Source of the DNA: Spirochaetaceae bacterium
GTDB taxonomy: Bacteria > Spirochaetota > Spirochaetia > DSM-27196 > PWMO01
Direction of reading: 5' to 3'
Assembly: GCA_007693945.1 (NCBI GenBank)
Contig: RECP01000069.1
Location: forward strand, 1-64,000
DNA: 64,000 nt
Shown: piece after piece, positions 1 through 64,000 of the stretch
Position numbering within the stretch: position 1 is the stretch's first letter
Layout: each line of letters opens with the position of its first letter
Position numbers and translations under genes: made by a program
Notes under the pieces: generated by a model
What the model was told of the DNA's origin: nothing
Databases searched by the model: none
The model's input: the letters and a program-made list of their open reading frames with translations, nothing else

Positions 1-667
1 ATGCGAAGTAGAGCGTCACACCGTCGGGATGCAGCCCCGCCTCCCCGTCCGGGTACACCGAGTTCACCGGCGGGCCCAGGTTGCGTCCAACGCCCGGTAC
101 GCCGTCGATCAACGGCGCGACGTAGATGTCGAGGTAATCATCTTCTCCCTGGCCGTAGCCCAGGTTGTCGGCCCTGTTGGAGTGAAAGTAGACCTGCGAT
201 TCATCCGGTGTGAAACTTATCTTGCCGTCGAGTGACAGGTCGACTCCCAGTCCGAGCTCGTAGAACGTGGGGTGGGAGAACTCCGCGGGCCCTCCGGTGC
301 GGGCAGCAACGTAGGTTCCGTTGGGAAACAAGAGCATTGCGCCGCCGAGTTCGCTCAGCAGATCCTCGGTGTACATGAAGTAGAGTTTCTGGCCGCATGC
401 GCTGATCTCGATAGCGTCTTCCAGGCAGCTGGTGTTGACGGTTGCGGCGAGTTTGACTGGAACACCCCACTCCGCGTCCATTCCAGAGGCGAGCTGCGGG
501 TACGGAATACTAACCCTGCCGTCATAGGTTCGATTACAGGGAGGCCGCGGCCTGCCATGATCGTCTCTGGTAACCGGCTTATCCGGCGGGTTGACGGCTC
601 CGTCGCATGCTGCCAGCGCTACAAAGGTCAAAACTGCCGCAATCGAAAGCAACGCGTTGCCTTTCAT
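1..667 (-). CDS. PD40/WD40-like beta-propeller lipoprotein (3' part outside window)
   Basis: An open frame on the minus strand starts with ATG at 667 and runs off the left edge, so only the first ~222 residues are visible. Residues 1-21 form a lipoprotein signal ending in a Leu-Ala-Ala-Cys lipobox (Cys21), so the protein should be anchored to a membrane. Near residue 151 there is an FTPDESQVYFHSNR stretch and near the edge an LHPDGVTLYFA stretch; both match the SPDG-x-x-L-x-F-x-S repeat of PD40/TolB-type propellers. The start has a weak AGCAGG ribosome site. The role is unknown; surface or periplasmic binding is the usual family guess. Confidence 0.7.
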   Translation of the reverse strand, partial: MKGNALLSIAAVLTFVALAACDGAVNPPDKPVTRDDHGRPRPPCNRTYDGRVSIPYPQLASGMDAEWGVPVKLAATVNTSCLEDAIEISACGQKLYFMYTEDLLSELGGAMLLFPNGTYVAARTGGPAEFSHPTFYELGLGVDLSLDGKISFTPDESQVYFHSNRADNLGYGQGEDDYLDIYVAPLIDGVPGVGRNLGPPVNSVYPDGEAGLHPDGVTLYFA

Positions 668-782
668 CCTGCTCGCTCTCACGCGCCCCGTCGGGGCATG
701 GGGTGATTTCAACCGCAACTGTCACGATGACAGCCGCTGATCCAATCGTAGCGCGGCGCCGCCCACTCGTCAACGCGTGGTG

Positions 783-812
783 TTGCGTGGCGCGCCACCG
801 GTCGTGTACACT
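783..812 (+). promoter_or_regulatory. Possible sigma-70 promoter for the SLC12-like transporter
   Basis: TTGCGT at 783-788 and TACACT at 807-812 are separated by 18 bases. The predicted transcript would begin near 819 and carry a leader of about 44 nt before the GTG start at 863. The match is moderate and found by eye only. A small TGTCA/TGACA inverted repeat lies upstream near 720-732. Confidence 0.35.
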
Positions 813-862
813 CGCCGGCAGATCGAAATGATGAGCATAGTCATCCGCAGGAGTAGACAGCC

Positions 863-3088
863 GTGAAGAAGCTCGGAACCTTTGGCGGGGTGTTCGTTCC
901 GTCGTTCGAGGCGATCCTCGGGGCGGTCCTGTTTCTGATTCTTCCGCTGCTGGTGGGTGCGGTTGGCGTCTGGAACGTGATGATCATCGTGCTGCTGGCC
1001 AACTCGGCCACGCTGGCCACCGCGTTCTCAATTGCCGACAGCTCGACCAACGTACGCAGAGTGGGCGCCGGCGGCATGTACGCGTTATCCAAGCATTCTC
1101 TGGGTATCGCGTTCGGAGGCTCGATTGGAATCCAGCTCTTCATCGCGCAGGCGGTCAGCATCGGCTTCTACGCAGTCGGTTTTGCCGAACCGTTGCAGCA
1201 GTTCGTGGTCCGAATCCCCGCAGTGGCACGAATTGTCGAGCAGCACGCGATTCCGATCCTGCGTCAGAAACAGCTGCTGGCGACCCTGATCGCAATTGTG
1301 GCCCTGCTTGCCGCGCTGGCGGGAGCCGACTTCGCTTCCCGGTTGCAGTCGGTCATCTTCGTGATCCTGATTGTGGCGGTCGGACTGGTGCTGGTGTCCC
1401 CGCTGTTCGGTCCGCTGAACAGCGGGGAACCGATTTTTACCCCGACGCCGCTGGGCCGCGGCCTGATCCCCGGCATCGGCTTCTGGGCGGCGTTTGCCAC
1501 CTTCTTCCCGGCAGTAACCGGTATCGATGCCGGCGTGGGCATGAGCGGCAATCTCAAGGATCCGGGACGATCGCTGGCGCGCGGCACGTTCATGGCGATT
1601 GCGGTCACCTTTGTTGTCTACATGGCGACCGCCTTTGTCTTTGGTTTGGTGCGTCACGACCTGCTGGTGCCTTCCGCGGGATACGTGCCGTCCACCATCA
1701 ACATCTTTCTCGATGAGCCGGTCATCATGTTGGTTCTGCTGATCGGCATTCTGTTTGCTACCGGCTCATCGGCACTCTCCTACTTCCTGACCGCGCCGCG
1801 CACCGCTCAGGCGCTGGTGCGCGACCGGGTTGTCCCACGGGCGTTCCGGTTCCTGGGGCGCGACTTCACCAGGACCGGCCGAGAACCACGATGGGCCACG
1901 GTGCTCACGTTCCTGATCTTTCTGCCGGTGATCTGGGCCGGAGATATCGCGCTGGCATCGCTGATAGTCGGCATCTCTTTTCTGGTTGTCTATGCGTGGA
2001 TGAATCTGGCCGCGTTCTTCGAGCGCATCAGCGGCAACCCCAGTTTTCGGCCCACCAGCAAGGGACACTGGATCGTTTCGCTCTACGGCTTCCTGATCTG
2101 TATGGCGGTTATCTCGCTTTTCAACTTTCGGATCGGAATCGCCGTTCTGACCGCCCAGTTTGCCCTGTTCGCGCTACTGCTCAGGTTTCGCGCACATAAC
2201 ATGCTCGAAGGCGTCTGGTGGGGTGTGCTGTTCTCGCTGGTCGGGTGGGGCTCCAGACAGCTCGGAAACATTGTCCAGGGGACCAAGAACTGGCGTCCGA
2301 TCGTTGGGGTGTTTGGCTTTGCGGATAAGCCGGACGAAACCGAACGCTTGCGGGCAATCGCGCTGCGCATCGGCGAGTACCGCGGCTACGTAGCGGTCAA
2401 CCTGCTTTGCCCGCGCAAGTTTGATCCCGAGACGTTGAAACTGCCACGCGGTTCGCGGGTCATCCGCACCACCGAGGACCGCTTCGGTACTTCGGTGCGT
2501 TCGATTGTGCAGGCAACGGTTCCCGGAGGCTATCACTTCAACACCGTAGTACTTCCGATGGACGGTCGTTTCAACCTGACCGATCTTATCCGTGACCTGA
2601 TCGCCGAGCACACAAACGTGATTCTGTATCGTCACGGAAAGGTGGAGATCGGCGCGGAACGGATCGACGTCTACTGGAAAGGACAAGCCAACGGGAATCT
2701 CATGGCTCTGCTGGCCTACATTATCTCGCAGTCCGGCAGACGCTCGCGGAGCTCGGACGTACGGTCAATTCGCATTATCCGCAAGCTGACGGACGACGAA
2801 GAACCCGAAGTCGCCCGCAAAGAGATGGAGACACTGATGAGCGGGGCTCGACTCGACGGTGAAGTACTGCTGCTCGAACCTGACGACCAGCGTTTTCAGG
2901 AGACGGTGGCTGCCAACTCAACGGACGCCGGAATGATCCTGATGGGTATGCCGGGGGAGGACATGGGAGCGGTGGCTCAGATATTCGAGCTTGACGAGCT
3001 GTTCTTCACCAAGCAGATTGCCGCCTACGAAGACTTTCCCCCGATCCTGTTCGTCAAGGCCTCGGGGGTCTTCGATCTGTTCGCGTAA
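863..3088 (+). CDS. APC-superfamily transporter, SLC12 (cation-chloride cotransporter)-like
   Basis: This 741-residue protein has about twelve hydrophobic segments in its first ~460 residues, opening with a glycine-rich helix (GTFGGVFVPSFEAILGA) like the first helix of APC-fold carriers. Residues ~480-741 form a soluble C-terminal domain, as in bacterial relatives of SLC12 Na-K-Cl cotransporters. It probably moves ions or amino acids across the inner membrane; the substrate cannot be read from the sequence. The start is GTG at 863, preceded by GCAGGAG at 847-853. It stands alone, with glyA following after its own promoter. Confidence 0.75.
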   Translation: MKKLGTFGGVFVPSFEAILGAVLFLILPLLVGAVGVWNVMIIVLLANSATLATAFSIADSSTNVRRVGAGGMYALSKHSLGIAFGGSIGIQLFIAQAVSIGFYAVGFAEPLQQFVVRIPAVARIVEQHAIPILRQKQLLATLIAIVALLAALAGADFASRLQSVIFVILIVAVGLVLVSPLFGPLNSGEPIFTPTPLGRGLIPGIGFWAAFATFFPAVTGIDAGVGMSGNLKDPGRSLARGTFMAIAVTFVVYMATAFVFGLVRHDLLVPSAGYVPSTINIFLDEPVIMLVLLIGILFATGSSALSYFLTAPRTAQALVRDRVVPRAFRFLGRDFTRTGREPRWATVLTFLIFLPVIWAGDIALASLIVGISFLVVYAWMNLAAFFERISGNPSFRPTSKGHWIVSLYGFLICMAVISLFNFRIGIAVLTAQFALFALLLRFRAHNMLEGVWWGVLFSLVGWGSRQLGNIVQGTKNWRPIVGVFGFADKPDETERLRAIALRIGEYRGYVAVNLLCPRKFDPETLKLPRGSRVIRTTEDRFGTSVRSIVQATVPGGYHFNTVVLPMDGRFNLTDLIRDLIAEHTNVILYRHGKVEIGAERIDVYWKGQANGNLMALLAYIISQSGRRSRSSDVRSIRIIRKLTDDEEPEVARKEMETLMSGARLDGEVLLLEPDDQRFQETVAANSTDAGMILMGMPGEDMGAVAQIFELDELFFTKQIAAYEDFPPILFVKASGVFDLFA

Positions 3089-3122
3089 GCGCAGACTGCA
3101 GCGTCCCAGCGATTCGTCCCGG

Positions 3123-3151
3123 TTGCAGTGGGTATGATTTGCGGATATGCT
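3123..3151 (+). promoter_or_regulatory. Sigma-70-type promoter of glyA
   Basis: TTGCAG (3123-3128) and TATGCT (3146-3151) are exactly 17 bases apart. Transcription would start near 3158, leaving a leader of about 37 nt that holds the strong ribosome site AGAGGAG just before the glyA ATG. This is one of the few genes here with a conventional leader. Confidence 0.5.
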
Positions 3152-3194
3152 GTTGCACGATTTTGTCATCTGAGCTCAAGAGGAGTAAGCTTCG

Positions 3195-4463
3195 ATGCTC
3201 GATTTTCTGAAGCAGAACGATCCTGAAATCGCCGAGCAGATCATGCGCGAACTCGCGCGGCAGAACGAGAAGATTGAACTGATCGCCTCCGAAAACCTGG
3301 TAAGCCCGACGGTCATGGAAGCACAGGGTTCGGTGCTCACCAACAAGTACGCCGAGGGCTATCCCGGCAACCGCTATCACGCCGGATGTGAGCATGTGGA
3401 TGTCATAGAAAGCATCGCAATCGAGCGTGCCAGGCAGCTCTTTGGGGCCCAACACGCCAACGTGCAGCCGCACTCGGGGGTCAATGCCAACCTCGCGGTT
3501 TACGTTGCCATGTTGAAGCCGGGAGATACCATTCTGGGCATGCAGCTGGATATGGGCGGGCATCTGTCGCACGGCAGCAAGGCCAACATCTCTGGTAAGT
3601 TCTATAGCTGTCATTTTTACGGCGTCGACCGCGAAAGCGAGCTGATCGATTACGGCGCCATGCAGCAGCTTGCGCGCGATTACAAGCCGCGCATGATCGT
3701 GGCCGGTGCCAGTTCGTACTCACGCGTCATAGACTACGCACCGTTTCGGGAAGTGGCGGATGAGATCGGCGCCTTGTTCCTGGTGGATATGGCGCATATC
3801 TCCGGTATCGTCGCCGCCGGCCAACACCCTAACCCGGTGCCCTATGCCGACTTTGTCACCACAACCACCACCAAGACAATTCGCGGTGCCCGCGGTGGCC
3901 TCATACTGTGCAGGCAGGAATACGGCAGGAAGATTGACAAGGCGATCTTTCCCGGAATCCAGGGCGGGCCGCAGCTGCAGACCATCGCGGGCAAAGCGGT
4001 ATGTTTCCGTGAGGCAATGAGCGGCGACTTCAAGAGCTACATCGGCCGGGTACTGAAGAACGCCCGGGCAATGGCCGCCGCCCTGGAGCAGCGCGGCTAC
4101 CGTATAGTGGCGGGGGGCACCGATACGCATCTGTTCCTGGTCGATCTGCGGTCCAGGGGACTGACCGGGGCGAGCGCCGAGGAAGCGCTGGACGCCGTGG
4201 GCATAACGGTCAACAAGAACATGATTCCGTTTGATCCCGAAAAGCCTCAGACCACCAGCGGTATCCGGATCGGCACGTCGGCAATGACTACCCGCGGTTT
4301 GGACGAGGCCGGCATGCTGCAGATTGCCGAGTTGATCGACAAGACGCTGTCGGGTATCGGCAATCCGGCGGTGCAGACAGAGGTTCGCCGGCAGGTTCGT
4401 GAGATCTGCCGTGAATACCCGATCTACGGCTACACATTCAAGCAGGAGGTGGCCGATGAGTAG
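3195..4463 (+). CDS. glyA: Serine hydroxymethyltransferase
   Basis: This PLP enzyme interconverts serine and glycine while loading tetrahydrofolate with a one-carbon unit. At 422 residues it has the usual bacterial length. The schiff-base lysine is Lys227 in the [14 protein letters not shown] signature, and the N-terminal IELIASEN and [11 protein letters not shown] motifs are intact. The ATG at 3195 follows AGAGGAG. The last 8 bases overlap the start of the next gene, an M20 amidohydrolase, so the two are very likely cotranscribed and probably translationally coupled. This ties one-carbon or glycine metabolism to hydrolysis of an N-acyl amino acid or peptide. Confidence 0.95.
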
Positions 4464-5643
4464 TGTTCAACAGCTGATGAAGAAGTACGAGCAGCGTCTG
4501 GTCCAGATCCGGCGCGAGCTGCACATGCATCCGGAGCTGAGCCTGAAGGAGTTTGAGACTACCAAAAGGATCAACGCGATCCTTGCCGAGGTGGGCGTCG
4601 AGGTCGTCGACATCGGTACCGAAACCGGCACGGTCGGACTCATCCGGGGCACAAACGACGGCCCCACGGTCGCGCTGCGCGGTGATATCGACGCATTGCC
4701 GATTCACGAGGAAAACGACGTCGAGTACCGGTCGACCGTCGACGGTGTCATGCACGCCTGCGGACACGACGTACACACGACGTCACTGCTGGGTGCCGCC
4801 ATGATTCTGTCCGATCTGCGCGACACGTTGCGCGGCAACGTCAAACTCATCTTTCAACCCGCCGAAGAGGTTAACGAAGGCGCACGCCAGATGATTGAAC
4901 ACGGCGTGATGGACAATCCGACCGTTGCCGCGGTATTTGGTCTGCACACGTCGCCTGATTTCCCCGCCGGTCAGGTCGCTGTCAAGAGCGGCGGTTTGAT
5001 GGCCGCCGTTGATACCATTCGCATCGAAGTGCGCGGGGTGGGCGGTCACGGAGCAATTCCACACGCTACCGTGGATCCGGTGGTGGCCACTGCGGCGATG
5101 ATCATGAACCTTCAGTCGATAGTCAGTCGCAATACCAGTGCACTCGATTCGCTTGTAATCTCAATTGGCACGGTCAACGCCGGTATCGCCAACAACGTTA
5201 TTCCCGAGGTCGTCAAACTTACCGGTACGGCACGCAGCTTTGAGCCGCAGCTGCGCCAGAAGCTTCCGGAAATCGTACAACGGGTGGTTGACCACAGTGT
5301 AGCCGCCTACGGCGCAACCGCCACACTGGAGTACATTCTTCACCTGCCGGCGGTGTATAACGACGCATCGCTGACGCCGCTGGCCACCTCGGTGGTCACC
5401 GAGATCTGCGGTGAAGGCAGCGCCGTCGAGCCGACACCTACCATGGGAGGCGAGGACTTCGCGCTCTACATGCAGAAGGCTCCCGGCTTCTTCTACTGGC
5501 TGGGAACCGGCAACAAGGCCAAAGGCTACGTCCATCAGTGGCATAACTCGCGTTACAACTGTGACGAAGCGTCGCTGCCTGTCGGCAGCGGTGTGCTGGC
5601 ACTCTCGGCTATCAGGGCACTGGAAGATCTGGCCGCCAGATAG
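4456..5643 (+). CDS. M20-family metal-dependent amidohydrolase (hippurate/IAA-amino-acid hydrolase type)
   Basis: This is a cytosolic zinc or manganese hydrolase of the M20D group, which cleaves N-acyl amino acids or short peptides. The 395-residue protein shows the metal motif [10 protein letters not shown] (Cys102, His104), the FQPAEE glutamate pair near 137-138, GLH near 160 and GGED near the C-terminus. A longer frame opens at 4399 inside glyA, but ATG 4456 gives the expected N-terminus and lies in the ATGAGTAG overlap with the glyA stop. The downstream pair of membrane proteins may import its substrate; that link is inferred from order only. Confidence 0.9.
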
Positions 5644-5771
5644 TCCGCGGCTTTGGACGCGGTCTCAGTCCGGAGGAAAGGGGAGGTCTAAACGGAATCT
5701 TGCAAAGAACGCCCGCTGTCCGGTGTACGCCGGGCACACCAGAACGGAAACCCGCAAGGAGGATTCACAAG

Positions 5772-6653
5772 GTGAGTGAAGAAAGAACGATGAGCGAAGA
5801 ACAGCTGATCGACCCAAAGGGCCGAATCCCGGTGTTTCTTCGGTTGACGCTGACTGTGCTGGGTATCTCAATGATCAGTGAAGTGATCGGGATTCAGCGT
5901 ATTCCAACCGGTATCGCAACAATTGTCCTGTTGCCGATGCTCTACGCCGTTGTGATTGGTATCCTGATCACGCCGGATGTTCTCGGAAAGCCGATCAAGG
6001 CGCTGCGTAAGCTGATCTCGGACGATGAGATCAAGCTCGCCGGTCCGATGGTCATGCTGGCGCTGCTGCCGCTGGGAGTGAAGTACGGAACGCTGGTAGG
6101 CCCCAACATAGTACGAGTCGTGCAGGCCGGCCCCGCGTTTCTGCTGCAGGAGCTCGGAAACCTCGGCACCATCTTCCTCGCGCTACCGCTGGCGTTGCTG
6201 CTGGGACTGAAGCGCGAGGCGGTCGGTGCTACGGTTTCCATCTGCCGGGAACCAACGCTCGGCGTGATTGGTGAACGCTACGGAATCTCCTCGGCTGAAG
6301 GAACCGGTATTCTTGGTACCTATCTGATCGGTACCGTCTTCGGTACGGTGTTCTTCAGCATTCTGGCAACCACCTCGGTGGCCACCGGGCTGCATCCGCT
6401 GGCGCTGGCTATGGCCAGTGGCATGGGCAGCGGCAGCATGATGACCGCCGCGTCAGGTGCGCTGGCGGCAACGGTACCCGAATTCGGTGACCAGATCCTG
6501 GCGTTTGCCGCAACCAGCAACATGCTGACGGGTGTCACCGGGCTCTATATGGTGGTGCTGGTTGGTCTGCCGCTGGTCAACTTCCTCTACCGGATCCTCG
6601 AGCCGGTGCTCGGGCGCTCCGGTGGCACCAGGGAGGTCAAAGATGGCAATTAG
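5772..6653 (+). CDS. Multi-spanning membrane protein, DUF3100-like
   Basis: The 293-residue protein is almost wholly hydrophobic, with about eight membrane segments and glycine/serine-rich stretches (MASGMGSGSMMTAASGAL) typical of transport cores. I recognise it as resembling DUF3100 proteins, whose function is not established. GTG 5772 is chosen because a perfect AAGGAGG sits at 5756-5762; the ATG at 5790 is too far from it. Its last 11 bases overlap the next membrane gene, so the two products may form a two-part transporter serving the upstream amidohydrolase. The 128-base gap from that gene has no clear promoter. Confidence 0.6.
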   Translation: MSEERTMSEEQLIDPKGRIPVFLRLTLTVLGISMISEVIGIQRIPTGIATIVLLPMLYAVVIGILITPDVLGKPIKALRKLISDDEIKLAGPMVMLALLPLGVKYGTLVGPNIVRVVQAGPAFLLQELGNLGTIFLALPLALLLGLKREAVGATVSICREPTLGVIGERYGISSAEGTGILGTYLIGTVFGTVFFSILATTSVATGLHPLALAMASGMGSGSMMTAASGALAATVPEFGDQILAFAATSNMLTGVTGLYMVVLVGLPLVNFLYRILEPVLGRSGGTREVKDGN

Positions 6654-7107
6654 TGGACCCAAACTGCTTAATCAACTGAAGCTGTTGATTGTTATCGGGA
6701 TCATGATACTGATCGCGCAGCGCATCGGCTACGGAATCGGGATTCTGCAGGCAATTCCAGGCATGATTCTGGTCATTGTCATCTCGCTGTTTGCGCTCGT
6801 GATCCGGGCTTTGCTGCCCAAAGTACAGATGCCGGCTTTTGCCTGGGCATCGCTTACGGCGCTGATTCTGAGCATGCCCTTCATGCCGACCGCTGAAGTC
6901 TTCCTCCGGTTCACCGATGAGGTGAACTTCCTCGGCACGACCGCTCCGATTCTGGCATTTGCCGGTATCTCGGTAGGCGACAAGATCCAGAAGCTGAAGA
7001 GCCTCAGCTGGAAGGTGGTCATCGTGGCCATCGCCGTGTTCTGTGGCACATTCTTCGGCTCCGCGATCATTGCTCACATTATTCTTACGCTTCAGGGCAT
7101 TATCTGA
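6643..7107 (+). CDS. Small membrane protein paired with the DUF3100-like protein
   Basis: This 154-residue protein has about five hydrophobic segments and no recognisable catalytic motif. ATG 6643 overlaps the end of the preceding gene and has GGGAGG at 6631-6636. The tight overlap implies coupled synthesis and probably a heteromeric membrane complex. The operon ends here with a 13-bp stem-loop. The function is unknown. Confidence 0.6.
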   Translation: MAISGPKLLNQLKLLIVIGIMILIAQRIGYGIGILQAIPGMILVIVISLFALVIRALLPKVQMPAFAWASLTALILSMPFMPTAEVFLRFTDEVNFLGTTAPILAFAGISVGDKIQKLKSLSWKVVIVAIAVFCGTFFGSAIIAHIILTLQGII

Positions 7108-7116
7108 TCCTGCCGG

Positions 7117-7147
7117 CGCCGTCCGCATCGCGATGATGCGGACGGCG
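7117..7147 (+). terminator. Stem-loop after the glyA operon
   Basis: A perfect 13-bp stem (left arm 7117-7129, right arm 7135-7147) with a 5-base loop lies 10 bases after the last stop codon of the operon. No T-run follows, so it could be an RNA-stabilising hairpin or a factor-assisted terminator rather than a classic intrinsic terminator. Confidence 0.5.
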
Positions 7148-7233
7148 GCCGCCGCAACATGCACACTATCTGCTTCGACTTCGCCGGACCGGTGCACAGA
7201 CGGAAATTAGTGCCAGCCGCCGTACGACTGGTG

Positions 7234-7239
7234 TATAAT
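7234..7239 (+). promoter_or_regulatory. -10 box (TATAAT) 5 bases before the regulator's start codon
   Basis: A consensus TATAAT ends five bases before ATG 7245, so transcription would begin at or next to the start codon. No good -35 hexamer is placed 16-18 bases upstream. No Shine-Dalgarno sequence precedes the ATG, which fits a leaderless mRNA. Confidence 0.45.
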
Positions 7240-7244
7240 GCTGT

Positions 7245-8153
7245 ATGACCTCGTGTACACCCGAAGAAGAATTGTCCGCCCTGCGGCATCTGCTGGCCGA
7301 GCGCGAGAAAGAACTCGATGCACTCTATCGGTTGGCCGCGCTGTTCACCCGACCGGCGGGCGATGTGACTTCACTGCTGCAACAGACTGCTGATGAGCTG
7401 CGCCGTTCGATGCAGTTGTCCGAAATAGCGACCGTCCGCGTGACCGCCGACGGTCACGATAGCGCCGTTTCACCCGGGACAGCGGACGGTGAAGCCGGTG
7501 ACGGCACGGTGGTAGATCGATACGACGTCACCAAGCGCCACAGCATTGAAAGAGAGGTCAGAATAGAGGTCACGCTTGCCGGCGCCGTGGACGCCCGACC
7601 CGCGCGCGTTCTGGATCGCGAGAAACGCCTGATTGAGTCGACGGTATTCTTGCTGGCCGACGTTCTGGAACACCGCGACATCGATCAGGCGCTGCGCGAA
7701 TCCACCAGAATACTGCAGCTTCAGACCGCCGAACTGGAGCAGAAGAACAGCGCTCTGCGGGAGATACTGTCGCAGCTGGAAACGCAGAAAGAGGAATTGT
7801 TGCACGATTCGCGCAGCTATCTCGAGATGTTCGTGCAACCCTACCTGTATCAACTACAGCGGAGTAGCGCTCTATCAGAGCACGACCGGTTTTGTGTTGC
7901 CCAAATGAGCCAGGCACTGCAGCGTATGGGTGGCGAGGGTGCCAGTGGCATCCGGGCGCTCGCCGGCTCATTAAGTCCGCGGGAGGTTGAGGTCTGCGGA
8001 CTGATTCGTAACGGACTCTCCACCAAGGAGATCTCCGGCTTTCTGGGGATTTCGCCTGCAACCGTAGAACGCCATCGCAACACGATTCGCAGCAAGCTGG
8101 GCTTAACCGGCAGCGGAACAAGCCTGACAGGCTATCTTCGTTCCCTGGCGTAG
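7245..8153 (+). CDS. LuxR-family transcriptional regulator with N-terminal sensor region
   Basis: The 302-residue protein ends in a LuxR-type helix-turn-helix (about 243-300) with the LSPREVEV, LSTKEIS and SPATVERHRNTIR elements. Residues 1-130 contain no recognised domain but could be a GAF-like sensor, and residues ~145-190 form a heptad-rich coiled coil. There is no receiver aspartate domain, so it is probably not a classical response regulator. The ligand and targets are unknown. It is a single gene followed by a weak hairpin. Confidence 0.75.
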   Translation: MTSCTPEEELSALRHLLAEREKELDALYRLAALFTRPAGDVTSLLQQTADELRRSMQLSEIATVRVTADGHDSAVSPGTADGEAGDGTVVDRYDVTKRHSIEREVRIEVTLAGAVDARPARVLDREKRLIESTVFLLADVLEHRDIDQALRESTRILQLQTAELEQKNSALREILSQLETQKEELLHDSRSYLEMFVQPYLYQLQRSSALSEHDRFCVAQMSQALQRMGGEGASGIRALAGSLSPREVEVCGLIRNGLSTKEISGFLGISPATVERHRNTIRSKLGLTGSGTSLTGYLRSLA

Positions 8154-8169
8154 TGCCGGAACATGTACA

Positions 8170-8194
8170 AACCATGTAGAAATCCTGCATGGTT
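8170..8194 (+). terminator. Possible weak terminator hairpin
   Basis: AACCATG (8170-8176) and CATGGTT (8188-8194) pair across an 11-base loop, followed by TT. It lies 16 bases after the LuxR-type gene. The stem is short and the T-run minimal. Confidence 0.3.
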
Positions 8195-8274
8195 TTCCAT
8201 GGTGGGCAGGATCTCCGGGAGCGGTTATGCTACTACCATAAAGCGGAGTTTTGGGAGCGCTGGAGAAGACCGGA

Positions 8275-8706
8275 ATGTCAGGGCGCAGGATTGTTCTTCG
8301 ACAGGCAGACTACACGGTGCTGCATGGCCTGGTGAAGAGCTGGAAGCAGACGGACAGAATGCGCCTGCCCCACGTCGCCCGGCTGTCAACCGAGCTGCAA
8401 AGCGCGCTGGTAGTCGATGAGAACAGCATCCCGCATGACGCGATCACGATGTACTCGCGCGTCCGTTACCGCCACCTCGACCGCCGGGAGGCCGCGGCTG
8501 CGACCGAGACTGCCGTCATCGTCTTTCCGGCTCAGGCCTCACAGGCACCCGAAAACGTCTCCATCCTGTCGCCGCTGGGGATGGCGTTGATCGGTGAGCG
8601 TGTGGGAACCGAGATCGAGTACGAGGCCCCGGGTGGCACGTACCGTATCGCGATTGAATCGGTCGAGCACGCGGTTACCGGACGCTCCGAAACACGGGAG
8701 CAGTAA
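8275..8706 (+). CDS. GreA/GreB C-terminal domain protein, Rnk-like
   Basis: The 143-residue product resembles Rnk: a short N-terminal helical part followed by an FKBP-like fold related to the C-terminal half of GreA/GreB (residues ~50-140, with VFPAQA and SPLGMALIGERVG stretches). Proteins of this type bind RNA polymerase near the secondary channel but lack the Gre coiled-coil finger. ATG 8275 has GGAG at 8262-8265; a TTG at 8251 is possible but less likely. It sits 5 bases before the next gene and is probably cotranscribed with it. Confidence 0.75.
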   Translation: MSGRRIVLRQADYTVLHGLVKSWKQTDRMRLPHVARLSTELQSALVVDENSIPHDAITMYSRVRYRHLDRREAAAATETAVIVFPAQASQAPENVSILSPLGMALIGERVGTEIEYEAPGGTYRIAIESVEHAVTGRSETREQ

Positions 8707-8711
8707 CCAAC

Positions 8712-9674
8712 GTGCAGGCCGAGCTTTACGAAGCGCAAGAGCAGCAACTGATCGATCAACTGCGGCACGCCATGTTGCGCCTCGGCGAGAATCACTACCG
8801 CACCTGTGAGCAGATGGAACAGGATCTCGACAGGCTGTCGACGGTCTTCTCGCACTATCCCTCGATCCTCGATCAACAGGTTCTTGGCGGTGAGGTGCAT
8901 TCGATCGACACCCTGATTGAGGCGCTCTATCGTGACGGCTGCAATCACCTGGTGCTGTTGCCCACCAAGGTTGTGGCGGGCCGGGCCTTCATGGTGGCCA
9001 AGTTCAACTTCTTTGGTTACCTGCTTAAACTGTGCCGGCAGCACAGCGCATTGTCGCGATATACTGACGAGCTTCAGAAGCAGTGGGAGTACACAATCTT
9101 CTCACTCCTGATCGAAGACGTGTACCAGGTCATCGTCGAACGCGACGGATACTACCCTCCCCGCCTGCGCCGTCAGGCCGCGGTCGATCTGATCCACTTG
9201 TGGGACTACCGCTTTGACCGCCACGTTACCGACTACGCATCTACTGTGGTGGATCTGTGGCGCGTCCGTACGCGGGTTGCCCCGGTTTTCGGAACGATGC
9301 TGGGCACTCGTGAACTGCTGAAGATATCCAGTCTGCTGTCGGATCGCTGGCACCAGTTTCTGCTCGATCACGGAGATGATCCGGAAGTCATGCAGGCGCT
9401 CGAGGAGTTTGTTTTCGGTTTGCCCTACGAGGAAATCGTGAAGCTGAACCGGTACATGCGCGATCACGGCATATCGGTGGTCGATCGGGACGATCTGCGG
9501 CATATGCTCGGAAAGGACCACGATGCGGCCGAGATTACCAGCAGCGATCCGCGTCAGATGTACCGCTTCTATCAGCGACGAACCAGACGTCTGGTTCGTC
9601 GCGCGATTGCCGATCTGCCGGGGCCCCGAAGAACGCTCGAGGAGATGCTGCTGGTGTACCTGATGCAGGAGTAG
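8712..9674 (+). CDS. Conserved-looking protein of unknown function, 320 aa
   Basis: I do not recognise this protein. It is soluble, mostly helical and rich in Arg, Tyr and Asp, with no signal peptide, membrane segment or known catalytic motif. An R-R-x-x-R-R cluster near residues 285-298 could bind nucleic acid. The GTG start at 8712 is 5 bases after the Rnk-like gene and has GGGAG upstream, so both may act together on transcription; that is inference from context. Codon use matches its neighbours. Confidence 0.65.
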   Translation: MQAELYEAQEQQLIDQLRHAMLRLGENHYRTCEQMEQDLDRLSTVFSHYPSILDQQVLGGEVHSIDTLIEALYRDGCNHLVLLPTKVVAGRAFMVAKFNFFGYLLKLCRQHSALSRYTDELQKQWEYTIFSLLIEDVYQVIVERDGYYPPRLRRQAAVDLIHLWDYRFDRHVTDYASTVVDLWRVRTRVAPVFGTMLGTRELLKISSLLSDRWHQFLLDHGDDPEVMQALEEFVFGLPYEEIVKLNRYMRDHGISVVDRDDLRHMLGKDHDAAEITSSDPRQMYRFYQRRTRRLVRRAIADLPGPRRTLEEMLLVYLMQE

Positions 9675-9691
9675 ATCCTGCACGCGCGGAT

Positions 9692-10350
9692 TTGCCGTGC
9701 CGGCCGGTGCGGCAAATACCGCAGGCAGCTATAGCGCTGCGCGCCGTGGCCGTCGAAGTGGCTGTTGCGACCGCAGTGACGGTCGCGGTCTACGCGCTCT
9801 TCTACAGCGCCAATCTCGAGATGATCGTCGCGATGGACACCTACGTCCGGTTAGCGGGATGCTGCATTTGCCGTCGACACGGCCTTCCTGCGCGGCAGTG
9901 CGGCTGGATGAAGTGCGCCGTCTCGAGAGCCCGTTGAAGATCACCCCGCTGGATCTCGACATGGTGGCCGCGTTCTTGCAGCGCAACCCGCGGGTGGTGA
10001 TTGTTACCGGCGTCAAGCGAGACAACCTGGCGGCGCTGCGCAAGATTGCGCAGCGTATCGAGGCGAACGAGCGACGGGTTGTACCCCAGGCCTATGAGCC
10101 TTCGGAAGTCGGCAAGGCGCTCGAAATGGTGTCGCGGGCGCTTGAACTGAGACAGCGCTATGATGACGCGCTGCTGGCGGTGGCAATGCCGGTTGCCGTG
10201 GTGGAGGACGGAACGGCAGCACGCCTTGCCGATCACGGAATCAGCAGCTACGCGCACACCATCAACGGCCGCAGCGAGTATCAACGGCTGCGCGAGCTGG
10301 GTGTGACATCGATCTACACCGATGAGCCGAGCCTTGCCGATTGCCGTTAG
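9692..10350 (+). pseudogene. Broken glycerophosphodiester phosphodiesterase-like gene
   Basis: The frame from 9692 encodes an N-terminal membrane segment (VAVATAVTVAVYALFY) and then loses sense near 9840. From about 9920 a different frame gives a clear GDPD/PI-PLC-superfamily C-terminal half: TPLDLDMVAAFLQRNPRVV, TGVKRDNLAALRKIA and ending SSYAHTINGRSEYQRLRELG, which matches the family's last strand and helix (TH-T-x-N ... LGV-x-x-IYTD). The catalytic His-Arg-Gly and Glu-x-Asp region is absent. The simplest reading is an internal deletion with frame change. It abuts the slipin stop codon in convergent orientation. Confidence 0.6.
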
Positions 10351-11156
10351 TCGGCGTCCGCGCCGTCAGGCCGGTCTGCCAGGCGGTGCAGCGAGGGCAG
10401 AATCTGGCCCAGTTCGATCGGCAGCGGAAACACCAGCGTCGAGGCCTTCTCGGCCGCCACTTCAGAAGCGGTGCGTAGAGAGCGCAGGGTCATGCCGCCG
10501 GGTTGCGATGCCAGAATCCTGGCCGCTTCGGCCAGTTGAATTGAGGCCTCTCTCTCGCCCTCAGCCTGGATAACGATCGCACGACGCGTGCGCTCGGCTT
10601 CGGCCTGGCGCGCAATCGCCCGCTGCATGTCGGCCGGAATGACGACGTCCTTGATTTCGACCGCCGAAACCTTTATGCCCCACGGGTCGGTAGCCTCGTC
10701 GATGATCTTTTGCAGTACCTTGTTGAGTTTATCGCGCTGCGACAGCAGGTCATCCAGTTCGGCCTGGCCGACGACGCTTCTGACGGTTGTCTGCGCCAGC
10801 TGGATAGTGGCCTCATGAAACTGCTGCACGTTGACAATTGCCTTGCTGGGATCGACCACGCGGTAGTAGAGCACGGCGTTGACTCTACACGACACATTGT
10901 CGTTGGTGATGACTTCCTGCACCGGCACGTCAAAGACCACGGTGCGCAGCGACACTCGGATCAAGCGGTCGATGATCGGAACAATGAGAATCAGCCCGGG
11001 GCCTTTGACCCCCACCAGCCGGCCGAGGCGGAATACAACCGCGCGTTGCCATTCGGTGATCACGTGAATCGCGATCACCAGCAACACCACGACCACGGCC
11101 AGCCCGCCGATCAGCCCCAAGGTCTGCGTCTCAAGTGCTTCCAGAATTGCTCCCAT
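10347..11156 (-). CDS. Slipin/stomatin-like SPFH-domain membrane protein
   Basis: A single N-terminal membrane segment (residues ~12-34) is followed by an SPFH/band-7 domain (AVVFRLGR, PGLILIVPIIDR, VLYYRVVDPSKA) and a C-terminal helix rich in AEAERTRRA repeats that drives oligomerisation. Slipins form membrane scaffolds and are substrates or partners of NfeD proteases. Its start lies 26 bases inside the 3' end of the upstream nfeD-like gene, the usual slipin-NfeD pairing. At 269 residues it is full length. Confidence 0.9.
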   Translation of the reverse strand: MGAILEALETQTLGLIGGLAVVVVLLVIAIHVITEWQRAVVFRLGRLVGVKGPGLILIVPIIDRLIRVSLRTVVFDVPVQEVITNDNVSCRVNAVLYYRVVDPSKAIVNVQQFHEATIQLAQTTVRSVVGQAELDDLLSQRDKLNKVLQKIIDEATDPWGIKVSAVEIKDVVIPADMQRAIARQAEAERTRRAIVIQAEGEREASIQLAEAARILASQPGGMTLRSLRTASEVAAEKASTLVFPLPIELGQILPSLHRLADRPDGADAD

Positions 11157-12507
11157 CGCTTGCCTCCTTCACCACCAGGGTCATTCCGTCCTGGCCTGTG
11201 ACCCGAACCCGGGTTGAACCGGCAATCGGATCACCGGACTCGCTTCTGGCTTTCCACCATTCACCGCGGATCCTGACCAGGCCTACCGGGTCGAGATCCT
11301 CGGTGACCAGACCGTCATAGCCCGCCATTCCGCCGGTCTGATGGTACGACGGGCGTCGACGTACCATGATGACCTTGGTGATCACCAGTACAAAGAAGCC
11401 CGCGCTGACCGCGGCCATCCCGAAAACCGTTACCCGGAACACACGGAACCATTCCGCCGGAAGCATTGGTTCGACCGGCAACAGCAGCGCCCCGACAATC
11501 AAAGCTCCGGTGCCGGCCGCGGTGAAGAACCCGAAGGTTGGTGTGAACGCCTCGACTACAAACAGGATAACCGCCATGACGATCAGCACGATACCGAGTG
11601 CGTTGACCTCGAACATCCCCAGTCCGAAGAGCGCCAGTATGAGCGCAATGGCACCGATTGTCTCGGGAACAAAGGTGCCCGGGCTGTTGACACCGAGGAA
11701 TATGCCGTAGACGCCGATCAGAAACAGCATCAGCGCGACCTGCGGGTCACTGATCAAATGGATAATTCGCTGGGCGAGGCTCATGTGACGTTCGATCAGG
11801 GTGGCATCGGCGGTTGCCAGTGTGACCTCGTCACGACCGACACGCACACTGCGCCCGTCGAGCTGCTGCAGCAGTTCCTGGATGTCGGCGGCGATCAGTT
11901 CGATCATGCCTTCTTCGAGCGCATCGGTGGCGCCGAGGGTCAGATTCTCGGTGACAAAGCGCTCCGCGGTTTCCGTTGGACGGCCGCGCTCCTCGGCGAT
12001 ATTGGTCATGTGCCCGGCCAGGAAACTGATGGTCTTGTCGTCGGCGGTACGCGTACCGTCCTCGGCCGGTTGCATTGTCACCGGCATCGCGGCGCCCATG
12101 GTCGTGCCCGGCGCCATGGCGGCCACATGTCCGGCCAGCAGGACGAAGGTGCCGGCCGATGCGGCAATCGCGCCGCGCGGATAGACATAGGTGATGATGG
12201 GGATCGGCGCGTTAAGAAGATCCTTTATGATCTCAAGCGTGGCATCCACCAGCCCGCCGGGAGTGTCGATAAGAATGATCATCCCGTCGAACTGCTGAGC
12301 GACCGCATCAGCGAGACCGACCTTGAGGAATTCGGCGGTACCCGCGGTGACCGTACCTTCAACCCGTACCACCATCAACTCTGCCGCGGCGGCCTGATCG
12401 GCCGGAGGGACATTCTGCGCACTGACAAGCGGAGCACAGATAGCCCCGAGCAGAAACGCCAGGGCAGCGGTCAGCCGTACGAGTCTTGAGCGCTGTGCCC
12501 GTACCAT
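11131..12507 (-). CDS. NfeD-family membrane-bound ClpP-class serine protease
   Basis: The 458-residue protein has a signal peptide (1-30), a ClpP-like protease domain with DTPGGLVDAT and the nucleophile Ser117 in GAIAASAGT, then four to five membrane segments (~260-380) and a C-terminal OB-fold NfeD domain. The partner slipin gene overlaps its 3' end. Together they are thought to process membrane proteins and influence membrane organisation. The start is ATG 12507 with GAGGT four bases upstream; the longer frame to 12600 adds residues that look non-coding. Confidence 0.9.
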   Translation of the reverse strand: MVRAQRSRLVRLTAALAFLLGAICAPLVSAQNVPPADQAAAAELMVVRVEGTVTAGTAEFLKVGLADAVAQQFDGMIILIDTPGGLVDATLEIIKDLLNAPIPIITYVYPRGAIAASAGTFVLLAGHVAAMAPGTTMGAAMPVTMQPAEDGTRTADDKTISFLAGHMTNIAEERGRPTETAERFVTENLTLGATDALEEGMIELIAADIQELLQQLDGRSVRVGRDEVTLATADATLIERHMSLAQRIIHLISDPQVALMLFLIGVYGIFLGVNSPGTFVPETIGAIALILALFGLGMFEVNALGIVLIVMAVILFVVEAFTPTFGFFTAAGTGALIVGALLLPVEPMLPAEWFRVFRVTVFGMAAVSAGFFVLVITKVIMVRRRPSYHQTGGMAGYDGLVTEDLDPVGLVRIRGEWWKARSESGDPIAGSTRVRVTGQDGMTLVVKEASDGSNSGST

Positions 12508-12607
12508 ATTGACCTCACACCCTATTGTACCACGGGGGTCACATATCCGCGAGATCCGAATTTTCCTGCCGTCGATGAGTACCGCCGGACCGTTCCGCAC
12601 TTCCGCC

Positions 12608-14290
<1,683 letters not shown>

Positions 14291-14296
14291 AGGCAT

Positions 14297-14302
14297 ATCA
14301 TA
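14297..14302 (-). promoter_or_regulatory. -10 box (TATGAT) 6 bases before ettA ATG
   Basis: TATGAT on the minus strand lies six bases from ATG 14290, implying a leaderless or nearly leaderless ettA transcript. No convincing -35 box was found. Confidence 0.35.
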
Positions 14303-14348
14303 GCAGATACCGGGTCAGGCTGCCATGCCCGCCACCGGTAAACTATGC

Positions 14349-14354
14349 TACAAT
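14349..14354 (+). promoter_or_regulatory. -10 box (TACAAT) 6 bases before the GNAT-kinase gene
   Basis: TACAAT is followed by TAGGAC and then ATG 14361. The AGGA could act as a weak ribosome site if the transcript starts further upstream, from TATGCT at 14344-14349. This promoter is divergent from that of ettA and only about 50 bases away. Confidence 0.35.
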
Positions 14355-14360
14355 TAGGAC

Positions 14361-16337
14361 ATGCATGAGACCAACAGTGTGATCACCCCGATTCGCCCGC
14401 TTACGCCCGAGCTGGAACGCCGCGTGGAGCGCAACCCGCTGCTGCACATTGATACCTTCGTGATTCCCTCGCCGTACGTGAAAGACAGTGAGATCGAGAA
14501 GGACTACCGGCACAGTTACGTCTGGATTGAAGAGGACGAGATTCTCGGCTTCGTGCTGGTCTACTCCGACCGCGTCAAACGCAACTTCCACATCTACAAG
14601 CTGGTCACCAGCCCGTTTGGACGCGGACGCGGGATTGGAACGCTGTTCATTGAGCATCTGGCGCGCGCCATACCCGCGGAATCGACACTCTACCTCTACG
14701 TCTGGGAGAAGCAGGCCGACACACTGGAGTTCTTCCAGCGCAAGGGCTTTGCGGTCGGCAAGACGACGGTGTATCGCAACCTGATTTACTATCACATGCA
14801 TGCGCGCCGCGAACAGATCAAGACCGACGGCGTGTCCCCGAGTGCGCTTCGTCAGGTATTCAGCGAAGAGATCGGGCGTACGCGTCATGACGCCAAAAAG
14901 ACAATCCGCTTACTGGCACACATGGTGGAAATGCTCTCGATTGACAACTGCGGCAGAATCATCGAAGACATCAATCGCGAAACCACAACACTTATCAACA
15001 TCCTCAACGCGTTTCGCGATACGGTCAGCAGCACTCACGCGGTCAACGTCAAGGATCTGATCCTGGAGCGCATTATCCCCTATATCGAAGCCTCTTCGGT
15101 GCCGTGCAGTGTCAAGCTGACCCTGGATACCGAATCCACGGACGTGTTGGGCTACTACGTTAACTTTGGCCGCGCCCTGGTCAATCTGGTCGCCAATGCG
15201 TTGGAGGCAATCGCGGCTGCAGAACGCAAGGGCGTTATCGAGATCGAACTCTGCGAGGAGGGTCCCTATCTCGCGCTCAGAATCACCGATAACGGTACCG
15301 GAATAGACCCGGCTCTGCTGGAGGTGGATGAAGACGGGTACCCGGCTTTTGTCGGCAAGACTACCAAAGGTCGGCGCAAGGGTGAGGGACTGGGAACGGT
15401 CCAGATCTACTCAACGTTTGGCGTGGAAAACATCTCGGTTGAGAGCATGGTCGGGGACGGGACCAGTTGGGTCATCCGCCTGCCAAAGGCCGGCGACCGC
15501 CTGGACCGCTGGTTTATCAAGCTCGAGCAGCGGTTTCACGAACTCAAGACTATCGCCGAGAGGACGCTGCTCAGGAAGGAATCATGCCGCACCGAGGTGG
15601 TGGCTTACATCTGGCAGCTACGCAAGATCCAGCTCTACCTGTTCGACCTGATCCTGCAGTTCGGCAAGTATCACAACGTACGTACCATTTTCCGATCGGT
15701 ACTGGCCTTTCTTATGGGGCGTCTGGAGGACAGTGCGCTGCAGAGTGAGATCGACGCGCTGCGATCGGACTATCCACAGCTCAAGAGCAGGCTGATGGAG
15801 ACCGCTGTCGAGATCAAATCGCGTTTTGAGCACCTGCACAATAGCGTGGATTGCTCGCTCTATCGCGGCGCAATGTTCAAGAGTTACGGGCAGGCAATGA
15901 ACAACGTGATCATCTTCACTCTGGATCCGGCCAATGGCCGCTTCTACGCTACCGACCGCAAACTGGCCGAACACCTCGATTTTGTTCCCTATTTGGACCG
16001 CGAACGCGACGAGCTGTTGCGCGGCGAGTTTATCGGTGACGTCAACGAACTGCCGCAACCGATTGTGCTCGGCGTCTGGAGCGTCGAATCCGATTCCGAT
16101 CTGAGGGAAAAGCTGCGCCTGCTGCGCGAGGGGGCGCGCAAACTGATTGAAATCGGAGTCTACGGCGAGAAGAATCTGTCGTTCTACCGCACCACGCATG
16201 TACGCCACGGTCGCGAAATCGACAGCGACAGGGCCACCACGCTGGCGCGGTTTGCCTCGTGTACGGACGAGGAACTGTGGGAGTTCACTACCGAGGCCTC
16301 CGATGAGCTTGGGGAATTCCTGTCCGCGCTCGAGTGA
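14361..16337 (+). CDS. GNAT acetyltransferase fused to histidine-kinase-like ATPase
   Basis: Residues ~35-150 form a GNAT fold with the acetyl-CoA loop RGRGIGT. Residues ~165-385 look like a histidine kinase core: His176 in an R-H-D motif starting a two-helix dimerisation region (the arrangement of Spo0B/sporulation-type kinases), an N-box NLVANALEAI (~276), a DNGTGI G1 box (~310) and a KGEGLGT G2 box (~340). Residues ~390-658 are a long helical region with no known domain. There is no membrane segment or receiver. No response regulator is adjacent, so the partner is unknown. The domain combination is unusual. Confidence 0.75.
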   Translation: MHETNSVITPIRPLTPELERRVERNPLLHIDTFVIPSPYVKDSEIEKDYRHSYVWIEEDEILGFVLVYSDRVKRNFHIYKLVTSPFGRGRGIGTLFIEHLARAIPAESTLYLYVWEKQADTLEFFQRKGFAVGKTTVYRNLIYYHMHARREQIKTDGVSPSALRQVFSEEIGRTRHDAKKTIRLLAHMVEMLSIDNCGRIIEDINRETTTLINILNAFRDTVSSTHAVNVKDLILERIIPYIEASSVPCSVKLTLDTESTDVLGYYVNFGRALVNLVANALEAIAAAERKGVIEIELCEEGPYLALRITDNGTGIDPALLEVDEDGYPAFVGKTTKGRRKGEGLGTVQIYSTFGVENISVESMVGDGTSWVIRLPKAGDRLDRWFIKLEQRFHELKTIAERTLLRKESCRTEVVAYIWQLRKIQLYLFDLILQFGKYHNVRTIFRSVLAFLMGRLEDSALQSEIDALRSDYPQLKSRLMETAVEIKSRFEHLHNSVDCSLYRGAMFKSYGQAMNNVIIFTLDPANGRFYATDRKLAEHLDFVPYLDRERDELLRGEFIGDVNELPQPIVLGVWSVESDSDLREKLRLLREGARKLIEIGVYGEKNLSFYRTTHVRHGREIDSDRATTLARFASCTDEELWEFTTEASDELGEFLSALE

Positions 16338-16406
16338 GTGCCGCCGTGACCGCGTGGCTCTGTCGCCGGCTGTGCGGCGCGGTGGCAGACGACCGATCGC
16401 TGCACT

Positions 16407-17735
16407 TCAATCCGCCGATTTTGCGTCACGCAGCGCCCGGGCAATAGCGTCAAGTTCGTAGCCGGACGGTTCCTGGTAGACCCGCAGGTCGAATTCGGGG
16501 ATCACCGCCAGCAGATGGTCGAAGATGTCGGCCTGAATCCCCTCGTAATTGGGCCAGCGCTGATCCGCGCTGAAGACAAACACCTCGATTGGAATGCCGG
16601 TCGGCCCCGGGGGCAGCTGCCGCACCAGAAAGGTCATGTCCTTGCGGATCATCGGATGCTGTTGCAGATAGGTGGTCACGTAGGCCCGGAAGATTCCCAG
16701 GTTGGTCATGCGCCGCCCGCTGACGCAGTCCGCAAGCTCGATGTGATGCTCGCTGTTGTAGGCGTCGATTTCGGCCTGTCGCCGATCGATGTAGTCGCGG
16801 ATGCGCGAGAACCGGCGGTAGCTATCAAGCATCTGCTGATCGACAAACCTGACCGAACGCATGTCGATACTGATGGCGCGTTTGATGCGGCGTCCGCCGC
16901 TTTCGGTCATACCGCGCCAGTTACGAAAGCTGTCGGAGACCAGTGCGTAGATCGGTATCGTGGTAATGGTCTTGTCCCAATTCTGGACCTTGATTGTCTG
17001 CAGTGTTATGTCGATCACGTCGCCGTCGGCGTCGTACTTGGGCATCTCTATCCAGTCTCCGATCTGCACCATGTTGTTGGCTGAAAGCTGGATGCCTGAA
17101 ACGAATCCCAGAATTGAATCGCGAAAAATCAACAGCAGCACCGCGCTCATGGCGCCGAGTCCGCTCAGGATCCCAAGCGGAGACTGATTGAGAATGGTTG
17201 TCAATATGATAACGGCGGCGACTATCAGCAGCACCACTTTGGCCAACTGAACGAATCCTTTGATTGGTCGCTGTCGAGCCACCGGGCTCGCGCGGTAGAG
17301 ATCGTGGAACACGTCGATCGTAGATGCGATGGTCAGCGCCGCTATAAGGACCACCCACGCGGATGCCCCGCGCCGGATGGCCTCGGACACCCACGCCGTT
17401 TCGGGCGCCACCAGCGTTGCACCCGCGTAGACGATCATGGCCGGCGCCACCCGTGAAAGCCGCAACAGCACCCCGCGCTCGGCTATTCGGTCGTCCCAGG
17501 TGACTTGCGTGCGCCGAAAGAGACTGTGCAGAACACGCACAATCAGCCGTCGTGCCACGAAATTGGCCACCAGCGCCGCAATCACAATCAGAGCGACGAT
17601 GACCAGCCGTTCCGCGGCCAGTGCCAACGGTGATGCGATGCCCCACTGTTGCAGCAGAACGGCAACACCGGTCGATTGCATCCGCAGATTGAACCAGCTT
17701 TCAGTGTTCATGGGTGGCTGCATGATATCCATCAT
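16407..17735 (-). CDS. MscS-type mechanosensitive channel, YbdG/MscM-like
   Basis: The 442-residue protein has about five N-terminal membrane segments, then the pore-lining helix and MscS beta domain (SGLGAMSAVLLLIFRDSILGF, then QIGDWIEM). The long C-terminal part with RRIKRAISIDM and YNSEHH resembles E. coli YbdG rather than minimal MscS. These channels open under hypo-osmotic stress. The start is uncertain among ATG 17735, 17723 and 17711, none of which has a strong ribosome site. It is convergent with the preceding gene. Confidence 0.88.
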   Translation of the reverse strand: MMDIMQPPMNTESWFNLRMQSTGVAVLLQQWGIASPLALAAERLVIVALIVIAALVANFVARRLIVRVLHSLFRRTQVTWDDRIAERGVLLRLSRVAPAMIVYAGATLVAPETAWVSEAIRRGASAWVVLIAALTIASTIDVFHDLYRASPVARQRPIKGFVQLAKVVLLIVAAVIILTTILNQSPLGILSGLGAMSAVLLLIFRDSILGFVSGIQLSANNMVQIGDWIEMPKYDADGDVIDITLQTIKVQNWDKTITTIPIYALVSDSFRNWRGMTESGGRRIKRAISIDMRSVRFVDQQMLDSYRRFSRIRDYIDRRQAEIDAYNSEHHIELADCVSGRRMTNLGIFRAYVTTYLQQHPMIRKDMTFLVRQLPPGPTGIPIEVFVFSADQRWPNYEGIQADIFDHLLAVIPEFDLRVYQEPSGYELDAIARALRDAKSAD

Positions 17736-17809
17736 CTGCGTCTTGGTCGAGGGATGCCTGCACAGCCCATTAATTGCAGGTCAGCGGCCTCGACCCGCTT
17801 GCTCGGCTG

Positions 17810-18002
17810 CCGCCACATCATCTGCAGCAACATCGCTCACGCCGTCGGTTGGCAGACGAATTCCGCTGCGCCGCGCCCGAGAGCGAGCCCGCGAACGTCT
17901 CCGCAGCCTCTGCGAGGACAAGTGAGCGGGGGTGCTCTCGAGGCAGGCGGGCAGGAGCTCCATGCCAACCGACCCCGTACGGCCAAAACTGCTGCGATGA
18001 GC
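17810..18002 (+). repeat. Dispersed palindromic repeat, copy A
   Basis: This 310-base intergenic region (17736-18046) holds a palindromic element. GTCGGTTGGCA (17844-17854) is inverted at 17963-17973, and CGAGAGC (17878-17884) at 17934-17940. The core (CGTCTCCGCAG, AGGACAAG, GGCAGGCG blocks) matches the reverse complement of copy C (23483-23749) over about 150 bases. Its right end (17952-17990) matches copy B (21680-21718). It encodes nothing recognisable. Confidence 0.75.
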
Positions 18003-18034
18003 ACGATTCGCTCGACCGCAGCACCGAACGGGTG

Positions 18035-18040
18035 TATGCT
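18035..18040 (+). promoter_or_regulatory. -10 box (TATGCT) 6 bases before the PEBP gene
   Basis: TATGCT ends six bases before ATG 18047, with TCGACC at 18012-18017 as a possible -35 box 17 bases upstream. No Shine-Dalgarno sequence is present. The promoter lies just beyond the end of repeat copy A. Confidence 0.4.
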
Positions 18041-18046
18041 CTAAGC

Positions 18047-18499
18047 ATGGAACTGAAGAGCAGTGCTGTACAGAAAGGCCAGGCGATGCCGCGCCGATAT
18101 ACCTGTGACGATGCCGACATTTCGCCTCCGCTGGCCTGGAGCGGGGTTCCGCCGGGGACCAGGGCGCTGGCTCTGATCTGCGACGATCCCGACGCTCCGG
18201 TGGGAACATGGGTGCACTGGGTCTACTACGACATACCGGCCTCGACCCTTGAACTGGTGCAAGGCGTTGCTCCGGATGAAAAACCGACGCCGGGGGGGTG
18301 TCAGGGACGCAACGACTTCGGTCGTCTGGGCTACGGAGGACCGTGTCCGCCGTCCGGCCAGCATCGCTACTATTTCAGGCTCTATGCGCTGGACTCGGAG
18401 CTTGGTCTCAATCCCGGCGCGTCAAGACAACAGGTCGAATCGGCCATGGCCGGTCACGTGTTGGATGAAGCCCAGCTGATGGTAACCTACGCACGCTAG
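18047..18499 (+). CDS. YbhB/YbcL-family (PEBP, Raf kinase inhibitor-like) protein
   Basis: The 150-residue protein has the bacterial PEBP signature: a DISPPLAWSGVPPGTRALALICDDPDAP block and the HWVYYDIP motif, followed by the GYGGPCPPSGQHRYYF ligand-pocket segment. Bacterial members are small cytosolic proteins of unknown physiological role. The frame is open further upstream through the repeat, but ATG 18047 gives the family N-terminus. Confidence 0.92.
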   Translation: MELKSSAVQKGQAMPRRYTCDDADISPPLAWSGVPPGTRALALICDDPDAPVGTWVHWVYYDIPASTLELVQGVAPDEKPTPGGCQGRNDFGRLGYGGPCPPSGQHRYYFRLYALDSELGLNPGASRQQVESAMAGHVLDEAQLMVTYAR

Positions 18500-18570
18500 C
18501 AGCTGTCGGCGCGCCGTCCACGGAATCTCTGTGCGTCGCGACCATCGTGCGATTGCTGAAGACGTGAGCG

Positions 18571-19932
18571 ATGTGCATGAACGTGCTGCTGCTCGGAATC
18601 AACGGCCGCTACAGCCACACCAATCTCGCGTTGCGCTACCTGCGCAACGAAGTCAGGGCCGAAGGACACGCGGCGCGCATCGTCGAGTTCGATATCAGCA
18701 CTCGTCGCCAGGACATCCTGGAAGCGATAACACTCGATGGCCCCGACGTGGTTCTGATCTCGGTCTATGTCTGGAACTCGCTGCTGGTTCGTACGCTGCT
18801 ACCGGATATACGGGCCCTGCTGCCCGAATGCCGTCTCATTCTGGGAGGGCCCGAAGTGTCGTACAGTGCCGCGGAATGGCTCGCATCCCATCCGGAGATT
18901 GATTTGATCGTTGTGGGGCACGCCGAGGAAGCGCTGCGGCAAGTTGCATCCGCCGGATTTGGCTGTCAGACCGCGGTAATTGCGGTGCCCAACCGGCCGT
19001 TCCAGGATGTGCCTTTCCCCTACCTCGAAGAGGATTTTGCCGTTCTGGCGCACCGCTACGTCTATTATGAATCCAGCCGCGGCTGTCCCTGCAGCTGCAG
19101 CTACTGCGTCTCGGGCCGTGATGATCAGACTCTCGATTTCCGCTCCGTCGAAACTGCAATCGAGGAACTGCAGCGGATCATCGCGCAGGAGTCGCGCTGG
19201 CGGGAGCCTCCGATCATCAAGCTTGTTGACCGCACGTTCAACGCCCGTCCGGACCGTGCGCGGGAGATCTGGCGCTATCTCATCGCTACCGACACGCGGG
19301 CAACGTTCCACTTCGAGATTCATCCGGCGTTCCTGACCGAAGCCGATATGCGCGTGCTGGAAACAGCGCCGCCGGGCCGTTTTCAGTTTGAGATCGGTGT
19401 GCAGTCGGTGCACGGACCCACGCTGGCGGCGATCGGCAGACCTCGGCGCTGGCAGCGGTTTGGTCCCGCAATCGAGCGGCTGATCAAGCTCGGCACGATC
19501 GCGGTCCATCTGGATCTGATCGTGGGCCTGCCACACGAGGACCTGCAGACCATGGCACGTTCAATTGATGCTATCATGGCGCTCAAGCCGACCCGGTTTG
19601 ACCTCGGTTTCCTGAAGAGCCTTCCCGGCACTGCCATCCGGGCGCAGGCAGAGCTCAACGGCCAGATTGCGATGCACCATCCCCCGTACCAGGTAATGGC
19701 AAACCGCTGGTTGAGCGTGGCCGATTTTGCCCGTCTGCGGCGCATAGAGCAGTTTATCGACGGGGTCTGGAATGCCTGTCACCTGGAAACGGAAATCGAC
19801 GCCTTGGCGCGGCGCTACGGCGGCTACTTTGCCGCCCTGGACGCGCTGCAGCGCTACGCCGTGCGGAGTGGCTACAATCCGGCAACGCGACGCTGCCACA
19901 AGGTCAAAGCGTTTCTGGATGCCGCCCGCTGA
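18571..19932 (+). CDS. B12-binding-type radical SAM protein, DUF4080-like
   Basis: Residues 1-130 form a cobalamin-binding-type Rossmann domain (LLLGINGRYSHTNLALRYL, ILGGPEVSY). The radical SAM cluster motif CxxxCxxC is Cys172, Cys176 and Cys179 within SRGCPCSCSYC. Residues after ~370 match the DUF4080 tail in layout. The reaction is unknown; relatives are annotated as oxidoreductases or methyltransferases. Whether cobalamin is really bound is uncertain, because the classic DxHxxG motif is not evident. The next small gene starts 19 bases downstream. Confidence 0.82.
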   Translation: MCMNVLLLGINGRYSHTNLALRYLRNEVRAEGHAARIVEFDISTRRQDILEAITLDGPDVVLISVYVWNSLLVRTLLPDIRALLPECRLILGGPEVSYSAAEWLASHPEIDLIVVGHAEEALRQVASAGFGCQTAVIAVPNRPFQDVPFPYLEEDFAVLAHRYVYYESSRGCPCSCSYCVSGRDDQTLDFRSVETAIEELQRIIAQESRWREPPIIKLVDRTFNARPDRAREIWRYLIATDTRATFHFEIHPAFLTEADMRVLETAPPGRFQFEIGVQSVHGPTLAAIGRPRRWQRFGPAIERLIKLGTIAVHLDLIVGLPHEDLQTMARSIDAIMALKPTRFDLGFLKSLPGTAIRAQAELNGQIAMHHPPYQVMANRWLSVADFARLRRIEQFIDGVWNACHLETEIDALARRYGGYFAALDALQRYAVRSGYNPATRRCHKVKAFLDAAR

Positions 19933-19938
19933 ATGCGC

Positions 19939-19944
19939 TACACT
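19939..19944 (+). promoter_or_regulatory. -10 box (TACACT) 7 bases before a small gene
   Basis: TACACT lies seven bases before the GTG at 19952, the same geometry as other putative leaderless starts in the window. No clear -35 box accompanies it. Confidence 0.25.
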
Positions 19945-19951
19945 GGGGCGT

Positions 19952-20197
19952 GTGATCGAGCACGTCCATACGATTCACTATCCCGAGGGAGATACGCGCG
20001 ACGTTGGGCGCGCGCTGCGCTACGGCGTGCTGGTAGACATCAACGGCGGAGAACTGGGGCTGCCGCTGGCCTCCGCCAGGATGATAGCGTACCGGGTCTG
20101 GAAGATATCCGGCGAGCAGACACGGAACCAGGAAATAACCCACTACTGGCTCGAGCAGGTGTACCCCGCCGAGTTGCGCGCGTACGCCGCCGAGTGA
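19952..20197 (+). CDS. Small protein of unknown function, 81 aa
   Basis: The short frame begins at GTG 19952 (VIEHVHTIHYPEG) and codes for a compact, mixed-charge protein without signal or membrane segment. Codon use and third-position GC match neighbouring genes, which supports it being real. I see no known domain; a WKISGEQTRNQEITHYWLEQ stretch is the most distinctive part. It is convergent with trpB2 and may be read through from the radical SAM gene. Confidence 0.5.
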   Translation: MIEHVHTIHYPEGDTRDVGRALRYGVLVDINGGELGLPLASARMIAYRVWKISGEQTRNQEITHYWLEQVYPAELRAYAAE

Positions 20198-20233
20198 GGC
20201 GCCGCCACGCGCAACCGGCGCTGCAAAGCGTTC

Positions 20234-21589
20234 TCAGATCGACGGCAAGCCCGCAAGCGCCATCGCGATCTCTTCCTCGGGGTAGTGATAGGCGATCAGC
20301 TTGTCGGCGTGGTAGTCCATATAGGCCTGAAGGTCGAAGTGACCATGGCCGCACAGGTTGAACAGGATCGACCGACTCTTGCCCTCCTCCCTGCAGCGTA
20401 ACGCCTCGCGGATCGCCCCGGCTACCGCGTGATTGGCCTCCGGCGCCGGCAGGATTCCCTCACAACGCGCAAACTGAACACCGGCGGCGAATGTCTCAGT
20501 CTGATCAACCGACGTAGCCTCAATCAGCTTCTGGTCCAGCAGGTGACTTACCAGCGGCGCCATGCCGTGGTAGCGAAGTCCTCCGGCATGGAACCCGGGT
20601 GGCACGAAGGTGCTGCCGAGGGTGTACATCTTTACCAGGGGCGTAAGGTGAGCGGTGTCTCCGAAGTCATAGGTAAACCTGCCCTTGGTCAGGCTGGGAC
20701 AGGCTGAGGGTTCGATCGCCACGACTCGTACGTCCTGTTCCCCGCGCAGCTTCTTTCCGATGAACGGAAACGCAATACCGGCAAAATTGGATCCCCCGCC
20801 GGTGCAGCCGACCAGAATGTCGGGGTAGTCATCGGCCAGTTCCATCTGCTCAATGGCTTCGATTCCAATGACGGTCTGGTGCAGTAGAACGTGGTTCAGT
20901 ACGCTACCCAGGGCGTACTTGGTACCCGGGTGCGTCACCGCGGCCTCAACGGCTTCCGAAATCGCGATTCCCAGCGAGCCGGTGGAATCCGGGTGTTCGG
21001 CGAGTATCGCGCGACCGGCAGCGGTCTCTTCGCTGGGGCTGGCGGTCACCGTGGCCCCGTAATTCTCTATCAAGCCACGCCGGTACGGTTTCTGATTGTA
21101 GCTCACGCGCACCATGTATACCTTGCAGTGCATGCCGAAAAAGGCGCACGCCATCGCAAGCGCACTGCCCCACTGGCCTGCCCCGGTCTCGGTCGCGAGC
21201 TGCGTCACACCTTCCTGCTTGTTGTAGTACGCCTGAGGCACGGACGTGTTCGGTTTGTGACTTCCGACCGGGCTGACGCCCTCATACTTGTAGTATATGC
21301 GCGCCGGAGTATCGAGGGCCTTCTCCAGCCGCCGGGCTCGGTACATCGGCGTTGGGCGCCACTGGCGCAGGATGTCACGCACCTCTTCGGGGATCTCGAT
21401 CCGCTGTTCGGTACTGACTTCCTGCATGATGAGAGCCATTGGGAACAATGGCGCGAGGTCATCCGGGCCTACCGGCTGGTGAGTTGCCGGGTGCAGAACC
21501 GGTGCAAGCGGCTGTTTGAGGTCGCTTTGAATGTTGTACCAGTGGGTCGGGATTCGCTCTTCGGGGAGATTGAACTTTATGGGATCCAT
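20234..21589 (-). CDS. TrpB-like PLP enzyme (tryptophan synthase beta, TrpB2 type)
   Basis: The 451-residue length and N-terminal extension ([15 protein letters not shown]) are typical of the TrpB2 group rather than the ~400-residue TrpB1. The PLP lysine sits in GSHKPNTS (~residue 112), followed by [12 protein letters not shown]. The phosphate loop GCTGGGSNF is present. TrpB2 condenses indole with serine; without trpA or other trp genes nearby it may salvage indole. The ATG at 21589 has an AGGAG ribosome site. Confidence 0.9.
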
Positions 21590-21660
21590 GGCAACTCCTG
21601 TTGTGCAGATTGAGTGCCGAATTGTAGCACCAGTACCAACCGAGGGTCAACGTCCGATTC

Positions 21661-21776
21661 GCTGCCGGCAGCAATTGTGGTTTTGGCCGTACGGGGGCGG
21701 TTGGCATGGAGCTCCTGGGGGTAAGGACAACGTTGGCGCGTGCGGCGCCGTACGGCCAGAATTGCTGCGCTGCCGG
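21661..21776 (-). repeat. Dispersed palindromic repeat, copy B (short form)
   Basis: The 187-base gap between trpB2 and the kinase gene contains an imperfect inverted repeat: GCAGCAATT plus TGGCCGTACGG on the left (21669-21693) and CCGTACGGCCA plus AATTGCTGC on the right (21748-21768). On the minus strand, 21718-21680 (CAGGAGCTCCATGCCAACCG and onward) is nearly identical to the right end of copy A. The long central part of A and C is missing, so this looks like an internally deleted copy. Confidence 0.65.
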
Positions 21777-22625
21777 TCAGTCGTAACGGCGTTGCATCGC
21801 CTCGCGCGCCTTCTGGAGGTTGAAATCCATGAAGTTGCGGTACCGGTCTTTGCACCAGAACGCCACGTGCATGCAGTTCATGACTTCACACCAGCGCAGG
21901 GCGTGCCGGTCATAGGTCGAACGTGCGCCGTAGCCGTCAAGAAAGAACTCTCGCGCCTGAACGCTGTTCATGTAGTTGCGCCGTTCGCGCAGGATCCATG
22001 CAAGCTCGTATTCGCGCCATCCGATCCCGGCAGACTCCCAGTCCAGAATCGCGGATACTTCACCGCGGTTGACCAGCACATTGGCGTCGTTGAGATCCCC
22101 GTGCACAAACACCTGATCGCGGTTATGAGGGGCGTTCTGTCGCAGCCAGTGAACCAGCTCCTGGAAGCGCGGATCGTCGAGTTCCTGTTCACCGAGCAAT
22201 CCGTACAGTGATGTGCGTTTCTGCGGCTGCCAGTCGAGCTTGATGGTATGCAGCCAACCGACTAACTCACCGAGTTGATGCAGCACACGGTTGGTCATGT
22301 GCGGCAGATGATTGTCGCTGAGCGGATTGAGAACATCGCGCAGAATTGTGCCGGGTCGCTCCTCCAGCGCCATGAAACTGCGGCGGCCGACCCCGTGCCA
22401 CAGGACGCGCGGCACGGGAAAGCTCTGCTGTCCCAGTACGACCAGTGCGTCACGCTCATTGTCCATGGTTGCGGTGGTGCTCTTGCACACTTTCAGATAG
22501 AGCCCGAGGGTCGAATTGCGGCATCGCGCCGTACAGCGATAAACTGAGTTCACCTCCGCGATACGGTTGCGTGTCGCCGAGAGGATCTCGACGTCCTGTG
22601 GTATTGCGTAGTCCGGAACGCGCAT
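21777..22625 (-). CDS. Aminoglycoside phosphotransferase/choline kinase-fold protein
   Basis: The 282-residue protein shows the APH catalytic loop FVHGDLNDANVLV and the metal-binding ILDWESAGIG motif, plus an LEERPGTILRD hinge. It is a small-molecule kinase; the substrate could be a sugar, choline, homoserine or an antibiotic and cannot be told from sequence. ATG 22625 is a plausible start but the ribosome site is weak. It is followed in the same direction by a dispersed repeat, not another gene. Confidence 0.8.
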   Translation of the reverse strand: MRVPDYAIPQDVEILSATRNRIAEVNSVYRCTARCRNSTLGLYLKVCKSTTATMDNERDALVVLGQQSFPVPRVLWHGVGRRSFMALEERPGTILRDVLNPLSDNHLPHMTNRVLHQLGELVGWLHTIKLDWQPQKRTSLYGLLGEQELDDPRFQELVHWLRQNAPHNRDQVFVHGDLNDANVLVNRGEVSAILDWESAGIGWREYELAWILRERRNYMNSVQAREFFLDGYGARSTYDRHALRWCEVMNCMHVAFWCKDRYRNFMDFNLQKAREAMQRRYD

Positions 22626-22643
22626 GCTTTCTGACTGTGCCTG

Positions 22644-23405
22644 CTAACCAAAGTCGGGGACGTCGAGGTACTCCAGAATCTCATCGCAGGCGTCAAAGAG
22701 CAGCTGAAGCGCGTCACGGACGGCAACGCCGCGCAGTTCGGTCTCGCGATCGAGTTCGCTGTAGGTCAACTCGGACTCGCCGTTCTGGCACAGAATGCCG
22801 TCCCCGTCAAGATCGTCGATCAGCTCACCGGCAAAGCGGTGCACGCGCCCGAAGAAGGTATTGGAGTCGATGACCACGGCGTGCCGCATCTCCACCATGC
22901 GCTTGAGCATGTCCTGCTCATAGGTCTTGGAGTAATTGCCCTCCTGGATCCGCAGTGCTTCGTCACAGTAGTTGGCGACACGGCGTGACAACTGACTGAA
23001 CTGGTGGTAGAACCCGTCGCGTTCAACCGAGTACTTCACGTCGAGTTTCAGCTTGCGTTCACTGAACAGACCGATGAACTCTTCTTCAAAATAGCGCAGG
23101 TATAGCAGTAGCGCCTGAACATCGCGCACCTGGGTCGAATGAGTTCTGAGCACGTCAGGATAGCGTTTCTCCAGGGAGGCCAGAATCGCGAAGCGTTCAT
23201 CGTCGGTAGTGGCGTGCATTTCGGCACCACTCTCGAGAAACAGGTTGTCGATCTTCAGCCGCTCCTGCTCGAGTTGCGTGAGTTCGTCGACAATGGTGCG
23301 TTGCGACAGAGAGTCGCCGGCGGCACGCAGTCTGCCCTGTAGCTGGCGAATGCGCTTCAGAACAGCGTGATAGCTCGCTTGAAGGTTTTCCGTATAGTCC
23401 TGCAT
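22644..23405 (-). CDS. Helical protein of unknown function
   Basis: This 253-residue soluble protein is mainly amphipathic helix, with coiled-coil-like heptads at ~10-65 (LKRIRQLQGRLRAAGDSL and onward) and acidic C-terminal residues. I recognise no family. The frame is open to 23435, but ATG 23405 follows GGGGACC and is the better start. It lies 18 bases upstream of the APH-like kinase in the same direction, so the two probably form an operon transcribed from near 23445, where TATACT occurs on the minus strand. Confidence 0.6.
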   Translation of the reverse strand: MQDYTENLQASYHAVLKRIRQLQGRLRAAGDSLSQRTIVDELTQLEQERLKIDNLFLESGAEMHATTDDERFAILASLEKRYPDVLRTHSTQVRDVQALLLYLRYFEEEFIGLFSERKLKLDVKYSVERDGFYHQFSQLSRRVANYCDEALRIQEGNYSKTYEQDMLKRMVEMRHAVVIDSNTFFGRVHRFAGELIDDLDGDGILCQNGESELTYSELDRETELRGVAVRDALQLLFDACDEILEYLDVPDFG

Positions 23406-23482
23406 TGGTCCCCGGTTGTTGCGTAAACGGTACAACCACTCTCAAGTATAGAGCAAAAACGGCGTAATGCAACCGTTGAACA

Positions 23483-23749
23483 CGCGACTCACAAATCCGC
23501 ATTCTGACCGCACGGAGCCGGTTGGCATACATATGACTGCGCGCCTGCCGTGAGAGTGCCCCTCTTCGCTTGTCCTGGCAAAGCCTGCGGAGACGCTCCG
23601 GGGGGCACTCTCCGGCGCGGCGCACCGTACCTGGTCTGCCAACCGGCTCCGTGCAGACAAACGCGACGCCTGACTTCGCTGCTGCAGACAGACAGTCCAA
23701 GGCGCCCGTGGCGATAAACGGTCCAAATGCGAACCGCTGTCCGCGACTC
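23483..23749 (+). repeat. Dispersed palindromic repeat, copy C (most complete)
   Basis: The gap 23406-23776 contains a nested palindrome. An 18-base perfect inverted repeat (GCACGGAGCCGGTTGGCA at 23510-23527, its complement at 23637-23654) encloses an 11-base one (GAGAGTGCCCC at 23552-23562, complement at 23602-23612). A right module (23655-23736) and an imperfect outer inverted pair (CCGCATTCTGACCG near 23497, CGGTCCAAATGCGAACCG at 23719-23736) complete it. CGCGACTC occurs at both flanks (23483-23490 and 23742-23749), which could be an 8-bp target duplication. Confidence 0.8.
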
Positions 23750-23776
23750 TCACAGACGTGATGCGGGGTGATGGTT

Positions 23777-24124
23777 TCAGAAGATCGGCTTCAGACCCGC
23801 CCGGTAGAGTTCGCCGGCCGCCCGGAAGACTGAATAGGCAGTGCTGAGAAGCACTATTTCGTTCTGCTCTGCGAGTGACCGCATCTCGGCGGTGACCTTC
23901 TTGTTACGCCCGAACAGAACCACGTGGATATCGGACATCATTGCCGTTCGTACCGTCTGGGCGTTGGACAGGCCGGTGATCAGCAATACCTGGTCGGCGG
24001 TCACCGTGAGGACATCGCTCATCAGGTCCGATGCGAACCCGTAGCTCACGGCGTGGTTGTGGCTTATGTCGGTGCTGGTCACAATTGACCCGTTAACTAT
24101 CTTGACTATTTCCTCGACCGTCAT
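23777..24124 (-). CDS. DRTGG-domain protein
   Basis: The 115-residue protein looks like a stand-alone DRTGG domain (SDVLTVTADQVLLITGLSNAQTVRTAMMSDIHVVLFGR), a module otherwise found in phosphotransacetylases, CBS proteins and near iron hydrogenase genes. It probably binds a small ligand or nucleotide and has no enzymatic motif. The ATG at 24124 has AGGTGG upstream. No partner gene is adjacent. Confidence 0.7.
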   Translation of the reverse strand: MTVEEIVKIVNGSIVTSTDISHNHAVSYGFASDLMSDVLTVTADQVLLITGLSNAQTVRTAMMSDIHVVLFGRNKKVTAEMRSLAEQNEIVLLSTAYSVFRAAGELYRAGLKPIF

Positions 24125-24349
24125 CTTTGCTATACCACCTGAAGAGAGAGAACTGTGGAACTCAGTGTATACTGATCGCGCGCCGGGCGTACAGTAGTCT
24201 GAGTGCGGTCGTCACGATCACGGCATAGCCGGCGTGAACCCGTCGTCCGCCGAAGAACACAAACAGCGGATTTCTTCTGCTAAAGGTTGTATATTGCCGC
24301 CATATGGTGTATAGAATGAGTGTACAACATTATATATGGGGGTGTTTGC

Positions 24350-27300
24350 GTGAAGATCGCACGTCGGTTTACAGATAACAGCTCAGGACCGTACAAGGGC
24401 ATAACCTGGGATACGCGGGTCTCCGAAATCAGGAACCCTGACGGCTCGGTCATATTTCGCAAGGAAGACGTGGTGGTGCCGTCGAGTTGGTCACAGATTG
24501 CAACCGATATCCTGGCACAGAAGTACTTTCGCAAATCCGGAGTTCCCTCGAGCAACGGACACGGCGACCAGGAATACGACGCGCGACAGGTATTCCACCG
24601 ATTGGCCCACACCTGGACTATCTGGGGTGAACGCGCCGGCTATTTTGACACCGGAGAAGACGCTCGGGCCTTCTACGAAGAAATGTGCTATATGCTGGCG
24701 CACCAGATGGGAGCGCCCAACTCTCCCCAGTGGTTCAACACCGGTCTGCACGCCGCCTACGGCATCGAAGGGCCGGCGCAGGGACACTTCTACGTTGAAC
24801 CGCAAAGCGGAGAGGTCAAACCGTCGCAGAGTGCCTACGAACGGCCTCAGCCGCACGCCTGTTTCATAATGGACGTCAAGGACGACCTGGTCAATGAAGG
24901 CGGCATCATGGATCTGGTAACACGTGAGGCGCGGCTGTTCAAGTACGGTTCCGGCACCGGCTCCAATTTTTCGCGCCTTCGCGGCGAGACCGAACCGCTG
25001 TCCGGTGGGGGAGTTTCCTCGGGACTGCTTTCGTTCCTTAAGATAGCGGATCGCTCGGCGGCGGCAATCAAAAGCGGCGGTACCACGCGTCGGGCCGCCA
25101 AGATGGTGACCCTTGATGCAGATCACCCTGATATCGAACGCTACGTGGAGTGGAAAGCTGCCGAGGAGTACAAGGTCGCCAGTATGGTTGCCGGAAGTCG
25201 CATTATCGCACGGCGAGTGCGCGCGATGCTCGAAGCCATCAAACAGTACGGCGCGGACCTGCAGGCGGCCTGCGATCCCGATCGTAATCCGCAGTTACGT
25301 CAGGCGGTGATGCAGGCAATGGACTGCGAGATTCCAACCTCGCTCATTCACCAGGTTCTGCAGCGTGCCCAGGAAGGTGATCTCGAGCCGTTGCTGATGG
25401 AGTTCACTACCGAATGGGACGCCGAGGCGTACAACACGGTCAGTGGGCAGTCGTCCAACAATTCGGTGCGCGTCGCCAATCAGTTCATGCAGGCGGTTAT
25501 CGAAGACACGGACTGGAACCTCGTTGCGCGGACCGACGGGTCGGTGCGCAAGACGATCAAGGCGCGTGAGCTTTGGCATAGCATGGCGCGCACATCGTGG
25601 CAGTGTGCTGACCCGGGCCTGCAGTTTCACAGCACAATCAACGAATGGCACACCTGCCCTGAAGACGGCGAGATCCGCGCTTCCAACCCGTGCAGCGAGT
25701 ACATGTTTCTCGATGATACGGCGTGTAACCTGGCGTCGCTCAACCTGCTGACCTTCTATGACACCGACAAGGACATCTTCGATATCGAGTCCTACCTGCA
25801 CGCAATTCGTCTCTGGACGATCGTGCTCGAGATCAGTGTGGTCATGGCGCAGTTCCCGAGTCGAGAGGTAGCGCGCAAGAGCTACGATTACCGTACCCTC
25901 GGCCTGGGATACGCCAACCTGGGCACCTTGCTGATGGTGATGGGGCTGCCGTACGACGGTGACGAGGGACGTGCGACGGCGGCTGCGCTTTCCGCCATTC
26001 TGACCGGGGAAGCGTACGCCACTTCGGCGCAGATGGCCGCCGACGCGGGGCCGTTTGCGCGTTATGAGGCCAACAAGCAGCACATGCAGCGCGTGATCCG
26101 CAATCACCGGCGCGCGGCTTACAACGCTCCGCAGGAAGAGTATGAAGAGCTGACTATCCTCCCGCGTGGTATTGATGAGAAGCTCTGTCCCGCCGATCTG
26201 GTAGAGACCGCTCGCCGTTCGTGGGACCGTGCGCTGGAATTGGGTCTGCAATACGGCTATCGCAACGCGCAGGCCACTGCGATTGCCCCAACCGGCACAA
26301 TCGGTCTGGTCATGGATTGCGATACCACCGGCGTTGAGCCCGACTTCGCGCTGGTCAAGTTCAAGAAGCTGGCCGGGGGAGGCTATTTCAAAATCATCAA
26401 CCGATCGATTCCGCCGGCACTCAGGAAACTGGGTTACTCCAAGAAGCAGGTGCGCGAGATCATCGAATACTGTCTCGGCCACGCTGCGCTCGATGATGCA
26501 CCGGGCGTGAGCCGCGAGAAACTGGCCGCCAGGGGTTTCAGTCAGAAGACTCTCGACGAAGTCGATGCTTCGCTCAAGAACGCCTTTAACCTGGCCGGCG
26601 TCATCAATCACTACGTACTCGGACAGCACGTTATGGAACAGGAGCTCGGTGTGCCCGAGGCAACCTATAGCCTGCCCGGATTTGACCTGCTGAAACACCT
26701 TGGCTTCACGCAGCAGGAGATCGACGCGGCGGAGATCCACGCCTGCGGAGCGATGACCGTTGAGGGCTGTCCGCATCTCAAGCCGGAACACCTGCCTGTC
26801 TTTGATACCGCCAGTCCTTCGGGGCGGCTGGGAACCCGTTCGATCAGCTGGCGGGGACACGTAGAGATGATGGCCGCCGTGCAGCCGTTTGTTTCGGGCG
26901 CTATCTCCAAGACAATCAACATGCCCAACGCGGTCACAATTAGCGAGGTCGAGGAGGCTCACATGCTCTCGTGGCGCCTGATGCTCAAGTCGATCGCACT
27001 CTACCGTGACGGCTCCAAACTGAGTCAGCCGTTGAGCAGTCTGGGAGCCGGCGCCGACAGAATTGCCGAGAAACTGCTGACGCTCAAGTCCGGGATACCC
27101 GCGGCAACCGATCTGTCTGCCGGCGACTCACCGCGAGTGCAGACCCGGGCACAGCGACGCGCGTTGCCCGGGCGTCGCGTCGGCTACACGCAGAAGGCCA
27201 AGATCGGCAATCACAGCCTGTTTATCCGGACCGGACAGTACGTGGACGGCAGTTTGGGCGAAATCTTTCTTGATATGCACAAGGAAGGCGCAGCATTCCG

Positions 27301-27913
27301 ATCGCTGGTCAACAGTTTTGCGATTGCGGTCTCACTGGGGCTGCAGTACGGCGTGCCGCTGGAAGAGTACGTCGACGCCTTCACCTTCACCCGTTTCGAG
27401 CCCAACGGTATCGTCAGCGGCCACGATAACATAAAGATGGCGACTTCGGTGCTGGATCTGGTGTTCCGTGATCTCGCGCTGTCGTACCTCAACCGCACCG
27501 ACCTGGTTCAGGTGAAGCCCGAAGATCTGATTGCCACATCGACGCTGGCGAACGGCTCCGCCGCGGATTCCCGGCCGGCTGACTCCGGTCCGCCGCCGGA
27601 GACAGCCGCACCCGCATCGGAACCGGAGGGCGCTCAGTTGTCCGAACAACCCGATCGCGCTCATGCCGAAGGGCGCACCGCCGTCCCCCAGCCCGCCTCG
27701 GCGCCGATGTCCCGAGCCCGCGGCGGTACCGGAACGACTGCTCGATCAAAGCGCGGCACGTCGGCCGTACAGGATGCCGGCCGCGAGCGCAAACTGGCGC
27801 GGTTGAAGGGCTACGAGGGTGACCCCTGTTCTACCTGCGGACACTTCACCCTGCTGCGGAACGGAACGTGCATGAAATGCGATACGTGCGGATCCACTAC
27901 CGGCTGTTCGTAG
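24350..27913 (+). CDS. nrdJ: Adenosylcobalamin-dependent (class II) ribonucleotide reductase
   Basis: This 1187-residue enzyme makes deoxyribonucleotides with coenzyme B12 and works with or without oxygen. The N-terminus carries the RNR lead ([15 protein letters not shown]) and SPQWFNTG motif; the active-site segment [21 protein letters not shown] places a catalytic cysteine at Cys448. A TSCPD-type domain lies at ~950-1060 and the last 30 residues hold redox or zinc CxxC pairs ([14 protein letters not shown]). Length is normal, so there is no intein. GTG 24350 has GGGGGTG at 24338-24344. The region 24125-24349 upstream shows only AT-rich stretches and no clear B12 riboswitch. Confidence 0.96.
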
Positions 27914-29031
27914 TCGCGGCGCTGGCCCTGGCCGGCTGCCGCAGCGTACCGCTGCCGGACGTTGCAGTTGAACCACCGCGTGACCCCGTCGTCCCGGTGG
28001 TGAGTGCCCAGATCCTGCGCTGGCGTGACGGCTCCCGCGCCGCGGCCTCACTGACCTTTGACGACAGCACGCTGGATCACTACCTGCTGGCTGCGCCGGA
28101 ACTCGACCGCCGCGGCTTGCACGGTACCTTCTTTGTCATAACCGGGGTGATGCAGCATGGCGTCTGGGATGACTTTGGTACCCGGCGACTTCAGTTCAGC
28201 TGGAATCAGGCCCGCCGCCTGGCGGCGCGCGGCCACGAGATCGGCAGCCATTCGCACACCCATCCCGATGTTTCGGCACTGCCGTTCGCGCGCGCCGAGC
28301 TGCAGCTGTTGAAATCGCTGCAACGACTGCAGCGCGAGATTCCGCGGCAACACGGAATCACCTTTGCCTGGCCCTACTGGCGCAGCACCGAAACCACGCG
28401 GGCGCTTGCGTCCCGCTACTACATCGCGTCTCGCGCGGGGCAGGCAACTACGCCGCGCTACCGTGCAGTCGGCCCGGTTGGAGCGCGTCCCGAGGACATG
28501 CAGCGCGTCAATGCGCTTGGTACCCGGCCGGTCGAGACGCTGGACGTGTGGCAGGAAGCTCTGCACGAGATACTCGACGACGGGGGATGGGCCGTTCTGT
28601 CGCTGCACGGCATCGATGACGGTGTTATCCCGCGCGAGGCGATCGGCTGGCAGCCACTGTCGTTGGAGACCTACCGGGATCTGCTGGACGTTCTGGTGAG
28701 TCAGGACTTCTGGGTTGCCCCGTTCGGCGAGGTTGTAAAATACCTGGAGCGGCGCGACACAACGCATCTGCACGTGTACGCTGATGACGACCAACGGGTG
28801 ATTATCGACGTACACTCGCCGCTGGACCCCCAGATCTACAACGTGCCACTCAGTGTGCGTCTGACGCTGCCGCCGACATGGCACGACGTCGAGATCAGCG
28901 CCGACGGCCAACCGCTGGCATGGCACGCTACTTCGGCGGCGGTAGTGATTGAACTGCCGGCAGAGGCCAGTAAGCTCAGCGTAATCCCTTCTGCGACACC
29001 CGGCGCGTCCATTGCCGCGCACAGCCGCTGA
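27877..29031 (+). CDS. Polysaccharide deacetylase-like lipoprotein (NodB fold)
   Basis: ATG 27877 gives a lipoprotein signal with Leu-Ala-Gly-Cys (Cys21). The NodB domain (~60-290) has the first motif LTFDDST and the second motif SHSHTHPD; the middle histidines should bind the metal. It probably removes acetyl or other N-acyl groups from an envelope polysaccharide. The first motif has one Asp pair followed by Ser rather than the common TFDDGP. A C-terminal beta-rich domain (~295-384) follows. The gene begins 37 bases inside nrdJ in another frame, implying readthrough from nrdJ. Confidence 0.82.
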
Positions 29032-29033
29032 AA

Positions 29034-29894
29034 CTATCGGCGGCGGCCGTCCTCGATCTGGCGCAGCCGGCGTACGCGATCCTGGATCGGGGGATGCGTA
29101 CTGAACATGCGCGCCATGCCCTGCCCGGACAGAGGGTTGATGATGAACATGTGCGACGCAGCCTCATTGATGCGCATCGGGCGTCCCTGTGCGTGCTGTT
29201 CCATCTTGAGTAGCGCGCTGGCAAGGCCCCCCGGATTTCCCGCGATGCGAGCGCCGCCCGCATCGGCAATAAACTCGCGCGAGCGTGATATGGCCATCCT
29301 GATCAGCATCGCCGCCAGCGGTGCAAAGATGATTGCCAGCAGCTGGATGAGCACCGCTGCCCCGCCCGCGTTATTGCGTGAACCGCGCATACCACCGAAG
29401 ATCATGCGGTACTGCCCCATGCGCGCCACAAATGCCAGTGCGCCTGCCATGACCGTGGCAATCGTACTGATCAGGGTGTCACGGTTCTTGATGTGCGCCA
29501 GCTCGTGGGCAATCACCCCTTCCAGTTCGGAACGGTCAAGGATCCGCATGATGCCCTCGGTCACGGCGACCGCCGCATGGCGCGGATTGCGGCCGGTTGC
29601 GAACGCGTTGGGTTGCGGCGACGGAGTGACATAGACCCTGGGGGTCGGCAGGCCGGCGTTCTGACTGAGCCTTTCGACCATGTCGTAGAGCTCGGGTTGT
29701 TCTTCCCGGCTGACCTCGCGTGAACGGGTCATTCTGATTGCAATCGAGTCACTGAACCAGTAACTGAACAGATTCAGTACCAGTGCGAACCCAAACGCCA
29801 TGATCAGACCCTGTTCTCCGGCTATCGCGCCGCCCAGCACAACCAGCAGAACCGTGAGCAAGGTCATCAGCAGAAACGTCTTAACGTGGTTCAT
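29034..29894 (-). CDS. htpX: Membrane zinc metalloprotease HtpX
   Basis: The 286-residue protein has two N-terminal membrane segments, the M48 zinc motif VIAHELAHIKNRD (~residue 125) and two further membrane segments near 145-195. HtpX degrades damaged membrane proteins in concert with FtsH. ATG 29894 has AAGG eight bases upstream and is preferred over GTG 29903. It is convergent with the deacetylase gene, with only 2 bases between the stop codons. Confidence 0.93.
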   Translation of the reverse strand: MNHVKTFLLMTLLTVLLVVLGGAIAGEQGLIMAFGFALVLNLFSYWFSDSIAIRMTRSREVSREEQPELYDMVERLSQNAGLPTPRVYVTPSPQPNAFATGRNPRHAAVAVTEGIMRILDRSELEGVIAHELAHIKNRDTLISTIATVMAGALAFVARMGQYRMIFGGMRGSRNNAGGAAVLIQLLAIIFAPLAAMLIRMAISRSREFIADAGGARIAGNPGGLASALLKMEQHAQGRPMRINEAASHMFIINPLSGQGMARMFSTHPPIQDRVRRLRQIEDGRRR

Positions 29895-29973
29895 CGTGTT
29901 CACCTTCTACTCTGCACGTATGCCCAGAATATACTGCGATCACCGTAACCTGACAAACGCCGCCTGCAGTGCG

Positions 29974-30815
29974 TCAGCCTACCCTCACCTGCGTAATCAT
30001 CTGCGCCAGTTCGTCTCCGTCGGCACCGTGCAGACGGCGGTAAGCACCGCCAAAGGTGGCAGCCAGTTCGCGCATAGCACGACTGCCGCGCCGCGATCCG
30101 GTGGTATCGATGAACAGAGGATGAACCTGCAGGCAACTGCTCATCCGGGCCACGGCCTCGATAGTCTGGTGCTCTTCCGGCGGCGAAACGTTTCCCTCCC
30201 CGTCGGAAAACACCATCACTTCCACCGGTTCTCCGGGTTCACGCATGCGCTGCGTCTCGACCAGCCGCAGTGCGAGGTAGAGCCCGGATGCAAGCGGGGT
30301 TGCCCCGCCGAGCGACAGGTTATCCAGTGCCCGGCGCGCGCGGTCAATCGCCGATGTCGGCTCGAGTGTAACCTCAGCTTCCGTGTCCGCAAAGGTGATC
30401 AGCGCCACGCGGTCTTTGCGCCGTTCCGCGGACGCCAGCAGCGACAGCAGCGCGATGCGCGCGACGTGCAGCTGATTGTGATCGGCCATCGAATCCGAGG
30501 TATCGAGCACCAGGATTACCGTGTGCCGGTCACGGCGCCGGCGCACCTTGCGCCTGAGATGTGAGCGGTCGACCAGCGATCTGGTGGCTCCGAGCACACG
30601 ATCCAGCGCCGCCGCCCGCAGTGTTGCGTCAACCGCCAGGTCCCGCACGGCGCCTTCATGCTTCGGCGGTCGAGCAAAAACGTAACGGCCGCGGCTGGCG
30701 GTCGTGCGGCGCGCCCTTCCGCGACGGCGGCGCAGCCGCAGGATGATGCCGGCCACGGCTGCCTCTACCGCGCGCCGGACTTCCGGCGTGTCGTCATCGG
30801 AGAGCTTTTTTTTTT
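29974..30815 (-). CDS. VWA (ChlD/CobT-like) domain read after a -1 frameshift
   Basis: This segment is in the -1 frame relative to the upstream AAA+ gene. It codes for a basic linker (RRRRGRARRTT) and a von Willebrand A domain with the MIDAS motif DTSDSM (DxSxS) and the later SDGEGN loop. The frame is open from the A10 run onward, giving a ~280-residue extension. In the usual single-chain chelatase subunit this domain follows the AAA+ domain directly. A separate start at ATG 30756 is possible but has no strong ribosome site, so production by recoding at 30806-30815 seems more likely. Confidence 0.75.
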
Positions 30816-31979
30816 GAGAATCGGCAGCAGAATGCTGCCCGCGGCCGCCCCGCCGGGAATCTGCATCGATTCCAGCGCCTCCTCGTCGACTTCATCGGCA
30901 TCTGCCGCCGTACGGCGGTCGGCGCTTCCCGCTGCCGGCGCGTCCTTGCGCAGCCCGTCATCCGACCGCAAACGCTCGAGCAGGGCGTCGATTTCGGCGT
31001 CGGCTTCCTCGGGAGAACGCAGCAGTCGGCCGTCAAAGCGGTGCGGTAGCACAAAACGCGCAGCCTCGAACAGCAGTTCACGGTCGATGGTTTCGCGTTC
31101 CAGCAGTGCGGCAAAGGCCCGGGCGGCTTTCACCAGAGCCAGGTCGGCGCGGTGCCCGGCAACGCCGGCTTCGGAGGCAATCCTGACCGCGTCGTTCAGT
31201 AGCTGCGTGGATGCATCAAGTCGGCTGATCCGTTTGCGCGCCGCAACCACCAGTTCGCGCAGGCGCAAATCCTCCTGCTGCCACTGCCGCAGGAAACGAC
31301 CCGGGTCGGCTTCAAAACTGGTGCGGCGCCGGATGACCTCAACGCGCTCATCCGTTTCGGTCAGTCCGCGCACCGTAACGCACAGCCCAAAGCGGTCCAG
31401 GAACTGCGGGCGCAGTTCACCCTCCTCAGGGTTCATGGTCCCCACCAGGATAAAGCGTGCCGGATGGCGCAGCGAGATTCCTTCGCGTTCGACCACGTTC
31501 TCGCCGGAGGTCGCAGCGTCGAGAAGCAGATCCACCAGATGGTCCTCCAGCAGATTAACCTCGTCGACGTACAGAATGCCGCGGTTGGCCTCAGCCAGCA
31601 GTCCGGGTTCAAACCGGCGCACGCCGGCGGTCAAGGCGTGTTCGATATCGAGCGTGCCGACCAGGCGGTCTTCAGTGGCGCCCAGAGGCAACTCTATCAG
31701 TGGAACCGTGACGGTGACGGCCTCGGGACGGTTCTCCGTGCGGCAATGATCGCACAGCCCGGCCGGCCGATCGGGGTCGCAGTGGTAGGGACAGCCCGTT
31801 ACCGCTCGCAGCGGCGGCAGGAGTTCCCGCAAGGCGCGCACAACAGTGGATTTGGCGGTGCCCTTTTCACCCCTGATCAGCACGCCGCCGAGTGAAGGAT
31901 CAACCGCCGCGGCCAGAAGAGCGGTCTTCATGGCAGGCTGGCCGACAACGGCGCTGAACGGGTATCCTGAACTACTCAC
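30765..31979 (-). CDS. AAA+ ATPase subunit of Mg/Co chelatase (ChlI/CobS-like, zero-frame product)
   Basis: The 404-residue zero-frame product contains the MoxR/ChlI-type AAA+ core: Walker A GEKGTAKST (37-45), a cysteine-rich insert CPYHCDP...CDHC (~62-80) seen in cobaltochelatase-type subunits, Walker B LYVDEVNLLEDH (~140) and the GTMNPEEGELRPQ sensor region. It ends in an acidic/Pro linker and the tail after the A10 run. Such ATPases drive insertion of Mg or Co into tetrapyrroles with CobN/ChlH, which is not in this window. GTG 31979 is the start; the ribosome site is weak. Confidence 0.85.
   Translation of the reverse strand: MSSSGYPFSAVVGQPAMKTALLAAAVDPSLGGVLIRGEKGTAKSTVVRALRELLPPLRAVTGCPYHCDPDRPAGLCDHCRTENRPEAVTVTVPLIELPLGATEDRLVGTLDIEHALTAGVRRFEPGLLAEANRGILYVDEVNLLEDHLVDLLLDAATSGENVVEREGISLRHPARFILVGTMNPEEGELRPQFLDRFGLCVTVRGLTETDERVEVIRRRTSFEADPGRFLRQWQQEDLRLRELVVAARKRISRLDASTQLLNDAVRIASEAGVAGHRADLALVKAARAFAALLERETIDRELLFEAARFVLPHRFDGRLLRSPEEADAEIDALLERLRSDDGLRKDAPAAGSADRRTAADADEVDEEALESMQIPGGAAAGSILLPILKKKSSPMTTRRKSGAR
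30773..30815 (-). promoter_or_regulatory. Probable -1 recoding site: A10 slippery run plus hairpin
   Basis: On the minus strand ten adenines (30815-30806) follow the CTC codon of the chelatase gene. Seventeen bases further on, CGCCGG and CCGGCG (30788-30783 and 30778-30773) form a hairpin with a four-base loop. The zero-frame stop TAG is at 30767-30765. Reading one A twice moves ribosomes, or RNA polymerase by slippage, into the VWA frame and yields a ~668-residue fusion. A homopolymer sequencing error is the main alternative. Confidence 0.6.
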
Positions 31980-32007
31980 GAGCTTTCACCGGCTTCAGAC
32001 CGCGACG

Positions 32008-32409
32008 CTACTGTCTCACCACCAGCAGGTTCTGCCTGCGGTTCATGCGGATATGCGTCACCTCGCGATTGCGCTCTGTAACCGTCAGATTGGTGAGAAA
32101 ATAGACGTCGGGGCTGATAGGTCTGACGGCAAAAAAGCTGTTGCCGGCGCTGTTTTGCAGCACGAAGAAGCCGTCCTCCATCCGCCAGGCGTCAAAATCG
32201 AGTCCTTCCGCGATTACCGTGCCGTCAACGTCGATTTGCAGGTTCCCCTCCGCGCTGACCTCGGTTCGACCGGCGGTGTAGTCGCTCATCGTGTAGTTTG
32301 CCAGCTGGTCGATCTGGTAAACCGTCCAGGCACCGACCATATCTACCTCTTGTGCGGCACTCCATCCTGCCAGCATCAACAATACTGCTCCCATTACCAG
32401 CTTTCGCAT
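32008..32409 (-). CDS. Small secreted protein of unknown function
   Basis: The 133-residue product begins with a signal peptide (MRKLVMGAVLLMLAGWSAAQ) likely cleaved after the Ala-Gln region; there is no lipobox. The mature part is beta-rich with VGAWTVYQIDQ at its N-terminus, like lipocalin or DUF-type periplasmic domains, but I cannot assign a family. ATG 32409 has GGAGGT just upstream, which rules out the more distant ATG. It is read in the same direction as the chelatase gene and ends 28 bases before it. Confidence 0.6.
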   Translation of the reverse strand: MRKLVMGAVLLMLAGWSAAQEVDMVGAWTVYQIDQLANYTMSDYTAGRTEVSAEGNLQIDVDGTVIAEGLDFDAWRMEDGFFVLQNSAGNSFFAVRPISPDVYFLTNLTVTERNREVTHIRMNRRQNLLVVRQ

Positions 32410-32612
32410 GCTACCTCCGCGCTCCATACGCACACCGGGAGTGTGGCCGTACCTCGTTTTGTCTAAAGAGTACTACAAAACGGAACGAAATGCACGTCGC
32501 ACAAAGGTGCTTGTCACGTCGGCGTGTCACCGTTACCTTGTCAGGAAAGCGTCGAGCGGCATATCCGTTTGTTCGGAGGCGCCGCGAACTCCGGCCCGGC
32601 AGGTGCAGACAG

Positions 32613-33533
32613 TTGAACCGCTCTGGTAACCCCGCCGCTCTGATGGTGGCGTGCGGTCTGGCAGCAACAGTTGTGATCTCGATCAGTATTCTGGCTGCGG
32701 CGCACCATTGGAGTCGGCAGTCGGATGCCGAATACCTGGAGCGATTCGTTGAAACCGGAGCAACGGTGGCGGCCATCGTTGCCCGTGTCGCCGAGCAGTA
32801 CATCGATGCTCCCGAACGCAACCAGATTGAACTGTCGAGCCTTGCCGATGTGGCCGGGCAGCTGCCCGGCGCGCGTGGTTTGACAATTACCGGCGCCGGC
32901 AGGAACGCCCCGCGCAACTACGAGCATATCTGGGCGTCCAGTGACGGACGCTACCGAGCCGCGGACGGCACGTTGCGCTATGACCCCGGGCGAACGCAGA
33001 TTCTTGATGAGCTGTCGAGTGAGATCGGCCGCATCATCGTGGCCGTCAATCACGACGCTGCCGAAACGCTGGCTGAGCTCAACCCGCAGATTGAGGAGGT
33101 CACGCGCGGCATAATCCGGCTGCTGACACAGGAGCAGACCGCCGAACAGGCCGAACTGGCCGAGTTGGACCAGGTGTTCCGCGTTCTCTATCGCCGGGGA
33201 AGCAGGCGTCTGGCCGAAGTCAGCCGGCGACACGCCGGTAGCGTGCCGCCGATTCTCGGGGCGGATCCGGGCTTGATGGAGGATGATGTGCTGTTCTATC
33301 ATCCGGTCGCGGCCTTTGACCGCGCCAACGACGCGTGGTATGCCGGCATGGTGCGCTACAGGCGCTCGATCGGGCCGCTGCGCGAGCAGCAGCGACAGGC
33401 GCACGCAGAGCACCGTCGTCGTGCGCTTTCCATCGCGGCGGGTGCGCTCGTGGCACTCTGGGCGCTGCTGGCCCTTGTGTGGGTGCTGTCGAGATCGCTG
33501 TCAAGAGCCGGATTTACGGAGGACCGTTTGTGA
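32613..33533 (+). CDS. Two-TM membrane protein with extracytoplasmic domain
   Basis: A membrane helix (ACGLAATVVISISILAAA), a ~230-residue external domain and a second helix near residues 282-300 (ALSIAAGALVALWALLALVWV) give the layout of a sensor or chemoreceptor periplasmic unit, but no HAMP, kinase or signalling domain follows. The start is uncertain: TTG 32613 has AGGTG seven bases upstream, ATG 32643 has none. Its stop overlaps the start of the CysRS-like gene (GTGA), so the two are translationally coupled. The function is unknown. Confidence 0.55.
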   Translation: MNRSGNPAALMVACGLAATVVISISILAAAHHWSRQSDAEYLERFVETGATVAAIVARVAEQYIDAPERNQIELSSLADVAGQLPGARGLTITGAGRNAPRNYEHIWASSDGRYRAADGTLRYDPGRTQILDELSSEIGRIIVAVNHDAAETLAELNPQIEEVTRGIIRLLTQEQTAEQAELAELDQVFRVLYRRGSRRLAEVSRRHAGSVPPILGADPGLMEDDVLFYHPVAAFDRANDAWYAGMVRYRRSIGPLREQQRQAHAEHRRRALSIAAGALVALWALLALVWVLSRSLSRAGFTEDRL

Positions 33534-34825
33534 CACAGCAGAAAAGAACCATTGCGGCGCGCAGCGATTGCCCGTTCGTGCTCTACAACACGTTCACCCG
33601 GCGCCGGGAAGTCTTCCGGTCACGGGTACCGGGTGAGGTCAAACTGTTTACCTGCGGCCCGTCGGTCTACCGGCGGCCGCACCTCGGTAACTACCGAACC
33701 TTTCTCTACGAAGATGTGCTGCAGCGCTATCTGGAGTATCGCGGGAACCGGGTACACCGCGTGATTGTCGTTACCGATGTTGAGGATAAAGCGCTGGAAG
33801 AGGCGCTCAGTCTGGACCTCTCGGTGCAGGAGCTGACCGACCGCAACGTCGATTTTTTCCGTCAGGAGTGCGAAGAACTCGGTATCGCCCTGCCCGACAC
33901 CATGCCGCGTGCTTCTACCAGCGTTGACGTTGCCGCGGATCTTATTCAGAGCCTTATCGAGCGCGGCGTTGCCTACCGCCACGGCAACGACGTGTTCTAC
34001 GATCCGCTGAAGTACTCGCGCTTTGGAGAACTGTTCGGGCTCGACATGCGTGACTGGCCGGCAGAACGGCGTCGATTCGCTCAGGATACCTATGAGGGCA
34101 ATCGCTGGAACCGCGGTGATTTCATTCTGTGGCACGGCTTCCGGAAGGGTGACCAGGTCTGGTGGGATACGCCGCTGGGTAGAGGACGTCCATCGTGGAA
34201 CGTGCAGGATCCGGCAATGTGCGTGCAGCAGGCAGGCTACGAAATCGACATCCACTGTGGGGGCATTGACAATCTCTATCGCCACCACGACTACAACCGC
34301 GCGGTCATCGAGGGTGTCACGGGCACTGAGTTCTGTCACTACTGGCTGCACGGCGAGCACGTGATAGTCGAAGGCAGCAAGATGTCCAAGTCAAAGGGGA
34401 ACGTGCTTTACCTCGAGCATATGGCTGAAAGAGGCATCACGCCGCGCGAGGTACGCTTCCTGCTGATCTGCGGTCACTACCGCGACAAGCTCAATATCAC
34501 TGATCAGCTGATTGACGAGCGCGTGGCCCTGATCCGCGCGCTGCGTGCCGATGTGGATCTGCTGCTGGCGGATGCGGATGTCCGTGGTGACACGCGGCAC
34601 CCCGACCCGGCCGTCGATGCCATTATCGAAGAGCTGCCCGTATTGTTTGAAACTGCAATGAACGACGACTTGCGCGTGGCCGATGCGGTTCCGGCACTGC
34701 GGACGGCGTTAAGGCAGCTGCGCACGCTAAGCGGTGATCGACCCGTGCCGCCGCCGGCCGCGGTGCGCTTGCGCGCGACGCTGAGCGCTATTGACAGCGT
34801 GATCGGTGCGATCTTTGCGCGCTAA
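33530..34825 (+). CDS. cysS: Divergent cysteinyl-tRNA synthetase (class I)
   Basis: The 431-residue protein has the HIGH-type motif PHLGN (in FTCGPSVYRRPHLGNYRTFLYEDV) and KMSKS at 284-288, and the CysRS layout. Two of four zinc ligands seem altered: the WHIECSAM segment reads WNVQDPAM, and the PHHENE segment reads RHHDYN, losing the Cys209 and Glu238 equivalents of E. coli. It could be a metal-poor CysRS or a paralogue with another role. GTG 33530 has GGAGG at 33518-33522 and overlaps the upstream stop by four bases. Confidence 0.75.
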   Translation: MTQQKRTIAARSDCPFVLYNTFTRRREVFRSRVPGEVKLFTCGPSVYRRPHLGNYRTFLYEDVLQRYLEYRGNRVHRVIVVTDVEDKALEEALSLDLSVQELTDRNVDFFRQECEELGIALPDTMPRASTSVDVAADLIQSLIERGVAYRHGNDVFYDPLKYSRFGELFGLDMRDWPAERRRFAQDTYEGNRWNRGDFILWHGFRKGDQVWWDTPLGRGRPSWNVQDPAMCVQQAGYEIDIHCGGIDNLYRHHDYNRAVIEGVTGTEFCHYWLHGEHVIVEGSKMSKSKGNVLYLEHMAERGITPREVRFLLICGHYRDKLNITDQLIDERVALIRALRADVDLLLADADVRGDTRHPDPAVDAIIEELPVLFETAMNDDLRVADAVPALRTALRQLRTLSGDRPVPPPAAVRLRATLSAIDSVIGAIFAR

Positions 34826-34861
34826 CGCACCCGGTATTCGGCCGGGAATCGCCGGCGGGAC

Positions 34862-36760
34862 TCAATGCTGGAAGTCCTCGCGCGTCGGGATGTCGTGTTT
34901 GGTAATCGAACAGAGGATCTGGTCGGTCAGAGGCGTGATCGACGAGATCCGGTTGGCCTGTTTCTCGACCGTCTTCTCGAAGAGGTTGCGCACAAAGCGT
35001 CCATTGCCGAAGCCCTTGTCGCGTTTCCTGTAGAACGCGGTCATGATCGCCAACAGTTCGCGCCGCGCCGGTGCGGTCAGGTTGAAGGAAGCGTTGGAAG
35101 CAAAAATGTCAAAGATCTTCAGCAGTTCATCCGGTGCATAGTGGTCGAAGTAGAAGTAGCGGCTAAAGCGGCTCTGCAGGCCGGGATTGGAGTGGATGAA
35201 ATCGTTCATCTCATCGGGGTACCCCGCGACTATCACCACCAGCCGATCGCGGTAGTCCTCCATGCGTTTCAGCAGCGTGTCGATTGCTTCCTGGCCAAAA
35301 TCCTTACCGGCGCCGCGCGGTGACAGCGTGTAGGCCTCGTCAATGAACAATACTCCGTCGAGCGCTTCGTTGACCACCTCATCGACCTGGATAGCGGTCT
35401 GGCCGACGTAGCCGGCCACCAGGCCGGCCCGATCGGTCTCCACCATGTGCCCCTTGCGCAGCAGACCAAGGCACTTGTACACCCGCCCCAGGTAGCGCGC
35501 GATGGTAGTCTTGCCGGTTCCCGGCGGGCCGTAGAACACGGCGTGTTTGGAGAACGGCGTCACCGGAAGCCCACGCCGTTCCCGTTCGCTGTGCACCTTG
35601 ATCACATTTACAAAGGTGGCGATCTGCTGCTTGACCTTGCTCATGCCGATCAGATCATTGATGATCTCCATCACCTCCTCGAGCGTCTCTTCCTGCTCGT
35701 GCTCGGCGATGCGCACGGTCTGGCGCGCCTGCTTCTTCTCTTCGGCGTCCGAAACCTGCTCCTGATCACCGTAGATCAGCTTTCTGATCTTCTGCAGCTT
35801 CTGCGGGCCGTTCTTTGTCACCGTACCGTCGGCTTTGATGACGCACTGCGCGTAGGTGAAGAACGCGGCCGCCATCTTGTCGAAGTGTGAGCTGTCCTGA
35901 CGGCGATCGTAGAGATGGAGGTACTGTAACGACTTGAGCGAAGACGCGCTCACACTGCGCATCTTCTGGATTTCATTGTAGAAAATGTGCCAGTAGGTCA
36001 GGATTTCCCGACGGTGATGCAGCGGAAGCGAGTCATAACGGAACACGTCGAGCACCAGTTCACGATCCGGAATCAACCTCTGCCGCAGGTACATGAACAC
36101 CATTGCAATGAAGAGCCTGGCCTCTTCCGGCGGGTCGTCCTTACCGATGCAGGCAAAGGTCACATAGAAGAGGTCATCGATCATCTGCTGCAGGAAGGCC
36201 GGCTCGTTGTTGAACTGCTTGTACTGGTTGACGGCGCGGATGATCTTGCGCGCTTCGTTGTGCAGAAAATTGAGATTCGCCAGGCGTTCCTCATCCGAAC
36301 GCGCCCGATTGGCCTCTTCGGCGGCAATCGAGGCATCCTCGACCACCAGATCGTCGCCGACGCGCGCCTTGAGATGGTCAAGAAACGTACGCGTCAACGT
36401 GCTGCGCTTGGTCGAAGTGAGGACGCTGGTACCTGCACTGTGCTGCAGCGAGATCCGGACCGAACTGTTGCTCCTTTTGGCCTCCACCATCAGCAGATCC
36501 TCAAAGCCGATTGTTTCGGCCGCAGTGGCCGATTTACCGTTGAGCAGGAACATGATGCGCTTGTTGGTGATGCACAGGATTCCGGGGGCGCCGGAGCCCG
36601 AGGCGGCCACCTTGTTGGCGCGATAGAAGCCTTCGAGCACGTCTTCGACCTCTTCATCCTCGTCGAGAACACAATTGAACGTATTGAGGATGTTCTTCTT
36701 GAACGAAACGTGCAGCCAGTTCGCAATGCGGCCCAGCTGAGATTCAAGCTCTTGTCGCAC
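34862..36760 (-). CDS. AAA+ ATPase of CbbX/SpoVK type with N-terminal PH-like domain
   Basis: Residues ~25-130 resemble a GRAM/PH-type domain ([16 protein letters not shown]). A helical middle region (~150-340) contains a TerB-like helical bundle ([18 protein letters not shown]). The C-terminal CbbX/SpoVK-type AAA+ module (~360-632) has Walker [10 protein letters not shown], Walker [12 protein letters not shown] and the pore loop region [11 protein letters not shown]. The last is the signature of rings that remodel a partner protein. The partner is unknown. GTG 36760 has GGAGG about ten bases upstream. It follows the MinD/ParA-like gene by 49 bases on the same strand. Confidence 0.8.
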
Positions 36761-36809
36761 TGCCGGTTCCCCTCCAACTCGGCCTGTTCAGCTGATCCCG
36801 ATTATAGTC

Positions 36810-38486
36810 TCATCGGCCGGCTTTTGCATCACCGGCGATGTGCATCAGCTGCAAAAGATCGCGGCACGCTCGATGTGCCGACATGTAGGCCGGCGTATTG
36901 GGCATGCCGATGATCACTCCCAGCCCACTGTGCAGCGTCTCGTGGGTATAGCGCGTGAGCAGCTTCAGGTAGGCTTGCGCGTTGGTGGTTCCGTTGCCGT
37001 CGCGCAGCAGCAGCGACTCCACATCCAGCGCCCGCGCCAGCCGGCCGATCTGGCGTGTCACCAGCGGGTAGAGAACGCGGATCAACTCCAGAAACCGGGC
37101 GTGATACTCCCCGTCGTGATCGATCAAGTGCGCGATCTGCGATCTGCGATCGCGGACCAGTCGACCGTCGCTTTCGCGCTTGCGCGGTACAACGGCGCTG
37201 AACCGCTGTCGCAGGTTATCCGAGCGCTGGAGGTTGATCATGGCGGCGTAGAACAGCAGCACGCCGGCTGCCGTGCCGGCCTCATACGGCAATCCGGCGC
37301 TGTCGACGCCAGCGATCTCCTGCAGCAGGGTTCGTACGCGCACCTCCAGCCGTCGGCTGCGGTCCTGGCCCTCGGCGGCGCGTGTCTCAGTGCGCTGTTC
37401 CAGCCATTCGAGGTAGTGCTGACTCTCGGTCAGCGCGCGCAGTGCAGCCTGTCGGGGTCGCGACCGGGCCGCAGCCGCAACCCAACCGTAAAGGGCATAA
37501 CGCAGTCGCCTGCTTGCCGCCGCGTCTTCCCCGATAGAGTCACGTTCCAGCCGTAGCCCCACCAGACGCTCGGCGACTTCGGCTACCGATCGGTCGGAAG
37601 CCCGCAGCGACATCTCGCGCAGCATTGCGCGGCGGATACGCATCCGGCTGATAGAGGACGCCCCCACCTCCGGCGGCAGCGGGGGCAGCAGCACGTCTTG
37701 AAGCATGTCGAGCAAACCGTGAATGCGATATGCCAGCGTGGTTTCGGGTGAATAGCGATGCTGCAACAGGTCCAGCGCGGTATCGTTGGGGACGTAGGCG
37801 ACGTCCCTGATGCGTTGTGCTTGCGGTGATTCAAGCTGGAGCTCCCGGGGCACATAGCAGTTGTACTGGGCAATCACCTGAGCCGCCGGCAACCCTTCGT
37901 AGGCCTCGGCACTGAATCGATTGTGCCACAGAAGAACGCGCAGGTCGGGCGCTATTTCGAGCGCCGCTTTCAGGTATCCGCCTGCCGAAACCTGCGACGT
38001 GGGCTCGGGCTGAACCACCACCAGTAGCGTCCCGACGCACGGTAGAAAGGCCAGGTTTTCTGCATGACTGATGCCGGCCGGCATGTCGAAAACCACCAGC
38101 TCGTAGCGTTGATCCAGTTCTGCAGCGTAGCGTTCGAAGAGCGCCGTTCTGAGGAGTTGACTCTCCCCGCGCCCCAGCTTCTGACGCGGGAAGAGCAAAT
38201 CAAACCTGGGAAACAGCGACAGGGAGTAACTGCTCAGCGATTCAAGCGAAGCGTCGATCTGCTCGGGGATGCTGTCCAGGGTGCTCCGGGCAAGATCCAG
38301 GATCACGGCGATATTGGACAACGGGTCGAGATCCACCAGGGCAACACGGATGCCGTTGCGGGCGCATAACAGGGCAAGATTGAGGGCTGTGGTCGACTTT
38401 CCCACGCCGCCCTTGCCCGATCCGACCGCGACACTTTTGCGTACCAGCGAGGCGTGCGCCGCCGGTCGCCGTTCAACACTCTGCAT
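36810..38486 (-). CDS. MinD/ParA-like ATPase with long C-terminal extension
   Basis: The first ~260 residues form a deviant-Walker P-loop ATPase: GSGKGGVGKST with the signature Lys25 and Lys30, switch region LVDLDPLSN and Walker B VVFDMPAG. About 300 further residues, rich in Arg and Leu helices, have no recognised domain. Such ATPases position or load complexes on membranes, DNA or flagella. No parB, minC or flhF is nearby. ATG 38486 is chosen because a TTGCGA-16-TATACT promoter ends seven bases before it. Confidence 0.8.
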   Translation of the reverse strand: MQSVERRPAAHASLVRKSVAVGSGKGGVGKSTTALNLALLCARNGIRVALVDLDPLSNIAVILDLARSTLDSIPEQIDASLESLSSYSLSLFPRFDLLFPRQKLGRGESQLLRTALFERYAAELDQRYELVVFDMPAGISHAENLAFLPCVGTLLVVVQPEPTSQVSAGGYLKAALEIAPDLRVLLWHNRFSAEAYEGLPAAQVIAQYNCYVPRELQLESPQAQRIRDVAYVPNDTALDLLQHRYSPETTLAYRIHGLLDMLQDVLLPPLPPEVGASSISRMRIRRAMLREMSLRASDRSVAEVAERLVGLRLERDSIGEDAAASRRLRYALYGWVAAAARSRPRQAALRALTESQHYLEWLEQRTETRAAEGQDRSRRLEVRVRTLLQEIAGVDSAGLPYEAGTAAGVLLFYAAMINLQRSDNLRQRFSAVVPRKRESDGRLVRDRRSQIAHLIDHDGEYHARFLELIRVLYPLVTRQIGRLARALDVESLLLRDGNGTTNAQAYLKLLTRYTHETLHSGLGVIIGMPNTPAYMSAHRACRDLLQLMHIAGDAKAGR

Positions 38487-38493
38487 CGTGCTC

Positions 38494-38521
38494 AGTATAG
38501 CCAAATGCGTGCTCCTCGCAA
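38494..38521 (-). promoter_or_regulatory. Promoter of the MinD/ParA-like gene (leaderless geometry)
   Basis: On the minus strand TTGCGA (38521-38516) and TATACT (38499-38494) are 16 bases apart, and the -10 box lies seven bases before ATG 38486. The divergent htrA promoter probably uses TATATT at 38552-38557. Confidence 0.5.
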
Positions 38522-38590
38522 TACCATTTCGCCAATCACGCCCGACGGCGATATATTGTAGCCAGGAAGGAGTACAGGAGGATACGTGAT

Positions 38591-40150
38591 ATGGCACGCA
38601 ACGGATGGCGCACCGCATTCTGGGTGTTGCTGAGTGCGGTATTACTACTGGCTATTGGTTTTTCTCTTGGAAGGTCCTACAATCAGGCAGCCGGCGCCGT
38701 GCCGGTTACGGGTTTAACGCGCGCTGAAGCCGGCGGACACCTTACCGTTTCCGGATCGCAGACACTCGAACGCACTGCAGACCAACCGGTACAGCCGGCT
38801 CCGCTTGCTGACCCCCGGCCGACAAACGCGCCGCTCTCGTTTCGCACGGTCGCTGAGAATGTGTTGCCGGTTGTTGTCGAAGTCAACACCGTTGAGGTGA
38901 TTCGGCAGAGCGTCCCGCGCTTCCCTTCGCCGTGGGAGTTTTTCTTTGGTCCACGTGAGCAGCCGGAACCGCAGGAGCGCGAGTTCCGCAGGCCGGGACT
39001 GGGTTCGGGCGTGCTTGTACGCCGTGACGGCACCACTGTCTACGTGCTTACCAACGCACACGTGGTTGGCGATGCCCGCGAGATCAGTCTCAGGTTGTTT
39101 GACGGACGCGAGTTTGAGGCCGAGATCGTGGGCAAGGATTCGCGCACTGACCTGGCACTGATCCGTTTTGAGTCGCGCGAAGAAGTTCCGCTTGCCCGGC
39201 TGGGGGACTCCGATTCGCTGCATGTCGGAGACTGGGTCGTTGCGGTCGGTAATCCGCTGGGCTTCGAATCTACGGTGACCGCGGGAATCGTCAGCGCCCT
39301 GGGCCGCAGACCTCAGCCTGGTTCACCGATCGCCGGGTTTACCGACTACATCCAGACCGACGCCTCAATCAATCCGGGGAACTCCGGCGGGGCGCTGGCC
39401 GACATCCATGGAGAGATCGTCGGCATCAACACCTGGATTGCATCTCGCGGCGGAGGCAGCGTCGGGCTGGGCTTCGCAATACCGATCAACAACGCCAAAC
39501 GGGCAATTGACGACTTCATCGAGCAGGGGCGCATTATCTACGGCTGGCTCGGGGTCTCAATCCAGGACGTCAGCCCGCAGATTACCCCGGGGCTGGCGCA
39601 GGATCTGGGGATTGAAGGCCAATCCGGGGCGCTGGTCATCAACGTCCACCGTGATTCACCCGCCGCACGCGCCGGCATCAGACCGGGGGACTTTGTGACG
39701 CAGATTGACGACACGTCGATTACCGACACAGCCCAGATGACGCGGGTGATCGGCAACCTCGCACCGGGCCGCCGTGCCGTGTTTACCCTGAAACGCGCCG
39801 GCCGGGAGATGACCATCGGCGTGACCCTCGACAGCCGGGGTACCGAGGACGAAGTGGCCGCTCCAGCGGGCATGTGGCCGGGAATGGCGATTGTACCGCT
39901 TAGCGAGACAATGCGCGAGGCGCGCGACATTGAAGAGGCTATCGACGGCGTGCTGGTGGCCTCGGTACTACAGGATGGACCGGCCGCAATTGCCGGCTTA
40001 CGCAACGGTGACGTAATCACCCAGGTCAACGGTACTGCCGTGCGCGCGGCGCGCGACTTCTACCGCGCGCTGGCCGGCGCGTCGGGCGAAATCCTGTTCC
40101 GCGTAAACCGTCAGGGTGTACGGATTGTCGTAGGGATGGACGCGTTGTAA
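38591..40150 (+). CDS. HtrA/DegP-type periplasmic serine protease
   Basis: The 519-residue protein has an N-terminal signal anchor (WVLLSAVLLLAIGFSLG), a trypsin-like domain with His157 (TNAHVV), Asp near 187 (SRTDLALI) and Ser265 (NPGNSGGAL), then two PDZ domains (~330-425 and ~450-519). It should refold or degrade damaged envelope proteins. AGGAGG at 38576-38581 supports ATG 38591. It is followed after 35 bases by a CbpA-type co-chaperone, so the pair forms a protein quality-control operon. Confidence 0.93.
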   Translation: MARNGWRTAFWVLLSAVLLLAIGFSLGRSYNQAAGAVPVTGLTRAEAGGHLTVSGSQTLERTADQPVQPAPLADPRPTNAPLSFRTVAENVLPVVVEVNTVEVIRQSVPRFPSPWEFFFGPREQPEPQEREFRRPGLGSGVLVRRDGTTVYVLTNAHVVGDAREISLRLFDGREFEAEIVGKDSRTDLALIRFESREEVPLARLGDSDSLHVGDWVVAVGNPLGFESTVTAGIVSALGRRPQPGSPIAGFTDYIQTDASINPGNSGGALADIHGEIVGINTWIASRGGGSVGLGFAIPINNAKRAIDDFIEQGRIIYGWLGVSIQDVSPQITPGLAQDLGIEGQSGALVINVHRDSPAARAGIRPGDFVTQIDDTSITDTAQMTRVIGNLAPGRRAVFTLKRAGREMTIGVTLDSRGTEDEVAAPAGMWPGMAIVPLSETMREARDIEEAIDGVLVASVLQDGPAAIAGLRNGDVITQVNGTAVRAARDFYRALAGASGEILFRVNRQGVRIVVGMDAL

Positions 40151-40185
40151 GATGACCAGTGGAGAGGACGGGGAGGCTCTGATAG

Positions 40186-41253
40186 ATGGCGGTAAAGTAT
40201 CACGACTACTATGCAACGCTCGGAGTAGAACGCTCGGCAAGCCAGGAGCAGATACAATCCGCCTATCGCAAGTTGGCGCGCAGGTATCACCCCGACGTTA
40301 ACAAGAAACCCGAGGCCGAGCAGAAGTTCAAGGAGGTCACCGAAGCTTACGAGGTGCTCAAGGATCCTGAGAAACGGCGGCGATACGACGCGCTGGGTTC
40401 CAACTGGCAGGCCGGAGAGGACTTCCGGCCGCCGCCGGGATGGGACGGCTTCGGCGCCCGTCAGACTGGTACCGGCGCCGGCGGTTACGAGCAGACATTT
40501 CGCTTCACCGGATCTGACGGCGGCGAGCCGTTTGACTTCTTCTCCGGCGGATTCAGCGATTTCTTTCAGTCGCTGTTCGGCGGGTTCGGGGGCGGCAGTG
40601 GGGGCGGCTTCGGAGGCTTCGGCGGCTTCGGAGCCGAGCCCGACACCGCTGGAGCTCGCCGCGGATCCGGCCGCGCGCAGAGCGGCAGTCGGCCGCGTCG
40701 AGACGACCACGAAGCCGAAATCACGATGCCGCTGGAGGAGGCTTACCGCGGAGGTAAGCGCACTGTGGCGCTCACTATCGACGAGGCAGGCCCGGGAGGG
40801 GTCGTTCAGCGCAAGCAGAAGAGCTATGAAGTCACCATCCCGCCCGGCATCCAGGACGGCAGACGGCTGCGTCTCGGCGGCCAGGGGGGCCGCAGCGGCG
40901 GCGCACAGGCCGGCGATCTGTTTCTCAAGATCAGGATCGCTCCGCACCCGGTATTCCGTATCAACGCAGCGGACCTGGAGGCCGACCTGCCGGTGGCCCC
41001 CTGGGAAGCGGCACTGGGTGCACGGGTAGAGGCGCCGCTGGTAGACGGTACCGCGACGGTCACTGTACCTCCCGGCAGCCAGAGCGGCAAGAAGCTGCGC
41101 TTGAAGGGCAAGGGGTTGCGTCGTGAAGGTAGCGAACGCGGCGATCTCTACCTGGTGCTGCGGATCGTGACTCCGGAGCATCTGACTTCACAGGAGCGCG
41201 ATCTGTTCCTCAAACTGGCCGAGGTATCTACGTTCAATCCACGCCGGCATTGA
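40186..41253 (+). CDS. cbpA: DnaJ-family co-chaperone lacking the zinc domain (CbpA type)
   Basis: The J domain (residues 5-70) has the HPD tripeptide in ARRYHPDVNK. A Gly/Phe-rich linker (~115-150, repeated GGFGGF) and two C-terminal peptide-binding domains follow. The zinc-finger repeats of true DnaJ are absent, which defines the type II or CbpA form. It stimulates DnaK ATPase. ATG 40186 follows GGGGAGG. It is the second gene of the htrA operon. Confidence 0.88.
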   Translation: MAVKYHDYYATLGVERSASQEQIQSAYRKLARRYHPDVNKKPEAEQKFKEVTEAYEVLKDPEKRRRYDALGSNWQAGEDFRPPPGWDGFGARQTGTGAGGYEQTFRFTGSDGGEPFDFFSGGFSDFFQSLFGGFGGGSGGGFGGFGGFGAEPDTAGARRGSGRAQSGSRPRRDDHEAEITMPLEEAYRGGKRTVALTIDEAGPGGVVQRKQKSYEVTIPPGIQDGRRLRLGGQGGRSGGAQAGDLFLKIRIAPHPVFRINAADLEADLPVAPWEAALGARVEAPLVDGTATVTVPPGSQSGKKLRLKGKGLRREGSERGDLYLVLRIVTPEHLTSQERDLFLKLAEVSTFNPRRH

Positions 41254-41300
41254 CCGCGCAGCGGTAGCCGGCCCGGTGTGCGCAGCCCGAAGGAGTTGTC

Positions 41301-42158
41301 GTGAGTCCCGTATCCAAACAGCCGTCTCCGTCTGAGGGAAGCCGCGTCACCGCAGCCACCCAACTTGCCGCAAAGGTTGCCCTGATCACGGGATCCAGCC
41401 GCGGTATCGGGCGCGCAACAGCGCTGCTGTTTGCCGAGCGCGGCGCGACGGTGGTTATCAACGGTCGCGACGAGACCAGACTGGCCCAAACCGCCGAACT
41501 GCTGCGTTCACGCGGATTCAAGTGCTCAGCGGTGCCGGCCGACGTAACCGATCCCGATCAGTGCCGCGCCATGGTCACGCGTATCATCGCGCAGCACGGC
41601 AGACTCGATATCCTGGTCAATAACGCCGGAATCTCGATGCGCGGGGCTTTCGGCGATCTCGATCCCGCAGTCATCGAGTCCGTGATCCGTACCAACCTGA
41701 TTGGGGCGGCACTGCCGACCCGTTTTGCCGCCGCGGCGCTCGTGCAGTCCCGCGGAAGCGTGGTGTTCATCTCGAGCCTGGCAGGCGTTCGCGGTTTTGC
41801 CGGCGTATCGATCTACTCGGCCGCCAAGATGGCGCTCAGCGGCCTGGCGGAATCGCTGCACGCCGAGCTGTCGCCGGCCGGGGTACACGTGGGCGTTGTC
41901 TTTGCGACGTTCACCGAAAACGATCCCGACAAGACCGTCATGGGAGCCGACGGCAGACCTCTGCGGGTGTCGCGCAAAGCATCCACAACGCAGCGTCAGG
42001 TAGCCGAGGAGATCCTGCGTACGGTCGTGCGTCGCCGGCGCAGGAGCTACATGACCGCCGCCGGAAAACTGCTGGTCTTCATGCAGCGACACTTTCCGCG
42101 ATTGACCGACGCTGCGATCCTGCACTCACGCGGCAGGATTCACAAAGCAAACCGCTGA
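41301..42158 (+). CDS. Short-chain dehydrogenase/reductase
   Basis: The 285-residue protein has the classical SDR nucleotide motif TGSSRGIG near residue 31, the NNAG motif, and a catalytic Ser-Tyr-Lys set with Tyr172 and Lys176 (YSAAK). The C-terminal extension ([27 protein letters not shown]) matches membrane-associated SDRs related to DHRS7 or 3-ketosphinganine reductase-like enzymes. The substrate is unknown. The start GTG 41301 is 47 bases after cbpA, so readthrough is possible. Confidence 0.85.
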
Positions 42159-42382
42159 CATGCGTGACGGTGTTGCAGCCTGCCGCTGCGCCCTGTTTGA
42201 TCGCCGTCCGCCGCGCATACGGACATGGATCAAAAGGATCCATATTCGAGCCCATAATCGTAAAAGTGTAGCGTTTTGATCCGCCTGAACACCAGGGATG
42301 TACGATACGATACGGGACCATGCTGTCAACGCGGCTAACTGTCTATGCTGCTGAGAATTATCACATGGCGTGCGGTGAAATC
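42159..42382. promoter_or_regulatory. groEL upstream region with two inverted repeats
   Basis: The 313-base gap before groEL holds ATGGATC/GATCCAT arms around AAAAG (42225-42243) and the wider pair GGATCAAAA (42227-42235) and TTTTGATCC (42274-42282). Both share the same left arm and could be alternative operator or RNA structures. The standard HrcA/CIRCE operator (TTAGCACTC-N9-GAGTGCTAA) is not present. Confidence 0.4.
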
Positions 42383-42399
42383 TTGGCATGCTGATTGCT
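42383..42399 (+). promoter_or_regulatory. Sigma-54-like promoter of groEL
   Basis: TTGGCATGCTGATTGCT places GG at 42385-42386 and GC at 42397-42398, exactly ten bases between them, and matches the -24/-12 consensus (TGGCACG-N4-TTGCT) at nearly all positions. The start site would fall near 42410, giving a ~60 nt leader with AAGGAG before ATG 42472. A sigma-70 alternative nearby (TATACA at 42399) lacks a spaced -35 box. Confidence 0.5.
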
Positions 42400-42450
42400 A
42401 TACAGTTTAGACGTCCTGGAATGAAAGTCTGTATTCTGTATCTCACGTAA

Positions 42451-45230
<2,780 letters not shown>

Positions 45231-45351
45231 GATGACCCCAGTATCCGTACAGTATTCAGCCCAGCATATCCGCCTCTCTCCCGTCTGCCAACAGCCGCAA
45301 CGGGTCTTGACCACTTCCTTCCGGCGCGGATTTCGGCCATAATGGCGGTAC

Positions 45352-46002
45352 ATGAAAAACAGCAGTCGGACTATCGGTTTCGCGGGTCAGACCATCGAAC
45401 TCGGCAGTGAACGAACCCTGCTGTGGCGTGACAAAGAGCTGCTTGTGGCAGCTGATCTGCACCTCGGGCGCCGGCTGGCACTCGAAACCGCCGGCCACGG
45501 CGAAGCACTGTCCGTCGATATTGCTGCACTGCAGCGTCTGGCTCGTGTGGCGCGTGAAAGCCAGGTACGCAGGCTGCTCATCCTGGGTGACTTTGTTCAC
45601 GGCGCAGAAGCGGTGGCAGCGCCGGTTATCCGCGTGGTTGCCGATTGGCGTAAGACCGTCAGCGCTGAAGTACTGCTGGTACACGGAAGCTATGACCACC
45701 TTCCGGCACCGCTGCTGAATCGCTGGGACATCGAGCCGGTCGGAGACGTGTTGTCGATTGCGCCGCTGCTGTTCCGCTACAAGCCCGCCGCGGGACATCC
45801 GGAGCCGCAGATATGTGGCCATCTGCATCCCTGCGCGCGCCTGAGCAAAGCTGCCGATTCAATGAAACTGCCCTGTTTTGTCGTTGAGCCCAACCTGCTG
45901 CTGATGCCTTCTTTCGGCAACCATCCCGACGGCTACGAGATCTCGGAAAAAGACAATCGCGTTTTCTACGTCATCTCCGATGGCGAGGTACGGCCAATAT
46001 AA
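45352..46002 (+). CDS. PdeM-like metallophosphoesterase (DNA-repair associated)
   Basis: The 216-residue calcineurin-fold protein resembles the ligase-associated PdeM family: AADLHLGRR (metal motif 1), GDFVHG (motif 2) and GHLHP (motif 5). The third motif, normally GNHD, reads G112-S113-Y114-D115, so both the metal-binding Asn and the catalytic His are changed. It may be weakly active or inactive. No ligase or exonuclease partner is adjacent; instead it precedes the SOS-type mutagenesis cassette. CATAAT lies eight bases before ATG 45352. Confidence 0.75.
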   Translation: MKNSSRTIGFAGQTIELGSERTLLWRDKELLVAADLHLGRRLALETAGHGEALSVDIAALQRLARVARESQVRRLLILGDFVHGAEAVAAPVIRVVADWRKTVSAEVLLVHGSYDHLPAPLLNRWDIEPVGDVLSIAPLLFRYKPAAGHPEPQICGHLHPCARLSKAADSMKLPCFVVEPNLLLMPSFGNHPDGYEISEKDNRVFYVISDGEVRPI

Positions 46003-46005
46003 GGC

Positions 46006-46035
46006 TTGACTACTATACATTTGTATAGTAATAAT
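46006..46035 (+). promoter_or_regulatory. Mutasome promoter with 20-bp palindromic operator (SOS-box candidate)
   Basis: TTGACT (46006-46011) and TAATAA(T) (46029-46035) are spaced 17 bases apart. The spacer is filled by TACTATACATTTGTATAGTA (46011-46030), a perfect 20-base palindrome, so a dimeric repressor would block polymerase directly. It does not match the GAAC-N4-GTTC, GTTC-N7-GTTC or CTGT-N8-ACAG LexA boxes. Its position in front of imuA-imuB-dnaE2, a classic LexA target, makes it a strong candidate for a lineage-specific SOS box. Confidence 0.7.
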
Positions 46036-46053
46036 CATCCGGGAGCACACCGG

Positions 46054-46731
46054 ATGATTTCTCACGGCGTAGTACGCGCACGCACGCTTCTCTCGGATCA
46101 GACGGCAAAGTCAGATGCGCCGCGGTGGTGTCTGGCGGAACTGTGCGGAAGGCTGTGCGAATTGGTGACGGGTTCAGCCGGTGTCGATGCCGGGTCTTCA
46201 GCGTTGCTTACTGCAGCCGCACAGCTGATGGCCGATGCCCAGCGCATGGGAGAGCCTGTCGCCTGGATTTGTGCTGCGTCGGCGCTGTTTTTTCCGCCCG
46301 ACCTGCAATCAAATGGAATTGACCTGCAGTCGGTTGCAATCGTACGCGTTGCGGACGCCCAGGCTGCCGCGCAGGCCGCAGATCAGTTGCTGCGCAGCGG
46401 CTGTTTCGGGCTGGTGGTTATCGATCTCTCTGCGGTTGAAGCAGCGATTGGCGATGCGGTTCTCGGACGGCTCGGCGGTCTGGCACGGACGCATCAGGCC
46501 GCAGTGCTGTTCCTCTGCAATCTTGAGCCCGTCACCACTCCTGCTGCAGCCGCAACTGCGGACGGCAACCGTTCAGGACTGGGTTCAATAGTATCGCTGC
46601 GGGCGCACGCCCGCAGCCGCGCGCTGACAACGGGACGGTTTTCGGTTGAGATAGAGGTATCAAAAGACAAACGCCGGGGTATAGTGTGGCGCTGGACGGA
46701 GACGTGCGATGGTCCGCCCGGCCTGTCTTAG
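46054..46731 (+). CDS. imuA: ImuA-like RecA-fold protein of the mutasome
   Basis: The 225-residue protein keeps the RecA-like layout of short ImuA proteins: GRLCELV lead, a helix, VAWICAASALFFPPDLQSNGIDL and VAIVRVADAQAAAQA. The region that should be a Walker A loop reads TGSAGVDAGSSALL and lacks the lysine, so nucleotide binding is doubtful. ImuA connects to ImuB and DnaE2 for translesion synthesis. ATG 46054 has GGGAG eight bases upstream. It overlaps imuB by 23 bases. Confidence 0.78.
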   Translation: MISHGVVRARTLLSDQTAKSDAPRWCLAELCGRLCELVTGSAGVDAGSSALLTAAAQLMADAQRMGEPVAWICAASALFFPPDLQSNGIDLQSVAIVRVADAQAAAQAADQLLRSGCFGLVVIDLSAVEAAIGDAVLGRLGGLARTHQAAVLFLCNLEPVTTPAAAATADGNRSGLGSIVSLRAHARSRALTTGRFSVEIEVSKDKRRGIVWRWTETCDGPPGLS

Positions 46732-48163
46732 CATCATCCAGTTTCCGCTGCAAATTCTGCTCAACGCGCACCCTGAATGGTCTTCACAGGCAGTTGTTGT
46801 TGTCAGCGAGGACACGCCGCTGGGCGTCATACTGGAGACCAACCGCGCAGCGCGTGAGGCGGGGGCACAGCGCGGAATGCGCTACTCCGTGGCGCTGACC
46901 GTGTGTCCCGCACTGCAGGCGGGAGTGGTCGGCGGCGACGTCCTTCAGCAGCAGATAGACGGGTGCATTACAGTGCTGTACCACTATACGCCTCACGTCG
47001 AAGAATGCTCGTTTGATCCGGGCACATTCTGGCTGGACGCAAGCGGACTCGGCGCGCTCTACCATTCTCCGGCGCAGTGGGTTGCCGCCGTACGCCGCGC
47101 CATGCAGAAAATCGGCTTTTTCTGCCGTATCTGCGTTGGCTTCAGCCGGTTTGGAAGCTACGCTGGAGCAAAATCAGCTACCCGGCTTTTTCGCAGTTCG
47201 GCGCAGGAGCGGCGATGGGCACAATCAGCACCATTGACGCTGCTGCCGTTGCCACCAAGGGTGGAACAGCGGTTGGCTCAGCTCGGTATTGCAACCGTGG
47301 GTGATTTCTGTGCGTTGCCGCGCGACGGCATCCGTAACCGTTTTGGAATCGAAGCCGATACCGTCTACCGCTTTGCCGTAGAAGATGACACTGTTCCGCT
47401 GCAGGGGGACGTTCCAGCTGCGGAGCTGGCCGGCAGTACTCGGCCGGTTACGCCTGTAAGAGACCGTGCGCAGCTGCTTGCGGAGATCGAAGCGCTGCTG
47501 CTGGACCTGCTCTCGCAGACCATAGTCGCGGGACTCTATCTGCAACAGCTGACGATCGAGTTGAGCTTTGAGGACCATGCGCCACAGTACGAGGTGCTGC
47601 GTCCGGCAACCGCCGAGCGGGACGCGGCCGTCTGGCTGCGGCTGCTGCGGCTGAGGATGGAGGATCTGAACGTGCCGTCCGGGGTATCGCAGATTGCCTT
47701 GCAGGGCAGGACCGTCAATTCTGCCGCAGCAGCGCAGACTGATCTGTTCAGCAGCAAGGTAAAACGTGATCCGGCTGCCGCAGCCCGGGTTTTTGCGCAT
47801 TTGCGCGCGCGATTCGGAAACGGTGTGGTATGCCGGGTGGCACTGCAGCAGCAACACCGTCCGGACAGGCAGTTTGTGCTGCTGCCGCTCGATCGACCGG
47901 CACTGCCAGCGGCCGCCGCGGTATCCTCGGCTTTCGATGGAAAACGGCACTGCCGGCTGGTACGTCGTATCTATGACAGCGCTATTGAACTCAAGTCGAG
48001 AAGCCGCCTGCGGCCTGCAGCCGGCCCGTTTGTCGTGGCCGGCAGATGGTGGGAACAGGAATCTGAGCGGCACTACTACTACGCGTACTGCGGCAGGCGT
48101 ATTGTGTGGCTCTATTACGATAGCGGCACAAGGCGCTGGATGCAGCAGGGAACGGTGGAGTAA
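46709..48163 (+). CDS. imuB: ImuB, catalytically dead Y-family polymerase-like protein
   Basis: The 484-residue protein follows the Y-family fold but lacks polymerase acidic residues: the first motif reads SIIQFPLQIL where active enzymes have D-x-D, and the SxDE motif reads PGTFWLDASG. That is the known state of ImuB, which acts as a platform linking DnaE2 to the sliding clamp. The thumb/HhH region (LAQLGIATVGDFCALPRDGIRNRFG) and little-finger part are present. Position between imuA and dnaE2 confirms the call. Confidence 0.88.
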   Translation: MVRPACLSIIQFPLQILLNAHPEWSSQAVVVVSEDTPLGVILETNRAAREAGAQRGMRYSVALTVCPALQAGVVGGDVLQQQIDGCITVLYHYTPHVEECSFDPGTFWLDASGLGALYHSPAQWVAAVRRAMQKIGFFCRICVGFSRFGSYAGAKSATRLFRSSAQERRWAQSAPLTLLPLPPRVEQRLAQLGIATVGDFCALPRDGIRNRFGIEADTVYRFAVEDDTVPLQGDVPAAELAGSTRPVTPVRDRAQLLAEIEALLLDLLSQTIVAGLYLQQLTIELSFEDHAPQYEVLRPATAERDAAVWLRLLRLRMEDLNVPSGVSQIALQGRTVNSAAAAQTDLFSSKVKRDPAAAARVFAHLRARFGNGVVCRVALQQQHRPDRQFVLLPLDRPALPAAAAVSSAFDGKRHCRLVRRIYDSAIELKSRSRLRPAAGPFVVAGRWWEQESERHYYYAYCGRRIVWLYYDSGTRRWMQQGTVE

Positions 48164-48166
48164 ATC

Positions 48167-51100
48167 GTGGCCTACGTTCCCCTGTGGTGCAAGAGCAATT
48201 TCTCCTTTTTGGCGGCTGCCAGCCATCCTGAAGAGCTGGTCAGGCAGGCGGCTGAACAGCGTTTGCCGGCAATTGCGCTTACCGACCGTAACGGTCTCTA
48301 CGGCGTCGTTCGCGCGCATATCGAGGCCAAAAAGCACGCACTCCAGCTGATTGTAGGTGCCGAAGTCAGCGAGCAAAACGGCGCCAGGCTCGCTCTGCTG
48401 GTGCAGAACCGTGAGGGCTATCGTAATCTGTGCCGGCTCATCAGCCGCGGACGGATGCGCCATCCTAAAGGCAGTTTCAGCGTCAGCTGTGCCGAGATTG
48501 CGGCCCACGCCGACGGCATCACGGCCGTCTGGGTTGTCGGATTTGCTGAAGCTGAATCACGCCTGATAGAAGACCTGCACCACGCGTTCACAACGCGTCT
48601 CTACGCCGCGGTTGCAAGACACCGCAGCGACGCCGAACCGCGCACCGAGGGACTGATCCGCCGGCGTGCCCGACAACACGCGATTGAAACGGTTGCAGCA
48701 CCCGAAGTCTTGTATCATTGCCGTACGCGCAAACCGCTCTACGATGTGCTGCGCTGCATTGACCTTGGTGTACGCATCCACGAGGCGGGTACACAACTGC
48801 CGGTCAACGCCGAACACCACCTGCCCGGCACGGCTGAGATCGACGCCTTGTATCAGAATTATCATAATGATGTACAAAAAAGTATGCATATCGCGGCGCA
48901 GTGCAGCTTTTCGCTGGATGATCTGCGCTACCGCTACCCGGTGCAACGCGTTCCAGGGGGCTGCACCACCGCCGGATGGCTGCGCGCCCGTACCCTCGAT
49001 GGTGCCCGATTGCGCTATCGGGGTGCGGTACCCGCCGATGTAGCGCGCCAGTTGAAAAAAGAACTCGCGCTGATCGAGGAGCTTGATTACTGCGGATACT
49101 TTCTTACGATGTATGAAATAGTGAATTTCTGCCGCCAAAACGCCATTCTGTGCCAGGGGCGCGGATCGGCGGCCAACTCGGCGGTCTGCTACTGTCTGGG
49201 AATCACGGCAATTGATCCGGTGCGTATGGGTCTGCTGTTCGAACGTTTCATCTCGCGGGAACGCGCTGAACCGCCCGACATCGATCTCGATATCGAACAC
49301 AATCGGCGTGAGGAAGTGATCCAGTACGTCTACAACAGCTATGGCCGTGAACGCGCGGCAATGGTGGCCAACGTAGTGCGCTATCGTCCGCGGTCGGCGC
49401 TGCGCGAGGTCGGCAAGGTGCTCGGATTGCCGGCCACCGACCTCGACCGGGTTGCCCGCCTGTTGCCGCACCACGGCTCCGGCATTGAACATGCACTGTG
49501 TGACGCCGGTATCGATTCTCAGGCTCCACTGTACGCGCTGCTGATAACGCTGGTGCAACAGATCCTTGATACTCCGCGGCATCTTTCGATTCACCCGGGA
49601 GGCTTTCTGCTGGGAAGCGAGCCGGTCATCGATCTGGTACCGGTGGAAAACGCAGCCATGCAGCAGCGTACCGTGATTCAGTGGGATAAGTACGATATTG
49701 AAGCGCTGGGGCTGTTCAAGGTTGACCTGCTGGGCCTTGGAGCACTGACCCATCTCGATTACTGCTTTGCGTTGTTGAAAAAACACTATGGTAGCGAACT
49801 GTCGATGGCGACTATTCCGGCAGACGACAGTGCCGTGTTCGATATGCTGTCGCGTGGTGACACCATCGGGGTATTCCAGATTGAGAGCCGTGCCCAGATG
49901 GCGATGTTACCGCGGCTGCGTCCGCGCTCGTTCTACGATCTGGTGATCGAGATAAGCATTGTGCGGCCGGGTCCGATAACCGGCGGCATGGTGCATCCCT
50001 ACCTGCAGCGGCGCAACGGGGAGCAAGAGGTCTCCTACCCCCACCCGGACCTGATACCGGTGCTCAAAAAGACCCTCGGTGTACCGCTGTTCCAGGAACA
50101 GGTCATGAGACTGGCGGTAATCGCTGCTGACTATACTCCCGGCGAGGCCGATCAGTTACGCCGCGATATGGCGGCATGGCGCAGAAGCGGCGCTATCGAG
50201 AAACACGGGCACACAATTATCGAACGCATGACTGCCAAGGGAATCGAGCGTGAGTTTGCCGAGGCGGTATTCGATCAGATCCGCGGCTTTGGCGAATATG
50301 GTTTTCCCGAGAGCCACGCAGCCAGCTTTGCGCTGATTGCATGGTGCACGGCGTGGATGCGCTGCCACTACCCTGCAGTCTTCGCCTGCGCCCTGCTGAA
50401 CGCCTGGCCGATGGGATTCTATTCTCCGGCCACCATTGTGGAGGATGCCAGACGTCGCGGAGTTGAGGTTCTGCCGGTAGACGCTCTGAAGAGCGATTGG
50501 GACTGCACGCTTGAAGGACCCTTGTATGCAATCCGGATGGGGCTTCGGTACGTCAAGGGCCTCAGCCAAGCGGCGTGGCAGCAGATCAAGACTACCCGAG
50601 AAGCCAGTGTGTCTACGGTAGCGCAATTCGTCAGAGTCAGCGGACTCGATGAAAAGAGCCTGGCAGCTCTGGCACAGAGCGGTGCTCTGGAATCGTTCGG
50701 CATCTCGCGCCGCGCTGCGTTGTGGCAGGTGCTGGACAGCCGCACCATAAAAACGGCAGAAGCCGGAACGGCAACGGAGTTGACGGCGGATGCGGTCGGG
50801 CATTCGACGTCCCATACGGCGCCGCGGTTTCGCCCGCTGGCGGAGCAGGAACTGATTCGCTGGAACTACGATCTGACGCGCCACAGTACCGATGGCCATC
50901 CGATGGCGCCCTTTCGGCAGGCACTGCGGCGACAATCGCTGCCTTCGGCGGTGGAATTAAGACGTGCTGCCGCGGGCAGTGCGGCCTCGTTTGCAGGTCT
51001 GGTGATCTGCCGGCAACGCCCGAGCACCGCCGGCGGCACGTTGTTCCTGACGCTGGAGGATGAGACCGGTTTTGTGAACGTTGTGGTGTGGAAGCACTAC

Positions 51101-51259
51101 TTCCGGCAGTACCGGGCGCTTTTGCTGACACAATCGATGCTCGGGGTCAGCGGAACGCTGCAGACCCGGCAAGGCGTAACGCACCTGATTCTGCGTTCAT
51201 GCTGGATCCCCTCTCTGCCTGGAAGAACTCCGCAGGTCGCAAGCCGTGATTTCCGTTGA
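48167..51259 (+). CDS. dnaE2: Error-prone DNA polymerase DnaE2 (ImuC)
   Basis: The 1030-residue C-family polymerase starts with the PHP domain ([20 protein letters not shown]), carries the catalytic aspartates in [16 protein letters not shown] and the [16 protein letters not shown] motif, and ends with an OB-fold ([25 protein letters not shown]). DnaE2 lacks proofreading and makes mutations while copying damaged DNA. GTG 48167 is three bases after the imuB stop, so all three genes form one operon controlled by the palindrome at 46011-46030. Confidence 0.95.
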   Translation: [1030 protein letters not shown]

Positions 51260-51343
51260 CCGCCGCCAGCCTGTACTCCGCCGGAACGGCTGCGGCTGAG
51301 GTTGAAGCGGCGCCTGGTATTCGAACTGCACGCCACCTCGATC

Positions 51344-52489
51344 CTATTGCACCCGGACCGCCGTCTCATCGTCCCTCGGCACCAGATCCAGCTCTCCGTC
51401 CCGGTCTCCGGTCGCGGCCGGCATCAGTTCCGGAATCAGCACCTCGCGAATATAGCCGCGCGGATCATCCGGCCTGGCGCGCACACGGTGAAGCAGGCTG
51501 ATCGTCGCCGGCAGGTCGCCGCCGACGGCGTAGAAGAGCTCGTACAGCAGGCCGATCTCGCCGGTATAGGTTGTGTACAGATCGAGCAGGGCGTTGTTGA
51601 TCGGCAGGCGACCGAAGTTGCGAAACGTCTCTGTAGCAAACAGTGAATCGTAGTTCTTCACGAAACTGTAGCGAAAACCCTCGATAGTGCGTTCCTTGGC
51701 CACCAGCATCTCGGCCGGATCGATCCCGGAACGGTAGAGCTGATCGAGCTCACGGCGCAAATCCGCAACCATCGCGCGGAAGCGCTCGCGATCCTCTCGA
51801 GCGGCGAGCGCGGTACGGTACTCCTCGGAATCCCGACCGTAGCGTGATCGCAGGTAGAGCAGTGCACCCTGATGCTCGACAAAGACCGCCAGCTCCTCAT
51901 TGAACTGAACCTGGTCACGCAGCCAGATGGTGGAATGCGTCTTTTCGTGGAAGATCAGCGACGCCAGTCGATACGTGCCGTAGTCGGCCATGAAGGAGTA
52001 CAGCGGGTCACCGGCAACGCCCAGCAGACTGAACGCGTGCACGCGGCGCACCATCACATCCCAGCCGGCATTCCGCAGTCGTTCGGCTTCACGCTCAGCA
52101 TGTTGCACCGAAAAGAAACCGCGGTACGGTGCGCGGCCGAAAAGCGGATACTCCCAGTAATAGCGCTGAAACGACAGGCGGCCGGCCGCCGATACCACGG
52201 TTACGATGTAGTCCTTGTCCGTGCGAACATAGCGCGTAAAATTGCGGTCGCCGGCCAGACCGAGCTGCTGCTCGGCAAACGCGCGAATACTGGCCGTGGC
52301 TTCAAACAGCCCCGTCGTACGTTCATCGGTGTACGGCGAAAACCGGACACGTTCTACCGGCTCGGAACGTACGAGCAGACTCAGAAGGTACGCTCCCTCG
52401 CGCACAAGGTAGCCACCGTCCCAGGCGGCCACAAACAGCGCCGGGACCGTCAGCGCCAGAAGGAATCCCGCTGTGTAGGCGCTACGCAT
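51344..52489 (-). CDS. Putative aminopeptidase (Aminopep/PF10023-like zinc protease)
   Basis: The 381-residue protein has an N-terminal signal anchor (TAGFLLALTVPALFVAAW) and the zinc motif FHEKTH (HExxH) followed by FNEELAVFVEHQG, the arrangement of the putative aminopeptidase family. It should act in the periplasm or outer envelope. The start is ATG 52489. ApbE lies directly upstream with a gap of three bases, so the pair is an operon. No link between the two activities is obvious. Confidence 0.8.
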   Translation of the reverse strand: MRSAYTAGFLLALTVPALFVAAWDGGYLVREGAYLLSLLVRSEPVERVRFSPYTDERTTGLFEATASIRAFAEQQLGLAGDRNFTRYVRTDKDYIVTVVSAAGRLSFQRYYWEYPLFGRAPYRGFFSVQHAEREAERLRNAGWDVMVRRVHAFSLLGVAGDPLYSFMADYGTYRLASLIFHEKTHSTIWLRDQVQFNEELAVFVEHQGALLYLRSRYGRDSEEYRTALAAREDRERFRAMVADLRRELDQLYRSGIDPAEMLVAKERTIEGFRYSFVKNYDSLFATETFRNFGRLPINNALLDLYTTYTGEIGLLYELFYAVGGDLPATISLLHRVRARPDDPRGYIREVLIPELMPAATGDRDGELDLVPRDDETAVRVQ

Positions 52490-52492
52490 ACA

Positions 52493-53563
52493 CTACTCTC
52501 CAATCACGGACTCGACGCGTTCCAGGCGGTAGTTGTCATCGATTACGCGAAAGACCGCGGCAACACCCGCAGTAACATAGATGCTCCGGTCTTCGGTCAC
52601 AAATATTCCTTCGACGTCCGGCATCGCTTCGAAGATCCGCAGTCCCTCTTCCAGTCCCGCGACGTAGCCGGCGGTGGAAAAGACGTCAGCCAGCATCGCG
52701 TCGTCCGCAATAGCGGTAACACTGGTCAGCGTGTTGCGCGCCGGACGACCGGTCCCGATGTCAAATAGATGGTGGTAGCGCTGGCCGTCCTGGATGAAGA
52801 AGCGTTCATAGGCGCCTGAGGTCACTATCGCGTTATTGCTGGACTCGATGATACCGATGATGCTGCCGCGTCCGGTCTCCGGACTCTGAAGTCCGATGCG
52901 CCACGCGTCGCCGTCGCGCCGTACGCCGACGGTGAAGATATCCCCACCGAAATCGAGTACCGCGTGCTGAACTCCGGCCTCTGCCAGCAACCGCGCTGCC
53001 TCTTCGACCGCATAGCCCTTGGCCACACCACCGACGTCAATCGCCATACCCTCGCGGGGCAAGTAGACCGTCCGCCGTTCAAAATCCAGCTCGATCCGCC
53101 GGAAATCAATCAACGGCAGCACGGCATCGATCTCTTCCTGCGAAGGCACCGTCTCGCGCGGTGTCCCAATACCCCACAAAGCTACTAACGGTCCGACGGT
53201 TATGTCAAAGGCTCCGTTAGATGCCTCTCCGAAGCGGATGCCGGACTCGATGACCGTAAACGTATCATCCGAGACCGCTACCGGCTTGCGCCCGGCGGCA
53301 CGGTTGATCCTCAACACTTCGGTATCGTCGTAGTTGGACTCATTAATGCTCATCAGGGCCTCGATATCGGCAACACGCTCGAAAACCCTGTCAAATATGC
53401 CGCGCGGCAGTCTGCGGTCGTGTATGGTTATGGTCGATGTGGTTCCCAGAATCAGCCGACTCTCGCGGTGGGGAGTATTCCGGCCGCAGGCCGCGAGCAG
53501 CATCAGCAGGACAATGCTTGCAGCTCCGGCGCGCAGAACCTGACCAGCACTTGTGCGCTTCAT
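52493..53563 (-). CDS. apbE: FAD:protein FMN transferase (ApbE lipoprotein)
   Basis: The 356-residue lipoprotein (lipobox ending Cys26 in LLAACGRN) has the ApbE marks: TTSTITI lead, MSINESNYDDTEV, the SNGAFDITVGPL segment, the GGVAKGYAVE motif, and the magnesium site around DFGGDIF and TAIADDAMLADVFSTA. ApbE attaches FMN covalently to Thr/Ser of exported flavoproteins such as NqrB/NqrC, RnfD/RnfG or FMN-binding proteins. Its targets are not in this window. Divergent from uppP. Confidence 0.93.
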   Translation of the reverse strand: MKRTSAGQVLRAGAASIVLLMLLAACGRNTPHRESRLILGTTSTITIHDRRLPRGIFDRVFERVADIEALMSINESNYDDTEVLRINRAAGRKPVAVSDDTFTVIESGIRFGEASNGAFDITVGPLVALWGIGTPRETVPSQEEIDAVLPLIDFRRIELDFERRTVYLPREGMAIDVGGVAKGYAVEEAARLLAEAGVQHAVLDFGGDIFTVGVRRDGDAWRIGLQSPETGRGSIIGIIESSNNAIVTSGAYERFFIQDGQRYHHLFDIGTGRPARNTLTSVTAIADDAMLADVFSTAGYVAGLEEGLRIFEAMPDVEGIFVTEDRSIYVTAGVAAVFRVIDDNYRLERVESVIGE

Positions 53564-53592
53564 ATTTCCCTATACCACAACCTGACCTTTGA

Positions 53593-53622
53593 TTGCAATT
53601 GATCCGGGTGCTGCGCTATATT
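53593..53622 (+). promoter_or_regulatory. Promoter of uppP (near-leaderless)
   Basis: TTGCAA (53593-53598) and TATATT (53617-53622) are 18 bases apart. The -10 box ends eight bases before ATG 53631, so the transcript should start one or two bases from the start codon. No Shine-Dalgarno is present. Confidence 0.5.
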
Positions 53623-53630
53623 GCAGTGCA

Positions 53631-54425
53631 ATGAGTGTAGTACAGGCTGTTTTACTTGGCATCCTGCAGGGCATCAGTGAGTTCATCCCCATTTCAAGTT
53701 CCGGTCACCTGGTGGTTGCGCGTCACCTGATGGGGCTGGGTGAAATCCCGATTCTTTTTGATGTGATCCTGCACATCGCGACGCTGATCGTAATTGTGTT
53801 CGTGTTCCGGGAGCGTATCGGGCGAATGCTCGTATCGCTGTTGCGATGGGCAATGCGCCGTTCCGACGAAAGCGATGCCACGGATCTGCGTCTGGCACTA
53901 CTGGTGATCATTGCCACCGCGCTTACCGCCGTCATCGGTCTGGTGATCGCAGAACTGGATCTGGCACGCTATCCCCGCCTGGTGGCGCTGTTGTTCATTG
54001 TGACCGGTGTTGTGCTGTTTGTCTCGCGCTATCTGCACGGCAGACTGGGTTATGATCAGCTCGGCACGCGCCACGCCGTGATCACCGGCATCGCGCAGGG
54101 CCTGGCGGTGCTGCCCGGCATTTCGCGATCCGGCATCACCATTACCGCGGCGTTGGCGTCCGGGATCGACCGCTCACGTGCCGGGGAGTTCTCCTTCCTG
54201 ATTTCGGTGCCCGCGGTTCTGGGAGCACTTGTACTCACGCTGCGTGACTTGAGTGACCTGACTACGGCAGTCAGCGCGGCGGCCATGGCGGCCGGCTTTG
54301 GAGCGTCGTTGCTGGTCGGTTTTGTGTCGCTGCTGCTGCTGCTGAGGCTCATCAAGGGCGGCAAACTGTATCTGTTCTCGTTCTATCTCATACCACTTGG
54401 CGTTCTGGGGTTGATACTTCTTTGA
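53631..54425 (+). CDS. uppP: Undecaprenyl-diphosphate phosphatase (UppP/BacA)
   Basis: The 264-residue integral membrane enzyme recycles undecaprenyl diphosphate for cell-wall synthesis and gives bacitracin tolerance. Conserved motifs GISEFIPISSSGHLVV near the N-terminus and LPGISRSG (~165) are intact, and eight hydrophobic segments are visible. ATG 53631 fits the family start. Its stop overlaps the start of the lipase gene by four bases (TTGA). Confidence 0.95.
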   Translation: MSVVQAVLLGILQGISEFIPISSSGHLVVARHLMGLGEIPILFDVILHIATLIVIVFVFRERIGRMLVSLLRWAMRRSDESDATDLRLALLVIIATALTAVIGLVIAELDLARYPRLVALLFIVTGVVLFVSRYLHGRLGYDQLGTRHAVITGIAQGLAVLPGISRSGITITAALASGIDRSRAGEFSFLISVPAVLGALVLTLRDLSDLTTAVSAAAMAAGFGASLLVGFVSLLLLLRLIKGGKLYLFSFYLIPLGVLGLILL

Positions 54426-55246
54426 GACGCCGGGCGATTCCCGCGGTGCTGATCGGCGTGCTTCTGTACGGTGCGTGCATGGTGGTGCCGCCGCCTTCGC
54501 AGCTGACCGCCGAGCTGTCACCGGCTGTTGACGACACCGAACTCTACCGGCTGTTCCAGATGTGCCGCGCGGCGTGGCGCGAGCGCACCGAGTATCGCAA
54601 TACCGATTGGACGCTGAACTACCTCGCTGATCAAGAGACCAACACGCTGGTACTTATTATCGAGGAGCGGCACACCCTGTTTGTGGTGTTCCGCGGCAGC
54701 CAGATGCGCCGCAGCGAGATTGACCGCCGATTCAACACAATGATCGTGCGGCGCAAGCCGCGGTTCGGTCGTCTTCCGCCGAATGCGCGAACCCACATCG
54801 GCTTCAGTACCAAATATCTTGGCGTTCGTGAACAGGTGAAGGAGGCCGTTTCAGGTTCCACCGCGCGGCGGATTGTAACCGTCGGCCATAGCGCCGGCGG
54901 AGCGCTGGCCACGCTGGCTTTTGTTGACCTGCTTGATCTCGAACCGCAGCGCATGGCGTACGCGGTGACCTTCGGGGCGCCGCGAGTGTTCAATCGCGCC
55001 GGCGCACGAGCGCTGAAGGAGTACCGGCAGCGGATTATCCGGGTGGTGAACGGTGCCGACATTGTTCCCCGTTTGCCGTCAGTGCTGCTCGGTTATCGAC
55101 ACGTCGGTCAGGTTATTGAAATCAGTCACGACACCGGTCTGCGCTTTGCCTCGCAGCACGATCATGACATCGGTTACGAATCTGCTCTGCGAGAACGAGC
55201 CCGTGCCGCGGGAGCCGACGCGCAGTTTTTCGCGCCTTTTGAATGA
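54422..55246 (+). CDS. Class 3 lipase-like lipoprotein
   Basis: The 274-residue protein starts at TTG 54422 and has a lipoprotein signal ending in Tyr-Gly-Ala-Cys (Cys19). The alpha/beta hydrolase core shows LFVVFRGSQ, the nucleophile Ser157 in VGHSAGGALA, TFGAPRVFN and an NGADIVPRLP segment before a C-terminal His, all typical of lipase class 3. It should hydrolyse acylglycerols or phospholipids at the envelope. Coupled translation with uppP is likely because of the overlap. Confidence 0.85.
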   Translation: MRRRAIPAVLIGVLLYGACMVVPPPSQLTAELSPAVDDTELYRLFQMCRAAWRERTEYRNTDWTLNYLADQETNTLVLIIEERHTLFVVFRGSQMRRSEIDRRFNTMIVRRKPRFGRLPPNARTHIGFSTKYLGVREQVKEAVSGSTARRIVTVGHSAGGALATLAFVDLLDLEPQRMAYAVTFGAPRVFNRAGARALKEYRQRIIRVVNGADIVPRLPSVLLGYRHVGQVIEISHDTGLRFASQHDHDIGYESALRERARAAGADAQFFAPFE

Positions 55247-55281
55247 TGCTCGCCGCTACAGTGCCCGGCAGGAGGAGGATT

Positions 55282-55786
55282 GTGTTGCATGCCGCCAATC
55301 TGGTACGCACCTACTCGATTGTTGCCATTGACCGTCGGCGTGAAGAGATGGGTTGTACGGTTCAGCCGCGCTTCTTTGCGGTTGGCGTGCTCCGCCTCCG
55401 GGCGGAGCCGAGGATTGGCGTAGTGGCAACCCAGGCAATGGTTGTAGTATCCACCGGCACGGGCGGTGATTTCCACACTCGCCATCACGTCAATCTGCGT
55501 GTCGAGGATCAACCCCAGCCGCTGCTGGAGCTAAGCGCCTGCGGCGCTTGCGGGAAGCCTGCGACCACGTCAATCGCGGAGATGCGGCCATGGAACAGGC
55601 AGCCATAGAATGTGCGCTGCAAAAGTATTCCTCCGCGCGGCAGCTGGTACCCGAAATCCTGGAGTTACGGTACCGGCACGCAGTGGCTCCGGCCGACGGC
55701 GGGCGAGTACATGACGGCTGCAGGCTGTTCAGCGAGGTCTTCAAAGCCGAGCCTAGCTGGCCAGAGTTGACCCGGCGTCAATGCTC
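55282..55786 (+). pseudogene. Decayed DUF1028 (Ntn-hydrolase-like) gene
   Basis: Starting at GTG 55282 (AGGAGGAGG upstream), the frame reads TYSIVAIDRRREEMGCTVQ, RFFAVGVL and GVVATQAM, the N-terminal hallmark of DUF1028 proteins. The usual middle (~100 residues) is missing and a NLRVEDQPQPLLEL segment follows, which normally lies near the end of the domain. Near 55531 a one-base change moves the frame to KRLRRLREACDHVNRGDAAM, the C-terminal TPR-like tail. The remnant therefore has a deletion and a frameshift. It runs into the 3' end of slyD. Confidence 0.65.
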
Positions 55787-56260
55787 GTCCGCGCCGCTGT
55801 GGGCGTGGCCGTGATCGACTTCTTCCGCGGTTGCTTCACGGACATCGGCTACTGCTACATCAAAGTGCAACGTTTGCCCAGCCAGCGGGTGATTGGCATC
55901 CAGCGTGACGTCATCGTCGCCGATGCCCTTGATAGTCAGCACCTGCACCGCGCCGTCGGCTGTCTGTGCCTGAACCTGTGATCCGACCTCGATGATCGAC
56001 GGGTCCTGAAAGCGGTCCTTGCCGACTGCAAAAACGAGGTCTTCGTTGTACTCACCGTAGCCTTCATCAGGCTCAACGGTTACCGAAAGCGCGTCCCCGG
56101 CAGTCCTGCCGTGCAATGCCTTCTCCAGACCGGGGATGATCGATCCGCTACCGTAGAGAAATGAGAGCGGCTCACGATTCTCCGAACTGTCAAGAACTGT
56201 TCCGCTGTCGTCCTTGAGCGTATAGTCGATGCTCACAACTGTCTTTTCGCGAACGTTCAC
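55778..56260 (-). CDS. slyD: FKBP-type prolyl isomerase, SlyD-like
   Basis: The 160-residue protein has the SlyD arrangement: VSIDYTLKDDSGTVLDSS, the SIIPGLEKAL segment, an insert-in-flap domain (~70-125) and a C-terminal tail with several His and Asp residues (DHGHAHSGADEH) that may bind nickel or zinc. It catalyses proline isomerisation and acts as a chaperone. The ATG at 56260 has AAGGAG eight bases upstream. The gap 56261-56585 before the next gene contains a dispersed repeat and a promoter. Confidence 0.92.
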   Translation of the reverse strand: MNVREKTVVSIDYTLKDDSGTVLDSSENREPLSFLYGSGSIIPGLEKALHGRTAGDALSVTVEPDEGYGEYNEDLVFAVGKDRFQDPSIIEVGSQVQAQTADGAVQVLTIKGIGDDDVTLDANHPLAGQTLHFDVAVADVREATAEEVDHGHAHSGADEH

Positions 56261-56387
56261 AGTATTCTCCTTAAAAACGTGACGGGCGAGAGCCGTTATG
56301 ATGGCGGATAAGGCTCATTTCCTCTTAGGGTAACGCCGTTGGCACAAGAAGGCAAGGCAACACGGGCAATCAGGAGCGGGACAGCCT

Positions 56388-56525
56388 CGATTCGCATTCT
56401 GACCGTGTAGCGGCTCGGGCGCCCTGGGTTGTTTGTCTGCAGCAGTGAAGTCAGGCGCCGCTTCTGTCTGTACGGAGGTACGGAGTCGGTTGGTATAAAT
56501 ATGACTGTGCGCCTGCCGTCAGAGT
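56388..56525 (-). repeat. Dispersed palindromic repeat, copy D (rearranged)
   Basis: Within the gap 56261-56585. Beginning CGATTCGCATTCTGACCG at 56388, the segment to ~56460 is the reverse complement of the right module of copy C (shared blocks include CGCCTGACTTC, CTGCTGCAGACA and GGCGCCCG). It is followed by GGAGTCGGTTGG and then by the left-arm sequence ATGACTGTGCGCCTGCCGT, which in copy C lies beside the other inverted repeat. Copy D is therefore a mosaic, as if recombination occurred between the terminal repeats. Confidence 0.7.
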
Positions 56526-56528
56526 CTA

Positions 56529-56558
56529 TTGACAATCCGACAAACAAAACCGACTATT
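56529..56558 (+). promoter_or_regulatory. Promoter of the lipoprotein gene at the edge of repeat D
   Basis: TTGACA (56529-56534) is followed after 18 bases by ACTATT (56553-56558). The -35 box starts four bases after the repeat ends. A GGAGG ribosome site at 56576-56580 precedes ATG 56586. Confidence 0.45.
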
Positions 56559-56585
56559 GTACCCGCCATTATGACGGAGGAACGT

Positions 56586-57374
56586 ATGCCGCGCACAAGA
56601 TCGCCAGTAGCTTTGCTGGTCCCGCTGATTGCGGTGGTTATGCTGATCACTACGGCCTGCGATGGTCTCTTGAGTCCGTCCGCTAACGACGCCGGGCGTC
56701 AGAACAACGACGGAACCCGCATCCTGTACGACAGTAGCCTGGGAACTCTTCCCGGTGATCAACAGTTCCGCTACCTGCGTTACCCTCTGTTCGGTGCCCA
56801 GGCAACCGAGACCTACAACACCAATGTGACCGTTCTCGACACCTCGCCTGATATCACGGAACTGGCCGGCTACTTTGCCGGCTCGCCGGCGGCCCCTACG
56901 CTCCCCACGCTTGTGCGCAGCCGCGGCTATACTGTAACGTTTGCGCTGCAGGTTGACGAAGAAGATCACGGCAATCGGAGCGACCGGGCCGGCTTCAGCA
57001 TTATCATACTGAGCGATGATCTTCTCGGAATCTCACTGGGGTTCTGGGAAGACAGCATATGGGCACATGAGGGTGGTGAGTCGTCCGATCTCTTCGCGCG
57101 CGCCGAAGAGCTGGACCGGGACACTACCGCAGAGCTTGTCACCTACCGACTCACGATCCTCGGCAGCCGGTATGCGCTGTTCGCCGACGGACAGCAAATC
57201 CTGACCGGTACCGTGCGTGACTACACCGCCTTCGAAGGCTTCAGCGGTTTCAACCCCTACCGTACGCCCAATTTCATCTTTCTGGGTGATAACTCGCAGT
57301 CTGCGGCTGCCCGGGTGCGTCTGGGCGACATTACCTTAAGCGTACCAGCCGCCGATCCCGTCCCTGACCCGTAG
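56586..57374 (+). CDS. Lipoprotein with beta-sandwich (lectin/anchor-like) domain
   Basis: ATG 56586 follows GGAGG and gives a lipoprotein signal (VMLITTAC, Cys25). The mature 237 residues look all-beta, with LPGDQQFRYLRYPLF, TYTV-like strands and LGDITLSVP at the end, reminiscent of concanavalin-like or choice-of-anchor domains, but I cannot assign a family with certainty. A surface-anchored role is likely from the signal. It is a single gene, followed by tRNA genes on the other strand. Confidence 0.6.
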   Translation: MPRTRSPVALLVPLIAVVMLITTACDGLLSPSANDAGRQNNDGTRILYDSSLGTLPGDQQFRYLRYPLFGAQATETYNTNVTVLDTSPDITELAGYFAGSPAAPTLPTLVRSRGYTVTFALQVDEEDHGNRSDRAGFSIIILSDDLLGISLGFWEDSIWAHEGGESSDLFARAEELDRDTTAELVTYRLTILGSRYALFADGQQILTGTVRDYTAFEGFSGFNPYRTPNFIFLGDNSQSAAARVRLGDITLSVPAADPVPDP

Positions 57375-57408
57375 CGTGCATCACAGCGCGTGAGGCAGCG
57401 TCTCATCT

Positions 57409-57482
57409 TACGCCCAGCAGGACTCGAACCTGCCACCTACAGCTTAGAAGGCTGTTGCTCTATCCGGATGAGCTATGGGCGC
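57409..57482 (-). tRNA. tRNA-Arg (anticodon TCT)
   Basis: On the minus strand a 74-nt cloverleaf runs from GCGCCCA at 57482 to TGGGCGT ending near 57410. The anticodon arm CAGCC-TTCTAA-GGCTG style loop gives TCT, and the T-arm is GCAGG-TTCGAGT-CCTGC. The 3' CCA is not encoded. Confidence 0.9.
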
Positions 57483-57564
57483 ATGGAGTCCTGCAGCAGG
57501 CGCTGCAGGATCGGCGCTGCGCGGACGCACGCGCCTGTTTCGGCCCTCCTTTGGGGGTCCGAAA

Positions 57565-57637
57565 TCGGGATGAGAGGATTCGAACCTCCGGTCTCCTGCT
57601 CCCAAAGCAGGCGCCTTAGCCACTAGGCTACATCCCG
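57565..57637 (-). tRNA. tRNA-Pro (anticodon TGG)
   Basis: On the minus strand a 73-nt cloverleaf runs from CGGGATG at 57637 to CATCCCG at 57566. The anticodon loop TTTGGGA between CTGC and GCAG arms gives TGG, and the T-arm is GGAGG-TTCGAAT-CCTCT. The 3' CCA is not encoded. The 82 bases between the two tRNAs hold a TTCGG/CCGAA hairpin at ~57538-57562 that could be a terminator or processing signal. Confidence 0.92.
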
Positions 57638-57707
57638 CAACCTGAACTTCCGCCGAGCCCACCAGGACGCGACGGCAACCGAATTATAGCGACGGCCCTG
57701 CCCGCGG

Positions 57708-58325
57708 TCAACCGGGCACAATGGTGACCGTCAGCTGCAGCAGTCGGCTGCCTCCGTCGCCGTCCAGGAAACGATAACGAAACAGCTCACCGTGACTCAC
57801 GCCGGGTGGAATGACGGCAACTACAACCGTTCTGAACGGAGACGGGTTCCAGAAGAGACCAAAGCTCGGCGGCATCAAGTCCTCGTGGGTCAGCTCGATC
57901 GGCAGGCGCACTCCGGCGGCTGCTTCCTCGTGGGTCAGCTGCAGATCCATCTGTACCCGGGGTGTCGACCGCAGGTTGTCTTGCCACCACTGGTCAGCGC
58001 CCGCAATACCGCCAAACAGATCAAACAGGTGCCAGAGCCCCCAACCACGTCCGGACGCAAATCGGTCGAGGTCTTCGTGCGGAACCCAATGCGAGAAATC
58101 CGATGCACCCTCGCGCTGACGCAGCTGCCGGTCGTGCACACGTCTCCGGCTGCTGTCGCGCAGAGTGTGGTACGCATCGTTCAGATCCGCAAATCGGTTG
58201 CCGTCTCCTTCGCGTGTATCAGGATGTTGCAACTTGGCCTGCCGCCGATACGCACGCTTGATATCGTCACTATCCGCATCGCGAGGTACACCGAGGGTTC
58301 GGTAGTGATCCCGGTCTTCACTCAT
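57708..58325 (-). CDS. J-domain protein
   Basis: The 205-residue protein has an N-terminal J domain (1-68) with HPD in KLQHPDTREG, followed by a low-complexity linker and a C-terminal beta region (~115-205) similar to half of a DnaJ peptide-binding domain (VQMDLQLTHEEAAAGVRLPIEL). No zinc repeats or G/F region. It would recruit DnaK to a special client, unknown. It is the second J-protein in the window, next to tRNA genes and divergent from queG. Confidence 0.8.
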   Translation of the reverse strand: MSEDRDHYRTLGVPRDADSDDIKRAYRRQAKLQHPDTREGDGNRFADLNDAYHTLRDSSRRRVHDRQLRQREGASDFSHWVPHEDLDRFASGRGWGLWHLFDLFGGIAGADQWWQDNLRSTPRVQMDLQLTHEEAAAGVRLPIELTHEDLMPPSFGLFWNPSPFRTVVVAVIPPGVSHGELFRYRFLDGDGGSRLLQLTVTIVPG

Positions 58326-58437
58326 AGCTTGCCTCTTGGTGTCTGTCTATAAGAAAACAATGAAAGTCACGTTGGTCAAGAGGCGACACGGACACTCTAT
58401 TGTTCGGCGTCGCCGGCGATCTTTGGCCGCTTCGACG

Positions 58438-58467
58438 TTGACAACGGTTCGTTTTGGCCGGTAGGCT
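58438..58467 (+). promoter_or_regulatory. Promoter of queG
   Basis: TTGACA (58438-58443) and TAGGCT (58462-58467) are 18 bases apart, and ATG 58478 lies ten bases after the -10 box, leaving a leader of only a few bases. The -35 box is consensus; the -10 box is poor. Confidence 0.4.
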
Positions 58468-58477
58468 GAAGCTGCGA

Positions 58478-59551
58478 ATGTCTACACAGCAACCGGTTCT
58501 TTCAGCGCTTGATTCTCATCTCACCGAGGTCTTCGGTCGCCAGGGACTATCGCTGCTCGGGGTTGCCGCCGCCGACACGGGATCCGAGGCTATCCGCGCG
58601 TCAACGGAATACGACGCGTGGATCGCCGCCGGATACGCAGGAGAGATGCGTTATCTGCAACGTCACGCACCCATCAAGTACCGCCCCTGGATGTTAGTGC
58701 CGGACTGTCGCTCGGTTCTGATGGTCGGGTTGAACTATTACCGCCGCAGCTCGGCAGCCGCGCACCAACCACGGGTGGCGCGTTACGCCTGGGGACGCGA
58801 TTACCACCGCCTGCTCGGCAAGCGCCTGCAGCGAGTGGCACGCTCCCTGGCGCAACGCTTCCCTGCTGACCGTTTTCGGGCCTTTACGGATGCCGTGCCC
58901 CTGGCTGAACGCTATTTTGGCCGGCAATCCGGTATCGGCTTCACCGGCCGCAACACGTTGCTGATCAGCGCAGAGTACGGCAGCTGGCTTGTACTGGGCG
59001 GAATAGCGACGACGCGCGTCTTCAGCCCGACTGCGCCGCCTTGTGGCAGTCGCGGCGCCTGTCCGCCGCGCTGTCGCAAGTGCATTGAAGTTTGCCCTAC
59101 CGGAGCTCTGCTCGGGCCGTACCGGATCGATGCTTCACGCTGCATCTCGTATCTGACAATTGAATTGCGAGGCTCGATCCCGCCCCAACTGCGTCCGGCC
59201 CTCGGCTCGTGGCTGTTCGGCTGTGATCTGTGTCAGGAGGTCTGCCCGCTCAACGCACGGGCCCGGGTGACCGCTGAGCAGGACTTTCTGCGCGATCGAG
59301 CCGGCGAATCACCGCCGTTACGCGACATTCTTGGCATCACTACGGACGAGCAGTTCCGCGCCCGCTTTGCCGGGTCGCCGCTGGCTCGGGCCGGCCGACA
59401 GGGCTTGCTGCGCAACGCCTGCGTTGTGGCCGGCAACACTGGTCGTCACGACCTGGCGGAACTGTTGCAAGAGCGCAGCCGGGATAGCGACGCGGTAATC
59501 GCCGAACACGCGAGCTGGACGCTTGCAGTGCTCGGTTACGATACAACCTGA
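58478..59551 (+). CDS. queG: Epoxyqueuosine reductase QueG
   Basis: This 357-residue cobalamin-dependent enzyme makes the last step of queuosine synthesis in tRNA. Two [4Fe-4S] sets are visible: CPPRCRKCIEVCPTGAL near 195 and FGCDLCQEVCPLN near 255. The ISYLTIE segment between them is characteristic of QueG. A C-terminal HEAT-like part follows. ATG 58478 fits better than the upstream TTG 58454. It is another B12-requiring enzyme along with NrdJ. Confidence 0.93.
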   Translation: MSTQQPVLSALDSHLTEVFGRQGLSLLGVAAADTGSEAIRASTEYDAWIAAGYAGEMRYLQRHAPIKYRPWMLVPDCRSVLMVGLNYYRRSSAAAHQPRVARYAWGRDYHRLLGKRLQRVARSLAQRFPADRFRAFTDAVPLAERYFGRQSGIGFTGRNTLLISAEYGSWLVLGGIATTRVFSPTAPPCGSRGACPPRCRKCIEVCPTGALLGPYRIDASRCISYLTIELRGSIPPQLRPALGSWLFGCDLCQEVCPLNARARVTAEQDFLRDRAGESPPLRDILGITTDEQFRARFAGSPLARAGRQGLLRNACVVAGNTGRHDLAELLQERSRDSDAVIAEHASWTLAVLGYDTT

Positions 59552-59578
59552 CCGGCGGCCGTGCGCGGCCGCGGGCAA

Positions 59579-59600
59579 CGGGCTTTCGGCCTTCAGCCCG
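59579..59600. terminator. Hairpin between convergent queG and sanA
   Basis: CGGGCT (59579-59584) pairs with AGCCCG (59595-59600) across a ten-base loop. A second GC-rich palindrome (CGGCCG twice) lies just upstream. They may end transcription in both directions, though there is no T-run. Confidence 0.3.
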
Positions 59601-60338
59601 TCACGGATCGGGTTCGGAGAGAATCGGGTGCATCACGCCGTCGAAACGCAGATTGCGGCGGAAGAGGTGTACATCACTGACCGCTTTCAGCCGAGAAAGG
59701 TACTCGCGAACCATCATTCTCATTGCCGCGACGCCCTCGACGTCACGCGCACGATAGGCCACCGCTTCGATATGGTGGTTGTCGGCAATGTAGAGCGCCC
59801 GTTCAGCGTGGAATGCTTGAGAGATGATAGTGTACCGTGACTGATCGAAAACCAGGCGGGCTCGGACCACTGAATCGAAGGTGTTGAATCCCGCGTTGTC
59901 CAGCACGATCGACTCCATCGGGATTCCCCGACCGACAAGCGCATCGCGCATCGCCACCGGCTCGTTATACGAAGCATGCCGGTTGTCGCCGCTGGCCAGG
60001 ATATAGCGCACTTTGCCGGCCTCATAGAGCTCCACGGCGGCCTCAATGCGGTGGGCAAAGAACGGGTTTATCCCGCCGCCGGGCTGATACTTGGCGGTTC
60101 CCAGCAGCAACCCTACGTCGTTATATGGAACCTCGTTGACGCTGTCATAGACAAACTCGCGTCCGTGTTGCTGTACAACGGTGTTGGCGTAGAACAGCAG
60201 TACCACTAACAGCAGCAGCCCGTAGTGAGCGCAATATCCGGCTATGCGAAGTACACGTGAGCGCCTCTCCGATGATCCGGGGCCGGTATTTTGCGAGACA
60301 GGTATGTTAGGTTCGACCTCGCAGTTTTGAGATGACAT
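59601..60338 (-). CDS. SanA/YdcF-like DUF218 membrane protein
   Basis: The 245-residue protein has one N-terminal membrane segment (YGLLLLVVLLFYANTVV) and an extracytoplasmic DUF218 domain with VGLLLGTAKYQPGG, LASGDNRHASYNEP and an NTFDSVVRAR segment, close to SanA, which affects envelope permeability and vancomycin sensitivity. ATG 60338 lies inside the 3' end of the HEAT gene (32-base overlap) and has AAGG six bases upstream, giving coupled translation. Confidence 0.85.
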   Translation of the reverse strand: MSSQNCEVEPNIPVSQNTGPGSSERRSRVLRIAGYCAHYGLLLLVVLLFYANTVVQQHGREFVYDSVNEVPYNDVGLLLGTAKYQPGGGINPFFAHRIEAAVELYEAGKVRYILASGDNRHASYNEPVAMRDALVGRGIPMESIVLDNAGFNTFDSVVRARLVFDQSRYTIISQAFHAERALYIADNHHIEAVAYRARDVEGVAAMRMMVREYLSRLKAVSDVHLFRRNLRFDGVMHPILSEPDP

Positions 60339-61023
60339 CAATCGCCTTAAGCCGCACCTCGCGCATATAATTTCCCGAGGTAACCCCCAGCAGCGCATCG
60401 ATTACGGCAGGATCGGAGATACCGCCAGTGGCGACAGCAAGCTTCTCTATCGCAAGCAACGACGCAAACGCGAGGTTGTTATCCGGTGCCAGCTGGATAT
60501 TCTGGCGGCCGAGCACGCGAGCAACCTGAGTGGTGACTTCGTTCTCATCGTTCATGCCGATAAGCCCCAGCGCATAGACTGCTTCCGAGAGAACCATCGG
60601 TTCCGGGTCATCCCGCAGGATTCCGAGCAGGACACGCTTTGACTGCTCACCCCCGATCTCACCAAGCAGACCGGCAGCCTCACGGCGAATATCGGGATAA
60701 TCGTTCTCGATGCGACTACCGCCGCTGATGACCCGGCGCCCGGTGCCTTCGGTTGCCAGCGACTCAAGTACGATGAACAACGACGGGTTATCCTCAGTCA
60801 ACGCACCGGACTGTATCATGGAACGGATACTCTGCAGAGCGAGTAATTTCATCTCGCGGTCTTCCGAACGTGCCTGACTGCGAATGATCTGCAGCTCAAC
60901 GTCCTGACTGAGATAGAGCTCTTCGATGGTATACTGACGGCGATCTTCAGCTGCGTCCTGCTGAGCAAAAACCAGACCACCGAACACTGCAACCAGCGCT
61001 ATAATCACAACAAACCGCTTCAT
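60307..61023 (-). CDS. Exported HEAT-repeat protein
   Basis: ATG 61023 has AGGAG upstream and opens with a cleavable signal peptide (KRFVVIIALVAVFGGLVFAQQ). The mature part consists of HEAT-type helical repeats (DIRREAAGLLGEIGGEQSK, PMVLSEAVYALGLIG), so it probably acts as a periplasmic protein-protein scaffold. It lies between a lipoprotein gene and sanA on the same strand, with gaps or overlaps under 45 bases, forming a three-gene envelope operon. Confidence 0.78.
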   Translation of the reverse strand: MKRFVVIIALVAVFGGLVFAQQDAAEDRRQYTIEELYLSQDVELQIIRSQARSEDREMKLLALQSIRSMIQSGALTEDNPSLFIVLESLATEGTGRRVISGGSRIENDYPDIRREAAGLLGEIGGEQSKRVLLGILRDDPEPMVLSEAVYALGLIGMNDENEVTTQVARVLGRQNIQLAPDNNLAFASLLAIEKLAVATGGISDPAVIDALLGVTSGNYMREVRLKAIDVISKLRGRT

Positions 61024-61065
61024 CGGGCGCTCCTCGGAAGATAACAATCCAGTTCAGAGTATAGT

Positions 61066-61683
61066 CTAGAATACATCAACTTTCCAACTTCCGGCCACGT
61101 TTCGCAGAAGGTAGAGAATCGCGGGTTGGCCCCGTACAACCATAATGGCCTCAACCTGGTCATCCCGCAGGAACCGTAGATCGTCAAGCCGGGCATTTGC
61201 CCGGCTCGGTCCGACAACCCACTCGAAGTAGTCGCGCAGGCTCTCGAGCTCGATTTCGTTGCGTTGCAGAATCGGCATTTGCGAGATCTCGCGCAAGATC
61301 TGCGGATCCGAATAGGTGCGCCGGTACTCGGGCGTCAGATAGTCCAGCCAGCGCTGGTAATCACGCCGCGCGATGATGCCGTTGAGCTCTTCGATTGTCT
61401 GCTCGACTTCACTGAAGGTGCGCTCGAATACCTCTTCAGTCACCTCAAACGCTTCTTCAACCGCAGGTTCGGCTGCGGGCGGAACGGGCTCAGGATCCTG
61501 CGCAACCGGCGGTTCCGGATCGACCCTCTCCGGCTCCGCCGGCGCTTCCGGCTCTGCCGGAGGAGACGGCGGAGCCGGATGCACCGCTGCCGGTTCGTCG
61601 CCGGGCACGACACTGGCGCATCCGCCCAGCAACAACGCGAGGAGAAGCATCAACGTGAGGGTTGCCGTCAGCACCTTTGGCAT
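61066..61683 (-). CDS. Lipoprotein with Pro/Glu-rich linker
   Basis: Lipobox Leu-Gly-Gly-Cys (Cys22) at the end of a strong signal. Residues ~30-75 are a Pro/Glu/Ala-rich linker (PSPPAEPEAPAEPE), likely spanning the envelope, and the last 125 residues form a compact domain (NGIIARRDYQRWLDYLTPEYRRTY...) similar in layout to NTF2/SnoaL-like small domains; this is a guess. ATG 61683 is supported by a consensus promoter directly upstream. First gene of the HEAT-sanA operon. Confidence 0.65.
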   Translation of the reverse strand: MPKVLTATLTLMLLLALLLGGCASVVPGDEPAAVHPAPPSPPAEPEAPAEPERVDPEPPVAQDPEPVPPAAEPAVEEAFEVTEEVFERTFSEVEQTIEELNGIIARRDYQRWLDYLTPEYRRTYSDPQILREISQMPILQRNEIELESLRDYFEWVVGPSRANARLDDLRFLRDDQVEAIMVVRGQPAILYLLRNVAGSWKVDVF

Positions 61684-61692
61684 TCTACCTAT

Positions 61693-61721
61693 ATAGTACC
61701 TTCGGCGCCGCAGGCTGTCAA
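61693..61721 (-). promoter_or_regulatory. Consensus promoter, nearly leaderless, of the lipoprotein operon
   Basis: On the minus strand TTGACA (61721-61716) and TACTAT (61698-61693) are 17 bases apart. ATG 61683 follows nine bases later, with only AGGT as a possible ribosome site. The clearest -35/-10 pair in the window. Confidence 0.65.
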
Positions 61722-61741
61722 ATCGCGGGTTCTTTGCCTGC

Positions 61742-61796
61742 AATTCGCATTCTGACCGCAGGGAGTCGGTTGGCATCGGATGACTGTGCGGCCGCC
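61742..61796 (+). repeat. Dispersed repeat, copy E (solo left end)
   Basis: ATTCGCATTCTGACCG, GGAGTCGGTTGGCAT and ATGACTGTGCG follow the same order as the left end of copy C (23496-23545). The rest of the element is absent. It lies between two divergent promoters. Confidence 0.65.
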
Positions 61797-61798
61797 GC

Positions 61799-61827
61799 TT
61801 GCGCGCGGACACAATGCACGCTACTAT
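61799..61827 (+). promoter_or_regulatory. Promoter of the 685-aa protein gene (nearly leaderless)
   Basis: TTGCGC (61799-61804) and TACTAT (61822-61827) are 17 bases apart, ending nine bases before ATG 61837. No ribosome site is present. The -35 box begins right at the edge of repeat E. Confidence 0.5.
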
Positions 61828-61836
61828 TAATATGAG

Positions 61837-63894
61837 ATGTCAACAGCGCAGGATGTGGTCAAGATTCTACAGAGTTACACCAGGAAATCGCGCTCCCCAG
61901 ATATTGCGTTTGACGAACTGGTGACGTTTACCTACAAGTATCTCGAACGATTTGCCGATGAGAATCACGATCTCGCCGATCTGGATGAGAACACTGAGAA
62001 TCTGCTGGCTGCCAGGCTGATTGAGCTCGAAAAGCAAGGGCGCGTGACTGTCGAGTACGACGGCAGCCGCATTGCAACGGTTCACTTCCCCGAGTACTAC
62101 ACCGCGCAGATACACGCCTACTATAGAAAGATCCACGACAAACCGATGCTGCCCTTCCCGACCGAAGAGAGTATCGAGGTGATGATTCCCAACGAAATCA
62201 TACAACCGATCGACGTCAAAACGGACTTTGTGTCGTGGCTGGAAGGCAAACCCGACGGGGACGTGCGCGTACTGCGGCTGATGTTTCCCGAGGGGCTCAA
62301 GACCATGATTGCGACCACCGACCTGCTTCCACGGGTGCTGGTTGAAACAAGCGTGCACAAGATCCGCGGCTATCTGCGCAGCGAACGGAACGTCTCGTAT
62401 ATCAAGAGCAAGTTGAGCGGAGTGTTCCGCAACCGCGAGATGGTACTTAATGAGATGCTGGGCAAGATCCTCACCACGCCTGATGAGGCCGTGCGCTCGG
62501 TGTTGCAGCCGTCCGAGTTCAGTTTTCACTTCTGGACGACACTTTCGAGTCTTCTGATAAAGGATCTGGCTTCCAAGAAAGAGAAGCTGCAGGAGGAACA
62601 CGACTACGGCCAGTCGGCATACCTGCTCGGCTACTACAATGTCTACTACAAGGGCATCCTGCAGCGCAAACGGGAAAAGGAAGCCGCGCTGCAAACCCTG
62701 GATGCCCGGCTGCGTAAGTCGCCGTACGCGTTCACCATCTCCGACATCTACAACTTCACCGATTCCAGGGGCGTGCTGCTGACCAAGCGCTACACAACCG
62801 ACAACATCAGCGAGTATCTTGCCGGACAACTACGTCACGAAGGAGAGACCCGGCTGGCGCCGATGGTGCGCGTGAAAGACCCGGCCGGGAAAGAGTACTA
62901 CATCCGGCATGAATACGTACTACGAGTGCTGATTGAGGGACTTTTCGACGCATCACGCGAGTTTGCCGATTTCTTCGTCGAGAACTGGAGCACGGACATG
63001 AAGGCCGACCGACGGCCCGTGGAGATGACCGATCAGAGCGCCTTTGAGACTGCGGTCAAGGCGCGCATGGAAGAACGTTTCCCGGTAGTCTGCGCTCTGT
63101 GCCGCTTTGATTTGATCTACCTCTGCGCGACTGAGCAGAAAGTAACGGGCGAGACGGCCGCCGAAGTGAACCGCATGATCGACAGGCAACAGCGGACCGT
63201 GCGCCCGATGCACGAACTCTTGCAACTCGATCGCGAGAAACTGGCTGCTGATGCCAGACTGCTGCTGCCGTTCTGGCAAGCTATCTCCTGGCTGCACGCT
63301 ATCGTGCGTTTCATGCAGCGAGCGTTGCTGGGCACGAAGACCCCGGGATACGTTGAACGCAGCCAACGGTCGCGGCGCGTCCGCCGCAGCAAGGCCCGTT
63401 CCGGAAAACGTCTTCCCGTTGATGCTTCAGAGCGCGAAACGCCGGTTACGCCGCAGCCGACGACGATGCAGCTCGGCGCGGCGCCGGCTGGCGGCGCGGC
63501 CGAGAACGCTGCCGGCCACCGGTCCGCAGATCAACTGTCGGCGCGTAAGGTCAAATCGCAGCAGTTCAAGCAGCGCATTGAAGAGTTGCAGCGAGCCTAC
63601 ATCGGTGAGAGCGGCAACCTCGACACCACGCTGGAGGAGCTGATAGAACGCTGGAATCCGCTGCTCGATCCCGTGGCCAAGAGCAATCTTGTGGAGGACG
63701 TCAACTCTCTGGTACGTGACTTCCTCAGGCGGATGAAGGTCGGGTTCCGTTTGATCCCGCCGGACCGCGCGCGAATCCAGGGATTTGCGGAAAAACTGTC
63801 GCACAGTGAAGTCTTTGACCAGATACGGCGCAAGGATGCGCTGAAAACCTATCTGGAACTCTACATGCTGAAGGTGCTCGGAAAGATATCATGA
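61837..63894 (+). CDS. Large protein of unknown function, 685 aa, beside a P-loop protein
   Basis: I do not recognise this protein. It is soluble, charged and mainly helical. Residues ~1-60 resemble a winged-helix or helical bundle (DIAFDELVTFTYKYLERFADE), residues ~530-600 are a disordered Arg/Ala/Pro-rich stretch (RRVRRSKARSGKRLP) and the C-terminal ~90 residues are again helical (EELIERWNPLLDPVAKSNLV). Its stop overlaps the next gene's start (ATGA), so the two are coupled. A role as partner of the P-loop NTPase is the only inference I can offer. Confidence 0.65.
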   Translation: MSTAQDVVKILQSYTRKSRSPDIAFDELVTFTYKYLERFADENHDLADLDENTENLLAARLIELEKQGRVTVEYDGSRIATVHFPEYYTAQIHAYYRKIHDKPMLPFPTEESIEVMIPNEIIQPIDVKTDFVSWLEGKPDGDVRVLRLMFPEGLKTMIATTDLLPRVLVETSVHKIRGYLRSERNVSYIKSKLSGVFRNREMVLNEMLGKILTTPDEAVRSVLQPSEFSFHFWTTLSSLLIKDLASKKEKLQEEHDYGQSAYLLGYYNVYYKGILQRKREKEAALQTLDARLRKSPYAFTISDIYNFTDSRGVLLTKRYTTDNISEYLAGQLRHEGETRLAPMVRVKDPAGKEYYIRHEYVLRVLIEGLFDASREFADFFVENWSTDMKADRRPVEMTDQSAFETAVKARMEERFPVVCALCRFDLIYLCATEQKVTGETAAEVNRMIDRQQRTVRPMHELLQLDREKLAADARLLLPFWQAISWLHAIVRFMQRALLGTKTPGYVERSQRSRRVRRSKARSGKRLPVDASERETPVTPQPTTMQLGAAPAGGAAENAAGHRSADQLSARKVKSQQFKQRIEELQRAYIGESGNLDTTLEELIERWNPLLDPVAKSNLVEDVNSLVRDFLRRMKVGFRLIPPDRARIQGFAEKLSHSEVFDQIRRKDALKTYLELYMLKVLGKIS

Positions 63895-64000
63895 CTCCAT
63901 CGTCAGTGATCCTGATCACGGGAGCGCGGGGCGCCGGCAAGTCCACGCTGTGCAGTGCGGTGTACCGCAAGGCGGTCAGCAGCGGATGGAGCGTCTGTGG
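63891..64000 (+). CDS. P-loop NTPase (5' end only)
   Basis: ATG 63891 overlaps the preceding stop codon and the frame runs off the right edge after 36 codons. The visible N-terminus has a Walker A loop GARGAGKST at residues 11-19 followed by a helix, as in nucleotide kinases, GTPases or AAA ATPases. The family cannot be fixed from this length. Confidence 0.6.
   Translation, partial: MTPSSVILITGARGAGKSTLCSAVYRKAVSSGWSVC

Follow-up and report, generated by a model that had tools for sequence, protein, structure and literature searches.

Oriented insertion of two related MITE families at a fixed distance upstream of predicted promoters in a spirochaete genome

The closest described systems are TnGBS, ISLre2 and part of the ISKra4 group, Mutator-type elements that insert 15–17 bp upstream of the -35 boxes of sigmaA promoters, generate 8–9 bp duplications and carry inverted repeats of 18–39 bp ending in C; their right end faces the promoter, an orientation ascribed to the asymmetry of the two ends (Guerillot et al. 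2014, PMC3942029). In the literature that we searched, precise promoter-directed insertion by bacterial transposons is reported for Mutator-type families alone, and a review of bacterial MITEs (PMC10969869) mentions neither targeting upstream of promoters nor ISKra4, ISLre2 or Mutator elements. The repeats described here occur in the draft genome of a Spirochaetaceae bacterium (3.73 Mb, 140 contigs, 86% complete), of which a 64-kb stretch of contig 49, hereafter the window, was the starting point. They resemble other bacterial MITEs in being short, needing no ORF, having terminal inverted repeats, target duplications and internal deletions, and reaching high copy number, but differ from those reviewed in their precise, oriented targeting. 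With the Mutator-type (p-MULT) elements they share a right end that faces the -35 box from a fixed upstream distance, a 9-bp duplication and a 26-bp terminal inverted repeat that begins with C. Whereas p-MULT elements are autonomous and keep 15–17 bp, the MITEs are non-autonomous and lie mostly at 17–18 bp; moreover, the IS elements that match the MITE ends encode a DDE_Tnp_1-like transposase, and the sole ISKra4 IS detected has other ends. Promoter-directed insertion is already known as a behaviour, but we found no description of a MITE family that displays it or of the link to ISNCY-type ends. That the elements keep a fixed, oriented distance from promoters is the main point of this work and was not part of the original prediction.

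Two related families of mobile repeats

The original prediction listed five palindromic repeats (A–E) with two types of end, and all five were recovered at the positions and with the ends that it gave. The motif CGGTTGGCA has 39 matches in the window with at most one mismatch, vs. 22.4 expected, and none of 100 shuffles reaches 39. Local alignments connect A with C (75% over 152 bp, E ~1e-23), A with B (97% over 38 bp), C with D (81% over 99 bp) and C with E (84% over 57 bp). The division into two end types can be refined, in that A and B form one family (A-type) and C, D and E a second, older one (C-type) with ends CAGCAATTCGCATTCTGACCGCACGGAG and an interior homologous to that of the A-type; elements matching the C-type are also present in the congeners G002 and G004. 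Copy A (17838–17994, plus strand) has a degenerate left arm and a right terminal repeat that ends at 17994, and at least 14 further full-length cores of this genome are 92–99% identical to it. Copy B (21669–21767, minus strand, right end at 21669) is an A-type element with an internal deletion, flanked by the target-site duplication CGCTGCCGG at 21660–21668 and 21768–21776. Copy C (23490–23739, minus strand, right end at 23490) is a full-length C-type element between two copies of CGCGACT (23483–23489 and 23742–23748), a duplication conserved at 7/9 bp. The borders originally drawn for B (21661–21776) and C (23483–23749) coincide almost exactly with these target-site duplications. The remaining two copies are incomplete: D (56388–56525, plus strand) has lost its right end, and E (61738–61797, minus strand, ~60 bp) is a right end alone.

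A scan of the whole genome, proposed together with the original prediction, returned many more copies than the initial five, with 55 matches to copy C and 42 to copy A. The core of the A-type end occurs 71 times exactly and 135 times with up to two mismatches, vs. 46 for a reversed control pattern; a stricter end pattern is found at 97 places, vs. 0 for its reversed control. Several contigs terminate inside copies, indicating that the assembly breaks there and that true copy numbers are probably higher. A full A-type element is ~245 bp long and ends on both sides in the 26-bp terminal inverted repeat CAGCAATTCTCATTTTGGCCGTACGG, while its interior is asymmetric, with a left arm GGCGCCGCACGCGCC... 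and a right arm GGGTCGGTTGGCATGGAGCTCC.... Internally deleted derivatives are found repeatedly, with core lengths of 219–222, 132–133, 128, 108, 95, 83 and 36 bp, and the MITEs as a whole span ~66–252 bp without a transposase.

Direct repeats of 9 bp flank many of the two-ended copies: 13 of 20 match in register at seven or more of the nine positions, seven of them perfectly, and the mean match is 5.95/9 vs. 2.74 for re-paired flanks. Comparison of orthologous regions, likewise suggested at the outset, identified three insertion sites that are empty in sister species. The C site is empty in all five congeners examined (gap of 83–293 bp vs. 370–559 bp). At the site before a glgX-like gene, two congeners lack the 162-bp A-type copy; a query of the joined flanks aligns there straight across the junction, and the promoter TTGCAG...GATAAT is present. 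Two congeners likewise have no insert at the site where a copy precedes an alr-like gene. Where these sites were read base by base, the promoter was already there. The B site is unusable as an empty site because relatives carry an extra gene at this place; in G001, G003 and G005 this gene, histidine-phosphatase-like by sequence, lies between the TrpB-like and APH-like genes, and it is missing from window positions 21590–21777, where copy B sits. Given their mobility, terminal repeats and target duplications, the repeats are MITEs, and the initial suggestion of non-autonomous mobile elements is borne out by the uniform ends, internal deletions of fixed length, 9-bp target duplications and empty congener sites.

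The other suggestion, REP-like units, fares differently. Palindromes of the REP/REPIN type, mobilised by a RAYT tyrosine transposase, would indeed be palindromic, intergenic and present in high copy number like the copies here, but 26-bp terminal inverted repeats and 9-bp target duplications contradict such an origin and point to a DDE-type double-strand mechanism. We rejected REP/REPIN membership on the contrast between a long terminal inverted repeat with a 9-bp duplication and short palindromes without duplication; the lack of an Rfam match for the repeats in the window and ends held in common with IS elements encoding DDE transposases also speak against it, making this origin hardly credible.

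The interior folds as one long hairpin that is conserved across the A- and C-type families (97.5% of pair cells), and in six pairs both partners have changed, for the most part between A- and C-type; none of 500 shuffles reaches this number. The original prediction expected the long stems to form hairpins in RNA; the two-sided changes reflect few independent evolutionary events and are as yet uninformative on a role as RNA. Such conservation could also be expected if the repeats served the downstream genes as conserved cis-regulatory or RNA elements and merely resembled MITEs. This reading is contradicted by the target duplications and by the orthologous sites that are empty, which mark insertions rather than conserved regulatory sites. 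In addition, an Rfam scan of the window returned two tRNA genes (57409–57482 and 57565–57637, both minus strand) and no family match for the repeats, and elements located upstream of the -35 box are not transcribed by the promoter that they face. We consider a cis-regulatory or RNA origin very improbable, and treat the repeats as MITEs in what follows.

Spacing and orientation relative to predicted promoters

The promoters considered here are sequence predictions of the sigma70 type, scored with E. coli-like -35/-10 weights. In almost every copy, what follows the right end resembles a promoter. At A-type right ends, a -35 box starts 15–20 bp away in 43 of 51 cases and exactly 17–18 bp away in 39; shuffled flanks give a mean of 2.3 of 51 and a maximum of 7 in 200 runs. 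The outward flanks of A-type left ends behave differently, with a promoter at the same spacing in only 4/38 (Fisher p 1.8e-12 vs. right ends). Independently of any promoter calling, base composition peaks at +19/20 and +42–47 after the right end, the places expected for the -35 and -10 boxes. Eleven of 18 C-type right ends have a promoter at 15–20 bp. Of the 50 A-type right ends with enough sequence, 47 are followed within 150 nt by the start of an ORF of at least 60 aa, as are all eight C-type right ends tested.

In the window, copies A, B, C and E fit the same spacing. Facing copy A is a predicted promoter at 18012–18040 (plus strand), with -35 TCGACC (18012–18017) beginning 17 bp after the right end and separated by 17 bp from -10 TATGCT (18035–18040); a gene encoding a PBP domain (PF01161) starts at 18047. 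The predicted promoter facing B (21621–21650, minus strand; -35 TTGACC, complement of 21645–21650; -10 TACAAT, complement of 21621–21626) is 18 bp from the right end and precedes a minus-strand gene at 20237–21589 (PALP, TrpB-like). For C, the distance to the predicted promoter (23445–23472, minus strand; -35 TTGCAT, complement of 23467–23472; -10 TATACT, complement of 23445–23450) is 17 bp, and the empty site of a congener also has TTGCAA...TATACT. Copy E lies 16 bp from its predicted promoter (61693–61721, minus strand; -35 TTGACA, complement of 61716–61721; -10 TACTAT, complement of 61693–61698), followed by a minus-strand ORF starting at 61683. Copy D is without a right end but abuts the TTGACA of a predicted promoter at 56529–56557 (plus strand; -35 at 56529–56534; -10 GACTAT at 56552–56557), with a gene start at 56586. 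The MITEs are inserted in oriented fashion at a fixed distance upstream of predicted promoters.

How could such a pattern arise? The near-uniform orientation and the spacing of 17–18 bp suggest that the promoter, or a factor bound to it, guides the inserting enzyme. We think it very likely that a trans-acting DDE transposase inserts both related MITE families upstream of sigma70-type promoters with a 9-bp cut. Such an enzyme, supplied in trans, would recognise the terminal repeat CAGCAATTCTCATTTTGGCC.. and make a 9-bp staggered cut, placing the element upstream of a sigma70-type promoter with its right end 17–18 bp before the -35 box and the duplicated target at roughly -53 to -45. One orientation would prevail because the two ends of the element differ. 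By analogy with what has been proposed for TnGBS, the transposase may find promoters through contact with RNA polymerase or sigma factor.

Alternatively, insertion might be random and selection might have spared only those copies that lie immediately before a promoter, as could happen if the A/T-rich right end served as an UP element. The right end does put AAAATGAGAATT ~20–30 bp upstream of the -35 box, and nearly all copies are intergenic. Selection of this kind accords poorly, however, with the sharpness of the 17–18 bp spacing, which has no neighbours at the helical period and is seen at dozens of unrelated target sites, and with the nearly equal spacing for elements of other phyla (see below). 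We regard it as improbable, and favour insertion directed by the transposase. With each element, a hairpin and an A/T-rich stretch come to lie directly before a likely promoter, and the expansion of the families may thereby have altered the expression of many genes. The target sequences also mark dozens of predicted promoters in a lineage that is represented here by a draft assembly. With dozens of natural insertions at one spacing, sister species in which sites are empty, and an enzyme to propose as candidate, the system can be tested directly.

The terminal repeat in other bacteria and the candidate transposase

Searching plasmids with the MITE end gave 18 records, and in almost every one the match begins at query base 1. 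Several of these matches are IS elements of ~1.8 kb with the same 16–21 bp ends, 9-bp duplications and a transposase gene, which is annotated as "ISNCY" in Gloeothece and has homologues in Nostoc, Calothrix, Anabaena and Methylomagnum. The MITEs share both 9-bp duplications and the terminal repeat CAGCAATTCTCATTTT(G) with the ISNCY-annotated IS of cyanobacterial plasmids (for example that with transposase WP_013335080.1 of Gloeothece verrucosa), and 21 bp are identical to the Methylomagnum copy. The statement that no named family has these ends holds to the extent that the exact terminal inverted repeat had no match as text in papers; it does not hold for the elements themselves, since the ends match ISNCY-annotated IS of cyanobacteria and Methylomagnum. 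The ISNCY-type transposase matches DDE_Tnp_1 weakly (E up to 0.1 for six of its seven members), gives only a weak IS4-family match in an NCBIfam scan, and is not detectably similar to the ISKra4 profile (profile comparison probability 0.1%). Unlike these IS elements, the MITEs have no transposase gene, and unlike them they prefer promoters: no such preference is apparent in the few autonomous plasmid-borne ISNCY copies (1 of 14 ends vs. 0.43 expected). The MITEs could be derivatives of ISNCY-type IS, not full members.

Short elements with the same ends are present in Rhodospira, a Verrucomicrobia MAG and four cyanobacteria. Six of eight such elements (6 of 15 ends) lie 14–19 bp from a promoter-like site, vs. 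0.46 ends in shuffles, and none of 500 shuffles reaches six. The match of the terminal repeats favours an ISNCY-type mobiliser, and we infer that the transposase acting on the MITEs is probably a member of the ISNCY-annotated, DDE_Tnp_1-like group, in which IS elements carry this repeat. There is a slightly better than even chance, in our judgement, that oriented, fixed-distance insertion upstream of sigma70 promoters arose in this second, unrelated lineage and that its MITEs spread the targeting across several phyla. If this behaviour does belong to MITEs with the ends of another transposase group, it either evolved twice or passes between families. The autonomous partners with the same ends were found on plasmids of other bacteria. 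In about one third of the 3.73-Mb genome (~1.1 Mb of contigs, the window and the sequences flanking most copies), no ISNCY-type transposase and no such partner was found, and no inverted pair of complete A-type ends at a transposase-sized distance was seen at the loci examined; what lay between the ends was MITE interior, save for a few weak or unrelated matches. A search of phages with the ISNCY-type transposase found none, and the terminal inverted repeat had two chance matches in viral contigs, neither with a paired end.

A Mutator-type (p-MULT) transposase is another candidate, for instance the ISKra4 enzyme of this genome acting in trans, in which case the targeting would be a known p-MULT property. 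The genome does encode an ISKra4 transposase (NF033572, 268.8 bits, cut-off 205), and the MITEs match ISKra4, ISLre2 and TnGBS in promoter insertion, 8–9 bp duplications, inverted repeats ending in C and an orientation set by the ends. This genome's ISKra4 IS has, however, the terminal repeats GGGYGCACGACAATTT, unlike those of the MITEs, which are identical over 16–21 bp to the ends of IS with the unrelated transposase described above. The five congeners gave no ISKra4 match, although C-type elements are present in G002 and G004 at least; no ISKra4 element with MITE ends was seen at the loci inspected in 60 related genomes, and a search for ISKra4 in the Rhodospira and Verrucomicrobia genomes that carry the terminal repeat found none. 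A Mutator-type mobiliser is for these reasons unlikely, though it deserves more weight than the alternatives above, and the ISNCY-type transposase is preferred. The ISKra4-family IS at G000 contig C5:97500–99990 comprises a small upstream ORF and a 444-aa transposase, and is cut by the contig end.

The IS1202 family (ISAjo2 group) was formerly listed under ISNCY. In PMC10132070, it is described as a new IS family with oriented targeting near dif/pdif sites and TIRs of 24–26 bp; oriented target specificity and similar TIR length are common to it and the MITEs, but the target differs.

Two further occurrences lie outside the genus. One A-type fragment of 95% identity is located at a contig start in a genome from another family in the order (G009, C151:1–102), with no promoter-like site after the fragment, and reflects either horizontal transfer or mis-binning. 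On an Aureispira plasmid (Bacteroidota; positions 1404–4122), a related ISNCY-type transposase lies between CAGCAATTCTAACGAT ends at a distance of ~2.7 kb, and the 9 bp outside the two ends are the same (ATTTATGCT/AGCATAAAT).
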